IMG/VR virus record: IMGVR_UViG_3300042879_006196
Location: 124,001-188,000 of that record
Reading direction: 5' to 3' (one strand)
Source of the DNA: a virus
Length of the DNA stretch: 64,000 bases
Shown: in pieces, positions 1 through 64,000 of the stretch
How the letters are laid out: each line of letters starts with the position of its first letter
How positions within the stretch are numbered: the stretch's first letter is position 1
Program-made: the position numbers and the translations under genes
The notes under the pieces: model-generated
What the model was told of the DNA's origin: nothing
The model's input: only the letters and a program-made list of their open reading frames with translations
The model's database searches: none

Positions 1-1069
1 GGATGAGAATATTTTTACTTGCATTTACATCTCTGTCGTGTGTTGTTCCACAAGACACACAAATCCATTCTCTGTCTTTCAAGGTCAATTCTTGATTTAT
101 CCAATGGCAACTATTACACATTTTACTGCTTGGAAAGAATCTGTCTATTTTAACAATAGTTTTATCATTCCAAGATGCTTTATATGAAAGCATATCGTAA
201 AATATTCCTAATCCAACATCTGAAATAGATAATGCTAATTTATGATTTTTCATCATGTTTTTTACAGCCAAGTCTTCTACGCAAATAACATCGTGATTTT
301 TGATTATATCTGTGGATACTTTATGTAAATTGTCTTTCCTTCTGTTTGCTACTTTTTCATGGATTGTAGCTACTATTTTTCTTTGTCTTTCTTTCTGACC
401 ACTTCCTTTCATTTTTTTTGAAAGTTGCCTTTGTTCGTATTTTAGTTTGCTTAATGATTTCCTTAAACACTTAATATTTTTGTATTTAGTTCCATTACTA
501 AGAATCGCTAAATCTTTCAATCCTGTATCAATTCCTACAGATGAATTTGTTTTCTCTAATTCTGGATGTTCTACTTCACAAGTTATCGAAATATAATATT
601 TTCCTGTTGTTGTTTTAGTTATTGTTCCATTAAGAATCCTTCCTTTTATTGGTCGATGAATTACGATTTCTATGCCTTTTTTAAACTTGGGAATAGACAA
701 TTTTCCATCTTCGATGGCTAAAGACTGAGGAACATGAAACGATTGTTTACCATTCTTTTTCTTATATCTTGGGAACTTTGCTAGTTTTCTGAAAAACCTA
801 TTGTATGCAATGTCTAAGTTTTTTAAAGCAGATTGTAGTGATTGTGAATTAACTTCTTTCAACCAAACTAAATTTTTTTTTAATTCTGTTAAAGAAGAAG
901 CATTATCATAATAATTTAATGAATTTCCATTATTAAGATATTCTTCTTGTCGTTCGTTTAGAAATCTATTAAACACAAATCTCATACACCCAAAATGCTT
1001 CGCAAGAAGCATTTCTTGATTCTTTGTTGGATGTATCCTATATTTATATGATTTGTGTATAGTTTTCAT
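1..1069 (-). CDS. tnpB: TnpB / IS605 OrfB-family RNA-guided nuclease, 3' end cut by window edge
   Basis: Reading the minus strand from the ATG at 1069 gives an open frame to the window edge. It contains the RuvC-like motifs of TnpB: GIDTGLKDLAI (first Asp), ICVEDLAV (Glu), and near the C-terminus a CNSC...CVSC zinc ribbon followed by HDRDVNASKNI with the last catalytic Asp. All three acidic residues are present, so the nuclease looks intact as far as it is visible. TnpB proteins are omega-RNA-guided nucleases of IS200/IS605 elements. No tnpA is visible; it could lie outside the window or be absent. The omega-RNA/right end would lie beyond position 1. The gene is transcribed away from the terminase operon. 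Confidence 0.93.
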   Translation of the reverse strand, partial: MKTIHKSYKYRIHPTKNQEMLLAKHFGCMRFVFNRFLNERQEEYLNNGNSLNYYDNASSLTELKKNLVWLKEVNSQSLQSALKNLDIAYNRFFRKLAKFPRYKKKNGKQSFHVPQSLAIEDGKLSIPKFKKGIEIVIHRPIKGRILNGTITKTTTGKYYISITCEVEHPELEKTNSSVGIDTGLKDLAILSNGTKYKNIKCLRKSLSKLKYEQRQLSKKMKGSGQKERQRKIVATIHEKVANRRKDNLHKVSTDIIKNHDVICVEDLAVKNMMKNHKLALSISDVGLGIFYDMLSYKASWNDKTIVKIDRFFPSSKMCNSCHWINQELTLKDREWICVSCGTTHDRDVNASKNILI

Positions 1070-1151
1070 CTATAATATAATATACAAGATATTTTATGCA
1101 ACTACCTTTTTTTTGATAATTTTTCAAAAAAATTGTGTAATATATTTATAA

Positions 1152-1196
1152 TGAGCATTCATCCCAGCGGCTAAAGACCACTGGGTTTTCTGCTCA
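1152..1196. mobile_element. candidate IS200/IS605 left-end hairpin
   Basis: An interrupted inverted repeat pairs TGAGCA (1152-1157) with TGCTCA (1191-1196) and CCCAG (1163-1167) with CTGGG (1181-1185). It lies 83 bases upstream of the tnpB start, where the left end of such an element belongs. Subterminal imperfect hairpins are typical of IS200/IS605 ends. The exact boundary and TAM cannot be fixed from one copy. Confidence 0.5.
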
Positions 1197-1206
1197 CGAT
1201 TTAATG

Positions 1207-1212
1207 TATAAA
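1207..1212 (+). promoter_or_regulatory. leaderless-type -10 box for the terminase operon
   Basis: TGTATAAA is followed by exactly six bases and then the ATG at 1219. The same spacing recurs at many first genes in this window, so it is read as a -10 box giving a leaderless or nearly leaderless mRNA. Confidence 0.55.
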
Positions 1213-1218
1213 TTTATT

Positions 1219-1926
1219 ATGTCACAAAACGATACCCAAGCAATTACTCCAATCATAGATAACATTATTTTAGATGATTCTGTTGCTCATAATGTTGATG
1301 ATATTGAAAATTCTTCTATAGTTTTGTTCAGTACTTTAAAATCTGATGCTAAACCTTTAAAGCCTTTTAAGCTAAATACATCAGGAATTGACTACCCACA
1401 AATGTATGCACCAAAATGCGCAATTTGTAATTCGCCTCACAGAACTTTATTAGAGCATGTGTATTTAGATTGTGGCAAAAAAGTAAATACAACAATAAAG
1501 TTTTTTGAAGATCATTATTCTGCAAAACTTAACTGGGCTCAAGTAAAACAACATGTAAAATATCACTGCGATTTCAATAAAATTGAAACCCCAGGATTAT
1601 TAGATTATGAAGGCAGAGAAGAAGAACTTTCGAGATGGAAATATCGTGAGTTTGAATTAGTTCTCACTGCTCTCATGGTTGAACTGAATGATGTAAGGGG
1701 CATAAATGCAAAAACTGCTGATGAAATTTTAAAAAGATCTGCTATGATCGAAAAACTTACAAGACAGCTAATGCTTGTAAAAGAAAAAAGAGATGATAGT
1801 TCTGGTCTAATGCCAAATGTTTTTGAAGTACTTTTAGAATTGCATGATCAAATGGTTAATGATGAAGATAAAAGATTAATCAGAGAAAAAGGGCGTGATT
1901 TAAGACAAATGTTGGATAGGGCATGA
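1219..1926 (+). CDS. unknown protein in the small-terminase position
   Basis: A 235-residue product (from the ATG at 1219) lies directly upstream of the large terminase and overlaps it by ATGA, the usual place for a small terminase subunit. It has a possible metal site: CAIC near residue 72, a further Cys near residue 90, and an HVKYHC near residue 118. Its second half is strongly helical and ends in basic residues. I recognise no classical TerS helix-turn-helix. The start at 1219 is preferred over 1204 because of the TANNNT-N6-ATG arrangement. Small terminase or DNA-recognition partner is inferred from position only. Confidence 0.8.
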   Translation: MSQNDTQAITPIIDNIILDDSVAHNVDDIENSSIVLFSTLKSDAKPLKPFKLNTSGIDYPQMYAPKCAICNSPHRTLLEHVYLDCGKKVNTTIKFFEDHYSAKLNWAQVKQHVKYHCDFNKIETPGLLDYEGREEELSRWKYREFELVLTALMVELNDVRGINAKTADEILKRSAMIEKLTRQLMLVKEKRDDSSGLMPNVFEVLLELHDQMVNDEDKRLIREKGRDLRQMLDRA

Positions 1927-4031
1927 GCAAAAATCTTAAAAATAAGCAGGCAATTGAACATAAAGAAAAAATGCACCGAGATGCAGCAAAGCTAGATCAG
2001 CTTTGGGCGGGATTAGACGGCGAAGAAGTAAAGGAGATTGTGTACTCAAATAGGTATGAAGTTCCACCACCTGAGCCAAAAGATAAAAGTAAATATAATA
2101 AAAACAATATCGTTGACATTGAAACATTCATCACCCACCCTTACTATTTAAATTTAAGACCGTATCCTTGGCAGATTTTAGCATTAAAATTGTTTTATGC
2201 TGGGTCTGAGGGTAACACGCATTTAGAATTCAATGATACTAAAAAAGACGATGTGCAAGATTGCTCAGGTTGTGTTTGGGAATATGTAGTTGAAAATGAA
2301 AAAAAATGTGTTGAAGCAATAGAAAGAGAGGAGAATTATCAATCTATTTTGTCACCACTTAATTCAAGATGCTTAAAATGCTCCAGGTGCCCTTTAAAAA
2401 CTCGTCAAACTAAATTAGAGTATGAAATAAAGCAAGCTTCTGATAAAGATATTGAATCTAATCTCAGAGATATAATAGAAACTGAAACTGAAGATTTTTT
2501 TCAATCTGAAATGGACTTAATTGATGCTATTCCAGATGAAGCAGTTAAAATGCAGATAAAAAATAAACTCAGAAAGAAATTTCAAGAACTTGTTTTAATA
2601 ATTGGACGACGAGGAAGTAAATCATTTATGACTGTGGCTATGGGTTTATATGAACTTCATAAGTTGCTGTCTATGAAGCACCCACAAAAGAAATTAAATT
2701 TACCTGACTTTCAAGAAATTGTAATTCTTAACGTGGCTAAAAACGAAGATCAAGCTAAAGACTCAATTTTTACTCCCATGAAAAACGCCGCAGTATCATC
2801 TCCATTTTTTCAAAAATATATTGGTGTAGATAATGCTTTGGAGATGAAGTTTTTAACTGAAAATGATTTAGAAGAAAATTCACGAAGAACAGAACGTGGT
2901 TTAACACCCTTGGATGGCACTTTAATTTTAAAATGCGGTTCATCTTCAGCCTCTGGGCTTGTTGGTAAAACCTGTTGGTGTATTATTCTTGATGAGCTTG
3001 CGGCGATGGCAGGTGATAATCCTAATTCTGGGGTAGATAAAAAACTTTACAATGATTTGAAGCCCTCTTTGACAACATTTGGAAAAGAAGGCAAAATAAT
3101 TTGCTTGTCAAACCCTAAGGGTCCATTTGGGCAACTATTTACATTATATAATTCAAGATTGGAAGATGATATGACATTAGTTTTGAAACTTCCAACTTGG
3201 CATATTAATGCTAATGTTGATAAACTATGGCTTGAAGGCGAAAGAAGAAGAGATCCTGTTGAGTTTAATATGCAATATGGTGCGGAATTTGGAACCAACT
3301 CTCAAGATCCATATTTAAGTCCTGAAGATGTAGCTTATGCATTTGAAAATTCATCTAAAACAACAAGAACTGAACAGAGAGAACCTGGTTTAATTGATTA
3401 TTATTGTCATGTCGATCCAGCAAACAGATCAGACTATTATGCCATAGCGATTGTTCATGCAATTCCGACAGGAGAGCAAGATATACAAGGAAGACCAATA
3501 AAAAGATTCATTGTTGACCATATGCAGTTTTGGGCGCCACTAAAAATGAAACAACCTGTACCAATAAGAGAAGTAGAAGAATACATTTTAGAACTTCACC
3601 AAAAGTTCAAATTCAAACAAATTTCTTTTGATCAATGGGGAAGCCCAGAAACTATGCAAAAATTAGAGTCACATGGTTTGCCAGTTGTATTAAAGGTATT
3701 TAATAAAGAATATAAAGACAAAATCTATATGCATCTTCTCGAAACTTTTCGAGATAAAAGAATAGAATTTTATAAAATGTCTGCTGGGAAAGTCAGAGAT
3801 GCTAAAGGTAATATTATGAACATAAACGAAATTCCAGAGGCAAAAGATCAATTTACATTTTTGCAAAAAAAATGGAAAAATGGCAGACAGATAATCGAAG
3901 CTTTGTCTACTTATAAAGACGATTTGTGTGATGCTGTGGCTGCTGCAATTTATGAAAGTAATTCTCAATCTACAGTAGTAAAATCTCTTCCTAGATCAAG
4001 GGTGGCTTATACTGGAAAAGCTTTAAGGTAA
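1923..4031 (+). CDS. terL: terminase large subunit (ATPase-nuclease)
   Basis: This is the DNA-packaging motor. The ATPase half has a deviant Walker A, GRRGSKS (about residues 228-234), and a Walker B CIILDE (Asp about 357). The nuclease half has HVDPAN (about 497-502), a middle motif ISFDQWGS, and a C-terminal DDLCDAVAAAIY (about 666). At 702 residues it is longer than most TerL proteins. The extra length includes an N-terminal cysteine cluster, CSGC (about 114), KKC (about 129) and RCLKCSRC (about 149-156), that looks like a zinc-binding insertion rather than an intein. It starts inside the previous gene's stop (ATGA). Confidence 0.95.
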   Translation: MSKNLKNKQAIEHKEKMHRDAAKLDQLWAGLDGEEVKEIVYSNRYEVPPPEPKDKSKYNKNNIVDIETFITHPYYLNLRPYPWQILALKLFYAGSEGNTHLEFNDTKKDDVQDCSGCVWEYVVENEKKCVEAIEREENYQSILSPLNSRCLKCSRCPLKTRQTKLEYEIKQASDKDIESNLRDIIETETEDFFQSEMDLIDAIPDEAVKMQIKNKLRKKFQELVLIIGRRGSKSFMTVAMGLYELHKLLSMKHPQKKLNLPDFQEIVILNVAKNEDQAKDSIFTPMKNAAVSSPFFQKYIGVDNALEMKFLTENDLEENSRRTERGLTPLDGTLILKCGSSSASGLVGKTCWCIILDELAAMAGDNPNSGVDKKLYNDLKPSLTTFGKEGKIICLSNPKGPFGQLFTLYNSRLEDDMTLVLKLPTWHINANVDKLWLEGERRRDPVEFNMQYGAEFGTNSQDPYLSPEDVAYAFENSSKTTRTEQREPGLIDYYCHVDPANRSDYYAIAIVHAIPTGEQDIQGRPIKRFIVDHMQFWAPLKMKQPVPIREVEEYILELHQKFKFKQISFDQWGSPETMQKLESHGLPVVLKVFNKEYKDKIYMHLLETFRDKRIEFYKMSAGKVRDAKGNIMNINEIPEAKDQFTFLQKKWKNGRQIIEALSTYKDDLCDAVAAAIYESNSQSTVVKSLPRSRVAYTGKALR

Positions 4032-4060
4032 AAGATACATTTTTCGAGAAAATAATTTTG

Positions 4061-5110
4061 ATGAGTAAAAGGCTTGCAAATTTTGGAGGAGTGGGTGGAC
4101 AATATTCTCCTTTCTCACCAGGTGGTTCACCTTTATTTAGGGGTGGTCCAAGTGGTTATGCAGGTTATGGTATCAATAATTTCAGTGGAGACGTATCATT
4201 AGATGATTTGATGGGCAGATATAGAAAGCCTGATGTCCTTGGTGATTATGAAAGACCTTTAGAAACATTGCTTGAAACTTTTCATGATAATCTAGAAACT
4301 GATATCCCCAGTTATTTGTTATCACCTGAGGAAAGAAATGAGCTTTCTGTAAAAAAGAAAATTAGAAATAAAGAACAATATATAAAAAATCTTTCAAAAC
4401 CAAAATATAAAGATAATTCTAATGTACTAAAAAAACTACATACAGTTGAGGATTTGTTAGAAGATTTCAGAAAAAATACAAAAGTGGATTTTTCTAAATT
4501 TGCAGCTTATACTTATCCTGATGAGGCACCTTTAGAGATCAGATTAAAAAATGAATTTAATTCTCCTGATTCTTTTAGAAGAGAAAGAACATCGTTACCT
4601 GCAAATGATAATCAGATAATTTCATATGAAGAATATAAAAATGACCCTATGGCTAATGCACAATACACCGAAGCATTTACAGGTATTGCTCCTCAATATG
4701 AATTAGGAAAGGGCGTAGATAAGTACATAGATAACTTGAATAATCCTACTTTTCCAGAAAATCACAATATGCAAAATTCTACATTGTTGATTAATACACC
4801 AAATGAATCACAAACTTTTCATAATCATGAAGGGTCTTATTATGATTTACCGTCTCCAGTCACGCAAGAGTCGAAGAAAAACAATTTAACGCTAGAGCAA
4901 AAGCTACAAAAACTGAAAAAATCTCCCAAGAATTTAGATAGGCTTGATCCAGATTTTCTTAAAGGAATTCATTGGGATGAATATCTTAAAGGTATTGATG
5001 GAAAAGACAATCAAACACCTTGGGGTAATGATGGAATGGGTGGAAATGTCACGAATGAATATCCTGATACTAGTAACAATCCATATTTTAGCTTAGGAGT
5101 ACTGAGATGA
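4061..5110 (+). CDS. unknown structural-region protein, Gly-rich N-terminus
   Basis: The 349-residue product starts with a glycine/serine/proline-rich stretch of about 40 residues (GGVGGQ, SPGGSP, GGPSGY), followed by a charged, mostly helical body with several DPxxL/NLxxP segments. I do not recognise a family. It follows terL by 30 bases. The ATG at 4061 is chosen over the adjacent TTG at 4058; a weak GAGAAAA lies upstream. Its end overlaps the next start by ATGA, so it is part of the packaging/head operon. A virion or packaging accessory role is inferred from context. Confidence 0.8.
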   Translation: MSKRLANFGGVGGQYSPFSPGGSPLFRGGPSGYAGYGINNFSGDVSLDDLMGRYRKPDVLGDYERPLETLLETFHDNLETDIPSYLLSPEERNELSVKKKIRNKEQYIKNLSKPKYKDNSNVLKKLHTVEDLLEDFRKNTKVDFSKFAAYTYPDEAPLEIRLKNEFNSPDSFRRERTSLPANDNQIISYEEYKNDPMANAQYTEAFTGIAPQYELGKGVDKYIDNLNNPTFPENHNMQNSTLLINTPNESQTFHNHEGSYYDLPSPVTQESKKNNLTLEQKLQKLKKSPKNLDRLDPDFLKGIHWDEYLKGIDGKDNQTPWGNDGMGGNVTNEYPDTSNNPYFSLGVLR

Positions 5111-5547
5111 AATCCATTTTAAAAGCAATTGATTTGTTAGAAAAAAATGGTCAATATAGAATGGCTGATAAATTTCAGAATGAAATGATTCGTTTAGCTG
5201 CATGGCCCTACAACTTAGTTGCTTTAGATGAATTGCCATTGTCTGCTAGATTTTATACTTGGCAGAGAAATGAAAAAGATTTTCAAGAATTTGATAGGAA
5301 ATTTTATCAAGAACTTAAATGGAGAATTCCTGATTACAGAAATTTAAAAACTGACAAAGATGAAGCATTGAATCTTGAGGGTGAAATGCATGGACCAGAT
5401 GCTGTTCCAGGACCTGCCTACGTTGATCCAGGAAATTTGGCTTCTTCGCCTTCAATGAACGGAAGTTTGGAATATTTTACATGGGAAGAGGCGAGAGATT
5501 CAAACAAAGGTCCAAATGAATTTATCAATCTTATTCCGAGAAGGTAA
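5107..5547 (+). CDS. unknown small head-region protein with recurrent N-terminal helix
   Basis: The 146-residue product begins with a helix of the type seen in many proteins of this window: LLEKNGQYRMADKF followed by MIRLA. The rest is Trp/Pro-rich with no recognised domain (YTWQRN, GPDAVPGPAYVDP, EYFTWEE). It overlaps the upstream stop by four bases (ATGA), which implies translational coupling. The function is unknown; its position between terminase and portal suggests a head or packaging component. Confidence 0.78.
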   Translation: MKSILKAIDLLEKNGQYRMADKFQNEMIRLAAWPYNLVALDELPLSARFYTWQRNEKDFQEFDRKFYQELKWRIPDYRNLKTDKDEALNLEGEMHGPDAVPGPAYVDPGNLASSPSMNGSLEYFTWEEARDSNKGPNEFINLIPRR

Positions 5548-5574
5548 TTCACTTTTAAAGGAGAAAATATTATT

Positions 5575-6024
5575 ATGCCTCAGCCAATTATACCAATACA
5601 TCAGCAAGAATCACTCTCAATTCTATTTGGAGATTCTATGCAGCCAGAATTCAAATTCTCTGAACTGCAATCAATTCTTTTTCAGCAAACAGCATCTAGT
5701 AATGTTAATAAAAAATATTCATTAAATACAATAGAAGCATTACAAAATATTGATAAAAATACTGATTTTGTTGTCACAGCTGTTACAGATTCTAATGAAA
5801 GATATTGTTCAGTGCCAAATGAAATTGATAGTGAAACAGTGTTAGCTTTAAAAGCAGAGGGTTTAATTTCAGGTCATGGCAGATCTGTTAAAATTACTGA
5901 TAGAGGTAGAACTGCTTTAAGAGACGCTTATTTATCTACTAAAAATGCTTTAATGGAAAATAGAGCTTCTGAGAAATTTGACTATAATTCCTTTGCAAGA
6001 TTAGCAAGTAAAAAAGGAGAATAA
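5575..6024 (+). CDS. unknown protein with winged-helix-like segment
   Basis: The 149-residue product is preceded by a clear AAAGGAGAA ribosome site. Its middle (LKAEGLISGHGRSVKITDRGRTAL, quoted here only as the pattern GLI..HGR.VKITDRG) resembles the recognition helix and wing of a winged helix-turn-helix fold. The C-terminus ends in the recurrent FARLA-type helix. The stop overlaps the next start as TAATG. It may bind DNA or be a small virion protein; the wHTH reading is tentative. Confidence 0.75.
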   Translation: MPQPIIPIHQQESLSILFGDSMQPEFKFSELQSILFQQTASSNVNKKYSLNTIEALQNIDKNTDFVVTAVTDSNERYCSVPNEIDSETVLALKAEGLISGHGRSVKITDRGRTALRDAYLSTKNALMENRASEKFDYNSFARLASKKGE

Positions 6025-7682
6025 TGTTAGATAAAATTACACAAGACAAAAAAATCTTAGAAGCATTCATAAAGATTGCTCAAAAACAAGCAAAGTCATC
6101 TAGACCTTCAGATGTTTTTGAGTCTTTATTGAAAATTGCTGAAGTGACTGACATTAAAAGGCTTATAATGAACATCAATGAAGATCTTGATTTTGAGTTT
6201 AGTAAAGCAAGATTAAACAGAGAAGAAAATAATGTTTTGAGGCAATCTTTGCTTGACAAAATTGATGATAACAATTTAAGCGACCCTGTTTTGCAGCCAT
6301 TTATCGAAGTGATTAACAAAAATTTTGCCTCACTTTACGAAATTGCCAATTCAACAATTCAATATATGAAAGATCAAAGCAAACAACATGGGGCAGAACT
6401 AATTACCTTGATGTTTACTGAAAATCCGCTTAAAGGATCTAAAGTTTCTAGAAATATTTGGAGATATATTTTGTTAGAGCTTTTTGGGAATAAGTCTGCA
6501 AATGTTCTGAAATCTATAAATGCTATTACTGGAACTGCATCACTAGTTGCAAAACGAGATAGAGGAACATCAATTGAAACTGGTGGAGTAGAAGGTAGCG
6601 AGATGCAAATTGCAAATCCAAATCAACTAAGTGTCACAGATGAGCTTTCAGGTGAACAGAAACTAAAATTGATGAAAAAACAAATTGATGAAATTTTAGC
6701 TGCACCAGATATGTTTTTGATTCAATATTTAATTGAACCACAAATTCCAGAATCTTTCAAAAAAGATACAAAAAGTTTTAAAAATTACTATGACGAATAT
6801 CTGCTACAATTAGAAAATGCTTCAACAGCTCAAGAACTAGCTAGTGTAGAAGAAAATATTAATAATTTTTTTGATGAGTTTGTTAGTTTTATCAAAGAAA
6901 ATATGGATGTTGGAAAACGTTACACACCAAAAAATATTTATAGGGAAAAAACTCTAAGAGATTTACAAAGAATGTGTGGAGAAATCATTGACCAACTTGA
7001 TTTAGATAATTTAGTAGATGATATTATAAATTCACCTTATTACCAACTTCCAAAACACATTAAAGCAGAGCTCGAAGAAAATCAATTAATAGTAAAAGAA
7101 TTAATCAAAGCAGCAATACAATCTGAAGTTGTTATGAATTTGAAGGAAAGGGAAGATATTCCTGTTCGACGAACTAAAGATAAAAAAAATAAAACAGCTC
7201 AAATAGATATTCTATACAACTTTTTATATAAAGCTATAAATAAAATAGAAACCGATCCAGAGAAGCAAGAAGAGCTTAAAAGAAGAGCATTATTGCTGAC
7301 AAAGGAAAAATATACCAAAGATGGCAAAGATAATGTTTCTGAAACAGTTTTCAGAATTTATCAACATGTTACGCCCATGATTAAATCAGGATTAATTTTT
7401 AAATATGTTAGAGACACAGGAAAAGAATTTGCTGAATTAACTCCAGAAGAAAAAATTAACATAATGAAACAAGTGCACGAAAAAGTTTACCCAGTTTTCA
7501 AAGTCAGGGATTTTTCTAAAAATAAATATAAAGCAGTCAGTAGCCCATATGATGAAGAGAAACATAAAGAATTAACAGAAAAACAAATCAAAGAAAAACT
7601 TGGTTTATCAGAAGAATCTGAAGATAGTAGAGAAAGTAACGCTCTTGCTCTTTTAATTAAAAAATATGCTTTTAGACATTAG
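6024..7682 (+). CDS. unknown large helical head-region protein
   Basis: The 552-residue product is strongly helical and lysine/glutamate-rich, and no family is recognised. The N-terminus carries the recurrent motif FIKIA (about residues 15-19), and the C-terminus ends in ALLIKKYAF, the same motif family. A Gly/Ser/Asn-rich break near residues 180-205 separates two helical halves. It starts on the last base of the upstream stop with AAAAGGAGA just before it. Candidate inner-head, scaffold or virion protein by context only. Confidence 0.78.
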   Translation: MLDKITQDKKILEAFIKIAQKQAKSSRPSDVFESLLKIAEVTDIKRLIMNINEDLDFEFSKARLNREENNVLRQSLLDKIDDNNLSDPVLQPFIEVINKNFASLYEIANSTIQYMKDQSKQHGAELITLMFTENPLKGSKVSRNIWRYILLELFGNKSANVLKSINAITGTASLVAKRDRGTSIETGGVEGSEMQIANPNQLSVTDELSGEQKLKLMKKQIDEILAAPDMFLIQYLIEPQIPESFKKDTKSFKNYYDEYLLQLENASTAQELASVEENINNFFDEFVSFIKENMDVGKRYTPKNIYREKTLRDLQRMCGEIIDQLDLDNLVDDIINSPYYQLPKHIKAELEENQLIVKELIKAAIQSEVVMNLKEREDIPVRRTKDKKNKTAQIDILYNFLYKAINKIETDPEKQEELKRRALLLTKEKYTKDGKDNVSETVFRIYQHVTPMIKSGLIFKYVRDTGKEFAELTPEEKINIMKQVHEKVYPVFKVRDFSKNKYKAVSSPYDEEKHKELTEKQIKEKLGLSEESEDSRESNALALLIKKYAFRH

Positions 7683-8037
7683 ATTCATAGCACAAACGCC
7701 CGAAACTTTAGCCAAAGGACTTATGCATTCGGCGCCTTTAGACAAAAACGAATGTGCTTTGTTTATATTTAATTACTTGGATGATCATAGTTTTTGGAAT
7801 AAAAATGTTGATTATCCAATAAGTCTTTTTTTTCTTGATGAAAATTTTGAAATTAAAAACATAGGTAAACTAGATGCACATCAAGAAAAACCATGCAGAG
7901 CTGAGTATCCTCTCACTAAATATGTAGTTGAAGGGCATTCAGATCTACCAATAGAATTTGATATAAGGGTAGGAGATTTTTGTTTACCTAATAATAATAA
8001 TAAAATAAAGGTATTAAAGGTAAAAAGAAATTCTTAG
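7666..8037 (+). CDS. DUF192-family protein
   Basis: The 123-residue product matches the DUF192 pattern well: AQTPETLAKGLMH near the N-terminus, then LDDHSFWNKNVDYPISLFFLD (pattern HSFW.KN...P....FLD), a Cys in the middle (KPCRAEY) and a C-terminal IRVGDFC. DUF192 proteins are small beta-rich proteins of unresolved biochemical role in bacteria and some phages. Most bacterial members are exported; this one has no signal peptide. It overlaps the upstream gene by 17 bases, so it belongs to the head operon. Confidence 0.88.
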   Translation: MLLDIRFIAQTPETLAKGLMHSAPLDKNECALFIFNYLDDHSFWNKNVDYPISLFFLDENFEIKNIGKLDAHQEKPCRAEYPLTKYVVEGHSDLPIEFDIRVGDFCLPNNNNKIKVLKVKRNS

Positions 8038-8066
8038 AGAATACTTTAAATATCGGAGTAAAAAAT

Positions 8067-9455
8067 ATGGCAGATAGAGTTTTTCCAAATAATATAAATG
8101 TTGACATGGGTTCTAAAATTACATTCTCAGGAATAGATTGGGGCACTGTTGAAGCAAACATCAAAAATAATAAGTTCGCTAGTGACCAATCAGAAGAAGT
8201 GCAAGCACTTTTAAGAATGGCTAACGAGCAAATGGCTCCAGTTGAACAGACCACTAAAGCGCTTACACCAGAAAAAATAGCACAATACAGACCTAAATTG
8301 ATCGAAGCTTTAGATAAAATTGCAGAAGAAGCTCAAATGGATGATCAAAATAAAGAAAATTTTAAAGCTGAAGTTTTATCTGAATTTGAAAGAAATCCAG
8401 GTGATGAAGAATCAATCAAAAACTCGATTGCTGAATTACAAAAAGCAAATATTATTTCTGCTAACTCAGGAAATAAAATGCAAAGAACAGCTCTTATGAA
8501 AATTTATCTCCTTATGGCTAAAGCAATGGAAGATTTAATGTCTCAAGGCATGTCTGAAGAGGAAGCAAAAGCTGAAATTGAAAAAGATTTTTCAATTCTT
8601 GAAAACTATAGAGACATGTTACCAGAAGACAACTCTAGTCCAAAAGAATTAAAAGATTATTATCCAGATGATTACACTCCTGAATATCCTGAGTCAAAAA
8701 ATGATTTTGCCAACTCAAGAAAAACCAAAAGAGAAGCTATGAAAAAAATTGCATTTACACATCCTAGTCAAATAAGCGCTGAGGCAATTGAAAAAGCTAA
8801 AGCTGCTGGTGACACTAAACTCGTCAACACAATCTTAGCAGCAAGAAAAGCAAACAGACAAAGAATCGCTGCTGCGATAGAAGAAAAAAATGAAGTTTCT
8901 GAAAGAATTGCGCAAAGAAACAATATTTTGAAATTGGCTCAAATGGATGATCTTTTTGATGAGAAAGAAATGATGGATAACACAATGGATGACTCAATGG
9001 ATAACACAATGAACGATCCAATGAATGATCCAATGAAGAAGAAGCCTAGAGTGCCTGGAGATTTATCATTAGACGCAATGCTTCCAGCAGATGAATCTGA
9101 AGCCCCAACTTTAGCTTTCACTTCTCCAACAAAATTCACAAAGGCACAACGAGCATCATTTGCTAAAATTGCAAAATCTTTGGGTATGCCTGACGAATAT
9201 GTTAAAGCAATGTGCACACCAGTGCTTTCCCCTGAGACAGAAAGATTAAACAGAGAAATCAATGAAATTAAAATGTCAAGAGTCTCTGAAAAAACAAAAA
9301 ATTCTTTGATTAAAACTTTAATTAAAGAAGCAAAGCTTTCAACAGAATCAAAAAATGAATTTATCAGATATTGGAATGAAACATTAGGTTATCAAGACAA
9401 ACAGTTTTATAAAGATGTTGCCGCTGATTATGTTGACGGAAAAAAGGTGAACTAA
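8067..9455 (+). CDS. unknown acidic helical head-operon protein with Met-Asn-Asp repeats
   Basis: The 462-residue product has a GGAG ribosome site and is rich in Glu, Lys, Ala and Met. A low-complexity stretch around residues 310-325 repeats the unit D-(N/P)-(T/S/P)-M (DNTMDDSM, NDPMNDPM). Several FAKIA/KKIA/LKLA segments match the recurrent helix motif. There is no recognised domain. Composition and place between terminase and portal would suit a scaffold-like or ejected inner-head protein, but this is inference. Confidence 0.8.
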   Translation: MADRVFPNNINVDMGSKITFSGIDWGTVEANIKNNKFASDQSEEVQALLRMANEQMAPVEQTTKALTPEKIAQYRPKLIEALDKIAEEAQMDDQNKENFKAEVLSEFERNPGDEESIKNSIAELQKANIISANSGNKMQRTALMKIYLLMAKAMEDLMSQGMSEEEAKAEIEKDFSILENYRDMLPEDNSSPKELKDYYPDDYTPEYPESKNDFANSRKTKREAMKKIAFTHPSQISAEAIEKAKAAGDTKLVNTILAARKANRQRIAAAIEEKNEVSERIAQRNNILKLAQMDDLFDEKEMMDNTMDDSMDNTMNDPMNDPMKKKPRVPGDLSLDAMLPADESEAPTLAFTSPTKFTKAQRASFAKIAKSLGMPDEYVKAMCTPVLSPETERLNREINEIKMSRVSEKTKNSLIKTLIKEAKLSTESKNEFIRYWNETLGYQDKQFYKDVAADYVDGKKVN

Positions 9456-9458
9456 AAA

Positions 9459-10274
9459 ATGGGGATATTTCGAAAGGCTTCTGAACTAGAAAAATTGCCA
9501 ACTTCAATTTCTGATGCATTATTTGATAATAATGAAATCAGAATTGCAGATGAATTTGAAAGCCTTATAAAAGAGGCGTCTAGTGTAAATAATAAATCTG
9601 TTTACGAAAATAGATTGAAAAGTTTCCGTGAAGCTCAAGGAAAAGTAGTAGAATGGGAAAAACCAGAACCTGCTAGATATGAAGATCTTCCTGGTGGAAT
9701 TCGTAGAGCTGGATATGGTCAAAGATTTAGCGGAGAACATTCAGAGATGTTTGGTTCGGAGCAAATAAGATCAATCAGTTTTGATAACAATAAGTATGCT
9801 GAAAGTCTTTTGAATAATGGATTTTCAATTTGGGAACCTGAATTTGATGAACTGCAGGATGCTTTTGATGAATCTCAAAGACAGTCTAATGCTATTTTTG
9901 ACAGAAGAACTGCTGCCGAAAAGAAAGCTATTGCACATAGAAATTGGGAACAAGAGCAATCGAGCCAAATAAGAAAATCAAATGTTCTTCCATACAGAGG
10001 CTTGGGTGTTAGCAGACTTGCAAATGAAATGCCAATTCATCATGGTAATTTTAATTCAGTTGATGATTTTTATGCAGAAGCTCAAGATTCTATAAGAAAC
10101 ATGAGCAAAACAGCAAATTCTGAAAGAAAATCAGGAATTCAACGAAAAGGTGTTGACCCAAATGATCGAAGAGAGCAATGGGAAAATAAAGAAGCAATTG
10201 CAGCTAGAACAATGAAATCCCTTGAATCCAGTTCTCTTCTTGTAAGAATGGCAGAGGGATTAGATATTGAATGA
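9459..10274 (+). CDS. unknown head-operon protein
   Basis: The 271-residue product is charged and mixed alpha/coil. The N-terminus (ISDALFDNNEIRIADEFESLIKEA) carries the recurrent 'helix - IADxFE - LIKxA' pattern, and the C-terminus ends SSLLVRMAEG, again the same motif. The middle is Arg/Glu/Gln-rich with a RRAGYGQRF segment. No family is recognised. It starts four bases after the previous stop and overlaps the next gene by ATGA. Confidence 0.78.
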   Translation: MGIFRKASELEKLPTSISDALFDNNEIRIADEFESLIKEASSVNNKSVYENRLKSFREAQGKVVEWEKPEPARYEDLPGGIRRAGYGQRFSGEHSEMFGSEQIRSISFDNNKYAESLLNNGFSIWEPEFDELQDAFDESQRQSNAIFDRRTAAEKKAIAHRNWEQEQSSQIRKSNVLPYRGLGVSRLANEMPIHHGNFNSVDDFYAEAQDSIRNMSKTANSERKSGIQRKGVDPNDRREQWENKEAIAARTMKSLESSSLLVRMAEGLDIE

Positions 10275-11068
10275 ATAAGTTTGCTCAGCAAGGTGTGTCA
10301 TTAAGTCAAGCTATAGAAGAGCTTAAAGCAATTAAAAACTCACCAGATGATGCAAAATTTCATGTAATTGAAAATTTGTGCAGTAATGTTCAAAGCCCGC
10401 AAATAAGCATGAAGCTTATGGAAATCAAAGGGAGCTTGCAGGCTAATGGAGAAATTACTACAATAGATCCTATCAGTGGAAAAAAATATCCAAATGCCAA
10501 TTCAAAAATTGATGAATTAATTTCATATTTGCATGAATTAGAACGAGCAGGAGAAAAACAAAAAATGAGTGGTAATAGTTTTAATTTTAAAAAATTTGCT
10601 CAAGAAAAGCAAAAAGAAAAAAAGAAATCTCGTGGCAATCCTTTTCGTGTTCTCATGGGTAAAATAGGAAAACTTCTTGATCATGGTTTGGAAAAAAAAG
10701 AAATTGTTAGATACTTGAAAAAAGAAAATATTTGGGATGAAAAAACCATAGACAAAGCAGTTGGTATTGTTAAAGAATACAACAAGAAAAAACACAGAAA
10801 AAATAAAAAAGAAGTGGAGGCATCTACACTTCCAAATACTGCTGAAGATTGGGGAAGAGTCAAAAAAGATTATTCAAAAAGATCCACTCCAGAATTAATT
10901 ACTTCAATTTGCTGGCTAAATTCACTTGCAAAAATAGATCCCAAAAAAACTTCCTTTGCTAAAGAGGTTGCAGACCGTTCTGGCGTGAAAACTATGATAA
11001 GAGAGATCAGAGCTGAACTTCTTAAAAGAGATATGTCCGAACAAGTTCTTGATTTCATGATGAAGTGA
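10271..11068 (+). CDS. unknown basic head-operon protein
   Basis: The 265-residue product has a very lysine-rich centre (about residues 110-180, with runs such as KEKKKSR and KKKHRKNKK). The segment KLLDHGLEKKEIVRYLKK resembles a small helical DNA-binding or oligomerisation unit. The C-terminal 60 residues are a compact helical region ending in LDFMMK. I recognise no family. It is coupled to the upstream gene by ATGA. Nucleic-acid binding is possible given its charge but not shown. Confidence 0.77.
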   Translation: MNKFAQQGVSLSQAIEELKAIKNSPDDAKFHVIENLCSNVQSPQISMKLMEIKGSLQANGEITTIDPISGKKYPNANSKIDELISYLHELERAGEKQKMSGNSFNFKKFAQEKQKEKKKSRGNPFRVLMGKIGKLLDHGLEKKEIVRYLKKENIWDEKTIDKAVGIVKEYNKKKHRKNKKEVEASTLPNTAEDWGRVKKDYSKRSTPELITSICWLNSLAKIDPKKTSFAKEVADRSGVKTMIREIRAELLKRDMSEQVLDFMMK

Positions 11069-11072
11069 GAAT

Positions 11073-12155
11073 ATGAAAAAATTAGCTGGAAATGATGTAA
11101 TTGTATTAATGAAAGCTGCTATGTCAGATAATGCAGTGTTAAAAGAGGCTCAAGCTTTAAGCTCTGATAACTTTGATAATGATGATTTATTAGTGAAATA
11201 CTTTTTCAAATCACATCCCCAAGGTTTTGCCTCAAAAAGTTTTCTTTCAAATAACAGAGTTGCAATTTCTTCATCTATTGATTCTTTAACTAAAATTAAA
11301 AAAGAAATTGTAAATCAAGGCTTAAGAAAAGCACACAATCTGATACAGAACATCAATCATTCAGATAATTTAGCTGTAGAACTAGAAAATTCTGTTAGTA
11401 ATTTTGAAAAAGATTCAAGTTTTCAATTACAAGTTAAAGCATCAAATTTATTGAATTTTTTATCTAAATACATTGATGGTGCTAGTCATAAAGAAGCAGC
11501 TAATCAAGCCTGTAAAAAGGTTAATGCTGGTAAACTTGATGAAGCTGTAGAAGACATTAGAAAAATATTTTCTTCAAAAAATCCAGGCGATAACATCAGA
11601 AAAGCCTTCACTACAGTTAAACAACAAATTGGTGAAGGATTCCAAATGTGTCCAAAAGGCATTTATCAGACAGGTTTTCCTGTTCCTATGGAGATTTCAA
11701 ATTGTAGGCATTATTGCATTGATGCTCGTTTACATCCAGATGGAACTGTGGGATGTAACTATCTTAAGTGGCTTAATGAAAATTTAATTACTCAAGAACA
11801 AGCTTTGAATCTTTTTGATAAAATGGATTACGATAAAGATGAAATTGAGTTTATGAATTTAGATAAAGGCGTAAGAACTAAATTCCCTAAATCAGATGAA
11901 GATTCGCAAGATTTAAGAATTTTGAGAGATGAAAAACTTACTAAAGATATTACTATGAAACCTTGGGAAGAGCAACTAGCAAAACAACATGTAAAAGAAA
12001 ATTCATCTGATTATCGTGATTTAACACCCACTAAAAACAGTATTGTAGCTTCAGACGATGCAATTGAAAAAATACTTTCTGATATTAGAGATGTTTTTGA
12101 TGAAAATGACCTAGACACTCTTGAAGAACAAATTAGAGCTGCAGTGGAGAAATAA
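11073..12155 (+). CDS. unknown helical protein with a four-cysteine cluster
   Basis: The 360-residue product begins MKKLAG and is mostly helical. Around residues 190-230 it has C-P-K-G, then NCRHYC and later VGCNYLKW, so four cysteines within about 40 residues could bind zinc or an iron-sulfur cluster. The C-terminus is acidic. No family is recognised. It sits five bases after the previous gene in the operon leading to the portal. Confidence 0.77.
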   Translation: MKKLAGNDVIVLMKAAMSDNAVLKEAQALSSDNFDNDDLLVKYFFKSHPQGFASKSFLSNNRVAISSSIDSLTKIKKEIVNQGLRKAHNLIQNINHSDNLAVELENSVSNFEKDSSFQLQVKASNLLNFLSKYIDGASHKEAANQACKKVNAGKLDEAVEDIRKIFSSKNPGDNIRKAFTTVKQQIGEGFQMCPKGIYQTGFPVPMEISNCRHYCIDARLHPDGTVGCNYLKWLNENLITQEQALNLFDKMDYDKDEIEFMNLDKGVRTKFPKSDEDSQDLRILRDEKLTKDITMKPWEEQLAKQHVKENSSDYRDLTPTKNSIVASDDAIEKILSDIRDVFDENDLDTLEEQIRAAVEK

Positions 12156-12467
12156 ATGTCTTGGTATCGTCTTGCAAAAGATTATTTAGATGAATATGCA
12201 TCTCAAATACAATCTGCAGAAAAGGCAAACTTTACAAATTCGCCCGATGTTTTTCAAGAAGAAGAAATTGTTCCATTTAATTTAGAAAACGAATTAGATT
12301 TGATGAGACAAAATAAAATCACAAATCCTAAACTCTTAAATGAAATTAGACAACCTGTAAAATTAAAATCTTCAGGGCAAGGAATAAATGGTCTTGTAGG
12401 TGCAAACAAGGATTTACCCATTTATTCTGACAACTTTACAAAAACCACTGATTGGAACACAAACTAG
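12156..12467 (+). CDS. small unknown protein upstream of portal
   Basis: The 103-residue product begins MSWYRLAKDYLDEYA, another example of the short amphipathic N-terminal helix seen across this window. The rest is polar and probably poorly structured. Its ATG follows the previous stop directly (TAAATG). No family is recognised. A 55-base spacer with a good ribosome site separates it from the portal gene. Confidence 0.7.
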   Translation: MSWYRLAKDYLDEYASQIQSAEKANFTNSPDVFQEEEIVPFNLENELDLMRQNKITNPKLLNEIRQPVKLKSSGQGINGLVGANKDLPIYSDNFTKTTDWNTN

Positions 12468-12522
12468 GTTAATCTGAACTAATTTTATAAAAATTAATGT
12501 ACAAAAGCAAAGGAGTGAAAAT

Positions 12523-14901
12523 TTGTCTAACAATATAAATTCAATGCCAACATTAGCCTCTGTAATGACAGATGCAGCAAGAAAAGTAGTTGGAAAAACA
12601 CAATCTGGAAATTCCAGCATGAAAGAATCTGGAAGACAATGGGCAGAGCTTAGATTAGCAAAATCAATTGGTGCTTCAAATAGAGGCTATGGCACAATGC
12701 CATCATTCGAGAAATTGGGACAAATGTCTACAGGGGGTATGCTTAATAATACTACCACACAACCTAATTTTTATAGCCCTTTTCTTACTCCTTCTTCTTT
12801 TCAAATTCCTAATACTAGAAAAGAAATTTATTTATGGTCAAACTGGTGGCGATTAAATGAGCCAAAAGTTGCCGCTGGTATTGATTTTTATAAAAATTTT
12901 CCTTTCAACGGTTGGAAATTAGAATGTAAATCGGGAGTAGTAAAAGATTATTTTGAAAAACTAATTGAAAAATTAAATTTTCAAAAAATGTTGCCATTGA
13001 TTTCTGGTGATTATTATCTCTACGGAGATGCTTTTGTATTCACTGAAATTGATTGCCCCCACTGTGGCGGTGGCATGATTGATTTAAAAACTGGAAATGA
13101 ATGTGAGCACAAAGGGGCTTCTTGGAAATCTATGGTCACATTAAATCCAGATTCTGTTCAAATCACAGCAGGCTTTATTACCACTGAGCCTGTATATGCT
13201 TACTTACCTAACGATCAGGAAGTAAGGATTGTAATGGAAAAAAATCCCAAAGAAGTGTATGATAAAATTCCTGATCAAGTCAAAGCAAAAATAATGGCTA
13301 GACAGCCAATCACTTTAAACCCAATTTCTATTCATCATTTCAAGCATGGCTCAGAATACTGGAATGACTATGGTGTATCATTGGTTAAGCCATTAATGGT
13401 CACCTTGGCTTACAAAGATAAACTTAGACAGGCACAATGGCTTATAGCTGAAAGACATATTATACCCACTAAAATTGTAATGGTTGGTGATGATAATCGC
13501 CCTGCATCTCAAGCAGATTTAGATTCTGTTCAAGAGCAGCTTTCAGCTGTCGCTAACGACCCCAATCTTACGTTAGTTGTTCCTCACGCTTTTAAATATG
13601 AATTTGTTGGCGCATCAAGCCAAATATTGAATGTAGCTGCTGAATTTGAGCAATTAGATCAAGAAATACTTGATGGCTTAATGTTAAACAAAGGACTTTT
13701 AAATGGAGAAGGTCCAAACTATGGTAGTGCTCAAGTTGGCTTACTTGCTATGAACGAAAGGCTTGAAAGCTGGCGAAGAGAAATGCAACACTTTATAGAA
13801 CAAAAAATATTCAAGCCTTGTGCAGAATGGAACGGGTTCTATGCTTCTGGGGAAGCTGGTCAAGAAGAGCTCATTTATCCAAAGATTATTTTTGATCCTT
13901 TAAGACTTAAAGATAACACTGGACAGCTTCAAATGATGGTTACCGCACAGCAAAATGGAGTTGTTTCTGCAGAAACTTTAGTCGAAGAATTTGGATTGAA
14001 TTGGGATCAAGAAGTAGAAAGACTGCGTTTCGAACAAGGAATGAATTTTGTAAATGCTCCTGAAGTTATGGATACAGATATGAACATAGGTTTCGGAGGG
14101 GTGACAGGAGCTGGATTTGGTGGCGGTCCTTTAAATCAACCACTTACACCTGGAGCTGAGGGCGGAGACTTGGGAATGGGCGAGATGCCTCCAGCAGGGG
14201 GAGATATTACTGGTGGCGCTCCAGCTACTGCTCCAGCTCCAGAAGCTCCTATGCCACCTGCTACAGCAGATACTATTTATAAACAATATAAATTTGCTTC
14301 AAATCTTGTAAATGAAATCTGTTATAATAGAACTGCTTTAGCTAAATTGGAAGAAAGAAATTATTTGAGTGAAATAGACAGAGAACTTAATGAAAGATTT
14401 GCAGTAACAGGTAGAAGCTATTTTAAAGAAATACCTGTAGACTTAGAGCCAGCAGAACCTTGGAATTGGAAAGGTGCTGGTGTACCAGAAAACTATGAGG
14501 CTGTAAAATTAGTAAAAGCTTCTAAAGTAAAAAACAAGAGCATTATTGGTTACACAGGTTTAGAGAAAAAACTTTATAAACTTATAATGAGTATGCAACC
14601 ACCTTTGGCATTCTACGCTCAATATGAAGCAGGTCCAGGAAAGGAATATATTTTAGACGGTGCTTTTCCACAAATAAAATTAGCGATTGAAGCTGATGGT
14701 GAGATTTGGCATAATAATGAAAACAAAATAAAATCTGACCAGCACAGAGACACAAACTTATCAAGACAAGGATGGACTGTTTTAAGATTTACAGATAAAG
14801 AAATTGAAAGACAGCCAAAAGATGTTGCTATGGTAATAAAACAAGCAATGCAAAAACTTTTAGGCAGTCTTTCAGGTGAACCTGGTGATCAATTTATTTG
14901 A
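12523..14901 (+). CDS. portal protein fused to a DUF559/Vsr-like nuclease domain
   Basis: Residues about 95-520 read as a phage portal: SNWWRLNEPKVAAGIDFY, YYLYGDAFV, LNPDSVQI and a long helical wing. A zinc-ribbon insertion CPHCGGG...ECEH lies near residue 180. After a Gly/Ala/Pro-rich linker (about 520-590) comes a C-terminal domain, about 670-785, with GLEKKLYKLI, IKLAIEADGEIWH, DTNLSRQGW and VLRFTDKEI. These are the hallmarks of DUF559/very-short-patch-repair-type endonuclease folds with acidic residues kept. The start is TTG at 12523 behind AAAGGAGTG; no suitable ATG lies nearby. At 792 residues it is long for a portal. Nuclease activity of a virion-bound domain is inferred. Confidence 0.9.
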   Translation: MSNNINSMPTLASVMTDAARKVVGKTQSGNSSMKESGRQWAELRLAKSIGASNRGYGTMPSFEKLGQMSTGGMLNNTTTQPNFYSPFLTPSSFQIPNTRKEIYLWSNWWRLNEPKVAAGIDFYKNFPFNGWKLECKSGVVKDYFEKLIEKLNFQKMLPLISGDYYLYGDAFVFTEIDCPHCGGGMIDLKTGNECEHKGASWKSMVTLNPDSVQITAGFITTEPVYAYLPNDQEVRIVMEKNPKEVYDKIPDQVKAKIMARQPITLNPISIHHFKHGSEYWNDYGVSLVKPLMVTLAYKDKLRQAQWLIAERHIIPTKIVMVGDDNRPASQADLDSVQEQLSAVANDPNLTLVVPHAFKYEFVGASSQILNVAAEFEQLDQEILDGLMLNKGLLNGEGPNYGSAQVGLLAMNERLESWRREMQHFIEQKIFKPCAEWNGFYASGEAGQEELIYPKIIFDPLRLKDNTGQLQMMVTAQQNGVVSAETLVEEFGLNWDQEVERLRFEQGMNFVNAPEVMDTDMNIGFGGVTGAGFGGGPLNQPLTPGAEGGDLGMGEMPPAGGDITGGAPATAPAPEAPMPPATADTIYKQYKFASNLVNEICYNRTALAKLEERNYLSEIDRELNERFAVTGRSYFKEIPVDLEPAEPWNWKGAGVPENYEAVKLVKASKVKNKSIIGYTGLEKKLYKLIMSMQPPLAFYAQYEAGPGKEYILDGAFPQIKLAIEADGEIWHNNENKIKSDQHRDTNLSRQGWTVLRFTDKEIERQPKDVAMVIKQAMQKLLGSLSGEPGDQFI

Positions 14902-15190
14902 ATAGATTTTTTAGAGAATTAAAAATTCTACTAAGAAATGATCCAGTGTTGGTTTCAGATTGTGTGTTGGAGTTAACCAAGTTAGAATCAGCATTAACAC
15001 TAGAAGGTTTTTCTATTAAAGGAACATTAACAATCACGTCCATTGTTTCTTCAACAAGATTAAGATTATTTGTTTTGATGTAATCCAGCGCTTCTTGCTT
15101 ACTTTTAAAAACTCGAAGTGCTCGCTTCCCACCTTCTTTGATCACGGAATATTTCCCATCATTTTCTTTTAATCGCACAGAATTATTCAT
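14894..15190 (-). CDS. small DUF2188-like protein, antisense island in the head operon
   Basis: The 98-residue minus-strand product overlaps the portal end by 8 bases. Its first half (KYSVIKEGGKRALRVFKSKQEALDYIK; key pattern V..EG..RA...F.SK.EA..YI) resembles DUF2188-type small proteins that follow a 'sequence-dependent gap then AxxYA' pattern. The tail is Asn/Ser-rich and ends in a basic amphipathic FLSRIFNSLKNLF. The ATG at 15190 is preferred over the TTG at 15208 because TATATT lies exactly six bases upstream. Function unknown. Confidence 0.65.
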   Translation of the reverse strand: MNNSVRLKENDGKYSVIKEGGKRALRVFKSKQEALDYIKTNNLNLVEETMDVIVNVPLIEKPSSVNADSNLVNSNTQSETNTGSFLSRIFNSLKNLFK

Positions 15191-15196
15191 TAAATT

Positions 15197-15202
15197 AATA
15201 TA
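15197..15202 (-). promoter_or_regulatory. leaderless-type -10 box (TATATT)
   Basis: CGTATATT on the minus strand is followed by six bases and the ATG at 15190. It shares the short spacer with the oppositely directed box at 15233. Confidence 0.45.
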
Positions 15203-15232
15203 CGACAAGGATTAGGAAAAGTTTAAAAGAAA

Positions 15233-15238
15233 TATAAA
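15233..15238 (+). promoter_or_regulatory. leaderless-type -10 box (TATAAA)
   Basis: TATAAA, six bases, then the ATG of the protease/scaffold gene at 15245. No Shine-Dalgarno sequence is visible in the gap. Confidence 0.5.
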
Positions 15239-15244
15239 TTAAGC

Positions 15245-18200
15245 ATGATTAAAAGAGGCATAAGCGGTGGCATGATTTCAATTAGTTCTCTTATAGACAA
15301 AAATGAGAGAACAGCTTTAGGTAATAATTTTATGGTAAAAACCTCGTCGTCAATTAGAGAAGCTGCAAAAATTGGTTTGCAGTCTCTTTATGCAAATGCA
15401 GATGAGGTTTTGGAAAAATATAAAGATTTTGACATCATCAAAGAAATGAAAAAAAGAAACGGGGCAAATTTGCTTTGGGTAAGAGCCAGATCAATTGATG
15501 CTGATGTTTGTAATACAAATGGTGATTATTTCAGTGAAGAAGAGCTGACCAAAGAAGTGAATTATCAAGGTAAAAAAATGCCTGCATATAAAACTTTCGA
15601 GGGTGTGCCTATTTACACAAACCATAAAAATGACAACATTGAAGAAGCAAAAGGAATGGTTGTCTATGCAGAGTGGGATGATGAAGAAAAATGTGTTTAT
15701 TGTGTGTTTTTCATTGATGAAGATGCATATCCAGACATTGCTAGAGGAGTAAGACAAGGATACATTCATGATGTATCTATGGGATGCTCAGTTGACGAGG
15801 GTGTGTGTTCTATTTGCGGAAATAAAGCTACCACTGAAAGAGATTATTGCGATTGCTTAAAAAAGTACAAAGGCAAAATGCATCCTTCTGGAAAAAAAGC
15901 ATTTGAGTACAACTACGGAATTAAATTTATTGAATTGTCATGCGTGGGTGACGGAGCTTTTGAATCTTGTGAAATAATTGAACTTTATGATCAAGAAGAA
16001 TTGTTGCAAAAAGCAGAAGCTGCTATTAAAACTGCAAGATCAATTAATTCATCAATTGTTGTTGCGGCTTCATTAAATGAAGGCATAAGTAGCCAGAGAG
16101 AAGTGGAATCTGCTTTAAGACAGTTACAAAATCTTAATGCCAGCATAATTAAAATTGCACAAACAGCTGGTACTTTAGTTGGTGGGCAATTAATTGCAGG
16201 CGCTGGTGCTCAAAATGCCACAGTTGTTAAAGTTCTTCAAGGATTAGGAATTGATCCTAGTAGTAGCTTAAATATTCTAGACTTAGTAAATCTTGCACTC
16301 AACTTTCTTGAAGTGGCTGTATTAAATTTATTTTCAAGAAAAGATAATATTGATCTGGGTCACGTTGCAAAACTCACAAAAGCAATGGGCGAGCTTCAAA
16401 ATACATTACAAGACATGATTGATGATGGAATTGAAACAGCTGGGCAAAAAAATGCTCAGCCAATGGTTCCAGCATCACCTCAGATTCCTGCTGGTCAAAC
16501 TCCCGCACAACCTGCACCTGAAGCTGGTGCGCCTGTAGGACAAGAAGCCGCGCCTGCTCTTCCAACACAAACTGCAGAATTTCAAACCCCAGCTGTAGGC
16601 AAAATGATTGCTCCTTTTTCTCAACAACAATATGTTATGCCTTTGGGGGGTGGAGTAAGCGCAAGCAACAACAATACTCGTTTTGTTTGGGCATCTGCAA
16701 ATGGAGATGTTGAGGAAATTGTTGAACACAAAAAACACAATTTGAATAAAATTGGAAAATTAGCTATAGCTATAGACAATTTAAGGGAAGCCTGTGGGAT
16801 TCCCTTAAAAAATAATGAGGTGACTTTTAATGTTCCTCAGAATGATAAAATAACAGCTTCTACTGGAGACAAAAAAATTATGGATCACTTCAAAAAAATT
16901 GCTCAGGATTTGAAAAAACAAAATACAGCGACACTCGCAGTTGATATCAAAGTAGACGACAACACAGGAAACAGAGTTGTTCTTTCTACAGAAAAAGGTA
17001 TTAAAGGCTATCACAATGGCAAACTTACCACTTGGACACCAAATTTAACTGATACTCAATTTGCCCAACTGGAAAATGGTGATGGCTACAGGGTCGCTGC
17101 TGATTTACTTAAAGATTTTTCAAATACAGTCCGCACTGCTCAAAAGAATCAAGAAATTGATACTTTGATTGTAATGGATGAATATGTTTCAGGTGCAAGA
17201 ACTGATGAACATGTTTTTATTGTTGATGGAATTAAAAATGATCACAGAAAAGATAGTGGTCACACTATGCAAGAAAGAATTGATGCGCGAAGACATAATA
17301 AAGTAGAAGACAGCGTTATGGAAGAGTTGTTAAGTGGTCAACAAACACATAAATTAGTTCGTGTAGTCACAGAGCTATCAAATCAAGCTAAAAAAGGTCT
17401 TGGGCATGTACCACTTGAAGAAATGCTTCATCCTGATTTTGGACATTCGGTTGTACCTGGAAAAGAAATTATGTGCAACGTTATGGATGGTGTTGTCAAA
17501 ACATGTTTAGCAACAAAACAATCTCCAGAAAATGTACTTGGATTCTTAACTAAATCTGCATCTGACAAAAACTTTGGAAAAATTCTCAAACTTGCAAGAC
17601 TCGGAAAAGAGGCTAGAGAATATGATTTAATTATGAATAAGTTTGCGCAAACAGACTTACAACTTAAGGATGAAGTACCACCTGTAGAAAATCCTGCCCT
17701 AACTCCTGAAACTGAAGAAGTGCCTATGGAACAAAAGGCATTAGAGGATGTAGCTGATACAGCATCTGAAGAAACCACTGAAGGTGAAATCATCTCTGCA
17801 CTAAATGTAATCAAAGAAAATTTTGAAACAGCAGTAGAAAAACTCACAGAAATTCTTGATAAAATGTCGCCTGAATCTATGGACAAAGAAGATGAAATGA
17901 AGGGTGCTCTTGAAGATGAAGAAATGGTTGACAATGATGCAATGAAAGGTGCAGTCACAGGTTTATCTTTGGCAGGAGATGAAATGAATGCCACTCCAGA
18001 TGAGATGATTGGTGCGGTAAATAACATGTCTGCTGACGATATGGCTTCTGGAATTGAAGAAGCCAGATTGCCAAATAGAGCAGTGGCTAGAGCCAAAAGT
18101 TTGACACGATCTGCATCTAAGAAAAATATTAATGAAAACATAATTGGTTGGCTTGCAGATGTTGCAAATCAAAATAATATTCCTACAGAAAAAATTGCTT

Positions 18201-19453
18201 TAGCTGCTAAATTATTCTGCTCATACAAAGAAGCAGCAAGAGGTGTTTTGAGCAAATCAATTAAAACATCAGCCATTAAGGTTGTTGATGAAACCACACA
18301 TTCTACAACAATTTATGCAACATTGAAAGACATTGGAGCCAATGTGAAAGATGCGGCATTTAATGATAAGTTTAGAGATTTTGCAGTAGATTTGCTTTCA
18401 AATTCTGGCTATGCTGTTGATCCAAACACTTTTGCTTTAACAGATATTTGTGTTAATGAAGATGGAACAGTTTGCGGAAAAGTTAGCACAAGAGCAACAA
18501 AAACATTTAATCCAGAAATGCCTATGGATGAGATTGTGTCAGATAGTTACATTGATCCAGATAGATCTATGATGTCACAAGAACCAGAAATGGGGATGGG
18601 CATGGAAGAAGTTGGTGAAATTTTTGAGCCAGCTATGATGGTTATGTCTGATTCATATAAATCAATGAATAGAATTTCAAGATTGCAAAATCTCGTCAGA
18701 ATAGCACAAGGACTTGGTTTACCAGGCGCACCTGGCACTGCAGGTGCTCCAGCTGCTCCAGCTGCACCTGCAGAAGATCCATTAGGTGGAATGGCAGGTG
18801 GAGCTGCTGACTTAGGAGTTGGTTCACTGACAGGCACATCTCCTGAAATGGGTCTTGATGATCTAGGAATTAACGAATCACCTGAGCCAGGAAATAAAGC
18901 TCCTTGGGGGACAATATGTCCTCAATGTGGTTCCAAAGACATTGATGTTGCAAATGGAACAGGAAATTGTAACTCATGTCAAGCACAACTTACTTATAAA
19001 TTCATTGTTGAAGTTGCACCTCCAGATGAGAAAGGTCCAGAAGGCATGGAAATGCCAGAAGCACCAGCTACCCCTCCTGCTCCAGAGGGAGGGATTGGTG
19101 CTGCAGAAGCTGGTTTAGGTGGGTTGCCACCAGCGCCACCAGCGCCAGCTGCACCTGCTGCGCCTGGTGCTCCTGCAGCTCCTGCTTTAGCTTCGAATCG
19201 AAGAATTATGACAAGAGTAGCTTACAAAACTTCTGCACAAGTTTACGCAGAAGCACTAAACGAAGGATTTGTAAAAGAAGCCGCTTCAAAACTACCAGTT
19301 GGAATGATTTGTCCATCTTGTGGTTCTAGAAAAGCTTCAAAAATTTCTAAGTCAACATACTGCTATAGCTGTGGAACAGTGGCTGTAGCTAGTGTTAAAA
19401 AACTTGAAAATGAACCAGGAATGCTTGAAGCAAGCATTGTTTGGATGCAATAA
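15245..19453 (+). CDS. prohead protease fused to a giant scaffold-like protein
   Basis: The N-terminal ~260 residues look like a phage prohead serine protease: His127 in YTNHKND, a strand GMVVYAEW, and Ser178 in DVSMGCSV, followed by a zinc-type insert CSICGN...DYCDC and ELSCVGDGAF. The remaining ~1100 residues are helical, acidic and Ala/Pro-rich, with two linker runs of Ala-Pro (about 1165-1175 and 1295-1315). Two C-terminal zinc ribbons are CPQCG...CNSC (about 1225-1245) and CPSCG...CYSC (about 1354-1375). A protease-scaffold fusion is known in some phages, but 1402 residues is extreme. It lies between portal and capsid genes, as expected for head maturation. Confidence 0.82.
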   Translation: MIKRGISGGMISISSLIDKNERTALGNNFMVKTSSSIREAAKIGLQSLYANADEVLEKYKDFDIIKEMKKRNGANLLWVRARSIDADVCNTNGDYFSEEELTKEVNYQGKKMPAYKTFEGVPIYTNHKNDNIEEAKGMVVYAEWDDEEKCVYCVFFIDEDAYPDIARGVRQGYIHDVSMGCSVDEGVCSICGNKATTERDYCDCLKKYKGKMHPSGKKAFEYNYGIKFIELSCVGDGAFESCEIIELYDQEELLQKAEAAIKTARSINSSIVVAASLNEGISSQREVESALRQLQNLNASIIKIAQTAGTLVGGQLIAGAGAQNATVVKVLQGLGIDPSSSLNILDLVNLALNFLEVAVLNLFSRKDNIDLGHVAKLTKAMGELQNTLQDMIDDGIETAGQKNAQPMVPASPQIPAGQTPAQPAPEAGAPVGQEAAPALPTQTAEFQTPAVGKMIAPFSQQQYVMPLGGGVSASNNNTRFVWASANGDVEEIVEHKKHNLNKIGKLAIAIDNLREACGIPLKNNEVTFNVPQNDKITASTGDKKIMDHFKKIAQDLKKQNTATLAVDIKVDDNTGNRVVLSTEKGIKGYHNGKLTTWTPNLTDTQFAQLENGDGYRVAADLLKDFSNTVRTAQKNQEIDTLIVMDEYVSGARTDEHVFIVDGIKNDHRKDSGHTMQERIDARRHNKVEDSVMEELLSGQQTHKLVRVVTELSNQAKKGLGHVPLEEMLHPDFGHSVVPGKEIMCNVMDGVVKTCLATKQSPENVLGFLTKSASDKNFGKILKLARLGKEAREYDLIMNKFAQTDLQLKDEVPPVENPALTPETEEVPMEQKALEDVADTASEETTEGEIISALNVIKENFETAVEKLTEILDKMSPESMDKEDEMKGALEDEEMVDNDAMKGAVTGLSLAGDEMNATPDEMIGAVNNMSADDMASGIEEARLPNRAVARAKSLTRSASKKNINENIIGWLADVANQNNIPTEKIALAAKLFCSYKEAARGVLSKSIKTSAIKVVDETTHSTTIYATLKDIGANVKDAAFNDKFRDFAVDLLSNSGYAVDPNTFALTDICVNEDGTVCGKVSTRATKTFNPEMPMDEIVSDSYIDPDRSMMSQEPEMGMGMEEVGEIFEPAMMVMSDSYKSMNRISRLQNLVRIAQGLGLPGAPGTAGAPAAPAAPAEDPLGGMAGGAADLGVGSLTGTSPEMGLDDLGINESPEPGNKAPWGTICPQCGSKDIDVANGTGNCNSCQAQLTYKFIVEVAPPDEKGPEGMEMPEAPATPPAPEGGIGAAEAGLGGLPPAPPAPAAPAAPGAPAAPALASNRRIMTRVAYKTSAQVYAEALNEGFVKEAASKLPVGMICPSCGSRKASKISKSTYCYSCGTVAVASVKKLENEPGMLEASIVWMQ

Positions 19454-19515
19454 AGGAGAATTGATAAGGTTAATAGAAAGATTAAATATCGACTATAAAA
19501 CAATAGGATAAAAAA

Positions 19516-21303
19516 ATGATAGACGGTCAAAGCGAACAATTAAATCGAATAAAAAAGGCAATGATAATTTCATCAGATAAAAATGAATTAGCAGATTGCA
19601 AGTCAGATCTCATGAAAAAAATAGCTATGGATGAAAAAGAAGCTGATGCGGTGGCAACATCAATCAGAGATATGTTCATGCCAAAACTACTTAAAGTCAT
19701 GGGTATTGATGAAGACGAAATGCCTGAAGATTTCATTGGTAAAATGACCGAAAACGACGAAAACTTCGAAGAAGAATACACTGATGAAGATCGTGATGAT
19801 GTTGAAATTGAAGATGAAGATGAAGAAGATGATTTTGATTTTTCAATGGATGATGAAGATCACGAAGAAGATGCTCAAATTGACGAAGACGAAGTAGGTG
19901 AAGATGAAATCGCTACGATCCACATCACAGTCCCTGCAGACAAAATAAGAGAGGTTGAAAAAGCTCTTGAAAATGTTCTGGGTGATACTGATGCACAATT
20001 TAAGGATCATGCAATGGGTGAAGACAAAGAAAGCCCTAAAGGAGAAAAAAACATGAATAAAGAAATTGAAGCTAGAAAAGCACTCAGAAAAACAATTCTT
20101 GCAGCTGTCGCTGAAGATGATGTAGAACATGTAGTAAAAGCTGACAGTTTTGATCACGATGCATCAGAACAATTTAACGAAGAAGGCTTTTATGAAACTA
20201 TGTCAGGTGGTTTAAAAGACCCAGAAATTGACGCTGTAACATATGCAGACATTGAAATTCCTAATTTTACTAATTTAGTAGATGGTTTAAGACCAGATTT
20301 AGGACTTTCTGAATCATTGAAAACATTCAAATTTGACGGCACACCTAATGATGCTGATGATTTTGAACTTAATTTCAATCCATTTGATATTCCTTCACAA
20401 GGCAATAAAGATCTCTATGATGGGGAAGGTCCTGTAATTCCTACAGAACGAAAACTACCTATGAAGAGAACAGTAAACTCCTCGTCTTTAGGCGAATTTG
20501 ATGCAGATGCTGCTGAAGAAGCACTAGCGTTTGCTCTTCGAAAAGCTGGAGTTGAAGAAGAAGACCTTGGAAAACTTACCTACGCTGAAGCTCTTGATTT
20601 ATTCAAGGCAATTAAAACAGCTAGTGATGACAGAGTTCACTACAGTAAAGATGGTGTCTTTAACGAATCTAACGGATTTATTGAAAACACTAATATCAAA
20701 AATCCAGATGCCGCTTCTAATAAAAAAGAAAAAATGGCGACAACTGAAGATCAACTTCATGATAAAAATGAAGAAGCAGGTCAAAGACTGTCTTCTACAC
20801 ATGATGAATATGCAGCAATGCTTAGAAAGTTGATGAAAGGCGCTTCTTATGCTGAAAAGGATGAAGAAGATGACAAAGATCATAACAAAGCCGAAGATAC
20901 TCTTAAAGTAGATGATCTCACAATCGAGGCAGAAGACAAAATGGCAAAAGAAGCCGAGCTTTACAAAGCACGACTAAAAACAGCTTTCGCTATGTCTAAT
21001 AAACTTGCCACTGCAGGAATCTTACCAATCAATGAGGTTGATGGATTCGCAGAAGGAATGCTCAGTGATGGATTAACCGTTACAGCAATGATTCGACAAA
21101 CAAAACTTATGCTTAATTCCGCAGCAGCTAACGCTGAAAAATATGCCGCAGCTTCTAGCTCGGTAAGAACAGCCTCTACTGGGATTGCCTTCAACCCGTC
21201 AGTTAGAGGAGCAAGTGCAGATTTAAGCGGTGCACAAGACATTCAAAATGCCTTAAGGAATCTTGGATGGTCAACACCAAAAGTTACTGGGGTGGAGGAA
21301 TAA
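19516..21303 (+). CDS. acidic scaffold-like head protein
   Basis: The 595-residue product has a dense Asp/Glu tract around residues 85-140 (for example DEDEEDDFDF), a middle region with repeated Asp-rich loops, and a C-terminal helical, alanine-rich segment. It ends in a 25-residue tail, ALRNLGWSTPKVTG. Position directly before the decoration and capsid genes, length and acidity suit a scaffold or core protein cleaved by the upstream protease. No family is recognised. A weak AGGA lies upstream of its ATG. Confidence 0.75.
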   Translation: MIDGQSEQLNRIKKAMIISSDKNELADCKSDLMKKIAMDEKEADAVATSIRDMFMPKLLKVMGIDEDEMPEDFIGKMTENDENFEEEYTDEDRDDVEIEDEDEEDDFDFSMDDEDHEEDAQIDEDEVGEDEIATIHITVPADKIREVEKALENVLGDTDAQFKDHAMGEDKESPKGEKNMNKEIEARKALRKTILAAVAEDDVEHVVKADSFDHDASEQFNEEGFYETMSGGLKDPEIDAVTYADIEIPNFTNLVDGLRPDLGLSESLKTFKFDGTPNDADDFELNFNPFDIPSQGNKDLYDGEGPVIPTERKLPMKRTVNSSSLGEFDADAAEEALAFALRKAGVEEEDLGKLTYAEALDLFKAIKTASDDRVHYSKDGVFNESNGFIENTNIKNPDAASNKKEKMATTEDQLHDKNEEAGQRLSSTHDEYAAMLRKLMKGASYAEKDEEDDKDHNKAEDTLKVDDLTIEAEDKMAKEAELYKARLKTAFAMSNKLATAGILPINEVDGFAEGMLSDGLTVTAMIRQTKLMLNSAAANAEKYAAASSSVRTASTGIAFNPSVRGASADLSGAQDIQNALRNLGWSTPKVTGVEE

Positions 21304-21363
21304 TTACGAAAGTAATTTTACTTACAAAAAGGAAAATATAAACTAAAAGGAGAAAATAATAAA

Positions 21364-22080
21364 ATGGCAATTAGAGCACTAAACTCAGTGGTTGCAGCTA
21401 ACTATAATAAACTTAGCACAGACCCAATTCTCGCAGGCGATATTGTTGCGTTCAATACAAACGACGTAACACAGAACCCTAGCGTTGTTAGAAGAGCCGT
21501 TAGAAACACACAACTTATGAGAGCCGCTGTTCTCGGAGTGTCTGCTGACGATGCACTTGGTACTAACCCTTATGGCGAAACACCAACAATGATTAACAAC
21601 GACCCAGCTGGTTCAAACTTTGTAAACGGTTCAGCTTTCCAATCTTACACAGCAGGTTTCTATGTTGGTGTTAAGAGAGCTATCAGTGAATTCAAAGATG
21701 AATCAGTGGATGTGATCACAAACTTGACAGCAGGTATTCCTACTTATGCTTCAAGAGGCGTGAGCGTTTACACAACACCATCATCGCAATTCATTACAGA
21801 CCGATTCACATTGTTAACAATCAGCAGTGCTACTGCAGATGGCGGTGCGGCTTGGACTCCAACACCTGGAGACCTTGTTACTTGGGGTGGTACAAACAGC
21901 GCGGCTGTTACAACTACACCAACTAACCCACAAGCTGCAACTGCAAGCACATACAATGCTGGACTCTTAGTTAAATGGGCTCCTAACACAGGTAGCACAG
22001 CAACTGAATGGGGTCAACCAATTGGTCGTGTGGACTACTACGATTCAGGCGCAGGTCTCCTGTACTGGACACTATTCTAA
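21364..22080 (+). CDS. probable capsid decoration / minor head protein
   Basis: The 238-residue product is Ala/Thr/Asn/Gly-rich and appears beta-structured. It has a very strong AAAAGGAGA ribosome site and lies immediately upstream of the major capsid gene. Codon use and GC are visibly higher than in neighbours, like the capsid gene, which suggests high expression. Late phage genes in this position are often decoration or head-stabilising proteins. I do not recognise the family, so the role is inferred. Confidence 0.75.
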   Translation: MAIRALNSVVAANYNKLSTDPILAGDIVAFNTNDVTQNPSVVRRAVRNTQLMRAAVLGVSADDALGTNPYGETPTMINNDPAGSNFVNGSAFQSYTAGFYVGVKRAISEFKDESVDVITNLTAGIPTYASRGVSVYTTPSSQFITDRFTLLTISSATADGGAAWTPTPGDLVTWGGTNSAAVTTTPTNPQAATASTYNAGLLVKWAPNTGSTATEWGQPIGRVDYYDSGAGLLYWTLF

Positions 22081-22101
22081 TCTAGGGGGATAATAAAGAA
22101 A

Positions 22102-22953
22102 ATGGCATTAAATAAAACTATGAACGAACAAAGAGAACAGATTGTTGCAATGGCTCTTGAAACTGCTGAGGGTAAAACAGCCCTTGCGCAAGCAATGGTC
22201 GAACCAATTAAAAACTCACTCATGTACCAAGCTATTGGTCGAAAACTTCTTCTCGTTGATGAACTTCCGCAAGGCGTTCTTCCTCGGTACGAAAGAGACG
22301 TGACTGCAAAGTCTTACGTTATCGGCAAAAGAGCTTCTGTACCTACTGCTGAAATCGAAGCTGAAGAGCTTTTGGTTCCAACATTCGAAATTGCTGCTAA
22401 CCCAGTAATTCGATATTCTGAAGTTAAAGCGCGAAGATTTTACATCGTTGACCGAGCACAAATCAGAGCAAAGGACTCACTTCAAAGACAAGAGGACACC
22501 GAGGTATTCAAGGTCATCAACGCTGGTACACCTAGCGACCAAACAATCTCGGTTAGTGGTACTGTTCAACTTGAACAAGTAAACCTTGCTCTCACTCTTA
22601 TTGAAGAGCACGAGTTGATCGGCGCGAAAATCGTCGTTCCTCCAGCACGATATAAGGATTTCAGAGGTTGGGGACCTGACGTTTATGATCAGGCAACACA
22701 ACGAGACATTCTTCAAACAGGCTTGTACGGACACCTTTATACAGCTGACATTCACTTGTCAACAATGGTTCCGAAAAACTGTGTGTTTGTAATGGCTCCT
22801 GCTCAGTTTGTTGGCGCTATGCCAATCAGACAAGATATTACAGTCCTTCCTGCAGACGACACAAGACGACTGCGACTTGGATGGGTTGTATACGAAGAGC
22901 TAGGATTCGCTGTTATCAACGACTTCTCGCTTTCGAAGATCATCGTTAGCTAA
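22102..22953 (+). CDS. major capsid protein (HK97-fold type)
   Basis: The 283-residue product has the feel of a compact HK97-fold capsid protein. The N-terminal helix ends VEPIKNSLMYQAIGRKLL, followed by VDELPQGVLPRYERDV, the spine region, VPTFEIAANPVIRYSEV, and a C-terminal RRLRLGWVVYEELGFAVIN typical of the P-domain end. It follows the protease and scaffold-like genes, has GGGGGAT as ribosome site, higher GC than its surroundings, and a strong terminator directly behind. Few other assignments fit this context. Confidence 0.88.
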   Translation: MALNKTMNEQREQIVAMALETAEGKTALAQAMVEPIKNSLMYQAIGRKLLLVDELPQGVLPRYERDVTAKSYVIGKRASVPTAEIEAEELLVPTFEIAANPVIRYSEVKARRFYIVDRAQIRAKDSLQRQEDTEVFKVINAGTPSDQTISVSGTVQLEQVNLALTLIEEHELIGAKIVVPPARYKDFRGWGPDVYDQATQRDILQTGLYGHLYTADIHLSTMVPKNCVFVMAPAQFVGAMPIRQDITVLPADDTRRLRLGWVVYEELGFAVINDFSLSKIIVS

Positions 22954-22955
22954 CA

Positions 22956-22974
22956 ATTTGCGTTTAACGCAAAT
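22956..22974. other. 7-bp hairpin behind the capsid gene
   Basis: ATTTGCG pairs with CGCAAAT around a TTTAA loop, four bases after the capsid stop codon. It precedes the intrinsic terminator and may protect the 3' end of the capsid mRNA. Confidence 0.6.
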
Positions 22975-22982
22975 ATGAAAAA

Positions 22983-23007
22983 CCCTGGAGAAATCCAGGG
23001 TTTTTTT
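22983..23007 (+). terminator. rho-independent terminator of the head operon
   Basis: CCCTGG (22983-22988) pairs with CCAGGG (22995-23000) and is followed by seven or more T residues. It is the strongest terminator in the window and ends the capsid transcript. Confidence 0.92.
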
Positions 23008-23045
23008 ATAGGTAGATTGTGTGCTAATTTGTCAACTAAAAATTG

Positions 23046-23051
23046 TAAAAT
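23046..23051 (+). promoter_or_regulatory. leaderless-type -10 box (TAAAAT)
   Basis: TTGTAAAAT, six bases, then the ATG at 23058. A copy of the 9-mer AGATTGTGT lies 24 bases upstream (23014-23022). Confidence 0.55.
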
Positions 23052-23057
23052 ACAATC

Positions 23058-23309
23058 ATGAATGAATTTGAAAAATTTATCAAAAAAGAAAACGAAAGAA
23101 AGGCAAACATCAATCAAATTGCAAATGCTTTAAAGTCAAACTTTGAACCAAAAAATGCAGAAAAAATTTTACCAGATGGAACAAAACAAATGGTGACTAA
23201 ATCTTTCAATCCATTTGGAAAAGAAATTTACACAGCTAGTAAAGATGGAAAAAATGTGATGACTTTTTCTAATAAAAAACAATTAATAGATTACTTAGGA
23301 GAAAATTAA
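23058..23309 (+). CDS. small unknown protein
   Basis: The 83-residue product begins with a charged helix (MNEFEKFIKKENERKANI) and contains a short beta-like part (PFGKEIYTASKDGKNVMTF) ending in an acidic helix. No family is recognised. It is the first gene after the head-operon terminator and has its own promoter-like box without a Shine-Dalgarno sequence. Confidence 0.65.
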   Translation: MNEFEKFIKKENERKANINQIANALKSNFEPKNAEKILPDGTKQMVTKSFNPFGKEIYTASKDGKNVMTFSNKKQLIDYLGEN

Positions 23310-23310
23310 A

Positions 23311-23394
23311 TTGAACAATGATATCTATGATGTTTTTAGACCATATCTAACAAATATGAAAGAAAATGAGATTGTGTTTGATGAAATATTTTAA
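23311..23394 (+). CDS. possible 27-residue peptide
   Basis: A TTG-initiated frame follows the previous gene with AGGAG eight bases upstream, and encodes a short acidic peptide ending VFDEIF. It ends seven bases before the inverted repeat at 23401. The 9-mer AGATTGTGT lies within it. Support is the ribosome site and position only. Confidence 0.35.
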   Translation: MNNDIYDVFRPYLTNMKENEIVFDEIF

Positions 23395-23400
23395 CAAAAT

Positions 23401-23426
23401 TTGGCAAGAAAATTCATTCTTGCCAA
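23401..23426. terminator. bidirectional terminator-like inverted repeat
   Basis: TTGGCAAGAA pairs perfectly with TTCTTGCCAA around a six-base loop, between convergent genes (plus-strand peptide and minus-strand pseudopilin). The T-tract is weak on both sides, slightly better for the minus strand. Confidence 0.6.
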
Positions 23427-23446
23427 TTGATTCTAAATATTAATTT

Positions 23447-24430
23447 TTACTGACCAAGACCCCAAAGAGGGTATTGTACCATTAAATTAGGATTTGCGCC
23501 CAAACCAACAGTACCACCAGTAAAACCGCGAAGTGTTCCATTATTCAGATTCATTCCAAATGCTGGATTTACACTAACGCCATATTCAATAGCAGTGGGA
23601 GTGTTAGCAAGAAACTTGCCAAGCTGGTAATATTTAGCTGAGCCATCTGCATGACCTACAATCACGCCTTGAAAAGCCGCTCGGTTTTCATCAGCTTGAG
23701 CATTTCTTAGCCCTGAATAATTAGCCGCTTGAAGCCCAAGCTCCCAAGCCCAGTATTCTCTAACAGCTGGAGGAAATACAGTGACAGATGTAGAGGAAGC
23801 ATCTGTGCCGTAAGCAATTGGAACAACACCAATTTGTAGATTTCCACTTTCCATTAGGATACCAGCGGCGGCTGTGTTAGGAATAGCTGTCATGCTACCA
23901 CCTAGCCAGCTGTTCCTGAACATAGTAGCAGAGCCAGGAGCTCGATTCCAAGTATTAAGCTGTCCTGTAAGTGATGTGTTTAGAAGATAACTTCCTGTCA
24001 CTTGTCCACATTGAGACCAGCTACCAGTAGGGCAACTAGGTGTTGGTGCATTGACGTTGCCTCTTGAGGTATTGAAATACAACTGAACGTTTTTTACATA
24101 AGGCTGTGTCCATTTCTGCCAAGAGAAGTGATTAACGCGGTGAGCAAAACCAGCAGACACACCACAATTAACAGTAGATCCAGAAGGGATTGTATTCAAA
24201 TTACCATTCAAAGAGGAATTTGCGATACAATCGTCATTACGAGGATAATAATCATCATTATCAGCACCATACATGGTGATACCAAGCGAAATCTGCTTTT
24301 GGTTACTAATACCTGCAGCTTTCTTAGCGGCAGCTTTAGCTTGTGCAAAAACTGGGAAAAGAATGGCAGCCAGAATAGCGATAATGGCAATTACTACGAG
24401 AAGTTCGATTAAAGTAAATGCTTTTTTCAC
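23447..24430 (-). CDS. type IV pseudopilin-like protein (N-terminal methylation domain, DUF1559-like)
   Basis: The 327-residue product starts with a prepilin leader and helix (MKKA then FTLIELLVVIAIIAIL), followed by LFPVFAQAKAAAKK. The residue before the cleavage site is Ala, not the usual Gly. The body contains NQKQISLGITMYGADNDDYYP and a C-terminal domain with HADGSAKYY. This is the architecture of the expanded DUF1559-type pseudopilins of Planctomycetes and Armatimonadota; the FPVFAQA segment is, in my recollection, typical of Armatimonadota. One 60-base row inside it counts 48% GC, well above the phage background, pointing to recent acquisition from a host. GTG start at 24430, with TATAAT six bases upstream. 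Confidence 0.88.
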   Translation of the reverse strand: MKKAFTLIELLVVIAIIAILAAILFPVFAQAKAAAKKAAGISNQKQISLGITMYGADNDDYYPRNDDCIANSSLNGNLNTIPSGSTVNCGVSAGFAHRVNHFSWQKWTQPYVKNVQLYFNTSRGNVNAPTPSCPTGSWSQCGQVTGSYLLNTSLTGQLNTWNRAPGSATMFRNSWLGGSMTAIPNTAAAGILMESGNLQIGVVPIAYGTDASSTSVTVFPPAVREYWAWELGLQAANYSGLRNAQADENRAAFQGVIVGHADGSAKYYQLGKFLANTPTAIEYGVSVNPAFGMNLNNGTLRGFTGGTVGLGANPNLMVQYPLWGLGQ

Positions 24431-24436
24431 AATTAT

Positions 24437-24442
24437 ATTATA
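24437..24442 (-). promoter_or_regulatory. leaderless-type -10 box for the pseudopilin
   Basis: CGTATAAT, six bases, then GTG at 24430. No ribosome site is present, which supports a leaderless start at GTG. Confidence 0.55.
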
Positions 24443-24471
24443 CGATTTTAAGGAAAAAAAATGTTTGTTCG

Positions 24472-24477
24472 TAAAAA
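24472..24477 (+). promoter_or_regulatory. leaderless-type -10 box (TAAAAA)
   Basis: CGTAAAAA, six bases, then the ATG of the FeoA-like gene at 24484. It is divergent from the pseudopilin promoter within a 53-base spacer. Confidence 0.4.
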
Positions 24478-24483
24478 AATATT

Positions 24484-24705
24484 ATGAAAGTTTCATTCAG
24501 AAACTTAGACAAAAATGTACCAGCTATAATTTCAGATTGTAGATGTGATAAAAGATTTATGGAGTTAGGAATATTACCTGGTAAAGAAATTGAAATTATA
24601 GAAGAGTGTCCTTTTGGTGGCACAGTAATTATCAACACACAATCTGGTTTTTTATGTTTGAGAAGAGAAGAACTTGATATAGATTTAAATACAAAAAAAG
24701 GATGA
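24484..24705 (+). CDS. FeoA-like SH3-fold protein
   Basis: The 73-residue product shows the FeoA core: RFMELGILPGKEIEII, CPFGGTVIIN, and LCLRREEL. FeoA is a small cytoplasmic SH3-like protein that partners the FeoB ferrous-iron transporter in bacteria. No feoB is visible here. It begins a plus-strand group and is followed by a structural-looking gene after 27 bases. It might modulate a host FeoB or have been recruited for another SH3-type interaction; both are speculation. Confidence 0.85.
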   Translation: MKVSFRNLDKNVPAIISDCRCDKRFMELGILPGKEIEIIEECPFGGTVIINTQSGFLCLRREELDIDLNTKKG

Positions 24706-24732
24706 TTAAATAAAATTCTTTAAAGATAAACT

Positions 24733-26253
24733 ATGAGCTTTTCTGAAATTTTGAATAAACTTGCTACCAAAAAAATGATTGAAGGCGATACTGCCTTTGC
24801 ATATAATTTAGTCTCTTTCGCTGATAAATCTGAAGAAAATCCTGAAGATGATACTATAAAAGCCGAAATGTATAAAAAAGGTAAAGACAAAAAAACACAA
24901 GCAAGCCCTTTTGAGTTACTTATTCAGAAATATGCAGGAACCAAAGTAGCAGCATTTGATCCTGATCAGCCAGAAGTACCAGATGATCTTTACAATGAAG
25001 CTTACGGAGCATTTATTGCACATTTGATGGATTTTTATGAAGAATCTGAAGAAGAAGCAGAAGAAAGAGCTGAAAGACCAGATATGCAAGTTAAAAAAGA
25101 CAATTTTATTTCTAATTACATAGATGATGAGAGTGCTAGTAGATGGGAGGACAGTTTTGGTGATAGATATGAAGAATCTAGCACAAGAAAAACTACAAAA
25201 CAAGCATTTAGGTTTCTTCCGCTTCCCTCTGATGATAGATTTTTTTCATTTTATCCAAAAAAATCATGGATAAATGAATTGATGATTGATTTAGAAAATA
25301 ACACAGGATTGATGGATGCTAAATTAAAGTCAGGCAACAGAAAATACAAATTAACATTAATGCCTGAAGCGCCTGAATTTGGAGCTTTTGTAAGTGAGTT
25401 AAAGGAGTTAGAATACAGCCCAGAATTAAGTGGTGTTGGTCGATTCTATACTAAATACAAAAATAAAGCTTTTTCAGAAGAAATAATTCCAGATACGCAA
25501 GACACTACAATTGCGTTTAATACGTTGAGGCGAAAAGTTGTTTCTGCCAAAAAAGAATTAACTATTCAGCAAGTTAAAAATGAATTATCGCAACTAGGAG
25601 TTGCTCTGAAAAAAAACGAAAATGAATATCGTGTCAACTTCAAAGGTGGTAAAGAAGAAACAGCTTACTATACTGATGATTTGAATGACGCACTAGAAAC
25701 AGGAAAAGAAATGTCAAAAGAAATTAAAAAAACCTCATCAACTTTAAAAAGTTTAATTCATAAATATGCTGGTAAAGAAGGCAAAGGCTCTTTCAAGAAT
25801 AAAATCAAAGAAATGGACGGATTCTTGAGAATGGACGGAAAAGCATTTTGTTTTGAAAATAATGCTCAGGCTAAAAAAGCGCTTGCAGTGGCTGAAACCG
25901 CCGCTAACTTCTTGAATTGGCAAGTAATGAAAGGAGATGGCTGTTTTAAACTAATGGAAGCAGGAATGGATAAAAAATCAAACACCCTAAAAGAAATGAT
26001 TAAAAAATATGCAATGGAGTTTGATGATTTTGATGTTCCAGAAAGCGGAGCTACAATTGAAGAAATGTATGATGAGGAAGATAATTCTTATGTTGACAAT
26101 AATGAAATTATTGTTGATGGTTTTCAAGCTGGACTTGAAAATGATTTTGAAAATCCACATGATAAACTCAGCTACGAACATACATTATGGCAATTAGGAA
26201 ATGATGCTGGCAAAGAAATAAGTGATCATTTTAACATGATATCAGAGAAATAA
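24733..26253 (+). CDS. unknown protein with three copies of the LIxKYA helix motif
   Basis: The 506-residue product contains the same linear motif three times: PFELLIQKYAG (about residues 58-68), TLKSLIHKYAG (about 337-347) and TLKEMIKKYAM (about 417-427). Each precedes a different, charged segment, so the protein may be a mosaic. It also has acidic helices (DEDDN-type) at the end. No enzymatic domain is recognised. The next gene begins one base after the stop. Confidence 0.78.
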   Translation: MSFSEILNKLATKKMIEGDTAFAYNLVSFADKSEENPEDDTIKAEMYKKGKDKKTQASPFELLIQKYAGTKVAAFDPDQPEVPDDLYNEAYGAFIAHLMDFYEESEEEAEERAERPDMQVKKDNFISNYIDDESASRWEDSFGDRYEESSTRKTTKQAFRFLPLPSDDRFFSFYPKKSWINELMIDLENNTGLMDAKLKSGNRKYKLTLMPEAPEFGAFVSELKELEYSPELSGVGRFYTKYKNKAFSEEIIPDTQDTTIAFNTLRRKVVSAKKELTIQQVKNELSQLGVALKKNENEYRVNFKGGKEETAYYTDDLNDALETGKEMSKEIKKTSSTLKSLIHKYAGKEGKGSFKNKIKEMDGFLRMDGKAFCFENNAQAKKALAVAETAANFLNWQVMKGDGCFKLMEAGMDKKSNTLKEMIKKYAMEFDDFDVPESGATIEEMYDEEDNSYVDNNEIIVDGFQAGLENDFENPHDKLSYEHTLWQLGNDAGKEISDHFNMISEK

Positions 26254-26254
26254 A

Positions 26255-26881
26255 ATGAATAAACTTGCACACAATCTGGTGTCTCTTGCCAAAAATTTGC
26301 AAAATTTAGGCATGAGAAAAGAAGCAAAAAATCTTTTTTTCACAGCTGTAAAACTCGCTCACATGGATCACCCTTTACATGAAGTAGTTGAAAAAATGGG
26401 ATTTGAAAAAGCTGAAGATGGTAAAACTTCAAGTTTAGAAATTTTTATTCATGTACCTCCAAGCGGTAAAGCAGAATATGAATTAACAGAAAATGGAAAT
26501 TCACATGATTTTGATTCATTCGAAGAATTAGTGGCACATCTTGTTGATAAAGATCAATCAGATTGTGGTTGTGGATGTGGCGGAAATTGCAAAACAGCAG
26601 CTGCAAAGAAAAAAAACCAAGGCAAAAAACTTAATAAACCTTTTAGAACTCCAGGTGGACCTAAGAAATTTTCAGTTTATGTAAAAAATGAAAAAGGAAA
26701 TGTTATCAAGGTAAACTTTGGCGATCCAAATATGTCTATCAAAAGGGATCAACCAAACCGCAGAAAAAACTTTAGAGCAAGGCACAATTGTGATAATCCT
26801 GGACCAAAAACAAAAGCAAGATATTGGTCGTGTAGAATGTGGTCGAAACCATCTGTTTCTAAGATTTTAAAAGGCAAGTAG
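26255..26881 (+). CDS. unknown phage protein with Cys-rich linker and conserved C-terminal domain
   Basis: The 208-residue product has three parts. The N-terminal helix is LAKNLQNLGMRKEAKNLF followed by AVKLA, the recurrent motif. A short cysteine run CGCGCGGNC lies near residue 110. The C-terminal ~70 residues are FSVYVKNEKG, FGDPNMSIKRD, FRARHNCDNP and ARYWSCRMW. I recognise that C-terminal block as a small domain recurring in many large phages, often near structural genes, but cannot name it safely. The Cys/His residues could bind zinc. Confidence 0.82.
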   Translation: MNKLAHNLVSLAKNLQNLGMRKEAKNLFFTAVKLAHMDHPLHEVVEKMGFEKAEDGKTSSLEIFIHVPPSGKAEYELTENGNSHDFDSFEELVAHLVDKDQSDCGCGCGGNCKTAAAKKKNQGKKLNKPFRTPGGPKKFSVYVKNEKGNVIKVNFGDPNMSIKRDQPNRRKNFRARHNCDNPGPKTKARYWSCRMWSKPSVSKILKGK

Positions 26882-26964
26882 CAACATTCAATAATAATAT
26901 CTACTTTAATTTTTCACATTATTGTAAGAGGAAGAAGAGTGGCGGTGGATATAAATCATAACTG

Positions 26965-26970
26965 TACAAT
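26965..26970 (+). promoter_or_regulatory. leaderless-type -10 box for rmlA
   Basis: TGTACAAT, six bases, then ATG at 26977. The 95-base spacer upstream (26882-26976) holds nothing else I can identify except a GGAAGAAGAG purine run. Confidence 0.5.
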
Positions 26971-26976
26971 TTAGAT

Positions 26977-27843
26977 ATGATAAAAAAAGGAATTATCCTT
27001 GCTGGTGGAACAGGGTCAAGGCTTTATCCAGTTACACAATCTGTAAGCAAACAACTTTTGCCTGTCTATGATAAACCAATGATTTATTACCCACTCTCAA
27101 TTTTAATGAGAGCAGGCATTCGTGATATTTTAATAATAACCACGCCTTATGAACAAAATTTATTTCGTAATCTTTTAGGTGATGGCTCTCAATGGGGCAT
27201 GAATATTTGTTACGAAACACAGCCATCTCCAGATGGTTTAGCACAAGCTTTTCTTATTGGTGAAGAATTCATCAACAGCGAGCCTGTGGCATTGATTCTA
27301 GGCGACAATATATTTTATGGGGGAAATCTTATGAAAGAGTGCGAGAAGGCTGTACAGAGCAAATGCGCCACAATATTCGCCTATCATGTTAATGAAGCAG
27401 AACATTATGGCGTGGTGGAGTTTGATAATTATAATAAACCTCTAAGTATTGAAGAAAAGCCAAAAGAACCAAAATCTAATTACGCCGTCACTGGTTTGTA
27501 CTTCTATGATAAAGATGTAGTGGAAATTGCTAAAAATGTGAAACCATCTGAAAGAGGAGAGTTAGAAATCACATCTATTAATAATGAATATTTAATTAGA
27601 AATAAATTAGCTGTATCAAAATTATCTCGCGGATGCACTTGGTTTGACGCTGGTACATTTGACAATCTTTTAGAAGTAAGTAATTATATTGCATCAATTC
27701 AAAATAGGCAAGGCATGATTATTGCAAGCCCTGATGAAATTGCTTTTAGAAATAATTGGATTACACAATCTGAATTATATAAATTGATTGACTCTTATGG
27801 CAAAAGTTTGTATTCAAAACAATTGAAATTGAGTTTATTGTAA
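26977..27843 (+). CDS. rmlA: glucose-1-phosphate thymidylyltransferase
   Basis: The full-length 288-residue product forms dTDP-glucose from glucose-1-phosphate and dTTP. The N-terminus GIILAGGTGSRLYPVT is the nucleotide-binding loop, SKQLLPVYDKPMIYYP and LILGDNIFYG follow, and EEKPKEPKSNYAVTGLYFYD and RGCTWFDAGTFDNL are further signature segments. It stands alone; no rmlB, rmlC or rmlD is in the window. Possible roles are dTDP-sugar for virion or envelope glycosylation or altering host surface sugars. It ends with an 9-base convergent overlap with the minus gene at 27835. Confidence 0.96.
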   Translation: MIKKGIILAGGTGSRLYPVTQSVSKQLLPVYDKPMIYYPLSILMRAGIRDILIITTPYEQNLFRNLLGDGSQWGMNICYETQPSPDGLAQAFLIGEEFINSEPVALILGDNIFYGGNLMKECEKAVQSKCATIFAYHVNEAEHYGVVEFDNYNKPLSIEEKPKEPKSNYAVTGLYFYDKDVVEIAKNVKPSERGELEITSINNEYLIRNKLAVSKLSRGCTWFDAGTFDNLLEVSNYIASIQNRQGMIIASPDEIAFRNNWITQSELYKLIDSYGKSLYSKQLKLSLL

Positions 27844-28116
27844 GCCAAAGATTTTCTTTGCGATGGCTAATGATTTTTCAAAAGCATGTCTTTCTGATAA
27901 TGCTAAGTCATAATCTTCATCATTGTATTTAATTGAATCTAAATAAACTTGTATTTTTTGTATTTCTGATTCCAAAGCACTAACTAATTCTTGTGCTGAA
28001 GAGCTAATGTTATTTTCTAACTTTGGTTTTGATTGTTGGGGTTTGTAATCTTCAATTCCTTGACTAACAACACTTCGAACAATTGGTGTAACAGATGCTT
28101 TTTTAAATACAGGCAT
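27835..28116 (-). CDS. small unknown protein
   Basis: The 93-residue product has a polar, Pro/Gln/Lys-rich first third and a helical remainder (ELVSALESEIQKIQVYLDSI) ending AIAKKIFGLQ. It lies six bases downstream of the exported-protein gene on the same strand, so both form one transcript. No family is recognised. Confidence 0.65.
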   Translation of the reverse strand: MPVFKKASVTPIVRSVVSQGIEDYKPQQSKPKLENNISSSAQELVSALESEIQKIQVYLDSIKYNDEDYDLALSERHAFEKSLAIAKKIFGLQ

Positions 28117-28122
28117 GTTTAT

Positions 28123-28569
28123 TTATTTCTTCTCAGATTGTTTTGTTTCCTGTTTCATATTTACAGTAATGCACACCACTTGATAGTAGTTTTTTTTGCC
28201 CACTTTACTTACTGTGATTACGCAATCACCAAAAACTACATGGATTTGACGCTTACCAAAAACATACTTTTCTGGTTTGCCCAACTTTTGAATAACAGTT
28301 TTGAAATCTGAAGTTAAGCTAATATCTTTGTATTTGACAGACTTGTTTACGCCATAAACCTGCAATCTTAGCACTCTGCTTGCATTATCAGTGTGTGCGG
28401 TTAGCAAATATGAATCTCTAGTAAAAGTAAACGCCTGAAAAGTTTTATCTTCAGACTCTTCGATAGTCATAGGATTACCAAATCTTTTTGTTAAATCCAA
28501 CAGGGATGGATTTTGCCCAAATCCTAAAAATCCAGGAAAAGTTGATAATGTTAATAAAGTTGCCCACAT
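28123..28569 (-). CDS. probable exported small protein
   Basis: The 148-residue product begins with a short hydrophobic stretch (MWATLLTLSTFPGFLGFG) that lacks positive residues, so it is a weak signal-peptide candidate. The rest has alternating beta-like segments (SYLLTAHTDNASRVLRLQVYG, QIHVVFGDCVITVSKVG) and a Lys/Gln tail. The repeated short linking 'L..FG.P' and 'LGKPEKYVFG' parts resemble SmpA/OmlA-like or PDZ-free lipoprotein-type modules, but I cannot assign a family. An ATG directly behind a TATAAA box fits a leaderless start. Confidence 0.68.
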   Translation of the reverse strand: MWATLLTLSTFPGFLGFGQNPSLLDLTKRFGNPMTIEESEDKTFQAFTFTRDSYLLTAHTDNASRVLRLQVYGVNKSVKYKDISLTSDFKTVIQKLGKPEKYVFGKRQIHVVFGDCVITVSKVGKKNYYQVVCITVNMKQETKQSEKK

Positions 28570-28574
28570 AGGTT

Positions 28575-28580
28575 TTTATA
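28575..28580 (-). promoter_or_regulatory. leaderless-type -10 box, minus strand
   Basis: CGTATAAA, five bases, then ATG at 28569. With the plus-strand box at 28592 it occupies a 34-base divergent spacer. Confidence 0.5.
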
Positions 28581-28591
28581 CGAATATTGTA

Positions 28592-28597
28592 TAAAAT
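28592..28597 (+). promoter_or_regulatory. leaderless-type -10 box, plus strand
   Basis: TAAAAT, six bases, then ATG at 28604; no ribosome site fits in the 34-base spacer shared with the divergent gene. Confidence 0.5.
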
Positions 28598-28603
28598 AAT
28601 TAC

Positions 28604-28843
28604 ATGCCAATAGACAGATGGACAATGGCAGCTGTTGCCCAAGAGGAAGCAGCTAGAGCTTTACAACAATATAAAATTGATGACAAAATCAAATCAATCA
28701 TTGAAGCTGAGCTCGAAGTGAAAATTAAACAAGAAATAGATGTGCAATTTGCTGATATGAGAAAGGCTGTTAAAATCATGAATGAGCAAATTTTAATTTT
28801 GAAAGATGCAGTGGAAACTCTCAGTAAAAAATACAATAGCTAA
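28604..28843 (+). CDS. small coiled-coil protein
   Basis: The 79-residue product is almost entirely charged helix with heptad character (KIDDKIKSIIEAELEVKIKQEI, then DMRKAVKIMNEQILILKDAVETL). No family is recognised. It overlaps the next gene, an integral membrane protein, by 38 bases, which suggests a joint role, for example as a soluble partner of the membrane protein. Confidence 0.68.
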   Translation: MPIDRWTMAAVAQEEAARALQQYKIDDKIKSIIEAELEVKIKQEIDVQFADMRKAVKIMNEQILILKDAVETLSKKYNS

Positions 28844-29282
28844 AATACTTTTTTCAAGCCCTATAGCATTTTTTTTAGGTGTAGGTGTATTTGTTGCCAC
28901 AGACATTTTACAACCAAGTTATTTCAAAAATATCCCAATTTACTTTCCATATTTTGCCGCTGCTATGTTTGTTGGATATTTAGCTGTCTTTTTAGCTTCA
29001 TCATATATTTCCACAACTAAATCAAAATTTAGAGCAATTTTTTTCATGATTGTATTTATGATCATAGAAGGTTTATTTTCTTTGTTGGCAGTTTCCACTT
29101 ATTATGGAAACGAAAGCATTCCAATTTTAAGGCTAATTGCATCTTTGTGCTTGCCTCTTGTTTTTAGTTTATTTTACTTTTTGAAATTAATAGAAACAGA
29201 AAAAAATGTAAAAGAATTAATAGATGAAAGAATTCTTTTCAAAAATTTTGATGAGCTTGAGTGTAGCAAGCCTAATTTCTAG
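28806..29282 (+). CDS. integral membrane protein, four predicted TM segments
   Basis: The 158-residue product has about four hydrophobic segments: IAFFLGVGVFVATDIL, FAAAMFVGYLAVFLA, FFMIVFMIIEGLFSLLAV and LCLPLVFSLFYFL. A charged cytoplasmic tail follows. No transporter motif is visible. It overlaps both neighbours (38 and 59 bases), so start choice is uncertain, but the hydrophobic pattern supports the frame. With the downstream lipoprotein it forms an envelope-directed cassette. Confidence 0.72.
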   Translation: MQWKLSVKNTIAKILFSSPIAFFLGVGVFVATDILQPSYFKNIPIYFPYFAAAMFVGYLAVFLASSYISTTKSKFRAIFFMIVFMIIEGLFSLLAVSTYYGNESIPILRLIASLCLPLVFSLFYFLKLIETEKNVKELIDERILFKNFDELECSKPNF

Positions 29283-29760
29283 TTGCTCTAGTCCAAAGCA
29301 AAGTAAATTGATTTTAATTGATATATCTGGCTCAAATGCTTCGAATATTTCTAAAACTCTAAACAAAGTGAATGAGATTTATTTAGAAAGTGGACCCAAT
29401 GATTATTTTGATATTTATTTTTTTTCAAGTGTCAAGTATTTAGCTTACACTGGAAACAAATTTAATAAAGACCGCGATTTTCTTCCATTTCTTAGGCTGG
29501 GATATGAAAAAACCGCGCAAATTAAAGTGAAAGAAGGAACATCTTTTGAGCTATGTAAATCAATTTTTGAAAATAATAAAATTTATAATCAAGCTTTTCT
29601 TTTGACAGATGGTTTTTTTGAAGACTCAAAAATCACCAAAATAAATAATTCATCCAATATGCAAATAAATATTGTTGGATTAAATATTCAGAATAATGAG
29701 ATTGTGTTAAAAGCATTTGAAAATCCAAATCAAGTGAAAATTGACTTTCAAGGTAATTGA
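29224..29760 (+). CDS. lipoprotein with a VWA-like domain
   Basis: The 178-residue product has a lipoprotein signal peptide ending in the lipobox LISSC (Cys21). Directly after it, LILIDISGSNAS gives a MIDAS-type DxSxS (residues 33-37), and later AFLLTDGFF matches the second metal-site Asp region of von Willebrand factor A folds. So it is likely a membrane-anchored metal-dependent adhesion-type domain. Phage lipoproteins often act in superinfection exclusion; that role is inference. It overlaps the membrane-protein gene by 59 bases. Confidence 0.78.
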   Translation: MKEFFSKILMSLSVASLISSCSSPKQSKLILIDISGSNASNISKTLNKVNEIYLESGPNDYFDIYFFSSVKYLAYTGNKFNKDRDFLPFLRLGYEKTAQIKVKEGTSFELCKSIFENNKIYNQAFLLTDGFFEDSKITKINNSSNMQINIVGLNIQNNEIVLKAFENPNQVKIDFQGN

Positions 29761-29784
29761 TCATTTTAAAGAGAAAATAAAGAT

Positions 29785-30321
29785 ATGTTTGATCTTTATT
29801 TGTTTGAAATAGAGTGTGCTGAAAAAATAGGAGCATATAAAATTGCAGACAATTTGCAAGATAAATTAGTGAAGATTGCATCAAAAGATCATAAAGAAGT
29901 GATTAAAAAAATCAAAAAAAAATTTGATAAATCATCTGGCTTTAATGATATTTCTTACATGCAACATCTCGATAAGCTAGAGATAAATGTTGATCCGTCA
30001 ATTAAGAAATCTGTCAAAGATAAAATTAAAGATATGGCAGATCCATTTAAAGTTTCTTTCAGGTATAGCAGTGCTAAAAATATTGACGAATTAATGTCTG
30101 AATCAAGCATTGATCCCATTGACAAACATATAAGCAGATTGAAAAAATTAAGAAAAGAAAATCCAAGTTTTGATATATTCAAAGAAGAGCCATCTGATGA
30201 AGAATTAAAAGAAACTAGTGAATTTCCTGATGATGAAGAATTATCTGATTCAATTATGTCACTTGATCAGTTTCTTTTTTTAATTGCATTAGAAGATATT
30301 AACAAAAAAACTGAATCTTAA
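29785..30321 (+). CDS. unknown helical protein with recurrent N-terminal motif
   Basis: The 178-residue product begins with CAEKIGAYKIADNLQDKLVKIA, the clearest copy of this window's helix-turn-helix-like N-terminal motif (G-x-x-K-x-A-D-x-L...L-V-K-I-A). A lysine-rich stretch and an acidic C-terminus follow. An AAAGAGAAA ribosome site is present. It converges on the tail operon with a four-base overlap. Function unknown. Confidence 0.72.
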   Translation: MFDLYLFEIECAEKIGAYKIADNLQDKLVKIASKDHKEVIKKIKKKFDKSSGFNDISYMQHLDKLEINVDPSIKKSVKDKIKDMADPFKVSFRYSSAKNIDELMSESSIDPIDKHISRLKKLRKENPSFDIFKEEPSDEELKETSEFPDDEELSDSIMSLDQFLFLIALEDINKKTES

Positions 30322-30596
30322 AAGTTTTTGTTGAAGAATTCTTTTTCAAAAGGAGGTTCTTCTAAATTCATTTTATTTTCAATTGTGCCTAAATTGTAAA
30401 ATTTTACTTTATATGCTTGTAGCAATGGTGTAAAGGTGGCTAGATTGTGTAGAAGCTCATAATATCTTTCACAAATCATCAAAAGCATTAATTTGTATTG
30501 CTCTTCCGAAAACTCAGAAGTTTTTACTTTTTCAATAAAATTTTCAAGCAATTCAGCTTGCCTTAAATATACTGCAGCCACTTCTTCTGGTGTCAT
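30318..30596 (-). CDS. small helical protein, last gene of the tail operon
   Basis: The 92-residue product is a pair of helices (VAAVYLRQAELLENFIEKV and YKLMLLMICERYYELLHNL) with a polar C-terminus. A GAAAG ribosome site precedes the ATG. It is the promoter-distal gene of the minus-strand neck/tail operon. No family is recognised. Confidence 0.68.
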   Translation of the reverse strand: MTPEEVAAVYLRQAELLENFIEKVKTSEFSEEQYKLMLLMICERYYELLHNLATFTPLLQAYKVKFYNLGTIENKMNLEEPPFEKEFFNKNF

Positions 30597-30617
30597 AATA
30601 TTTCTTTCTTAATTTAT

Positions 30618-31082
30618 TTAATTCTCACTTGTTTCATTTAAAATTTTCAAAGCAATTTGTATTTTTTCATAACTTTTCATTTCGAGGTTTGAAAACTCAG
30701 TGAGATTGTATGACAGAGTTTTATTATTGATTTGATAAGCTAGCATCAATTCATAGGGTATTTTTGAATTTTTATTTTGAATGAAATCAAGACAAGAATT
30801 AGCAAAACTTTTTGCTTCTGTTTCTGATAAACTTAAACTACTTTTGATTGTTTTAACCACTTGATTGCAAACACTGAAATGTAAGTTTTTAAAATCATGT
30901 TTTTCAGCATCAAACACAATCTGATCATCATAAAAAATTTTTATATTCAAAATTTTAAAAAATAGTTCTATTTCAGAAAAATGATCAAATGAATTACAAT
31001 CAATCTTTGAAACTTTCTCAACAGTTAGATTGTCCAACTTTACTTTAAATTGATTACCATCATACTCTACAAAAAAAATCAT
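30618..31082 (-). CDS. small protein in the tail operon
   Basis: The 154-residue product has a beta-like N-terminus (MIFFVEYDGNQFKVKLDNL) and a helical rest. It overlaps the tail protein upstream by four bases (ATGA type). Size and position next to tail genes would suit a tail assembly chaperone, but no sequence signature shows it and no frameshift partner is evident. Confidence 0.7.
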   Translation of the reverse strand: MIFFVEYDGNQFKVKLDNLTVEKVSKIDCNSFDHFSEIELFFKILNIKIFYDDQIVFDAEKHDFKNLHFSVCNQVVKTIKSSLSLSETEAKSFANSCLDFIQNKNSKIPYELMLAYQINNKTLSYNLTEFSNLEMKSYEKIQIALKILNETSEN

Positions 31083-32236
31083 TGTGGCTCTGTGTATATT
31101 GTGGCTTCTACGGGGGCATATAAACCAGCTCTATTTATATCGAATTCATTTTGATTATAATACTCTTTACTATCAGGATCTGAAGCCTGTAATAATGCTA
31201 TGAACTCTACAACGTGTACAAAACTTGCACTTGAAGCGTCAACTTTTACATCAAATGATTGCAAAGTAACATTTGACATAGGAAAATAAAAGGGTCCCCC
31301 AAAATAAAGTATAAATTGTTTGTGATTGCCAGCTGAGAAGTAAATTGAAAGATTTTCAGATGAAATAAACTTAAAACTACCAGTTACTTTACGTTTTTTA
31401 TAAGATAAAAACTTAATGCCATCTGATAAAAATTTATTTACACCATCATTGGCTGTATAAACTTGAGTAAAAGAATTTGAAATACTCAAATTCATTGATA
31501 GAATATTTATGCCTTCTGCAACAAAATAAGATTGTAAAGATTGTGTGGAAGTGCTAATATCTGAAGAATTTTGTGCTACATTTAAGCTTAAAATACAATC
31601 ATAATTTTTTGCTGTTCTGTAAGTTTGCCTATAACTGTTTATATCATAATTTGGCAACTCACTAGGTGGTAAAATTTGACTGCCACCTTCAAAATCTATA
31701 GTCACAGAAACGTCTCCTCCTTCTGCTAAACTTATATCAAATTTTTCAACAAATAAAGGACCTCCTAAATTTTTTGGGTTTACATCAACATTTAAAAAGA
31801 AAGGCACAAATTGATATACTGCCAATCTCCACAATAACTGCTGAAAATAAGAATTTTGGTCATTCTCTACATAAGGAACTAGTACATTAGTAGTTAAACT
31901 GCCAGCTGTTTTAATCTTATCACTTCTAGCAAGAGCAATAAAATCTGAATATGTAAATGTATTTACTGGTTGGAACAAATCAATTTTATTAATAGTTACA
32001 CTGTTAATCATCCCCAAATAATAATTTGTGTTATCATGTGCTGTTTGTTTTAAAGAGCCTTTTTGAGCTTGATCAAAAAAATCTAATGATGGTGTGTAAA
32101 CTTTTACTAAATCTTTGTTTATCAAATTCTTGAAAACATTCAAAAAGGGAATATAAGAAAAATTTTGAGTGTAAAAGTATGGATCTTTATGAATGGCAAT
32201 TGCTACCTTTTTAAGCGATGAAGGATTAATTATCAT
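31079..32236 (-). CDS. tail-operon structural protein
   Basis: The 385-residue product is beta-rich with many Ser/Asn/Tyr. It ends SFVHVVEFIALLQASDPDSKEYYNQ and has segments such as GYKFISSENLSIYFSAGN that resemble phage tail-tube or baseplate beta-sandwich proteins. No specific family is recognised. Four-base overlaps on both sides mark it as part of the continuous tail transcript. Confidence 0.75.
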   Translation of the reverse strand: MIINPSSLKKVAIAIHKDPYFYTQNFSYIPFLNVFKNLINKDLVKVYTPSLDFFDQAQKGSLKQTAHDNTNYYLGMINSVTINKIDLFQPVNTFTYSDFIALARSDKIKTAGSLTTNVLVPYVENDQNSYFQQLLWRLAVYQFVPFFLNVDVNPKNLGGPLFVEKFDISLAEGGDVSVTIDFEGGSQILPPSELPNYDINSYRQTYRTAKNYDCILSLNVAQNSSDISTSTQSLQSYFVAEGINILSMNLSISNSFTQVYTANDGVNKFLSDGIKFLSYKKRKVTGSFKFISSENLSIYFSAGNHKQFILYFGGPFYFPMSNVTLQSFDVKVDASSASFVHVVEFIALLQASDPDSKEYYNQNEFDINRAGLYAPVEATIYTEPQ

Positions 32237-32607
32237 ATCACTGTTTTAATCCACTCCTTGCAAACAAGCTTTATTAAGTTGTAATTTAATTTATTGATAT
32301 CAACTTGATTAATAATAATTGGATCCAAATTTAGTTCTTCCGAAAACTGTAAATTATTTATTGCAGAAAGAAAAATATTTCTGTAAAGAATTGAAGTTCT
32401 TACAAAAGGCTTTCCAGTAATATGATTTATGAAAGTTGCCTCCTCTAAGGCTTCACTTATAATGTCAAATCTTGGTCCTTTTGCATGAAAATGTATTTTA
32501 TGTTTATTGTTTTCTTTTGGATAGTCAACAATTAATAATCCATTATCTAGTTTCACCACACTACATTCGGTTTCAAATTCATACAAGTCATTGTTCAAAA
32601 TAATCAT
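32233..32607 (-). CDS. small tail-operon protein
   Basis: The 124-residue product has an N-terminal beta segment (YEFETECSVVKLDNGLLIVDYP) and a helical C-terminal half. It overlaps both neighbours by one to four bases. A tail or baseplate accessory role is inferred from operon context; nothing in the sequence identifies it. Confidence 0.7.
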   Translation of the reverse strand: MIILNNDLYEFETECSVVKLDNGLLIVDYPKENNKHKIHFHAKGPRFDIISEALEEATFINHITGKPFVRTSILYRNIFLSAINNLQFSEELNLDPIIINQVDINKLNYNLIKLVCKEWIKTVI

Positions 32608-33899
32608 TAATCATATTCTCCTTCCATTTCAAAAATTGGTTGACCATTTCTCACTCTAGTAATTGCAAACCAATCAAAATCTAATGATACAAAACTACCT
32701 TGATCATTATTTATTTTAGTTGGTTGCCATATCGTGTAAGGTATATTTAAAACTTGGTTTCCAAAATAAATTTGCAAGCTTTTGTTATTTGCACCTGTCA
32801 AGGCTGGATATTTATTAAATGTTGGCTGTGAAGATCTTAACGCTAACACTGACATTTTTCCATTAACTTTTCTGCTTTGGGAATAATAACCCTTAACAAA
32901 TCTTCGTGGCATCTTTTCATAATTATTTCCATAAAAAGGATTAAGATTATTTTGAATGTTAATTGAAATTTCTTTTATTGGCGTGGGAATGAAACTTTGA
33001 GTAAATAATCCGCTTAATTGATCCAACGTTTTTAAGTCTGTAATATTAAAATCAGATTGTACATCATTTACATAATCTGAAATTTTAATTCTTGATTTGT
33101 GTAAAGGTATAATTGGGAGAAATTCAAATTTTCTTTGAGATGAGTTAATAAAATTGAATCTTGTTGATGCATCATAATTTATTGCAACAATTTTGCAGCC
33201 TAATTTGATATAATCTTCTTGGATAGTAAAATTTATTGAATCTACCATACAAGGATAAAAACTACCTTCCGAAGTATCCATTCTGAACATTGGCTCATTA
33301 AAGATTGGGTATGTTGGGTCTGTTGAAGAACCATAAATAAAAACTTCAAGCCAATAGCCATTGAGCCATTCTTGGTCAGTGGGAAAAGATTGTAACCCAA
33401 CAACATTATAACCATTCGTCAGAAAGTACAAAAATTTTGGCGCACTTGCTGGAGGTTCAGGATTAAACAAAGCTTGATACATCAAAGTCTCGTTCACAGG
33501 TGGACTATTTCCAGGATTGTGTGTGAATTTATATGATGTGGATGTGCCTTGAAAAGCCCAAGCTGAAACGTTTAGTAGCAAGTCAATCGCTGGGTCTAAG
33601 CATCCAATTAGACTGTTAGCAAATAGAAAATTTACGTCAATACTAATTTGTCTATTTTCAAAACTAAAATGTGATTGTTGGTTAAAGCCACCGAAAGATA
33701 AATTATCTTGCGACGCAACGCTGACATCAACACTAAACTTATCCACTAATGCTATTCTTGGAATAGGGGTGTTATTTCTATCTTTTTGGGCTAACCAAGG
33801 TTGAGACACGCCCACTGTAATACCATTTCCGAAATAGTCGCATTTATAAAGCTCTACTTTACCAAAATTACTAGGATATGAGAAAAGGTTAAAAATCAT
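32607..33899 (-). CDS. tail-operon structural protein
   Basis: The 430-residue product is rich in Phe, Asn, Tyr and Ser and looks all-beta (FSVDVSVASQDNLSFGGFNQQ, FSFENRQISIDVNFLF). It starts on the last bases of the upstream gene. It probably belongs to the tail tube, baseplate or fibre network. I do not recognise a family. Confidence 0.75.
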   Translation of the reverse strand: MIFNLFSYPSNFGKVELYKCDYFGNGITVGVSQPWLAQKDRNNTPIPRIALVDKFSVDVSVASQDNLSFGGFNQQSHFSFENRQISIDVNFLFANSLIGCLDPAIDLLLNVSAWAFQGTSTSYKFTHNPGNSPPVNETLMYQALFNPEPPASAPKFLYFLTNGYNVVGLQSFPTDQEWLNGYWLEVFIYGSSTDPTYPIFNEPMFRMDTSEGSFYPCMVDSINFTIQEDYIKLGCKIVAINYDASTRFNFINSSQRKFEFLPIIPLHKSRIKISDYVNDVQSDFNITDLKTLDQLSGLFTQSFIPTPIKEISINIQNNLNPFYGNNYEKMPRRFVKGYYSQSRKVNGKMSVLALRSSQPTFNKYPALTGANNKSLQIYFGNQVLNIPYTIWQPTKINNDQGSFVSLDFDWFAITRVRNGQPIFEMEGEYD

Positions 33900-36475
33900 G
33901 GTACACTGTCTATGGTAATGGTATCATATATAGTCCAATTAATTATTGATGTATTTGCTACAAAGTTTACTCCAAGCGTTAAATCAGGCTCAATAAAAAC
34001 ATCTACTACTTGATCAAAAAGATCATCTACGTTACCGAGCAAAATAGTTGCACCTCTTTCTGTGCCTTGTGGTACTGAACCAGATAAAGTGGTTTGATAT
34101 CCAGTGGTTGAATTTTCAGCTAAAACATAAACTGTCATTGAATTTTGAATCGGAGAAGTAGATGAGTATGTTTGCCCTAATACTGTTAAATTATTCCCTG
34201 CATCGTTAAAATTCATACTACTTAGGTCCAAATATGGGACAAAAATCTGAACTCTAGCTGGATAAGCTGATTTATCATTTGTAAGGTAAACCCCTCTTGA
34301 TGAAGTTACGGTTCCTGTGCTACCCTGATCTAAAAATCCAAGTTTTGCTATTTGAGATTGTGTGATAGATGTATTGAATGACGTAAAATCATTTGTTGTA
34401 GCAAAATATGTTGTAAATCCTTGGGTATCGATAAATTTTAATTTTTGACTTGCTGAAAGGCTGTAAGGGGTGTTCATTGAAAAAACTGCCCAATAATTTG
34501 TGTTAGATTGCAATCCAACAAAATTAGTATTATCCACTGGTAAATTCATTATGTAAGCTGAAGATATTGAGGCAATTGGCATTGATTGTAAAGGATAAAT
34601 CTCTGGTTCTATTGGATTGTAATTTGTGCCACTATAAATTCCACAACTTAACTGTGACACAATCGGAAATAACTGGGCTCCAGCACCTCCAGAGCTTGTT
34701 TGTGCATCAAATATTGTGATAGTAGGCGTCTCTGTGTATCCACTACCGAAAGATGTAACTAATGCCGAACTAATGCCACCCCCAGCTGATGTAGATAATG
34801 ATATCGCGGCTCCATATCCATTTCCTGAAATAATTGCATATGGAGAAATATAATTGGATCCAGCATTAACGATTAAACAGCTTTGAATTCCTGTTAAAGC
34901 CGAATTATCTGATATAAAAGCATTAAAGGCTAAACCACCAATTGCTCCTGAAATTGCATCTGCATCTTTAATTTTGAAAGCAAATTTAGAAGATGAAATT
35001 CCAAAAGAAGAATTAAGTGAAGGCAGAATAGTGTCATTTAAAGTGTAACCGCTCAATTGAAATGGGTCTGTTAATCTCTGTTGCTGGAAACCATTTTGCT
35101 CTTTGATATTTTTGTAAACATGAAAGAAAATTAAATTAGATATTGTCGGAGAAGTGTAACTTAAATAATTATTTACTTTTTTATCAAAATAAAAATTTGA
35201 AGCAGAATTAACTTTAGGTGCATACTCTCCATCTGAAGTGACCGCTGATAAACCATAAGCATGCGTACCATTATAAATTGTTGAGTTTCCTGTAAAGTCC
35301 ACTAAGTTTAACACTGATGTACTTCCAGGGAACGTACCTAAACTTTGTCCTACTAAGGCATTGCCTCCAAAAATATCTCCTCTAAAAATCGCAAATGTTC
35401 TAGTCAAATCAACATTTTTGTAATAATAATAAAAATCTTTAAACCTAGAATCAAAATCGGTTTTTTGCAAGCCATTGAATCCTAATCCATATTGAAATAA
35501 GACAGTGGGCTTAAAAGGCTGATTTCTCCAATATTGATCAAACCCCACTGAGTTAGAAGAAATATTTGTTGTGTATGTAATAAAACTGTTTACTAGATTT
35601 GATTCGATTGTGTATTTTTGTAAAGTGTTATATACCTTAACAGAATTATTGACAGAATTTAAGAATGCATTGTATGCTTGCTGATTAGGGAAAAAACTTG
35701 CTGGATTACTGTATTCAGGATAAGATTCATATAAAGCAATTACTCCAAGTGGGCAACTATATGTAAGAGAGGAAGTGCCAGTAATATTTACTGTGGCTGA
35801 AGCTAAAATAATTCCTGAAGATGGAACTTCTATGTCAGGTGGCGTTCCATTAGCGGCAAACGTAGTAATATACTTAATTACTGGTTGAAAAATCAAATTA
35901 GCATTGAATCCAGTGGAAGCATAAGCGCTCACGTCTTGATTCAACACAATTGTGTTTGTATTTGAATTTATTGAAGCTACACCAAAAAGATAATTATTAA
36001 TATTTATTGTTTTGAAATTATTCAAATATCCTACACTTGGAAGTTGATCTACTGTAATGATATTTGATGAAATTGCAGTGATTGTGCAAGAAAAAATTGT
36101 AGATGCTAAATTAAAATCATTATAATCTAAATAAAATTTGAAAAGTTTAGTACCTTGATAATCCACATCATTTTTCACTGGAATAGATTGTGAAGGAACA
36201 ACAATTTTATTTCTTTGATAAAAAACTATTCCTTGGCTAAACTGAAATTCAATTTGCTCAATATTATTTACAAAATCCATATTTGCAAATGAATCTGCAT
36301 CTTCAAACACACCAAATACTGGTTTGCCATAAGTTAATATAGATGCAATCTGAGACACGTTAAATAAAGCTGAATTAGGACTAGTGGTACTGCCTAATAC
36401 ATTCTTTTTGAGATCATAAGAAATCCCAACAGATTGTGAAAGATTAACTAAAAAAGAATCGTTTATATTTGCCAC
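33896..36475 (-). CDS. large beta-rich tail/baseplate protein
   Basis: The 859-residue product is dominated by Ser/Asn/Thr-rich beta segments. Near residues 540-600 it has two short repeats of the type 'GSNYISPYAIISGNGYGA' and 'GSGYTETPTITIFDA' (core G-S-x-Y-x-x-P-x-I-x-I), which recur in tail and fibre proteins of large phages. The start is GTG at 36475 in a 34-base spacer with a possible TAAAAA box. Possible baseplate wedge or fibre; unproven. Confidence 0.75.
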   Translation of the reverse strand: MANINDSFLVNLSQSVGISYDLKKNVLGSTTSPNSALFNVSQIASILTYGKPVFGVFEDADSFANMDFVNNIEQIEFQFSQGIVFYQRNKIVVPSQSIPVKNDVDYQGTKLFKFYLDYNDFNLASTIFSCTITAISSNIITVDQLPSVGYLNNFKTININNYLFGVASINSNTNTIVLNQDVSAYASTGFNANLIFQPVIKYITTFAANGTPPDIEVPSSGIILASATVNITGTSSLTYSCPLGVIALYESYPEYSNPASFFPNQQAYNAFLNSVNNSVKVYNTLQKYTIESNLVNSFITYTTNISSNSVGFDQYWRNQPFKPTVLFQYGLGFNGLQKTDFDSRFKDFYYYYKNVDLTRTFAIFRGDIFGGNALVGQSLGTFPGSTSVLNLVDFTGNSTIYNGTHAYGLSAVTSDGEYAPKVNSASNFYFDKKVNNYLSYTSPTISNLIFFHVYKNIKEQNGFQQQRLTDPFQLSGYTLNDTILPSLNSSFGISSSKFAFKIKDADAISGAIGGLAFNAFISDNSALTGIQSCLIVNAGSNYISPYAIISGNGYGAAISLSTSAGGGISSALVTSFGSGYTETPTITIFDAQTSSGGAGAQLFPIVSQLSCGIYSGTNYNPIEPEIYPLQSMPIASISSAYIMNLPVDNTNFVGLQSNTNYWAVFSMNTPYSLSASQKLKFIDTQGFTTYFATTNDFTSFNTSITQSQIAKLGFLDQGSTGTVTSSRGVYLTNDKSAYPARVQIFVPYLDLSSMNFNDAGNNLTVLGQTYSSTSPIQNSMTVYVLAENSTTGYQTTLSGSVPQGTERGATILLGNVDDLFDQVVDVFIEPDLTLGVNFVANTSIINWTIYDTITIDSVP

Positions 36476-36509
36476 TTATGATATTTTTATGAATTCGTAG
36501 CGTCTATGC

Positions 36510-37343
36510 CTAGCTTACACCAAAATAGTCATTTAAAAATTCTTGAACAAAAAAAGGAACTTCTGATTTATTCAAACTATACCAACTAATAAAATTTGGA
36601 TTCCAACTTAATAAGTTTGCCCAATTATAAACATTCATATAAGTGCTATTAAATAAATTGTTATAAATAGTATAATCTACTTGAGTGTTAAATTTAATAA
36701 ATGCATCATTTGCGTTCAAAGAATAAAATTGACCATATCCATTGTTATATCTGAAACTTTTTAAGCTTATTGAATACAATGAAGTGGGTAATGATTGCCA
36801 ACTAGTATTAATTCCTGAAATTGTGACATCTTCCAAGCGAGTCAAAACTAAAATAGATAAATTTGGATCATTAATTAAATCAGATTCAAAATCTCTTATT
36901 ATGTTGGCATCTAAATCTTCATTTGAATCATAGGGTACTCCATAAGTTTTAAAGTTAGAAGCAATACCTACGATTGAAGCCCCATTTTGCTGAATAGATA
37001 TTTTCAAAGGAAGTGTTTTGTTTACATAATTAATTGTACTTAAACCAGATGCTGGTAAGTCTTGAAGAGAAATCAAATTTTGTACTTGTATAGTTGTGTC
37101 ATTATTTAAGTCTGGCAAAACTTGATACACAGAATTATATGTAAACACACCTGGTTGAATCTTAATGTTGTTTAAATCGAATGGCTGGTAAAGCTCAAAT
37201 CCATAATTGAGAGAAAAAGATGTTGAAAATCCATAATTTCGCAAAGTGTTTATATTTGCATTTTCAATTTCTAATGACTTTTTATATTTATAAAAAAGCT
37301 CACACATAGATCCTAATAAATTTGTTATAATCGAAGTTGTCAT
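36510..37343 (-). CDS. tail-operon protein
   Basis: The 277-residue product begins with a hydrophobic-charged helix (IITNLLGSMCELFYKYKKSLEIEN) and ends with an aromatic-rich part (SWYSLNKSEVPFFVQEFLNDYFG). It overlaps the giant upstream gene by four bases (ATGA). No family is recognised; structural role inferred from the operon. Confidence 0.72.
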   Translation of the reverse strand: MTTSIITNLLGSMCELFYKYKKSLEIENANINTLRNYGFSTSFSLNYGFELYQPFDLNNIKIQPGVFTYNSVYQVLPDLNNDTTIQVQNLISLQDLPASGLSTINYVNKTLPLKISIQQNGASIVGIASNFKTYGVPYDSNEDLDANIIRDFESDLINDPNLSILVLTRLEDVTISGINTSWQSLPTSLYSISLKSFRYNNGYGQFYSLNANDAFIKFNTQVDYTIYNNLFNSTYMNVYNWANLLSWNPNFISWYSLNKSEVPFFVQEFLNDYFGVS

Positions 37344-40300
37344 GATGATCTAATAACGAAAGAGTCTCCTGGTGGATATCCACTATTCACTGATTCTGCA
37401 TCTTCTAGTGTTTTAGAAACATTAAAAAATACAATATTGTCGATTGGTGCGCCAGAATTTAAACTCACAGGATTTGGAGTAATTCCAGATGATATTGAAT
37501 TATAGTTAATTAATGTGTTTCCTGCTCCTACATTCCAATTCACTTGAATCATGGAAGTAGATAAAGAGAAATAATATACCTTAAAATACACAGGCAAAGA
37601 TCTTTCAGAAACACTTAAACTTGAAGATGAAACAATGATGCCTGTTGAAATTGTGCTAAATGTATCAATCAAAGGTTGAGAATTATTGTTGATGTATAGC
37701 TGGACACCAGCAGATGTACCTATAGTGATTGAAACTGGAACGGTTGATGCCAAGTTCCCAGATGGTTGAAAAGTACCTTCAAATATCCCCGATTTTACTC
37801 CAGTAGAAATTCCTATTATTGTGTTAGCAGAACCCTGTAAATAATTTATTGAATCCACATAGGATTGCTGAATAACATTGAAGATTGAAAAGTTTTTATA
37901 ATTAGAAGTGGTTCTATCCATCCAAGTCACTTTCCATTTTGGATAAGCATTTAAGGTAATTGTTTCTTGATTATAAATTCCATTTGAATTATATCCAATA
38001 TTAACATAAATATCATGAGAATATCCCAAATACTGATAAACAGGTAAACTCGTACCAATTACACTTGTATTATTCAAAAATGCTCTTGGATAAATTGATA
38101 ATGGTTGATTTACAAGATCTGATTTATATGACCAGTAACCATCTACCACATTTACAGGATCTGACTCTCTCAATCTATTTGGTTTTGCCAAACCAAATTG
38201 TGATTTATCTGTGTAATTGAAAGCTCCATAAATATCTGGACTTACTTGATTAAAAAGTTTATTGAACACAAAATTGAAATTAACAGAAGTGTTAGACAGC
38301 CCAATCTGGCTCAAAGTAGACATGCCCAAAAGCACACCATCATATTGTGAAAGAGATCTACTCGCAAATGCTTGATTAATAAATAAAGGATTTGCTGATA
38401 TTAAACTTGCTGAGTTAATAATTGTTCCAGAATATAGTGTACTATTGAAAGTAAATGCCACTCCAGTAAAAGTGCTTGAAAGAGATGCAACATTAACCAA
38501 ATTACTAAAAATTATTCCTGTTTCAGAATTATAAGTGGTAGATATTTTTAAAGACAAATTATTGGCGCCTTCATATTCACTATTTTTTCTTAAGTTAATA
38601 TTGGCTCCAATCGTATCACTAATTAATAAATCAGAGCCAAAAATATTTGATAAATTTATTGGAGCTTTGGCAATATCTAAATCATAACCATTTGTGGAAA
38701 TTCCACCAGCTATAATAAAGTAATTTGGGTCATTGTAAATATCTGATGACAGTATAGAATAATCAGAAGTTGAAATCCCAGTAAATGATCCTTTTATGCT
38801 TAAAAAACAATTAGTCAAATTTTGTTTTATCGAAACATAGTATACTGATTGTGAGAGTGACACTAAAGTATTAGCAAAATTAAAATATATTGGAATGTTT
38901 AGATCTGAATAACTATTTCTACTAATTTCAGTTATAGATATTCTATCTGAACTTGCCACTTCAGTTTTTATATTATCCTCTAGCGCATAAATTTTAAATT
39001 GTATATCTCCACTTGGATTTTTGCCATTCAATTCAATTAATTTACAGCTTATTGTAACAAAACTAATTTGTTTGTTGCCGAAAGAATATGGCACAGTAAT
39101 TGAATTGAATATTTCATCTTCATATAAAAGATAAGTTTGCGAACCAGCTGTATAGTTTAGATTGGACAAGTTTGTGTTAGGTGTAGAAAAATTATTAATG
39201 TTTTCTAAATCACCTGGCTGTAAATTCAAAGGGGCTATTAAGAATGAATCAATGGTAGGGGCATTATTTATTTTTATATCAATGTCAGCAAAAGAAGTGT
39301 AACCTAAGCCAACTAATGCTCTAGGGTTGAATTTAAAACCAGCATTGTAGCCTATAGCTGGAGGTTTAGTTTGTGTGAAACTTGTTATAATTTTGCTTGT
39401 ATTTACGGTTGCTGAAAACTCAGAAACATTATCCATAACCAAAGTTATAGAAGCGCTAGATGTTCCAATGCCTGTAGAAGTAAACCCAACATTCAGAAAA
39501 GTACTAAAACCGAAGTAAAAATTACTTCCTGGATTTAGAATTTTTATTGAGCTTGGATCTAAAATACCACTTGATAAAATACTAAATTCAATTTGAGCAG
39601 GTTGTTCGTCTGATTTTTGATTATCTGGAGGTAAAAACCATGCAGTGTATCCTCCAGGTATTTGTGAGCTTCCAAAAGAATTTACAGTAACAGATTTCAA
39701 TCTACAATTGTAACCTACAGGAATATTTGAGATTGTGTATGGGGGTGAACCAACAAAAGCTGTAGCAATGCCACTTAAAATATTTGCCGTCAGATTAGTA
39801 AACCCTGTATCATCAATTTGAGCTGGCTCTAAGAATTTTTCATCAAATCCTTCGTTCCAATATTTAGGTTGATTGACAACATAATTAGCAGCACATATTG
39901 AAATACTCGTGAGCGCATTGAAGTTGTTTGAAAACTTATCTAAATTAATAGTGTAAAAAGAATTTCCAGCATCAAGATAATCTTGTATGGCTTCGTTGAT
40001 GTCATCAGAATTAGTTATGCCCTGACTTCTTAAATAATCTATAAACTCTTCGTAGGTATATTTTGTAGAATCTTTAGGTGAAAAAGATTTAGTAAGTATT
40101 GGGACAACAGATCCATCTTTTAAATTTGGAATAAGACCAGAGTATCCATACAATCTGAATTCATTTATGCTTGAAACACTATAGTCGCTGTAATCCGTAG
40201 AATCTGGATTTGCTAAATAATAATATCCAATAGTATCTTGGTTGTTAAAAATCCTGTTGTTGTAATCACTTTCAGAGATCAGATATTTAGATGCCATCAA

Positions 40301-42064
40301 ATATAAAATTTTATTTAAATAATTTTGATTGTTGTATCCGAATTTCAAATTTAATGTGTAATCCAGTGCTAATCCTTGCCCTTGACTGTAAGGATCAATT
40401 CCATTGCAAACTAAGCTAATTGGTTTATAGATTTCGAAAGCAGTGTCGGAGGGTAAATTATAATCGTTATATAAGGTTAATCTACCCTGATCAAAAATCA
40501 AAAACTCTTTACTTGAGACTATATGCACCGCTTCATAAATGGATTTTTCTTCATATTCAGAAAAATTCAATGGTGGAGTGTCAGTGGTTCCATAAGGTTG
40601 TGTGAAATTTTTCAAGGTGTTCCTTGAAATTATTAAATTTTCGCCAGCAAAGTATTCATCGACATTATTGAAATTTACTCCAAAAAACAAATCAGCTATA
40701 AAATTATCTAAAGTGTTTAGATATAATGATTTCAATTCATTTAATGCTAAAGAATAATTCTTTGCTGCTGGTAAATATTCAGCAAAAGCTATCCACAAAT
40801 TTTCATCTGGAATTACTTTAACAAAAGCTGAAGGCACAATTTGTGTATTGTAAACAATGCTGTAATCATTTTGTAAATTTATTTTTTTAGGATTTTTTTC
40901 AAAAATAAAAATATTAGCTGGAACATTTCTGTTATATAATTTTTCTAAACTTTTAATATTTAAAGAACTAGCAAAATTTGATTCAAAAAGATTTTTCAAA
41001 TCATAGCTTGCATTTGCTGAAGTATTTTGTTTTGTACCCGATGTAATAAAATCTCCATAAAAATACACATAATTTTGATTTGAACTTAATATATTATTGA
41101 AGTTAACATTTTCATAAGCAAAATATCTTGTTGGCTGGCTTTGTTCTGAAAATACTCCATCAATTAGAGTTTCATTTATTCTGTCTGGAGCCCATAAATA
41201 TGGATCACTTTCAACAAAACACTGTGTTGTGAACCCGATAGAATATGGGGTAGTATTTGACCAAAAATTCTTTCTGCCTGAAATTGAAGTGATATTTGTT
41301 TGAATTGAAGATGTTGTTAAAATACCTAATTTATTTATGAAATTTTGAGTACCAACATATTTAATTGATGAGTTGGTGTTTGAATTTGTGGAAATAAAAC
41401 TTGAATCATTATTTCCCCAATAAAAAGTTAGATTGTAATTAGATATTGAAGAATTAATATAGTTTAGTTTTATGAGTAAATTTGTTTGTGGCTGAGCATA
41501 AGACCATGCATAATCAAATCTTATCAAATTAGAATTTACATACCCACTAGAAATATTAAAATTATCATTGCCATATACTGCAAAGTCTATTGGAGCATCA
41601 AAGAGATGAGAATTAAATTGATTTCCAGATAAATCAAAACTTGAATAAGGAATGGATATTACAGAAGTTTTATTTATACCCACTGCACTAAATGAGTAAA
41701 TTTCTCCAGACAAAAAAGTACTGCTAAAGCCAAAATTGTAATTTAAGATTGTGGTTGAAATATGTGTACATAAATTAAATGAAGGATAATTTTCAGTGTT
41801 TGTTAATCCTATTTTGACATTTTGCAGGCTTTGAAGCAAATAGTCTGTTTGGTTAGATTGTATCTCTGATTGATACGGTGCAAGAATAGAAGCCAAATCA
41901 TAATTTTCTGTTACCGTGGATCCTATTATTTCCGAAGCTGATTCAAAAAAATGAGCACTTACACCAATATTTTTATTCATGTCACCAATTGTTTCATCCA
42001 ACACTTGATAAGTGATTGCATTAGAGTGAACAATATTTGTGAAGAATTTTTGTATCGTTGTCAT
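37340..42064 (-). CDS. giant beta-rich tail protein with a PA14-like C-terminal domain
   Basis: The 1574-residue product is the largest in the window. It is Asn/Ser/Tyr/Ile-rich and mostly beta. Near residues 1430-1530 the pattern GIFEGTFQPSG, GVQLYINNN, PLIDTF, and PVYFKVYYFSLS...IQVNW resembles a PA14-type carbohydrate-binding beta-barrel (liquid-facing binding loops, 'W.G.....DDG..L.ID.....'). It also holds G-S-x-F-x-F-G-type strands near residues 840-870. Likely a long tail, fibre or host-recognition protein; it carries no recognisable tape-measure coiled coil. Confidence 0.72.
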   Translation of the reverse strand: MTTIQKFFTNIVHSNAITYQVLDETIGDMNKNIGVSAHFFESASEIIGSTVTENYDLASILAPYQSEIQSNQTDYLLQSLQNVKIGLTNTENYPSFNLCTHISTTILNYNFGFSSTFLSGEIYSFSAVGINKTSVISIPYSSFDLSGNQFNSHLFDAPIDFAVYGNDNFNISSGYVNSNLIRFDYAWSYAQPQTNLLIKLNYINSSISNYNLTFYWGNNDSSFISTNSNTNSSIKYVGTQNFINKLGILTTSSIQTNITSISGRKNFWSNTTPYSIGFTTQCFVESDPYLWAPDRINETLIDGVFSEQSQPTRYFAYENVNFNNILSSNQNYVYFYGDFITSGTKQNTSANASYDLKNLFESNFASSLNIKSLEKLYNRNVPANIFIFEKNPKKINLQNDYSIVYNTQIVPSAFVKVIPDENLWIAFAEYLPAAKNYSLALNELKSLYLNTLDNFIADLFFGVNFNNVDEYFAGENLIISRNTLKNFTQPYGTTDTPPLNFSEYEEKSIYEAVHIVSSKEFLIFDQGRLTLYNDYNLPSDTAFEIYKPISLVCNGIDPYSQGQGLALDYTLNLKFGYNNQNYLNKILYLMASKYLISESDYNNRIFNNQDTIGYYYLANPDSTDYSDYSVSSINEFRLYGYSGLIPNLKDGSVVPILTKSFSPKDSTKYTYEEFIDYLRSQGITNSDDINEAIQDYLDAGNSFYTINLDKFSNNFNALTSISICAANYVVNQPKYWNEGFDEKFLEPAQIDDTGFTNLTANILSGIATAFVGSPPYTISNIPVGYNCRLKSVTVNSFGSSQIPGGYTAWFLPPDNQKSDEQPAQIEFSILSSGILDPSSIKILNPGSNFYFGFSTFLNVGFTSTGIGTSSASITLVMDNVSEFSATVNTSKIITSFTQTKPPAIGYNAGFKFNPRALVGLGYTSFADIDIKINNAPTIDSFLIAPLNLQPGDLENINNFSTPNTNLSNLNYTAGSQTYLLYEDEIFNSITVPYSFGNKQISFVTISCKLIELNGKNPSGDIQFKIYALEDNIKTEVASSDRISITEISRNSYSDLNIPIYFNFANTLVSLSQSVYYVSIKQNLTNCFLSIKGSFTGISTSDYSILSSDIYNDPNYFIIAGGISTNGYDLDIAKAPINLSNIFGSDLLISDTIGANINLRKNSEYEGANNLSLKISTTYNSETGIIFSNLVNVASLSSTFTGVAFTFNSTLYSGTIINSASLISANPLFINQAFASRSLSQYDGVLLGMSTLSQIGLSNTSVNFNFVFNKLFNQVSPDIYGAFNYTDKSQFGLAKPNRLRESDPVNVVDGYWSYKSDLVNQPLSIYPRAFLNNTSVIGTSLPVYQYLGYSHDIYVNIGYNSNGIYNQETITLNAYPKWKVTWMDRTTSNYKNFSIFNVIQQSYVDSINYLQGSANTIIGISTGVKSGIFEGTFQPSGNLASTVPVSITIGTSAGVQLYINNNSQPLIDTFSTISTGIIVSSSSLSVSERSLPVYFKVYYFSLSTSMIQVNWNVGAGNTLINYNSISSGITPNPVSLNSGAPIDNIVFFNVSKTLEDAESVNSGYPPGDSFVIRSS

Positions 42065-43095
42065 TACACTGCATTTACGTTAACATTATTTGGTCCAAAT
42101 TGATCTACACTTATAATTTCCTTCGCCTTCAAGGTAAATTCTGCAGAATGAAGAAAAGCCGCGCTCATTCCATCGTTTGATGGTTTTATGTCGCCCACTT
42201 GTATATCTTGTAAAAATCTCATCAAATCTGCCTTATTGGTTGAAATAGAATTTAAGTTGGTATTCCATTTTGAATTAGATGTAATTGTTGATGGCTTGAT
42301 GCCAGACTCCCAATCAGAAATGAATGCTTGCACTGCTTGATATGCCACGCCTGCCCAATCATAGTAAGGTGGACTTCCTGAGGCGTGTGTTTCTAGCCAA
42401 AAATTGTTTATGTTTGTGATAATGTTATTAACATAACTATTTAAAACTGTTGTCGCAGCACCTACATGTCCAGAGCCTCCAGAAATAGTTAATGTACCTG
42501 AAGAATATGGATTAGAAAAAGTGGTGGCTGAAATGCCAATGCCTGAAGACAATATTTCCGCAACATTAACATTGCCTGATATTCCTTTAGAAAGTCTTAT
42601 GTAGGCGTTTGGATTACTAAAACCTGATCCTGACACGCTGAAGATAAATCCTGTAGTTAAACCTGCTGGTAAGCTTGCGCTTGTGATACCAACATTTGTT
42701 ATTACACCTGTGTCAATGTAGTGAATTGGGCTCAAAGGTAGTTTTCCGCAAAATGGACATAAATCACAAACCCACATACTTCTGTGATTTTTCAAAATAT
42801 TATGGGCTACTCTGGCAGCTTCTAAAACCACTCTTTCAGAAGTTTCTTTATCATCATTTGAAGAATAAATTGTAACCCCGATTGTATATTCTATTTCTCT
42901 TAAACCAAAGCCAATATCTTTTAAATTACTTGAAGTGTTTCTTAGCACAACACCTAGAGGGGAAGGTAAAATTTGCCTGTCTCCAAAAAACCATTGCTCA
43001 ATTACTCGATCATAAATTTCTGGATATCCTTGGGAATTTTTAGGAAAATCAGTGTACAAAATTGCCTTTATTGTATCATAGATTTTTTCTACCAT
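42064..43095 (-). CDS. neck/tail-completion-type protein with zinc-ribbon insertion
   Basis: The 343-residue product begins like a tail terminator/completion protein (IYDTIKAILYTDFP, LREIEYTIGVTIYSSND, VVLEAARVAHNILKNH). A CDLCPFCGK plus HYID segment near residue 120 looks like a zinc site, and a Gly/Ser-rich beta domain (SGSGFSNPNAYIRLS, SGTLTISGGSG) follows. It sits between the connector and the giant tail protein. Tail terminator role is inferred from position. Confidence 0.72.
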   Translation of the reverse strand: MVEKIYDTIKAILYTDFPKNSQGYPEIYDRVIEQWFFGDRQILPSPLGVVLRNTSSNLKDIGFGLREIEYTIGVTIYSSNDDKETSERVVLEAARVAHNILKNHRSMWVCDLCPFCGKLPLSPIHYIDTGVITNVGITSASLPAGLTTGFIFSVSGSGFSNPNAYIRLSKGISGNVNVAEILSSGIGISATTFSNPYSSGTLTISGGSGHVGAATTVLNSYVNNIITNINNFWLETHASGSPPYYDWAGVAYQAVQAFISDWESGIKPSTITSNSKWNTNLNSISTNKADLMRFLQDIQVGDIKPSNDGMSAAFLHSAEFTLKAKEIISVDQFGPNNVNVNAV

Positions 43096-43098
43096 TTA

Positions 43099-43590
43099 TT
43101 ATGAACCACCCTTGCTTCTGCCACCCTCTGCAGGATTTCTAGGTACTCCTTGAAGAGGTGATCTAACAAATCTACTCCCCCTTGTATTTCTGTTACCATA
43201 AATCCTTAATTCACCATTTTGCAACTTGTAAAGTTGCTCGTATGCCCATTTCACACGATCTTTTATTGCATCAGACATTTGCCTATCAGCGCCTTGTAAT
43301 TTTTGTTCAAAAATTCTAGATGCAGCTAAAATGGCGACAATTTCCAAAATTGGCTTAGGATAATTTATTTCACCATCAAAATTTACTTTTTTCAAAGGAA
43401 CATCGTATTGAGTAGCCAAAGAGCCATCAACTTCATCAGAAGCTTGTTCAATAAAATAATCTAAATCAATATTAAATACAGATTCTGGGGTTGGATTCCT
43501 ATAGCTAGGCGATGGATTGTCTCCTTCAACGACAATGTTAGGTGGTAAGTATTTCTTTACGTCTTCTTTTGAACAATATAATCTAGCCAT
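43099..43590 (-). CDS. head-tail connector (DUF1320-like)
   Basis: The 163-residue product opens LYCSKEDVKKYLPPN and continues FIEQASDEVDGSLATQYDVPL, the pattern of DUF1320/Mu gp36-like head-tail connector proteins. The middle helix AILAASRIFEQKLQG also fits. The C-terminal Arg/Gly tail (RNTRGSRFVRSPLQGVPRN) is basic. Such proteins form the neck between portal and tail. It overlaps the upstream PHP-like gene by eight bases. Confidence 0.85.
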   Translation of the reverse strand: MARLYCSKEDVKKYLPPNIVVEGDNPSPSYRNPTPESVFNIDLDYFIEQASDEVDGSLATQYDVPLKKVNFDGEINYPKPILEIVAILAASRIFEQKLQGADRQMSDAIKDRVKWAYEQLYKLQNGELRIYGNRNTRGSRFVRSPLQGVPRNPAEGGRSKGGS

Positions 43591-44257
43591 TTGGTTGCCC
43601 CTCTATTTTTTCTAAGTATTTTGGCACATAATCAGCGCCCTCATCTTCTCCAATTAAACCAAAACTATTTAAAGTTTTTCTGGATATTTCTGTATACACT
43701 GGGATATCTTCTAACTCAGATCCCGATCTTGCTGCTGATGAAATTACTCTTGGATAATCAATATCTAAATCTTTGAACGCTTTAGAATGAGCATTGTATA
43801 TTTCAACAAAATCTGGTTCATAAGGTGTGCTTTGCCAATTTGATATTTCTCTGGCTAAGCTTTTTGATAAATCATACAATAAAACTTTACCTTGTTGTTT
43901 CTTGCATAATTGAATAGCTTGTTGTATTGGTAAGCCTGGTTTGATATTTTGTGTAATATTGTAAAATACAGCTTTGACACCATCAGAGCTCAAGTAATCT
44001 TGTCCTGGAATTACTTTAAGATCAATTCCAGATTGTTCAGCTTGCTTTTTTGCTATGTATCCAGGTTGCACTCCAAATCTGGACACAATTCCAATTACAT
44101 CTAACCCCTTGACTATTGCCGAAGACAAAATAGATTTAATTTTTGATTCGATCTCTGATTGGTTTTGCGCTTCCAGCTCTTCACCAAGATAGACACGAAG
44201 ATCCATCCTCAAATTGTGTTTTCTTAAAGCTGTTTTTAAAAATACGGAATACCACAC
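43583..44257 (-). CDS. PHP-domain-like protein, catalytic histidines apparently lost
   Basis: The 224-residue product recalls the PHP phosphoesterase fold: a first strand DLRVYLGEE in the place of the usual D-L-H-x-H, then GLDVIGIVSRFGVQPGY, VIPGQDYLSSDGVKAVFYN, DFVEIYNAHSK and PRVISSAARSGSELE. The HxH is replaced by RVY, so metal-dependent catalysis is doubtful. Start GTG at 44257 directly behind the 9-mer AGATTGTGT, or ATG at 44206. Placing a PHP-like protein between a zinc-ribbon protein and the connector is unusual. Confidence 0.68.
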   Translation of the reverse strand: MWYSVFLKTALRKHNLRMDLRVYLGEELEAQNQSEIESKIKSILSSAIVKGLDVIGIVSRFGVQPGYIAKKQAEQSGIDLKVIPGQDYLSSDGVKAVFYNITQNIKPGLPIQQAIQLCKKQQGKVLLYDLSKSLAREISNWQSTPYEPDFVEIYNAHSKAFKDLDIDYPRVISSAARSGSELEDIPVYTEISRKTLNSFGLIGEDEGADYVPKYLEKIEGQPNG

Positions 44258-44291
44258 ACAATCTATTTAAAGAAAAATGACCTATTAGCCT

Positions 44292-44966
44292 TCAAATTCT
44301 TTTATTACCGCAGCCGCCACAGAAGTTATCAGTAGTTAAGTATTTGCTTCCGCATGAACGACAAAATGAGTCTTTTGCTGAAGGGGGGGCGGTGATGAGG
44401 GGGTTTTTCCAAGGCATTGCTATAGGATGACTAGAAGATGGTTGTCCTGGCTCGAATATATTTTCTGTTACTATATTTTCTCTTTTTTTATAAGGATTTA
44501 TTTCAGGCTCAATTACTCTTTGGGGTAATCTATTTCCATTTTCATCAAATCTTAAAGCTAAATTAACCATTGCTGATCTGTAACCTAAATGTTGATTCAA
44601 ATTTTTAATCACTTCTTCTTCTGATAGATCATCAAGCATATCTGTGCTCCAATCTGGAACTTCATCTAAATCAACTGTGTCTTCAGCGTCACATTCTAAT
44701 GAAATATGTCCAATGAATTGATTTTCAGTTTCTTCAGTTTGTTCTGGCAATATCCCTAAAGAAATACCCAGCTTCTCTAGATTTTCGTTAAATAATGATG
44801 AAGAGTTAACTGAAACCCTACCAGGTCCTATTATATTACCTGTAATTTTAGCCTTAGGTTCAATTGAACTATCGCTTGTACCAGTGATGCCACTTGATCC
44901 TTTTTTATATTCGCCTATCTTATCTTTAGAAAAAGAGATTCTTGTTTCTTTTGTATTGTCATTCAT
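44292..44966 (-). CDS. unknown protein with C-terminal zinc ribbon
   Basis: The 224-residue product has a Gly/Ser-rich N-terminal part (SSGITGTSDSS, NIIGPGRVSV), an acidic middle (DTVDLDEVPDWSTDMLDDLSEEE) and a C-terminal zinc ribbon FCRSCG...FCGGCGNKR. It starts two bases after the preceding gene. Function unknown; a virion or neck-associated role is inferred from the operon. Confidence 0.75.
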   Translation of the reverse strand: MNDNTKETRISFSKDKIGEYKKGSSGITGTSDSSIEPKAKITGNIIGPGRVSVNSSSLFNENLEKLGISLGILPEQTEETENQFIGHISLECDAEDTVDLDEVPDWSTDMLDDLSEEEVIKNLNQHLGYRSAMVNLALRFDENGNRLPQRVIEPEINPYKKRENIVTENIFEPGQPSSSHPIAMPWKNPLITAPPSAKDSFCRSCGSKYLTTDNFCGGCGNKRI

Positions 44967-44967
44967 A

Positions 44968-45300
44968 TTAAGATTGTGTAAATTGATAGCCCTTCAGTTC
45001 TAATTCTTGATTTGAATCATCCATCTGCTTTAATGTCGGCAAAAGAGTGTTCATTATTTCTAACTCACCCCACTCTGGTGGAACTGCAACTGTAAAAGTG
45101 ACTTTATGAACTTTTTTTTCAGGTGTCTGAGTGGATGGTGTTGCAAAATTCTTAATGTTTGGGTTGAGGTTTAAATTTTGTTCAGTTCCAGTATTTACAG
45201 AAGTAGATAGCTCTTGTGCTATTTTTATCAATTCCTCAGATAACAAAGGCTCAGTATTTCTGATCAAAGATGCAGCTTTAAATAATTTTTCAAAGTTCAT
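44968..45300 (-). CDS. small protein, first gene of the neck/tail operon
   Basis: The 110-residue product begins LFKAASLIRNTEPLLSEELIKIAQELS, another copy of the N-terminal helix motif, and then has a beta-like stretch (VHKVTFTVAVPPEWGELEIM). A leaderless-type TAAAAT box lies six bases upstream of ATG. As the first gene of a ~15 kb operon it is a natural control point. No family is recognised. Confidence 0.72.
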   Translation of the reverse strand: MNFEKLFKAASLIRNTEPLLSEELIKIAQELSTSVNTGTEQNLNLNPNIKNFATPSTQTPEKKVHKVTFTVAVPPEWGELEIMNTLLPTLKQMDDSNQELELKGYQFTQS

Positions 45301-45306
45301 ATTACT

Positions 45307-45312
45307 ATTTTA
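45307..45312 (-). promoter_or_regulatory. leaderless-type -10 box for the neck/tail operon
   Basis: TTGTAAAAT, six bases, ATG at 45300. The 225-base region 45301-45526 upstream otherwise holds an AT-rich stretch with a long-range repeat AAGGTTTTTT / AAAAAACCTT, and the small frame at 45437. Confidence 0.55.
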
Positions 45313-45436
45313 CAAAAAACTTCCAAAAAACCTTAAAAAAAATGACCTTTACTGTGTAGGAAAAGTATATATAATTAATACTAATTAAAAACTAAATTAG
45401 AACTAAGGTTTTTTTTTAAATTTATGTATAATGTTA

Positions 45437-45514
45437 ATGAGAATGCCGTCAATTCAAGGAAAAGGGCGTAAATATTCTCACACAATCTGCAAGGGTTTTA
45501 AATTTATATTTTAG
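45437..45514 (+). CDS. possible 25-residue basic peptide
   Basis: TATAAT (45427-45432) is followed by an ATG at 45437 opening a 25-codon frame (MRMPSIQGKGRKYSH...KFIF). The peptide is basic and ends at a TAG just before the next gene. The 9-mer ACACAATCT lies within it. It could equally be a promoter-proximal leader without coding function. Confidence 0.35.
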   Translation: MRMPSIQGKGRKYSHTICKGFKFIF

Positions 45515-45526
45515 AAAAAAATTAGT

Positions 45527-45727
45527 ATGAAGAGTGCTTACAAGAAAATTAAAAATATAATTGACGATACTTGTCACATATCTTTGAATGAAGATCATGG
45601 AGATTGTGATGATAAAATATCAAAATTTTTAATTGAAGAAGCAAAACTTCAGTGTATTATTAAAGTTTTAATTGAACACAATTATATTGATTCAAATCAT
45701 AGAACTTTTCCTGAATACACATCATAA
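45527..45727 (+). CDS. small acidic protein
   Basis: The 66-residue product is acidic and helical (IIDDTCHISLNEDHGDCDDKISKFLIEEAK). It lies eight bases ahead of the secreted ribonuclease gene. I looked for barstar-like features because of that neighbour and found no convincing match. It may still act in the cell before the RNase is exported; this is speculation. Confidence 0.62.
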   Translation: MKSAYKKIKNIIDDTCHISLNEDHGDCDDKISKFLIEEAKLQCIIKVLIEHNYIDSNHRTFPEYTS

Positions 45728-45735
45728 GGAAAAAA

Positions 45736-46158
45736 ATGAATAAAAACATATCTACAAAAATTGTATCAGCTCTTTCGATCTTTGCTCTGGCAACCACTTC
45801 TTTTGCACAATCTACTTTCGGGAGACCTCACATTAATTCAGTGACTGGTAGAGTTAATGTTTTACCAAATGTAAGAGTTATTGATTTTGGAAGACTCATT
45901 TATCAAGGAAGAATGGACGTAAATTCTACTATTGATAGAATCAGATTGGGTAGAAAGCTAAATCATAAAAATGACGGATCATTTTTTTCAAATTTTCAAC
46001 GAAGACTTCCAGCAAGCCCAGACACACAATACTACAGAGAGTTTGTTCATCAAATGAATGGTTTTCCTTTTCCTGGACCACAAAGAGTGGTAATTGGCAA
46101 AAGAGGAGAAGTGTGGTATACAGGTGATCATTACAGTTCTTTTTTCAAAGTAAGATAA
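45736..46158 (+). CDS. secreted ribonuclease of the barnase/RNase Sa superfamily
   Basis: A signal peptide (MNKNISTKIVSALSIFALATTSFA, cleavage after AFA near residue 24) precedes a compact microbial-RNase domain: NDGSFFSNFQRRLP, YYREFVHQ, GPQRVVIGKRGEVWYTGDHYSSFFKVR. The catalytic Glu (Glu102), Arg (Arg117) and His (His132) of the family are present. In place of the usual N-R-E guanine-recognition triplet it has N-F-Q (residues 86-88), so base specificity may be changed. A GG AAAAAA-type ribosome site precedes ATG. No inhibitor gene is recognised beside it. Confidence 0.88.
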   Translation: MNKNISTKIVSALSIFALATTSFAQSTFGRPHINSVTGRVNVLPNVRVIDFGRLIYQGRMDVNSTIDRIRLGRKLNHKNDGSFFSNFQRRLPASPDTQYYREFVHQMNGFPFPGPQRVVIGKRGEVWYTGDHYSSFFKVR

Positions 46159-46171
46159 GATTGTGTATAAT
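46158..46171 (+). promoter_or_regulatory. 9-mer AGATTGTGT overlapping a TATAAT box
   Basis: AGATTGTGT (46158-46166) runs into TATAAT (46166-46171), followed by six bases and the ATG at 46178. This is the one place where the 9-mer and the leaderless box fuse exactly. Confidence 0.55.
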
Positions 46172-46177
46172 TAATAC

Positions 46178-47197
46178 ATGAGTAAGATTGAATCCGACAA
46201 AGAAAAAAAACAATCTATAAAACCTATTGCTAAAAAAACTGATTTTAATGGTGATAAAATAACACATTCTGAAACCGAAAAAACCAGAGGTGTTGTTGTA
46301 TTTTTATCATCTGACTTAAGTGGTGCACCAGAAGTAATAGATGTTCACGACGGTACAGTAGATTTGGATGCTACCAACTCTCTAAAGAATGACACCGAAT
46401 CAGAAAACTTGGTATTACAAAGCTTATATTTTGATTCAATTTCGCCTGAAATCAATTGTAAACAACAAAAAATGTATCTAAAAGGCTCAGGTTTAAATTC
46501 AAAATTACCTGAGATTAAATGCAAAACAACACTCAGGGAGCGAATAGAAGATAAAAAAAACTCAATGCTGTCTAGAACTATTTTTTTGATAAATTTGTTC
46601 TTTTTGAAGAAAAAGTACACAAATTTCTTTACAAATATTTATTCAGAAATAATACCAGAAGATGTTTTCCAAGCAAAGGTTTTGAATTTGACTAAGTTCA
46701 ATCGCAATAGATTGATGAAAAAGTATGGTATCAGTGAAGATGAGCTCAATTTTATTGCTTTTGCAAGATTCTCGTACCCATTTATAACTAGAGGTGAAAA
46801 AGAATGGAGCAAAATCGAAAAAAATGCTGATGCGTTCATTGCAAGAAAATGGATAACAGAAGACATTAAAGGTAATTTCAAAATAAATGTTAGCAAAGTT
46901 TATACATTCAGGGAAAAAATTATTTTTCCTAATCAATTTAAAGACATTGTTATCAAAAAAGCTTTTAATTGGAAAATCTTAAATAAGATTCTGAGAAAAG
47001 TTGAAAGAAGTGCAAAAACTCAAGTGCACGTTTATACTATTTCTCAAATTAGCAAACTTCCTTTTACCCAATTTGGAAATAGTAATATTGCCACTCATCC
47101 TCCTATTAGTAAAAATGATGAACAAATAAGTAGTTTGATCAAGAAAAAACCAATTGAAGCAATGAGTAGCATTAATAAAAAAAATTTTTTAAAATAA
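46178..47197 (+). CDS. unknown 339-residue protein
   Basis: The product has a polar, disordered-looking N-terminal third (KKQSIKPIAKKTDFNGDKITHSE) and a more compact, basic helical part from about residue 120 (TLRERIEDKKNSMLSRTIFLINLFFLKKKY, NRNRLMKKYGISEDELNFIAFARF). Lys-rich throughout. No family is recognised. It precedes the first leader/tRNA module and has its own leaderless-type promoter. Confidence 0.7.
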   Translation: MSKIESDKEKKQSIKPIAKKTDFNGDKITHSETEKTRGVVVFLSSDLSGAPEVIDVHDGTVDLDATNSLKNDTESENLVLQSLYFDSISPEINCKQQKMYLKGSGLNSKLPEIKCKTTLRERIEDKKNSMLSRTIFLINLFFLKKKYTNFFTNIYSEIIPEDVFQAKVLNLTKFNRNRLMKKYGISEDELNFIAFARFSYPFITRGEKEWSKIEKNADAFIARKWITEDIKGNFKINVSKVYTFREKIIFPNQFKDIVIKKAFNWKILNKILRKVERSAKTQVHVYTISQISKLPFTQFGNSNIATHPPISKNDEQISSLIKKKPIEAMSSINKKNFLK

Positions 47198-47264
47198 AAT
47201 AAAATAAGAAACTTTTTTAAAGGAAAAACCGTCTAAGATTGTGTAATATAAAAAAGGAACTAAA

Positions 47265-47318
47265 ATGACAAATTCGCTACTCCATTCATATCCAGCCTAC
47301 GCACCCTCATCGGGGTAG
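47265..47318 (+). CDS. 17-residue leader frame (copy 1)
   Basis: ATG at 47265 behind AAGGAACTAAA; the peptide is MTNSLLHSYPAYAPSSG and its TAG lies inside the conserved 12-mer. Copy 2 uses a different reading frame through the same 12-mer, so the nucleotide sequence, not the peptide, seems to be conserved. Confidence 0.35.
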   Translation: MTNSLLHSYPAYAPSSG

Positions 47319-47347
47319 TGGCTCGTTGCGTATTTGACAAGCTACAG

Positions 47348-47381
47348 AACCCCGAAGGACTCAAATCTTTCGGGGTTTTTT
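47348..47381 (+). terminator. intrinsic terminator of leader module 1
   Basis: AACCCCGAA pairs with TTCGGGGTT, followed by a T-run. It lies 12 bases before the shared TTGACAATTTAATA sequence that precedes the first tRNA. Confidence 0.88.
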
Positions 47382-47392
47382 ATTTTTGAACA

Positions 47393-47406
47393 TTGACAAT
47401 TTAATA
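47393..47406 (+). other. shared pre-tRNA sequence TTGACAATTTAATA
   Basis: The 14-mer lies between the terminator of module 1 and tRNA-Pro. The second copy (48381-48394, one base different) sits at the same place before tRNA-Gly. It resembles a -35 TTGACA, but is too close to the tRNA for a normal promoter. Confidence 0.45.
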
Positions 47407-47410
47407 AAAT

Positions 47411-47489
47411 CTATGCGTTGAGGAGTTTGGCTTACCTCGCGTCCCTTGGGAGGACGAGTACGCAGGTTCAAATCCTGCCGCATAGACCA
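47411..47489 (+). tRNA. tRNA-Pro(UGG)
   Basis: Acceptor CTATGCG/CGCATAG, D-stem GAGG/CCTC, anticodon stem CGTCC/GGACG with loop CTTGGGA, T-arm GCAGG/CCTGC. Discriminator A and an encoded CCA. First gene of the first cluster. Confidence 0.93.
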
Positions 47490-47493
47490 ATTT

Positions 47494-47578
47494 GGGGGCA
47501 TCGCATAGTGGCAATTGCTGGAGACTGTAAATCTCCCCTCGCGAGAGTTCGTAGGTTCGAGTCCTTCTGCCCCCACCA
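47494..47578 (+). tRNA. tRNA-Tyr(GUA)
   Basis: Acceptor GGGGGCA/TGCCCCC, anticodon stem GGAGA/TCTCC with loop CTGTAAA, long variable arm as expected for bacterial tRNA-Tyr, CCA encoded. Confidence 0.93.
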
Positions 47579-47585
47579 AAATTTT

Positions 47586-47665
47586 GCCGAAGTGGTGGAA
47601 TGCATACACGCTAGTCTTAGAAACTAGTGCCTTAGGGCATGTGGGTTCAAATCCCACCTTCGGTA
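47586..47665 (+). tRNA. tRNA-Leu(UAG)
   Basis: Acceptor GCCGAAG/CTTCGGT, anticodon stem CTAGT/ACTAG with loop CTTAGAA, long variable arm. CCA is not encoded, unlike most neighbours. Confidence 0.93.
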
Positions 47666-47671
47666 TCAAAT

Positions 47672-47745
47672 AAGCAAGTAGCTCAATTGGTAGAGCCTTT
47701 TGGTTGTGACCCAGAAGCGTGTGAGTTCAAATCTCACCTTGCTGA
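47672..47745 (+). tRNA. tRNA-His(GUG), atypical
   Basis: Anticodon loop TTGTGAC. The acceptor AAGCAAG/CTTGCTG has an A1:G72 mismatch, the discriminator reads A instead of C, there is one extra base before the anticodon stem, and no CCA. So either processing adds the His-specific features or the gene is diverging. Confidence 0.8.
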
Positions 47746-47754
47746 CTCAGTTTA

Positions 47755-47831
47755 GGGGCTGAAGCTTATTAGGGAAAGCGTCTGATTTGCAATCAGAAGT
47801 CTTGCGGGTTCGAAACCCGTCAGCTCCACCA
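47755..47831 (+). tRNA. tRNA-Ala(UGC)
   Basis: Acceptor GGGGCTG/CAGCTCC with the G3:U70 alanine determinant, anticodon stem TCTGA/TCAGA with loop TTTGCAA, discriminator A, CCA encoded. Last tRNA of the first cluster. Confidence 0.92.
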
Positions 47832-47832
47832 A

Positions 47833-48240
47833 TTACAAATCATAAAATCTCTTTGGAGTGTAAATATATTTCATAGGCTGAACACCTACCTCGTCAGGTT
47901 GAGTTGTAGGTTCTTCAGCTAATTCGCCTAATACCGCTGGTGGCTCAGGAATAGGGGGATTAATTTGTGCTGGTTCGTTAACAACATTATTTTGTTTACG
48001 ATTATATTCTCTTGCCAATTCTTTACAAGTTTCGCAAGCTCTTTCATCAAATTGCCAGATTGTGTTTCCGCCAGGAAGTTGTTCAATGAAGCATCTACAC
48101 CCTTCATGCACAGGAGGTAAGATTTGTTGTTGTGAATATTTATACCACACAATCTGATTTTCAAGAAAAAAAACAAAAAAACCTAATTTTATAGAACAAA
48201 AAGGAGATTGTGTCGTATAATCATAATAAGGAATTAACAA
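47833..48240 (-). CDS. small protein with phage-head 'HxxCRC' motif, start uncertain
   Basis: A minus-strand frame between the tRNA clusters encodes up to 135 residues. The segment LPPVHEGCRCFIEQ resembles the C-terminal P-P-x-H-x-x-C-R-C of Mu gpF/SPP1 gp7-type head morphogenesis proteins, and ERACETCKEL adds a Cys pair. A Pro-rich tail follows. The TTG at 48240 is the only upstream start-like codon; the real start may be a GTG near 48150. It overlaps the start of leader module 2 on the other strand. Confidence 0.55.
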   Translation of the reverse strand: MLIPYYDYTTQSPFCSIKLGFFVFFLENQIVWYKYSQQQILPPVHEGCRCFIEQLPGGNTIWQFDERACETCKELAREYNRKQNNVVNEPAQINPPIPEPPAVLGELAEEPTTQPDEVGVQPMKYIYTPKRFYDL

Positions 48241-48308
48241 TGAAATTAAATTTGCAGGGCAGTATGGTGGGATGTTTTATTTGGTCAACCCAAGGGGGTA
48301 GTGGCTAG
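48240..48308 (+). CDS. 22-residue leader frame (copy 2)
   Basis: ATG at 48240 behind AAGGAATTAAC. The peptide ends TQGGSG, and its TAG overlaps the end of the conserved 12-mer. Translation is plausible from the ribosome site but unproven. Confidence 0.35.
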   Translation: MKLNLQGSMVGCFIWSTQGGSG

Positions 48309-48339
48309 AAACCTGCTGTTAGCAAAAATTTCAACCAAA

Positions 48340-48373
48340 ATCCCTGAAGGCAAAATCTTCAGGGATTTTTTTT
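48340..48373 (+). terminator. intrinsic terminator of leader module 2
   Basis: ATCCCTGAAG pairs with CTTCAGGGAT, followed by eight T residues; eight bases later comes the second pre-tRNA 14-mer. Confidence 0.9.
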
Positions 48374-48380
48374 ATGTTCT

Positions 48381-48394
48381 TTGACAATTAAATA
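48381..48394 (+). other. shared pre-tRNA sequence TTGACAATTAAATA
   Basis: Second copy of the 14-mer, ending four bases before tRNA-Gly. Confidence 0.45.
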
Positions 48395-48398
48395 GTGA

Positions 48399-48474
48399 GC
48401 GATATTGGTGTTAATGGTTAGCATCACTGCCTTCCAAGCAGAGGGTGCCAGTTCGAATCTGGCATATCGCTCCA
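48399..48474 (+). tRNA. tRNA-Gly(UCC)
   Basis: Acceptor GCGATAT/ATATCGC, anticodon loop CTTCCAA, discriminator T and CCA encoded. First gene of the second cluster. Confidence 0.93.
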
Positions 48475-48482
48475 GATTATGT

Positions 48483-48558
48483 GGCTTTCAGGTGTAACTG
48501 GTGTGCACGAAGTGCTGAAAACGCTTAGGACATAGTTCAATTCTATGGGGAGCCACCA
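48483..48558 (+). tRNA. tRNA-Phe(GAA)
   Basis: Acceptor GGCTTTC/GGGAGCC with two G:U pairs, anticodon stem AAGTG/CGCTT with loop CTGAAAA, discriminator A, CCA encoded. Confidence 0.9.
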
Positions 48559-48567
48559 CAATTTTGA

Positions 48568-48654
48568 GGAAGGTAATGCTGAATGGTTTTGGCGAATGTT
48601 TGCTAAACATTTCGGGCTGAAAGGTCTCTGGTTCAATTCCAGTGCCTTCCTCCA
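48568..48654 (+). tRNA. tRNA-Ser(GCU)
   Basis: Acceptor GGAAGGT/GCCTTCC, anticodon stem AATGT/ACATT with loop TTGCTAA, long variable arm, CCA encoded. Confidence 0.93.
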
Positions 48655-48659
48655 TACAA

Positions 48660-48747
48660 GGGGAATTCGCATAGTGGTCTAGTGCGGCTGTCTTGAAAAC
48701 AGTAGGGCTGAAAGGTTCCGTGGGTTCGAATCCTACATTCCCCTCCA
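48660..48747 (+). tRNA. tRNA-Ser(UGA)
   Basis: Acceptor GGGGAAT/ATTCCCC, anticodon stem GCTGT/ACAGT with loop CTTGAAA, long variable arm, CCA encoded. Confidence 0.93.
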
Positions 48748-48755
48748 AGTTTTGT

Positions 48756-48829
48756 GTTGTCTCTAGCTCAGTTGGTAGAGCATTCCATCGCGAGGAAAGG
48801 CGAAGGTTCAATTCCTTCGGGCAACACCA
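48756..48829 (+). tRNA. tRNA, anticodon read as CGC (Ala-type), identity uncertain
   Basis: Acceptor GTTGTCT/GGGCAAC, a normal D-arm and T-arm, and a CCA. The anticodon loop reads ATCGCGA on a four-pair stem TTCC/GGAA, giving CGC. There are three bases instead of two between acceptor and D-stem, and no G3:U70. Identity is therefore open. Confidence 0.7.
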
Positions 48830-48835
48830 TTTTAT

Positions 48836-48922
48836 TGAGGAATAGTGTAATTGGTAACACGCTAGGTTTTGGCCCTAGAGACAGAAATGCTCGTCCACGT
48901 TCGAATCGTGGTTCCTCAGCCA
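48836..48922 (+). tRNA. tRNA-Gln(UUG) with an unusually long variable arm
   Basis: Acceptor TGAGGAA/TTCCTCA, discriminator G, anticodon stem CTAGG/CCTAG with loop TTTTGGC. These are glutamine features, but the variable region is about 16 bases (AGAC...CGT), more like a class II tRNA. Confidence 0.82.
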
Positions 48923-48925
48923 AGC

Positions 48926-49000
48926 ATCCGAGTAGCTCAATGGTAGAGCCCAATCTTGATAAGGTTGAGGTTTTTGGTTCAAGCCCAAACTCGGATACCA
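48926..49000 (+). tRNA. tRNA-Ile(GAU)
   Basis: Acceptor ATCCGAG/CTCGGAT, anticodon stem CAATC/GGTTG with loop TTGATAA, CCA encoded. Confidence 0.92.
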
Positions 49001-49001
49001 C

Positions 49002-49076
49002 ATCCGCGTAGCTCAACGGTAGAGCAAAATCCTTACAAGATTGAGGTTTTTGGTTCGAATCCAAACGTGGATACCA
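49002..49076 (+). tRNA. tRNA-Val(UAC)
   Basis: Acceptor ATCCGCG/CGTGGAT, anticodon loop CTTACAA, T-arm TTTGG/CCAAA, CCA encoded. Very similar to the adjacent tRNA-Ile in the acceptor and T-arm, which suggests a tandem duplication. Confidence 0.92.
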
Positions 49077-49081
49077 ATTTC

Positions 49082-49155
49082 GGCAAATTAGCTCAATGGC
49101 AGAGCGGAGGTATCATAAGCCTTTGATAAAAGTTCGATTCTTTTATTTGCCCCCA
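49082..49155 (+). tRNA. tRNA-Met or tRNA-Ile2 (CAU)
   Basis: Acceptor GGCAAAT/ATTTGCC, anticodon loop ATCATAA. The discriminator appears to be C, which is odd for Met or Ile, and separating Met from lysidine-type Ile2 is not possible from the sequence alone. Confidence 0.82.
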
Positions 49156-49158
49156 TAA

Positions 49159-49232
49159 GCACGATTAGCTAAATGGTAAAGCAAGGGTCTGCAAAACCTT
49201 TATCGCTGGTTCGATTCCAGCATTGTGCTCCA
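49159..49232 (+). tRNA. tRNA-Cys(GCA)
   Basis: Acceptor GCACGAT/ATTGTGC, anticodon stem AGGGT/ACCTT with loop CTGCAAA, discriminator T as expected for Cys, CCA encoded. Confidence 0.92.
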
Positions 49233-49235
49233 TAC

Positions 49236-49310
49236 ACCGCTGAGAGTAGGTTGTTTCTAAAGAGTCTCCAAAACTTTTTTACCTGGGTTCAAATCCCAGC
49301 GGCGGTGCCA
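49236..49310 (+). tRNA. tRNA-Trp(CCA)
   Basis: Acceptor ACCGCTG/CGGCGGT, anticodon stem AGAGT/ACTTT with loop CTCCAAA, T-arm CTGGG/CCCAG, discriminator G as expected for Trp. The D-arm is weak. Confidence 0.85.
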
Positions 49311-49313
49311 ATC

Positions 49314-49622
49314 TCACGACACAATCTTAATAATATGCGGTTCTGTTTCTGAGATATTGAATATACCATCACCCAATTGATATTTTTTACCTAAATCATC
49401 AATGAAATCCTGAAATTGCGTTTCAGCATTTTCAATCACTTCTTGGTTTTGTGCAAATTCTGCCTGTAGGGATTGCATTTGCTTTTCAGTTTTTCTCATC
49501 ATATCAAATAAATCTGATCTTTTTCCTTTCAGATTAAGAATACCAGCTCTCATTTGGGTATAGTTGTTGAATTCTTCTTTGGAAAGTGCTTTTTCAGATT
49601 GTGTGTCGCTTTTGAACTTCAT
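49314..49622 (-). CDS. small coiled-coil protein
   Basis: The 102-residue product is helical with heptad character (DLFDMMRKTEKQMQSLQAEFAQNQEVIENAETQ core) and a short beta-like end. Two copies of the AGATTGTGT 9-mer lie in it, one encoding TQS and one IVS. No family is recognised. The ATG has a TAAAAT box six bases upstream. Confidence 0.68.
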   Translation of the reverse strand: MKFKSDTQSEKALSKEEFNNYTQMRAGILNLKGKRSDLFDMMRKTEKQMQSLQAEFAQNQEVIENAETQFQDFIDDLGKKYQLGDGIFNISETEPHIIKIVS

Positions 49623-49628
49623 AATATT

Positions 49629-49634
49629 ATTTTA
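49629..49634 (-). promoter_or_regulatory. leaderless-type -10 box
   Basis: TTGTAAAAT, six bases, then ATG at 49622. The box lies only a few bases from the end of the amidase gene. Confidence 0.5.
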
Positions 49635-49640
49635 CAAGAT

Positions 49641-50489
49641 TTATCTTGTTCTTATTAAAACAAAAGTGGCTCCAGTTTTATCACAAACATCTCTCAAAAA
49701 TATCCAAGCGCTGCCATTTTCATCTATCTCGGCTACAGGCACAGAATAACCTTTCAAGCCATTCATCCACACAATGTTTTTGCCCATTTTTGTCAAAGCA
49801 TAATTTTTGGGTTGTAATTTATTAATAAATTCTCTAGCAGGAACAATAGTTCTACTATTTACCACTCTTGTTTTACCATAAATGAAAACATTATCTCCCA
49901 ATGTTATTTCAAAAACAGGATTAGTCCAAGGCGCGGCACCTTCCCCACTAAAAATTAAATATTGTTTATTTACTGCATCTACAAATTTTGTTTTGTCTAC
50001 AAGTTTACCAGGGCATGTTTTATTTGTCAAAGGGTCATCTCTATGGAATTTAAGTGTAGGTGGTTGCACCTTTAGATAATCGCAAAGAAACCCACACAAT
50101 TCTTGAGTGATTTCAAAAATTTCTTTTGCTCTATGTGAAGTGAAATCTGTAACAGTGTCGTAGTCACCTAGCATTTCTATACCCCAAGCATTAGCATTAT
50201 AGCTTTTGGCATGTACGCCAGGTTTGTTTAATGCTTGAAAAAGAATAATTCCTTTATCATCTACAAAAAAATGTGGTGCACCGTTCCAATTCATAACATG
50301 CTCATAATAATATTTCAAATTGATGAGATGTTGATCTGTGAAGCCATTTGGTCTTTGTGAAAGATTAGGTGAGGCTGTGTGATGTACTACAACAAATTGC
50401 GGTTTAAATGAAGTGAAATTCAAAGTTGCTAAATAAGTTTTTAGTTCTGCGATCGTTACTCTTTTGCCAACATAAGGAATAGTGCCCAT
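49641..50489 (-). CDS. N-acetylmuramoyl-L-alanine amidase (Amidase_2) with C-terminal copper-amine-oxidase-N-like domain
   Basis: Residues about 25-165 form an Amidase_2 domain: VVVHHTAS (His36), WGIEML (Glu105), KFHRDDP (His149) and KTCPG (Lys157, Cys159), matching T7-lysozyme-like zinc ligands and the catalytic Lys. The C-terminal part (TRVVNSRTIVPAREFINKL, AWIFLRDVCDKTGA) resembles the copper amine oxidase N-terminal-like domain often used as a binding module. It cleaves the peptidoglycan MurNAc-L-Ala bond, so it is an endolysin or a virion-associated lysin. No holin is recognised beside it. Confidence 0.92.
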   Translation of the reverse strand: MGTIPYVGKRVTIAELKTYLATLNFTSFKPQFVVVHHTASPNLSQRPNGFTDQHLINLKYYYEHVMNWNGAPHFFVDDKGIILFQALNKPGVHAKSYNANAWGIEMLGDYDTVTDFTSHRAKEIFEITQELCGFLCDYLKVQPPTLKFHRDDPLTNKTCPGKLVDKTKFVDAVNKQYLIFSGEGAAPWTNPVFEITLGDNVFIYGKTRVVNSRTIVPAREFINKLQPKNYALTKMGKNIVWMNGLKGYSVPVAEIDENGSAWIFLRDVCDKTGATFVLIRTR

Positions 50490-50532
50490 AACTTTATTCT
50501 TCTAAATAAAAATTAATTTTCACTTTTTCTTT

Positions 50533-50538
50533 TATAAC
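50533..50538 (+). promoter_or_regulatory. leaderless-type -10 box (TATAAC)
   Basis: TATAAC, six bases, then the ATG at 50545. It shares a 55-base divergent spacer with the amidase start. Confidence 0.4.
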
Positions 50539-50544
50539 TTTAAT

Positions 50545-51090
50545 ATGACTTTGAATTGCAATATTCCACATTTTGAATGTTTTGTTAAAAAAGAATTTCT
50601 TACCAACTTTACACAATCTGATGAGTTGATAAAAGCCAAAGCTTTTGCAGTGTCGAGCACAAGAGGTCAAGTGTTACAGTTTCATGTTTTGACAGAGCAT
50701 GGAGCAATGTTTTCTAAACTTCCAGTGCATGCTTTAGTTCTTAAAAAAGATTATGAAAAAATGGAATTAAATCAGCTTGTCACTTATGATACTTTTAGTT
50801 TTCATTTGTCAAACATTACTTATGATTATTTAAAATATTTGACATGCACATACTTTGCTGGTGATAAACGCGAAAAATATGGGGCTACATATTTTACAAC
50901 AGTTGATTTTTATGATTCCGAGTATGCAGATCACCCTGGTGTCACTAAATGTTGTCATATTTTGTTTTTAGATAATGGCAATATTGCGGCAGCACCAAAC
51001 AATAGAATCCTATGGAACGACACAGGATTAAAGTCAGATGTAACGAAAATTGATTATAAGCCTTTAAATAAAATCTTTACAGTGGAATGA
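50545..51090 (+). CDS. unknown 181-residue protein
   Basis: The product has mixed alpha/beta content (HVLTEHGAMFSKLPVHALVLKKDY, ATYFTTVDFYDSEYADHPGVTKCCHILFLDNG), with aspartates and histidines near the end of strands, but no family is recognised. It overlaps the aminoacyl-transferase-like gene by four bases (ATGA), so the two are co-translated. Confidence 0.72.
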   Translation: MTLNCNIPHFECFVKKEFLTNFTQSDELIKAKAFAVSSTRGQVLQFHVLTEHGAMFSKLPVHALVLKKDYEKMELNQLVTYDTFSFHLSNITYDYLKYLTCTYFAGDKREKYGATYFTTVDFYDSEYADHPGVTKCCHILFLDNGNIAAAPNNRILWNDTGLKSDVTKIDYKPLNKIFTVE

Positions 51091-51872
51091 AAATATTTTT
51101 TGATCATATTCTTTTTCAGCAAACTAATTACAATTTTAATCATACACTTGTATCTGCAATTTTTGAAGAAAATGAATATAATTATGCATTAGAAAATGGA
51201 TGGTTTCCAGATAATTTTTGGATAAATTCATCTACAAGTCATTCAATAAGATGTGAAAAATTGGGCGAATTTGTTTGGTCTCCAATAAGATCTTCTAGAA
51301 TTAAAGTGGAGGATTTTGTACTTGACAAAAAAGATAGAAGATTACTTAAAAATAATATTGATGTAGAAAAGCAAATTGTTTCGCAAATAGATACTGTAGA
51401 AGTGTTTGAAGTTTATAAAAAATATATTTGCGCAAAAGGATTCGATGATTTTAAGGATTCATTAGAAGATTTCAAACATAGTTTTTGCCGAGAAGATTTT
51501 CATTTTTTACTTTACAAACAAAACACAATCTTAATAGGCTTTTGTATTGTGCAACCATTTGGAAATAATCTAGTGTCTTATCAATTTTGTTGGGATTATG
51601 AAAATCCAAAATTAAGTTTGGGAAAATTTTCACAAATTCAAGAAATAGAATATGCTAAATCACTCAACATGAATTATGTTTACATAGGATGCATTGCTGA
51701 AAAAGAAGGAATGTATAAAAGTAATTTTTCTGGATTTGAATATTTTAATGGAAGAGAATGGAGAAAGAAAGATAACTTAATCGAAAAATGGCTTTTGAAT
51801 GATTCAGATTGTGTGAGTATTGACAGATTGTGTGAGTTAGAAAAGGAATACATCAAAGACTACCAGGTTTAA
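51087..51872 (+). CDS. ATE/Bpt-like aminoacyl-tRNA-protein transferase
   Basis: The 261-residue product resembles the C-terminal GNAT-like half of arginyl/leucyl-tRNA-protein transferases: LIGFCIVQPFGNNLVSYQFCWDYENP, then LSLGKFSQIQEIEYAKSLNMNYVYIGC, and MYKSNFSGFEYFNGREW (cf. G-Y-W-I...K-M-x-Y-K-A-x-F-x-P-x-E of bacterial Bpt). Bacterial enzymes add Leu or Arg to acidic N-termini and mark proteins for degradation. Which amino acid this one transfers is unknown; the N-terminal half is divergent. Confidence 0.75.
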   Translation: MKIFFDHILFQQTNYNFNHTLVSAIFEENEYNYALENGWFPDNFWINSSTSHSIRCEKLGEFVWSPIRSSRIKVEDFVLDKKDRRLLKNNIDVEKQIVSQIDTVEVFEVYKKYICAKGFDDFKDSLEDFKHSFCREDFHFLLYKQNTILIGFCIVQPFGNNLVSYQFCWDYENPKLSLGKFSQIQEIEYAKSLNMNYVYIGCIAEKEGMYKSNFSGFEYFNGREWRKKDNLIEKWLLNDSDCVSIDRLCELEKEYIKDYQV

Positions 51873-51893
51873 CCCATTTTAATTTAAAAATGA

Positions 51894-52283
51894 TTATTGA
51901 ATTTCAGGCTCAAAATAAGAAATCATCGTGATAGCTTCTGATTTATTAGTGAACATAGGAAAAAATCTCTCTTCAGTTCTGATCACATAATTCACATTAT
52001 CATCGGGAATAATTTCCGCTTTTACTAAACAATCTAAAATAGCCTTATTAATGTTATCAATGTCTGATTTTCTCGTGAAACCCCTTCCTTGCACTACTTT
52101 AATTTCTATTTCTATTGGAAAGCCATCAGGCTTATCTAGACCATTTTTTAACAGCGGAATATTTAGTTCAAGCCAATTTCTATAATGTTTTGATTTAACC
52201 ATCCCATATTTTTTAGATGGTGTATACATTTTGTTTTTAGAAATAGGTGGACCAATCGTGATTGAAGTGCGTTTTATAATCAT
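51894..52283 (-). CDS. rusA: RusA-like Holliday junction resolvase
   Basis: The 129-residue product has the RusA pattern: GPPISKNKMYTPSK near the N-terminus, SDIDNINKAILDCLVKA (Asp74, Asp76, Lys80) and IIPDDNV (Asp94/95). These correspond to the three catalytic acidic residues and the lysine of E. coli RusA. It probably resolves branched DNA before packaging. It lies immediately downstream of a structural gene on the same strand, 17 bases apart. Confidence 0.9.
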   Translation of the reverse strand: MIIKRTSITIGPPISKNKMYTPSKKYGMVKSKHYRNWLELNIPLLKNGLDKPDGFPIEIEIKVVQGRGFTRKSDIDNINKAILDCLVKAEIIPDDNVNYVIRTEERFFPMFTNKSEAITMISYFEPEIQ

Positions 52284-52300
52284 AAATTATACAGGCAAAA

Positions 52301-54349
52301 TTAAGAAGCTCCACCTTTCCATATTTGTCTGAACATTCTTGATCTTCCACCAGGGAAAGCGTATTCTGGCACTGTGACGGTACCCATAACAGGTCGCACA
52401 GCAATTGGAAGTTTTTTGAGAAGCTCGTTGAATTCTTCTTGATACATTTTTGCCGTGTCTTTAATACTCGCCACTGCATCAAATGATCCAGACTCAGGAT
52501 CCATTACTAACAATCTTCGCTCTCTTTGATTAAGCCCCACAACAAGTTGCCGTAGCAAATAATATGTGGCACCAGATACCAATGTTGCATCATAATAAAA
52601 AGGCACTGTTGCAACATTGTATATTTTATTTAAACCTGGTTGAGCATTAATAGCTTGAAGAGCTAAATACAATGCGTTGTTTATTTGAGTGTTGGTAAAC
52701 ATTCTTACATAATAAGTGACAAGCAGCGTATCATATTCTTGAATACTAACTGGGTCGCCATTAATATCAAAGAAATAAAATTTCCCTTCATTGGTAAATC
52801 TATAAAATAATCCATTTGGATAGTTATTTGTTAGTGTTGAGGGATTGTCAAATGGATCACTCAAAGATTGGTCTAAGCTATTATAAAATCCAGTGTAAGG
52901 GCTTAATACAAACATACTGGATCTTTGACCACCATTTGTTGAACATGTAATTCTTACTTGTGGTGCAGGATCTGTAACCATATCGCCATATGCTAAAGTG
53001 GCAGAAGTTCGCTGGAAACCAAATAAAGGCTCTTCATCGTAAACTGGTACTCTTAACAATGCGTTGAGTTCAAACAAAACGGAAGATTTCAAAAGCAATT
53101 CATCACCAATCATTGGTTGAATTGATAATGTAGATGTAAAATCATAGTTAGTTTGTTTTATGTAATAAGTGTCTGCTGGATTACCAGAGTTATCTATAAA
53201 CTCATTCAAAGGCGCAGCTACACTTGCAACAAAATCTAGAGCAGTAGGAATATAAGTGAGCCTGTTGTTGGCATCTCCTACAATAATATTATAATCTTGA
53301 TCCTCAACCACAGAATTAGGCGTGTCAAACTGTTGATAATTCACCCCTGTAGACCCAACAGTGTTTATAATTTGCCCCTCTGTAGATGTAGAACTAGAAA
53401 CAGATTCAACCGAATATCCAACGCCATTAAAACCATAAGTAGTGGTATTAACAGTGACAGATGTTGACGCCACAACATTCACCGTGTTATTGTAAGAATC
53501 GCAAGCAACTAAAATACCAAAGTGATTGTATATTAATGCTGACCAAACTTGATCTGATGGAGTCAATGCAAAATTCAAAGACCACTGTGAGGTTGTATTT
53601 CCAAGATTGATGTTACCATCATAAATCCATTCCGAAATATTATTATCATAATCTGCAACAGCTACTTTTGAACCATCATAATTAGATATTTTTTTAACAG
53701 CGGCATTTAGTCCATTTGAAGAATTAATTATCACACCAGAAGAACCAGCATCTGCCACCACTGTGTTTCCGCTCATACTCACATTAGTTGCAAAAACTGA
53801 ACCACTAAAGCCGCAATATAATCTATCTTTATAAAAACTAAAATCCAGATCTTGATAAAATGATGTGCTTGCACCAACAAACACAGAATATTCAATAGTG
53901 TTTTGTTTAGTGAATGTAGAGTTCGCAAAAGTGAACACTGTCAAGTTGGACGCAAACCCAACCATTATCACTTCGCTTGTTCCAATTGTTCCAACTTTCA
54001 AATTAACAGGAGTGGCTGATCCTAAGTAACTATTGCTTGCAAAAGCTTGCGTGGTGAATGTATTGCCCACCTTTTTATAAGCAATTAACCCTGATTGATT
54101 CAAGCAATAAATGTATGTTGTGCCTGATCCTAAAGCAATTGGCAAACCCAGATTTTGTGTAGAGTTGTTAGTGTATGTAGAAACAATGAGAGGAAATCTA
54201 TAGTCATTGTTAGCTACACCTTTGAAAATTAAAGATTGGGTAGATGGGAAGTTTGTGTCAGGATCCCAAGACACATATACTCCTGGGTTACCATGACTAT
54301 TATTGTATTGTCCTATTAAACCTTGTTGAAATGGCACTGCACTAGGCAT
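52301..54349 (-). CDS. large beta-rich virion protein
   Basis: The 682-residue product begins with Ser/Asn/Thr/Gly-rich repeats reminiscent of a beta-propeller (TSEVIMVGFASNLTVFTF, NVSMSGNTVVADAGSSG, ISEWIYDGNINLGN). A second part from about residue 400 is more structured and ends DTAKMYQEEFNELLKKLP...PGGRSRMFRQIWKG. Likely a virion protein, for example a fibre or neck component; no family name is possible. TAAAAA lies six bases upstream of its ATG. Confidence 0.78.
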   Translation of the reverse strand: MPSAVPFQQGLIGQYNNSHGNPGVYVSWDPDTNFPSTQSLIFKGVANNDYRFPLIVSTYTNNSTQNLGLPIALGSGTTYIYCLNQSGLIAYKKVGNTFTTQAFASNSYLGSATPVNLKVGTIGTSEVIMVGFASNLTVFTFANSTFTKQNTIEYSVFVGASTSFYQDLDFSFYKDRLYCGFSGSVFATNVSMSGNTVVADAGSSGVIINSSNGLNAAVKKISNYDGSKVAVADYDNNISEWIYDGNINLGNTTSQWSLNFALTPSDQVWSALIYNHFGILVACDSYNNTVNVVASTSVTVNTTTYGFNGVGYSVESVSSSTSTEGQIINTVGSTGVNYQQFDTPNSVVEDQDYNIIVGDANNRLTYIPTALDFVASVAAPLNEFIDNSGNPADTYYIKQTNYDFTSTLSIQPMIGDELLLKSSVLFELNALLRVPVYDEEPLFGFQRTSATLAYGDMVTDPAPQVRITCSTNGGQRSSMFVLSPYTGFYNSLDQSLSDPFDNPSTLTNNYPNGLFYRFTNEGKFYFFDINGDPVSIQEYDTLLVTYYVRMFTNTQINNALYLALQAINAQPGLNKIYNVATVPFYYDATLVSGATYYLLRQLVVGLNQRERRLLVMDPESGSFDAVASIKDTAKMYQEEFNELLKKLPIAVRPVMGTVTVPEYAFPGGRSRMFRQIWKGGAS

Positions 54350-54387
54350 AATATATTTTTATGGAAAAAACACATTATGCCTTTAAT

Positions 54388-55188
54388 TTATTCTTCAGAA
54401 TCTAGCACAATAGCTTCTGCAAAATCTTCGTCAGATTCATCGATGCCCATGTCGTAGTTATTTGACTCAACAATATCATCGTAACCAACTACATCTCTCA
54501 ATAAATCAGCTTTCATAGCTACCTCTTCGCTGTCTATTCCAGAATCAATTCTTGCATCTCTATTAAGGTTGGTCATTTTAGCTTGAACCACTCCAACAGA
54601 ATTTGAAGTATCATTCGAAGGAACAGCATAATAAACATTGTGATTTTTTTCTGTGGCGGCAGTTTTAGTTCTAGAAAGAAGCTTTGGTACAATACCTGGA
54701 TCATTTTCTACAATTTCTGCAAATTCCTCAGCAGTCAAAACTTCTCCTCTTTCATCAGAAAGTCTACTTGCAATTTCATAAGCAGTGACATAAGACATAG
54801 GGTGGCTTGCTGAACCTGAGATGTCTAATTCTGAATTTTTTCTTTTTCCTTTTTCAAGGTCAATAGTATCAACATCAAATTCTTTATCATCAGTTTTTAA
54901 TTTATTAAGCTTTGTCTTATTTTGTTGCTCTCTCAAAAGTTGTTTTTTTTCCTTTTGATATTGCATTTCCATAGTCTTTTCATATTCTTCTGGGGAAAGT
55001 TTTCTTAAAATACCATTTCTAATTGAATCTTTTAAGTTTCTTGATCTTCTAATTACATTTTCGTCTTCCCATGTAAGATCTTTCACTTCTGTAGGGGCAA
55101 ACAATAAGCCGATATCGCTCACTGAATGCCAACCCAAAGTAATATTTTGGACAATGAATGTTTCTCTTTCTGTGCTAGAGTTTGTCAT
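54388..55188 (-). CDS. unknown charged protein
   Basis: The 266-residue product has a beta-like N-terminus (ETFIVQNITLGWHSVSDIGLLF), a Lys/Gln/Glu-rich helix (EKTMEMQYQKEKKQLLREQQNK) and an acidic C-terminus. No family is recognised. The ATG at 55188 is preferred over 55203 because TATAAG lies exactly six bases upstream. It may be a virion accessory protein, judging by the neighbours. Confidence 0.72.
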   Translation of the reverse strand: MTNSSTERETFIVQNITLGWHSVSDIGLLFAPTEVKDLTWEDENVIRRSRNLKDSIRNGILRKLSPEEYEKTMEMQYQKEKKQLLREQQNKTKLNKLKTDDKEFDVDTIDLEKGKRKNSELDISGSASHPMSYVTAYEIASRLSDERGEVLTAEEFAEIVENDPGIVPKLLSRTKTAATEKNHNVYYAVPSNDTSNSVGVVQAKMTNLNRDARIDSGIDSEEVAMKADLLRDVVGYDDIVESNNYDMGIDESDEDFAEAIVLDSEE

Positions 55189-55194
55189 AATAAT

Positions 55195-55200
55195 CTTATA
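55195..55200 (-). promoter_or_regulatory. leaderless-type -10 box (TATAAG)
   Basis: TGTATAAG, six bases, then ATG at 55188. Same pattern as at 1207. Confidence 0.5.
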
Positions 55201-55202
55201 CA

Positions 55203-55532
55203 TTAAAAATCAGAAAGTTTTTTGTCACCATTTTTAAATTCATTGCCTAACCAATATTCATTTGACACAGATTCTCTGGAATCAGGTGGCGCATCTTTTT
55301 TTCTTTTAAGTGTTTCATCTTTCATCCATTTTCCTGAATCAATTCTTTTTTCTGTTGCGCCAAGTTTTTTTTGGTTTGCGGTTCGTCCTTCCTTAGTAGC
55401 AAAAGAATCAAAAATTCTTTTCATTGTACCTTCCCCACAAGGACATTCCATTTCTGCTTTATAATCATTTATAGTAAGGTGAATTTCATGAATCGAATTA
55501 TTACAAGTGCATCTGAATCTGAAAAGCGGCAT
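55203..55532 (-). CDS. small zinc-ribbon-like protein
   Basis: From the ATG at 55532 the product is 109 residues and starts MPLFRFRCTC, in the style of FmdB-type zinc ribbons (MPxYEFxCxxC), with the second pair CPCGEG about 25 residues later. The rest is charged and Lys-rich. The ATG at 55532 is preferred because TACAAA lies six bases upstream. It overlaps a plus-strand gene by 45 bases. Confidence 0.7.
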   Translation of the reverse strand: MPLFRFRCTCNNSIHEIHLTINDYKAEMECPCGEGTMKRIFDSFATKEGRTANQKKLGATEKRIDSGKWMKDETLKRKKDAPPDSRESVSNEYWLGNEFKNGDKKLSDF

Positions 55533-55685
55533 AAAAAATTTGTACATTTTTATTGCGTGAAAGCAAGGGATCATTTCAAAACAAATATATATGAAGAGGT
55601 AGTTTTTAAAAATGGTAAAAAAGCTTTGAAGGCAGTGAATCCTTCAAATAATGTTGTGTCATATTTAATTGTTAAGGAGTTTTAA
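55488..55685 (+). CDS. small protein coupled to the next structural gene
   Basis: The 65-residue product (ATG at 55488 behind AAGGTG) contains HKKFVHFYCVKARDHF and VFKNGKKALKAVNP. It overlaps the minus-strand zinc-ribbon gene by 45 bases. Its stop overlaps the next ATG as TAATG, which supports it being translated. A small virion or head-tail protein is the likely class; unnamed. Confidence 0.65.
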   Translation: MNRIITSASESEKRHKKFVHFYCVKARDHFKTNIYEEVVFKNGKKALKAVNPSNNVVSYLIVKEF

Positions 55686-56590
55686 TGGCAGATATAGGAA
55701 CAGCAGTAAAAACAGTTGGTGGTTTTTTGGGCGTTAAAGAAATATTTGACCAAATAGTTAATAATTTTTTTGGTAAAGAAAAAACAGATACTACATTGGT
55801 AAAAGATAAGTTTGAACAATCAAAATTATTCAATCAACTCGCTGAATCATTGAAATCTATAAACTTCACAGAAGCTCAATTACCACCAGAATTGCAAAAT
55901 GAATCTATAGGATTTCCAGAAAGATTACAAGCATTTTTATCTAATCGTTCGATAAGATTTTTCAATAACACTAATACTTTAGAGTTTGTAAAATCAATGA
56001 TTAATTTTATTTCATCTACAAAGAATTTTGTAAACTATGATCCAAATTACGGACAAGACTTTATAAATTACATAAAAAAATCTTTAAGCGTAGGCAAAAC
56101 ATTAACTGAAATTGATTCAGATTTGAATGCAATGTTAGAAAAAATTATGTTTCCTTCTTATATAATTCTAAGGTTAAGGGGTGAGACAAATAGCGCAAAA
56201 TTAGTTTTAATTTTGCAAAATTTTGGAAAATTAGACCAAAATACACTCAAAGATTTTGCAAATATTGAAAAAGAATCAACTTTACTATATGGTGAACATT
56301 CTTCAGATTTTGATTTAAAAATAGAAAATGAACAAGCTTTAGAAACTTTCATGTTTTACAGAAATTTAGCAGAAAACAAAATTTATAATTTACAAGTTGA
56401 TACTAACATTAGCTATATAGAAGATTTTAAAAGAAACATTGCAAATTTATATAACTGTAAAGATGAAACATGTATTTCAAAATACATTGGATCAGCAATC
56501 AATTTTGCTAAAATAAGAGAACAGGTGGGCATTGCACTTAATACATACAATCCTGCTGAGGCATATCAGCCAAATATAGGTAGTAAATAA
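55685..56590 (+). CDS. unknown structural-region protein
   Basis: The 301-residue product has a hydrophobic N-terminus (TAVKTVGGFLGVKEIFDQIVNNFFG), then helical, Asn/Lys-rich sequence. No family is recognised. It opens the plus-strand operon that ends in two giant virion proteins. Confidence 0.72.
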   Translation: MADIGTAVKTVGGFLGVKEIFDQIVNNFFGKEKTDTTLVKDKFEQSKLFNQLAESLKSINFTEAQLPPELQNESIGFPERLQAFLSNRSIRFFNNTNTLEFVKSMINFISSTKNFVNYDPNYGQDFINYIKKSLSVGKTLTEIDSDLNAMLEKIMFPSYIILRLRGETNSAKLVLILQNFGKLDQNTLKDFANIEKESTLLYGEHSSDFDLKIENEQALETFMFYRNLAENKIYNLQVDTNISYIEDFKRNIANLYNCKDETCISKYIGSAINFAKIREQVGIALNTYNPAEAYQPNIGSK

Positions 56591-56591
56591 A

Positions 56592-57452
56592 ATGAGCAAA
56601 ATATTTAAAAAAATTGCACAAGGAGATTTTAATTTTAACACTCAAACAAATTCTGCTCAACAGCCATTGGTGTCTGAGTCTAATAAAGATAATGAAGCAC
56701 AAATCTTGTTTGATAAATTAACAGCTCTATCAAGCAAATTGGAAAAACAAAAAGCACAAGCTTCAACTCTGAAATCTAATTATGAGTTATTTAAAACAAG
56801 CACTCCATTTGATGATTCTGAAGTGCCCTCTGCGATTTCTCCATGTTCATCAATAATAAAATTTAATAAATTTATTTCAAGTGATGATTATATTCAAAAA
56901 AATACTGAATATATATCTGGGCTGCAAGAATTATTAAATATATTGAAAGTAATTTTAACTGAAGCCAGTACATTAAAAACAAGTTATGATTCAGCTATTT
57001 CAGCAGCTGGAATTAAAACAAGTGAGTTTGAAAAGGCTAATCCTGAAACTTTGATTCAATCAATCAAAAATGAAGAAACAAAAACACAAACAGAAGTAAT
57101 AATTGCAAACAAAACTTTAAAAATGTTTCAAATTACATTACCTTTCAAACAAAGATATGTAAAAGTATTAGCTCGTTTATGCAGAGCGCAAAACATAAAG
57201 AAAAAACATGATGCTTTAAACTTAAAGTACGTGAGTGATCTTAGGAACTTAAAACTAGGCTATGATGACGCTATAAAAATCATAAAACAATGGCAGGCAG
57301 CTTTTCTTTCACAAGTGCCAAAACAAAAAATCACTTCTAAAGAGCAAGCAGAACTAATGTCAGAAAGTTTTGTTCAAGCTATATTAGAAATAGAAACAGA
57401 AAAAAGAAAACTTGTTTTTGAAAGATTTAAATCTACATTTGGAAGAAAATGA
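56592..57452 (+). CDS. unknown coiled-coil structural protein
   Basis: The 286-residue product starts with SKIFKKIAQGDF, a copy of the recurrent N-terminal motif, followed by a Gln/Asn-rich linker and two long helices (LFDKLTALSSKLEKQKAQ, VILTEASTLKTSYDSAISAAG). No domain is recognised. It overlaps the next gene by four bases. Confidence 0.75.
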   Translation: MSKIFKKIAQGDFNFNTQTNSAQQPLVSESNKDNEAQILFDKLTALSSKLEKQKAQASTLKSNYELFKTSTPFDDSEVPSAISPCSSIIKFNKFISSDDYIQKNTEYISGLQELLNILKVILTEASTLKTSYDSAISAAGIKTSEFEKANPETLIQSIKNEETKTQTEVIIANKTLKMFQITLPFKQRYVKVLARLCRAQNIKKKHDALNLKYVSDLRNLKLGYDDAIKIIKQWQAAFLSQVPKQKITSKEQAELMSESFVQAILEIETEKRKLVFERFKSTFGRK

Positions 57453-57964
57453 CACAATCTGAAGCCTTCTTAGAATTTGAAGATTTGGGTATAAATGATT
57501 ATATTTTTGAATCAGATAATATTTACTGTGAAAAGCATATGCCTGATTTTAAATATACTGCAGGCGATTTAATAAAGATTAAAAAACCAACAACACAATC
57601 TTACAAAAAAATTTACAAAGATGTTGATTATTATATTGCAAAACAAGAAAAAGTGGTCAAAGAAATAAAATTCACCGAACCTAAAGAAGAAAAAATTGAA
57701 AAAATATCAAACGATGTAAATGAAAAAATAAATAACATCACAAATCACATAAATAAGCAGTTAGACAAATCTAACAAAATGAACGAAGAACAAATTAAAG
57801 AGCTCGAAAAAAATATTGGTAGTTTGTCACAAAGTAAATATATTTCTGATTTTGATTTAAAAAAATTAGAAAATAGAATTATTGATTCAACACAGGACAT
57901 AGTGGATGATTTACAAGAAAAGATAAGTAAACAAACAAAATTTATTGAAAATTTTTTGAAATGA
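57449..57964 (+). CDS. unknown protein with C-terminal coiled coil
   Basis: The 171-residue product has an N-terminal globular part (YIFESDNIYCEKHMPDFKYTAGDLIKIKKP) and a long coiled coil with repeated NKQLDKSNKMNEEQIKELEKN-type heptads. It encodes ACACAATCT twice (TQS). Possible fibre or assembly factor for the giant protein that follows directly. Confidence 0.72.
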   Translation: MTQSEAFLEFEDLGINDYIFESDNIYCEKHMPDFKYTAGDLIKIKKPTTQSYKKIYKDVDYYIAKQEKVVKEIKFTEPKEEKIEKISNDVNEKINNITNHINKQLDKSNKMNEEQIKELEKNIGSLSQSKYISDFDLKKLENRIIDSTQDIVDDLQEKISKQTKFIENFLK

Positions 57965-57968
57965 AACT

Positions 57969-60900
57969 ATGCCAGATCAATATGTAAATCCTACTGTCAA
58001 ACCATGCACAGGAAGTTATACTTGGGTTCCTTCTGTTCCGCCAAACATTGGTGGAATAAATCCATTAATTGGATTCAAAAATTTAATTATCGATAAAGGA
58101 TCATTTCGCAATTATTTTGTATCACCAAAAACAAATCCTGATGCAAATGCGCCTGTAATTTTATTGGGAAAAAATACTAACACTGGAAATAGATATTCGC
58201 CAATTATAAATGCCACAAGACCACTAGATTTAAACAATAGAGTGCTTGTGGCTAATGACGATAATGTAGTGTGCAACTACACCTCTGATAAAAATCTGAT
58301 TGAGTTTGAGTTTTCTGCAAGTGAATCCGTAAAACCATTATCTTGTATTCAAATTACTTATGATCTTTCAGCATTTGATCCAAACATCAAGGCAGATGAT
58401 TCTATTATTGAAATTTATGGAGTAGATTCCGCTGGAAAAGAGACAAAAATCACTGACAAAATTTATCTCACAAGGCAAAGAGATTCGGAAACCGAAATCA
58501 ATCTGGAATATGCTCAACAGTTGGATGATACTAATGTAAAATTTACCACAAAATATTTCAAAACAGCTAGTGAAATTTTAAATAGAGATAACTTCCCGAA
58601 GTTTAAAAAAATAATTTTTAGGGCTGTTTCAACATACAAAGATTCTTTTATTATTTTTGTATTGAAAAAAATAATGTTTTTCACTGCAGATCGTGTGAAT
58701 TTTAGATATGATTTAGATGAGAAGCAATTACCATGTAATGCAATTGGCTATTCAATGTTTGTGAATGGTAGTTTTTATCCTGAGATTGGATATCAAAGTG
58801 TTACAGGCGTAATTGGTGGAACAATTGGTGCTACAGGATCTCCTACAGTTTCAAAAGGAGCTGAATCTTGGCCGCCAGGTAATAGATTTACCTCTAATAT
58901 ACATGTAAAATTATTTAACCCAGAGTTTAGAACAAATTCTCCAGGATTTGCACATTCGTTAAATCTTCATTTATTAATTGTATCTTTTCCTGCTTTTGGA
59001 GAATTTGGTAATTCAGTGCTACCAGGAGTTTTACATCCTTATTTTGCTGTCATTGTAGGACCAACCCCTTTCACGCAGCAGATGATTTTTTATGGAAATT
59101 CAGTGGTTCAGGTTGGAAAAAAAACTTTAGCTGTAATTCCTTCTGCCACCTACAAGGGTATCACTGGTCAAATTGAAGTGAGTCGTATTCCTGGGAGTAA
59201 AAAAATACTCACTTATGAAAAGGGTGCAAATTTTGTTTTCAAAAATCAATTTTACTATGAAAGTTTGGGAATAACAACAGCAGAAATTTTTACAAATAGT
59301 TATTTGGATGAGCTGGGAATTCCATCTAATTCAGAGGCATACAATGGTTCACTACCTAGAGGGTCATCTACTCTACAGGCGCAGGAAGCAACTGTTGCTT
59401 TAAGAAATGTTAAACCTTATACTTTTTCATACACAACATATCTTACTAACAAGCCAAATTTGTATGAAATTTTTACTAAAAGTGAACCTTGTTTAATTTT
59501 TAAATGTTCAAATTCAGCTGGATTTACTGCAAGTACGTTTCAGCAACCTGGGTTTTTTAGCGCGGCTATAAAAGGTAGAGTTCTTGATACGCCAGGTTTG
59601 TTTGATACAAAGCTTATATTTAGAGTATTTACTGAAAGAAAAAGCGCGGAAAAAGTAGATTTTACATCCCCTTATCTATTAAATCACAGTTTCAAAATTA
59701 TAGATTCTGGCACACAGGATTCAAAATTGATTCTTGATCAATTTAATTCTTCATGGGATTTTACAAATGTTTTGGTTTCTGGTAATTTATCTGCAAATGA
59801 GCAAAGAATTGAAGTGTCGCAAATTATTAACCCATCTGAGCAAGATTTAAAAAATTTCGTTATAGATCAAAATCCAGAATATGACATTTATTGTGCAATT
59901 TATGCTTTTTCTACTCCAAATGATGTTTTTGCTAATTATGATTTGAAAAAGTATACATCTTTGGACTTGCCATTAGTTTCATTTACAATTGCAGCAGATT
60001 TTGTTTTAACATTGCCAATTTATTATCAAAAGTCATTTTCAAATGGAGGATTTTTAGAAGCTCAAAATGATCAAGGGGCATATGGGTCATATACACCTGA
60101 TACTTCAGCGTACACAGCAGTGACTAATTTATATAATGGGAAACCTGTTAAGGTTGATAGATTTTATAATAATGTATTAAATGAAGTAAGTGGATATTCG
60201 CAGCTTTTTACCTTAGATAGCGAAACTGAAGGGAAATCCACTGAATTCTTTTTAGAATTTTTTAATTCAACAGTCAGTAGAGCAGATTTTTTAATATTGT
60301 TTGACGAAACATCAAGAGCTAAAATTAATTCAGGAAACTGGAAATTAGAAATAGATTTTGAAATCAATGACATTTCTTATTTGGATAATACTTTTATGAA
60401 ATTTGAAATAGATTTGATTAATTCTATCACTTCAAATTTAGTTTTAAAAATTGCTTCATCACCTTATCAAAAGATCGCACCTAAATCTATAATTGAAGAT
60501 ATTGAAATACCATTCTTTTTGCCTTTTTCTGAAAATAAGATTGTGTTGAAGTTGTTTATAAAAAATAATAAAAATAATGGTTTTTTGAAAATAAATAAAC
60601 TTTCACTTACTCAGCAAACATTAGAATACTTTGATTACACAAGACGACTACCACAAACTGCTCCTTTAAATTTCTACGAAGACTTGCCAATACAACCTTC
60701 GTCCTATGTCGGGGGTTGCTCATCATTTGCTTTGTATTTAGATTTGCCTTCTTCGGGGACAATTCTATATGATCCTAGTCCCAGTGGTTCAGGCTTGCCA
60801 ATCAGTGGAGCAATTTACAGTCCGACATGGGTAGTCGAATTACCTGAACAAATGGAATTAAATTATAGAGGAAATATTAATGATAGTTTATTTCCCACAA

Positions 60901-62204
60901 GGGCTAGAGGTATCCAGCCTTACAAAATATTTTTCAGAACTGGAATTGCGAATAAAACAAGAACTGTTGACACAAAAAGACACAGACTAAGCGGATTAAT
61001 TAACACAGTTTACAATTTTCCAAGCTCTTCGTCTGACACATCAATTAAACAACTTGTTTCTGAAAGTTTTTTCAGATTTTCTTTATATCAAAATTATGTT
61101 TATACCCTTAATGCAAACACAAACTTAGTGTTATTGAATTTAGAAAACCCAATGTTATCAAAATCTTCAACTTTATTCTTAGAAGGTCAGAAAACAGTAT
61201 TTGATAAAACAACAACTATTCTTACTGAAAGTCCATTTCCTGGTTACATGAACCTACAACCAGCGCAAGGTGATACATTTTACCCAATCACAGATGATGC
61301 ATACATCAAAGCTAAAATGCAACAATCACAGATTGTGGTTTTTGATTATAAAGATTTTAAAACTTTCACCTTGGGAGTCACCCCAATAGGAAATCTAATT
61401 TACTCAGAAGATCAATTTAATACTACAAATGCTTTTCCACCTTACGCTTTAATTGAAGGTGATCCTAATAATGTAAACTCTAATGCAGAATTAAATAATT
61501 TCAAGAATCTAACTAAAAACACAAACTATGTTGGTCCTGTTCAAACCACATATCCTGGCTTATTTGTCAATAAAAACGATTCTGTCATATTGTATGTATA
61601 CAATCAACAAAATGGAAACAAATCAATTACAAGAAATAATGTTACCATTTATTTTGGCACTGCAATTTATGCCAGAACATTGAATACTGCTGGTCCATCC
61701 AATCCCACCTTATTTTTTGATTTCAAAGCGTTTTTGAGCAAAGTGGATTCAAGTGTCAATAGTTGGGCAGATTTTCCTGTAATAGAGCACATCACTGTTT
61801 GCAAACATGATATATATACATTTGGAAATGAGTTTTATGTTGCGTTTGTTTGTGCTTCAAAAGTATTCATGCTTAAAGCAATTTATGATGCGTATGGTTT
61901 TTTTGTTCCCTCAGTTGCTTTTATTGCAGGCAATCTAAATAAAACAACTAACCCAAGCGAGCAAAAATTTATTGACATTCTGAACAATGCTTTCGAGCGT
62001 TCTACTATTTATAAACTCACCTACCCTAAAGGTTCTAACAATCCATATTCTAAGAATTTGGAATCTTCACAAAGAGTGGGGTTTATTGATTATGATGGAA
62101 AATATGTTGGAATACAATTTTTTGAGACAGACTTTTTAATGGAAGTGGTCTTTGAAAAATCATTTGCAATCGAAGCAGACTTTAGAAAAATAGGATCTGC
62201 TTAG
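57969..62204 (+). CDS. giant virion protein (fibre/baseplate type)
   Basis: The 1411-residue product is rich in Asn, Ser, Phe and beta-type segments. Residues around 330-370 contain HSLNLHLLIVSFPAFGEF and LPGVLHPYFAVIVGPTPF; the next protein (from 62241) holds a related LPGETHPFYDLIVGPTQPF, so the two share a module. There is no recognisable enzymatic domain. Size and gene order suggest a tail fibre, long whisker or baseplate component. Confidence 0.78.
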   Translation: MPDQYVNPTVKPCTGSYTWVPSVPPNIGGINPLIGFKNLIIDKGSFRNYFVSPKTNPDANAPVILLGKNTNTGNRYSPIINATRPLDLNNRVLVANDDNVVCNYTSDKNLIEFEFSASESVKPLSCIQITYDLSAFDPNIKADDSIIEIYGVDSAGKETKITDKIYLTRQRDSETEINLEYAQQLDDTNVKFTTKYFKTASEILNRDNFPKFKKIIFRAVSTYKDSFIIFVLKKIMFFTADRVNFRYDLDEKQLPCNAIGYSMFVNGSFYPEIGYQSVTGVIGGTIGATGSPTVSKGAESWPPGNRFTSNIHVKLFNPEFRTNSPGFAHSLNLHLLIVSFPAFGEFGNSVLPGVLHPYFAVIVGPTPFTQQMIFYGNSVVQVGKKTLAVIPSATYKGITGQIEVSRIPGSKKILTYEKGANFVFKNQFYYESLGITTAEIFTNSYLDELGIPSNSEAYNGSLPRGSSTLQAQEATVALRNVKPYTFSYTTYLTNKPNLYEIFTKSEPCLIFKCSNSAGFTASTFQQPGFFSAAIKGRVLDTPGLFDTKLIFRVFTERKSAEKVDFTSPYLLNHSFKIIDSGTQDSKLILDQFNSSWDFTNVLVSGNLSANEQRIEVSQIINPSEQDLKNFVIDQNPEYDIYCAIYAFSTPNDVFANYDLKKYTSLDLPLVSFTIAADFVLTLPIYYQKSFSNGGFLEAQNDQGAYGSYTPDTSAYTAVTNLYNGKPVKVDRFYNNVLNEVSGYSQLFTLDSETEGKSTEFFLEFFNSTVSRADFLILFDETSRAKINSGNWKLEIDFEINDISYLDNTFMKFEIDLINSITSNLVLKIASSPYQKIAPKSIIEDIEIPFFLPFSENKIVLKLFIKNNKNNGFLKINKLSLTQQTLEYFDYTRRLPQTAPLNFYEDLPIQPSSYVGGCSSFALYLDLPSSGTILYDPSPSGSGLPISGAIYSPTWVVELPEQMELNYRGNINDSLFPTRARGIQPYKIFFRTGIANKTRTVDTKRHRLSGLINTVYNFPSSSSDTSIKQLVSESFFRFSLYQNYVYTLNANTNLVLLNLENPMLSKSSTLFLEGQKTVFDKTTTILTESPFPGYMNLQPAQGDTFYPITDDAYIKAKMQQSQIVVFDYKDFKTFTLGVTPIGNLIYSEDQFNTTNAFPPYALIEGDPNNVNSNAELNNFKNLTKNTNYVGPVQTTYPGLFVNKNDSVILYVYNQQNGNKSITRNNVTIYFGTAIYARTLNTAGPSNPTLFFDFKAFLSKVDSSVNSWADFPVIEHITVCKHDIYTFGNEFYVAFVCASKVFMLKAIYDAYGFFVPSVAFIAGNLNKTTNPSEQKFIDILNNAFERSTIYKLTYPKGSNNPYSKNLESSQRVGFIDYDGKYVGIQFFETDFLMEVVFEKSFAIEADFRKIGSA

Positions 62205-62240
62205 GTGAGGACACAACAAGTGTATAAAATAATAAAGTAA

Positions 62241-64000
62241 ATGGCAATTGGCACTTCTATTAATTTAAATACTCCAGAAAATTTTGAATTTCTCAACAAT
62301 CTTGATACTAAACAACAATTAAAGATATTAGTTGAGTTGGGATATTTTGATATAAAATCTAGATCAAATTTTGCCGCAGGATATATTTCCGAAAATGTTA
62401 ATAATCCTTATTTTCCTAATCCAGGAGGAAAACAAGGCGAATCTTTTGTAAAGAACACTGAACTTAAAAAGGTTAAATCACGAAAACTTAATGTTATTAC
62501 AAATGGATTAATGCCTCCGCATGTAGAGATTTCTGGCGCTCCTTATTCTACGTTTGTTGAAGGAACTATTTTACCAGGAGAAACGCATCCTTTTTATGAT
62601 TTAATTGTCGGTCCAACTCAGCCATTTCCTGCACCTATTATATCAGATGGTAACAACACTTCATTAGATTATTTATTTAGAAATCCTGAAATTTTAGATC
62701 AATTTTTTAATGCAGTAAGTAATGTCACCACTCAAGCTTTTAATAAATTAGGAACGCCATTTGTTCCTGGAACAACAAAAACATCTTATGCAGTTAAGGC
62801 AAAAAAAGATAACAAAAATATTGAAGCTTTGCCTACATATAATATATGGCAGGTAGATAATTTACCAGGAGCAGTAAATGGTAATAAACTCATAAACTTT
62901 TCTTTTGAAAACTATTTAGGCTTCTTACCAAAAACAACTGTTGATACTAAAGATATACAACCTTATGCTCAAACATGGTCATTCACTGATACGGCACAAA
63001 TTCAAGTTTATGCTTCTAATTCACAGGTATCAATGACCAGAATATATCCAATGTTTTATGACTACACATGGAATAGCAAAGCAAAATATTTAATTTATAA
63101 CAATGCAACCTTGGATAAGCAACTTGAAGATGTTAGTGTTGGTTTTTCTACTACAATTAACAAGCCAGTAGGTTTTAGTATAAGATTTTCAAGTGTTGTG
63201 TTAAGCAATAATCCACCAACACAAGCTTCAACAAACGCTGCTGTTTTATCTGAATCTCGCTTGATTATTTCATGGGGGTATTTACCTAACTCCCCTATTA
63301 CTACACAAGCAGATTGTGATAATTTAGTTTCTAACGATAAGGTGTTTTTATATACTTTAGAAATTAGCCCAAATGATTCTCCAAGATTATTTTTTAACTT
63401 GTCAAATTTAAATATGCAAAATATAAATGCGGCAGCAAATTATAAATCCGTTGAATTAAATAATCTTAAACGAATTACATCTCCTAACAAAAACTCTGGA
63501 GACAAAACTCCAAATGATTATGAATTGTATGTTTTCTATTCTGGTCAATATTTGTATATTGGAAATGAAAAAGATCCTTCCTCATGGCAAGTGATTAAAA
63601 AACCAACAATTCCTTTGAGTAATGAACCAGGTAATGCTTTTGCAACAAAAACTTTCGAACACTATTTAGATGAAAAATCATACGTTAACATTCAGGCTCA
63701 ATACATGAATTTCACGTTTTGCTATGGTCCTCCACTTTTTGACCCCCATGACGATCAAAATATTCCAGCTCTGGGCGCAGATAAGCTTGCTAATACTTTA
63801 AACTTTGCTCAATTTAATACACCGTATGATAATAAATCATCAATACCAACAAAAGAACAAGTGCTTAAATCATTAAAAGAAAACACTGCGCTTACATTTG
63901 AAAACACAAACCCTAATCAACAAATTGGCGGAGCAACAGTTTATCATGATATTAGAACTGGTCCAGTTGAAAATTTATATGATGTTTTAATTGAGGATTT
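62241..64000 (+). CDS. large virion protein, 3' end cut by window edge
   Basis: The ATG at 62241 opens a frame to the window end (586 codons visible). N-terminus: NFEFLNNLDTKQQLKILVELGYF, then an Asn/Pro/Gly-rich beta region with the module LPGETHPFYDLIVGPTQPF shared with the preceding gene. It probably forms a paralogous virion protein with it. TATAAA lies 12 bases upstream of the start and the 37-base spacer holds no other signal. Confidence 0.8.
   Translation, partial: MAIGTSINLNTPENFEFLNNLDTKQQLKILVELGYFDIKSRSNFAAGYISENVNNPYFPNPGGKQGESFVKNTELKKVKSRKLNVITNGLMPPHVEISGAPYSTFVEGTILPGETHPFYDLIVGPTQPFPAPIISDGNNTSLDYLFRNPEILDQFFNAVSNVTTQAFNKLGTPFVPGTTKTSYAVKAKKDNKNIEALPTYNIWQVDNLPGAVNGNKLINFSFENYLGFLPKTTVDTKDIQPYAQTWSFTDTAQIQVYASNSQVSMTRIYPMFYDYTWNSKAKYLIYNNATLDKQLEDVSVGFSTTINKPVGFSIRFSSVVLSNNPPTQASTNAAVLSESRLIISWGYLPNSPITTQADCDNLVSNDKVFLYTLEISPNDSPRLFFNLSNLNMQNINAAANYKSVELNNLKRITSPNKNSGDKTPNDYELYVFYSGQYLYIGNEKDPSSWQVIKKPTIPLSNEPGNAFATKTFEHYLDEKSYVNIQAQYMNFTFCYGPPLFDPHDDQNIPALGADKLANTLNFAQFNTPYDNKSSIPTKEQVLKSLKENTALTFENTNPNQQIGGATVYHDIRTGPVENLYDVLIED

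Follow-up and report, generated by a model that had tools for sequence, protein, structure and literature searches.

A phage gene for a predicted exported ribonuclease of the barnase/RNase Sa family

The closest described relatives of the phage gene reported here encode bacterial ribonucleases. In barnase of Bacillus amyloliquefaciens, Glu73 and His102 form the catalytic pair, and Lys27, Ser57, Arg59, Arg83 and Arg87 are vital for RNA binding and activity (PMC9321962). The last residue of the base-recognition triplet (N58-R59-E60 in barnase) is equivalent to Glu46 of RNase T1, which is among the guanine contacts of that enzyme (PMC9266746). Barnase is neutralised by barstar, and PF00545 domains also form the toxin ends of polymorphic toxins, where they are paired with barstar immunity (PMC3482391). 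Several secreted Bacillus RNases, among them binase, balnase and balifase, live without barstar (PMC8837141). The Streptomyces enzymes RNase Sa2 and RNase Sa3, also secreted, carry the triplet N-R-E and arginines at the Arg65 and Arg68 sites. Literature searches for a phage-encoded barnase and for Glu60 found nothing direct.

The window analysed here is a stretch of 64,000 nucleotides, positions 124001-188000 of a 347,392-base IMG/VR virus record (IMGVR_UViG_3300042879_006196). On the + strand, at 45736-46158, it contains a gene for a 140-aa microbial ribonuclease (PF00545), predicted to be exported, exactly where the preliminary description had placed it; the observation was confirmed, as was its position, and such a gene is unusual in a phage. 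The identification draws on the ORF, a ribosome-binding site rated good (AAGGA, 45726-45730), a Pfam match, likeness to RNase Sa3 and RNase Sa2 in sequence and predicted fold, and codon fit. The one virus-borne copy known comes from a single metagenomic contig, and a bacterial gene misjoined to phage sequence by assembly, or host contamination, would account for the failure to find a second. The genes on both sides, however, have homologues in a related phage contig, and the codon usage of the RNase gene is the third-best fit among 51 window genes, with a GC content of 34.5% vs 33% for the window. Since both flanking genes are kept in the related contig and codon usage fits the phage, the gene is true phage DNA with native codon usage, and an artefact of assembly or contamination is scarcely credible. 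The codon fit further indicates that the gene is no recent arrival.

The product belongs to a known enzyme family and is not a new type of system. Residues 81-139 matched PF00545 with 36.3 bits (E = 8.5e-9; Pfam cut-off 24), and phmmer matched the protein to RNase Sa3 (1.3e-9), RNase Sa2 (2e-6) and then Sa, binase and barnase. Across the base-binding loop the alignment with RNase Sa3 has no gaps (FSNFQRRLP in the phage, FQNREGLLP in RNase Sa3). From 36 sequences AlphaFold2 produced a model with a pLDDT of at least 92 in each 10-residue block of residues 41-140, and Foldseek matched this model to RNase Sa2 at 3e-6 (rmsd 1.3 Å over ~78 columns). The predicted fold is that of RNase Sa2 and Sa3, the microbial RNase fold, and the comparison with RNase Sa and barnase that had been proposed aligns Glu102, Arg117 and His132 with their catalytic residues. 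Taken together, the match in family, fold and active site lies far beyond chance. The original label "barnase-type" holds for the barnase/RNase Sa family as a whole, but by phmmer, Foldseek and the tree the domain is nearer to RNase Sa and to the bacterial subclade described below than to barnase, to which it is ~28% identical over the aligned core.

The alignment of homologues bore out all three catalytic residues that had been named: Glu102 (46039-46041), the catalytic base (barnase Glu73, RNase Sa Glu54); Arg117 (46084-46086), which binds phosphate (barnase Arg87, RNase Sa Arg69); and His132 (46129-46131), the catalytic acid (barnase His102, RNase Sa His85). Tyr133 is retained as well. The base-recognition triplet, located by gapless alignments and the homologue tally, reads N86-F87-Q88 (45991-45999), so that the guanine-contacting glutamate (barnase Glu60, RNase Sa Glu41) is absent and Gln88 stands in its place. 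In a tally of 91 homologue rows, a few of them duplicated, the triplet Asn was invariant where present, position 87 was Phe in 12 rows, N-F-E being the second most frequent form, and Glu at position 88 was kept in 83. Gln at position 88 was called in two rows; one of these (L039) results from misalignment next to an insertion, and Nocardia stercoris is the sole clear case. The replacement of N-R-E by N-F-Q had been presented as an altered triplet, and that much stands, but judged from these rows the change from Arg to Phe is ordinary and only that from Glu to Gln is rare. Triplet form showed no clear pattern with barstar presence among the homologues, and NFE forms possess barstars. Because the glutamate of the pocket is Gln88, base preference is probably relaxed from a strict preference for guanine, whereas binase, balnase and balifase are canonical guanyl-preferring enzymes.

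A further active-site difference was overlooked in the preliminary description. The second active-site arginine (barnase Arg83, RNase Sa Arg65) is absent and Pro113 (46072-46074) occupies its site, as mapped by alignment with residue roles taken from PMC9321962; the arginine that precedes the Arg87 equivalent is likewise replaced, by Gln116. Both sites differ from those of RNase Sa2 and Sa3, with which the phage protein shares its predicted fold and its catalytic Glu, Arg and His, and with which it would also share secretion. Loss of the Arg83 equivalent is subclade-wide. In the tree the phage RNase falls, with support of 100/100, in a subclade of 17 rows, nine of them planctomycetal, in which Arg occupies this site in 0 of 16 members vs 70 of 71 others. 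The 16 members still score as PF00545 relatives, so the residue is dispensable for membership of the wider family. In this subclade (L031-L046), which we call 'GPQR', both arginine sites are replaced, mostly by Pro or Ala and by Gln, often with a new His. The pattern at the Arg83 site together with Gln116 thus places the phage RNase in a distinct, arginine-poor subclade that is uncharacterised and mainly planctomycetal. The best bacterial matches are from Schlesneria and its relatives, most of the closest being 45-53% identical; His105 is shared with 7 of 16 members, and several members have N-terminal signal or anchor segments. The bacterial proteins differ from the phage RNase in mostly keeping an acidic triplet residue and a downstream barstar gene. 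PF00545 was carried by 18 of the 392 Planctomycetota genomes sampled.

With Phe87, Gln88 and Pro113 in place of barnase Arg59, Glu60 and Arg83, and with a long branch in the tree (1.54 changes per column), the protein could be a catalytically weak or dead RNase fold that serves some other function, for example binding to RNA or to membranes; the mature protein is also very basic (pI ~10.9). Such decay has a recognisable form in a clearly degenerate Paraburkholderia homologue, where the triplet is NSA and the catalytic Glu and His are changed to Thr and Tyr; in the phage protein, by contrast, Glu102, Arg117, His132 and Tyr133 are all retained. Loss of the Arg83 equivalent is, moreover, found throughout the subclade, whose members mostly still adjoin a barstar gene, implying that they are active RNases despite that loss. 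A weak or dead enzyme is therefore unlikely, though it deserves to be kept in mind, and the phage gene probably encodes an exported, active RNase.

Export is suggested by the N-terminus, MNKNISTKIVSALSIFALATTSFA followed by QS, in which residues 1-24 (45736-45807) form a predicted Sec signal peptide with cleavage between SFA and QS. Its hydrophobicity ranks third among 51 window genes, and SFA followed by Q is acceptable as a signal peptidase I site under a simple cleavage rule. The signal peptide proposed earlier thus agrees with simple rules of hydrophobicity and cleavage, N-terminal signal or anchor segments are present in many homologues, and export through a Sec-type signal peptide is plausible. 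An exported RNase might be released to harm neighbouring bacteria, in keeping with the use of PF00545 domains in polymorphic toxins (PMC3482391), of which a plasmid Rhs example was found here. The phage protein, however, consists of signal peptide and catalytic domain only, with no delivery or trafficking domain, and killing neighbours would presumably be of little benefit to a dying infected host; an antibacterial role is accordingly improbable. A probable phage-encoded lipoprotein, with the lipobox-like sequence LISSC, is found at 29224-29760. The window also encodes, at 23447-24430 on the - strand, a pseudopilin-like protein (PF07963) that starts MKKAFTLIELLVVIAIIAILAAILFPVFAQAK and is not what one would expect a phage to carry. 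At the N-terminus it is similar to pseudopilins of planctomycetes, and to those of Armatimonadota too, which hints at what the host may be.

No barstar (PF01337) was found in the 347-kb record with the Pfam profile, and a profile made from the barstars of homologue loci matched none of its ORFs of at least 40 aa, upholding the original remark that no barstar-like inhibitor is recognisable. Barstar was present at 66 of 85 bacterial homologue loci, mostly just downstream of the RNase gene, and was not detected at the other 19. Since none was detected at these 19 loci, and several secreted Bacillus RNases lack barstar (PMC8837141), an inhibitor-free RNase has precedent, and the absence of barstar from the record fits protection by export. 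The phage RNase in this respect resembles binase, balnase and balifase, if its predicted secretion is correct, and departs from the barnase-barstar pair, with which it shares its family and the catalytic pair Glu73/His102; Arg59, Glu60 and Arg83 are replaced in the phage protein.

The preliminary description had also pointed to the 66-aa protein encoded directly upstream (45527-45727, + strand) as a place to look for an inhibitor fold. A toxin-inhibitor pair, in which this protein would neutralise the RNase as barstar does barnase, is made conceivable by the 8-base spacing between the two genes, which are probably in the same operon, and by the frequency of barstar at bacterial homologue loci. 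The 66-aa protein nevertheless models as a two-helix hairpin and not as a barstar fold, albeit with modest confidence (pLDDT 74), and a barstar gene usually follows its RNase gene instead of preceding it. A 57-aa homologue (E = 7e-11) is, in addition, present in the related contig G003, where a profile search of its 166 kb found no PF00545. The 66-aa protein was therefore rejected as a cognate inhibitor, and a toxin-inhibitor pair is very improbable.

Contig G003 (166 kb), which spans the RNase locus, was among related contigs found through the terminase. The gene downstream of the RNase encodes a 339-aa phage protein (46178-47197, + strand) that is kept in G003 at 48% identity in the absence of the RNase. 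Comparison of window positions 46178-52283 with L019 and L025 showed a segment inverted between the two related phages, which starts with the 339-aa gene, takes in the tRNA array and an amidase gene, and extends to a 129-aa gene that we take to be RusA-like. An accessory gene lies at each breakpoint of the inversion, the RNase at one and, in G003, a 501-aa protein with weak matches to DUF2726 and INT_rpt at the other. The array comprises 15 tRNA genes (47411-49310), and a match to PF04377, the arginyl-tRNA-protein transferase C-terminal family, unusual for a phage, lies at 51087-51872.

Upstream of the 66-aa gene is a conserved leader (45421-45480, + strand) comprising the promoter-like box TTTATGTATAAT and a hairpin (45438-45444 paired with 45474-45480) that encloses CCGTCA..GGAAAA.GGCGTA. 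The same element is found in G003, at L019:6551-6615, with stems of GAAGC.GAGT/ACTC.GCTTC in place of TGAGAAT/ATTCTCA and a different gene behind it: there, a DUF6065 gene fills the slot after the shared promoter-leader. A comparison with Rfam gave no match, and a wide pattern scan returned 13 stretches, about the number expected by chance on a rough estimate, with the full element only in G003. The leader is possibly an unclassified regulatory RNA. Since the flanks are kept and the contents of the slot differ in G003, the RNase gene is accessory and the slot that it occupies variable, the gene having been either inserted in one phage lineage or lost in the other.

Homologues in other viruses were sought in several collections. 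Among the 50,697 phage records of INPHARED, four queries gave no match beyond weak ones at chance level; the same phage-protein query matched 15 plasmid records. There was no RNase match in PHROGs and none at an E of 0.001 or better among the BFVD structures. Three scans of IMG/VR were negative as well, and these used exact short peptide patterns that diverged copies could escape. The earlier judgement that a phage-encoded exported RNase is unusual is supported by INPHARED, PHROGs and BFVD. It is quite possible, though offered tentatively, that this is the first phage-borne exported RNase of the barnase/RNase Sa family, inhibitor-free, with its pocket retuned from guanine and possibly destroying extracytoplasmic RNA.

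In the course of events that we favour, the phage would have acquired the gene from a bacterial member of the 'GPQR' subclade, which is best sampled in Planctomycetota, and the gene would since have become fully adapted to phage codon usage. An infected cell would express the RNase from an operon shared with the 66-aa protein, the signal peptide would carry it across the inner membrane, and export, not an inhibitor, would shield cytoplasmic RNA. As a metal-independent endoribonuclease, it would cut RNA by Glu-His transesterification involving Glu102, His132 and Arg117. Accumulating outside the cytoplasm, it might then degrade extracytoplasmic RNA, mainly that freed at lysis. This last step is the weakest of the proposal: clearing extracytoplasmic RNA is our first choice of role, with antagonism of neighbours second, and is itself a doubtful assignment.

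Phages usually act on intracellular RNA. If the RNase is exported, RNA beyond the cytoplasm would matter to a phage, be it within the periplasm, in the surroundings or at the time of lysis. For the family, a subclade that lacks an arginine vital in barnase and mostly retains barstar partners opens the minimal catalytic set to direct testing, and the phage RNase would, if this reading is true, be the first characterised member of the arginine-poor 'GPQR' subclade. It would also mean that a giant phage arms the envelope of its host with an RNase that lacks an inhibitor.
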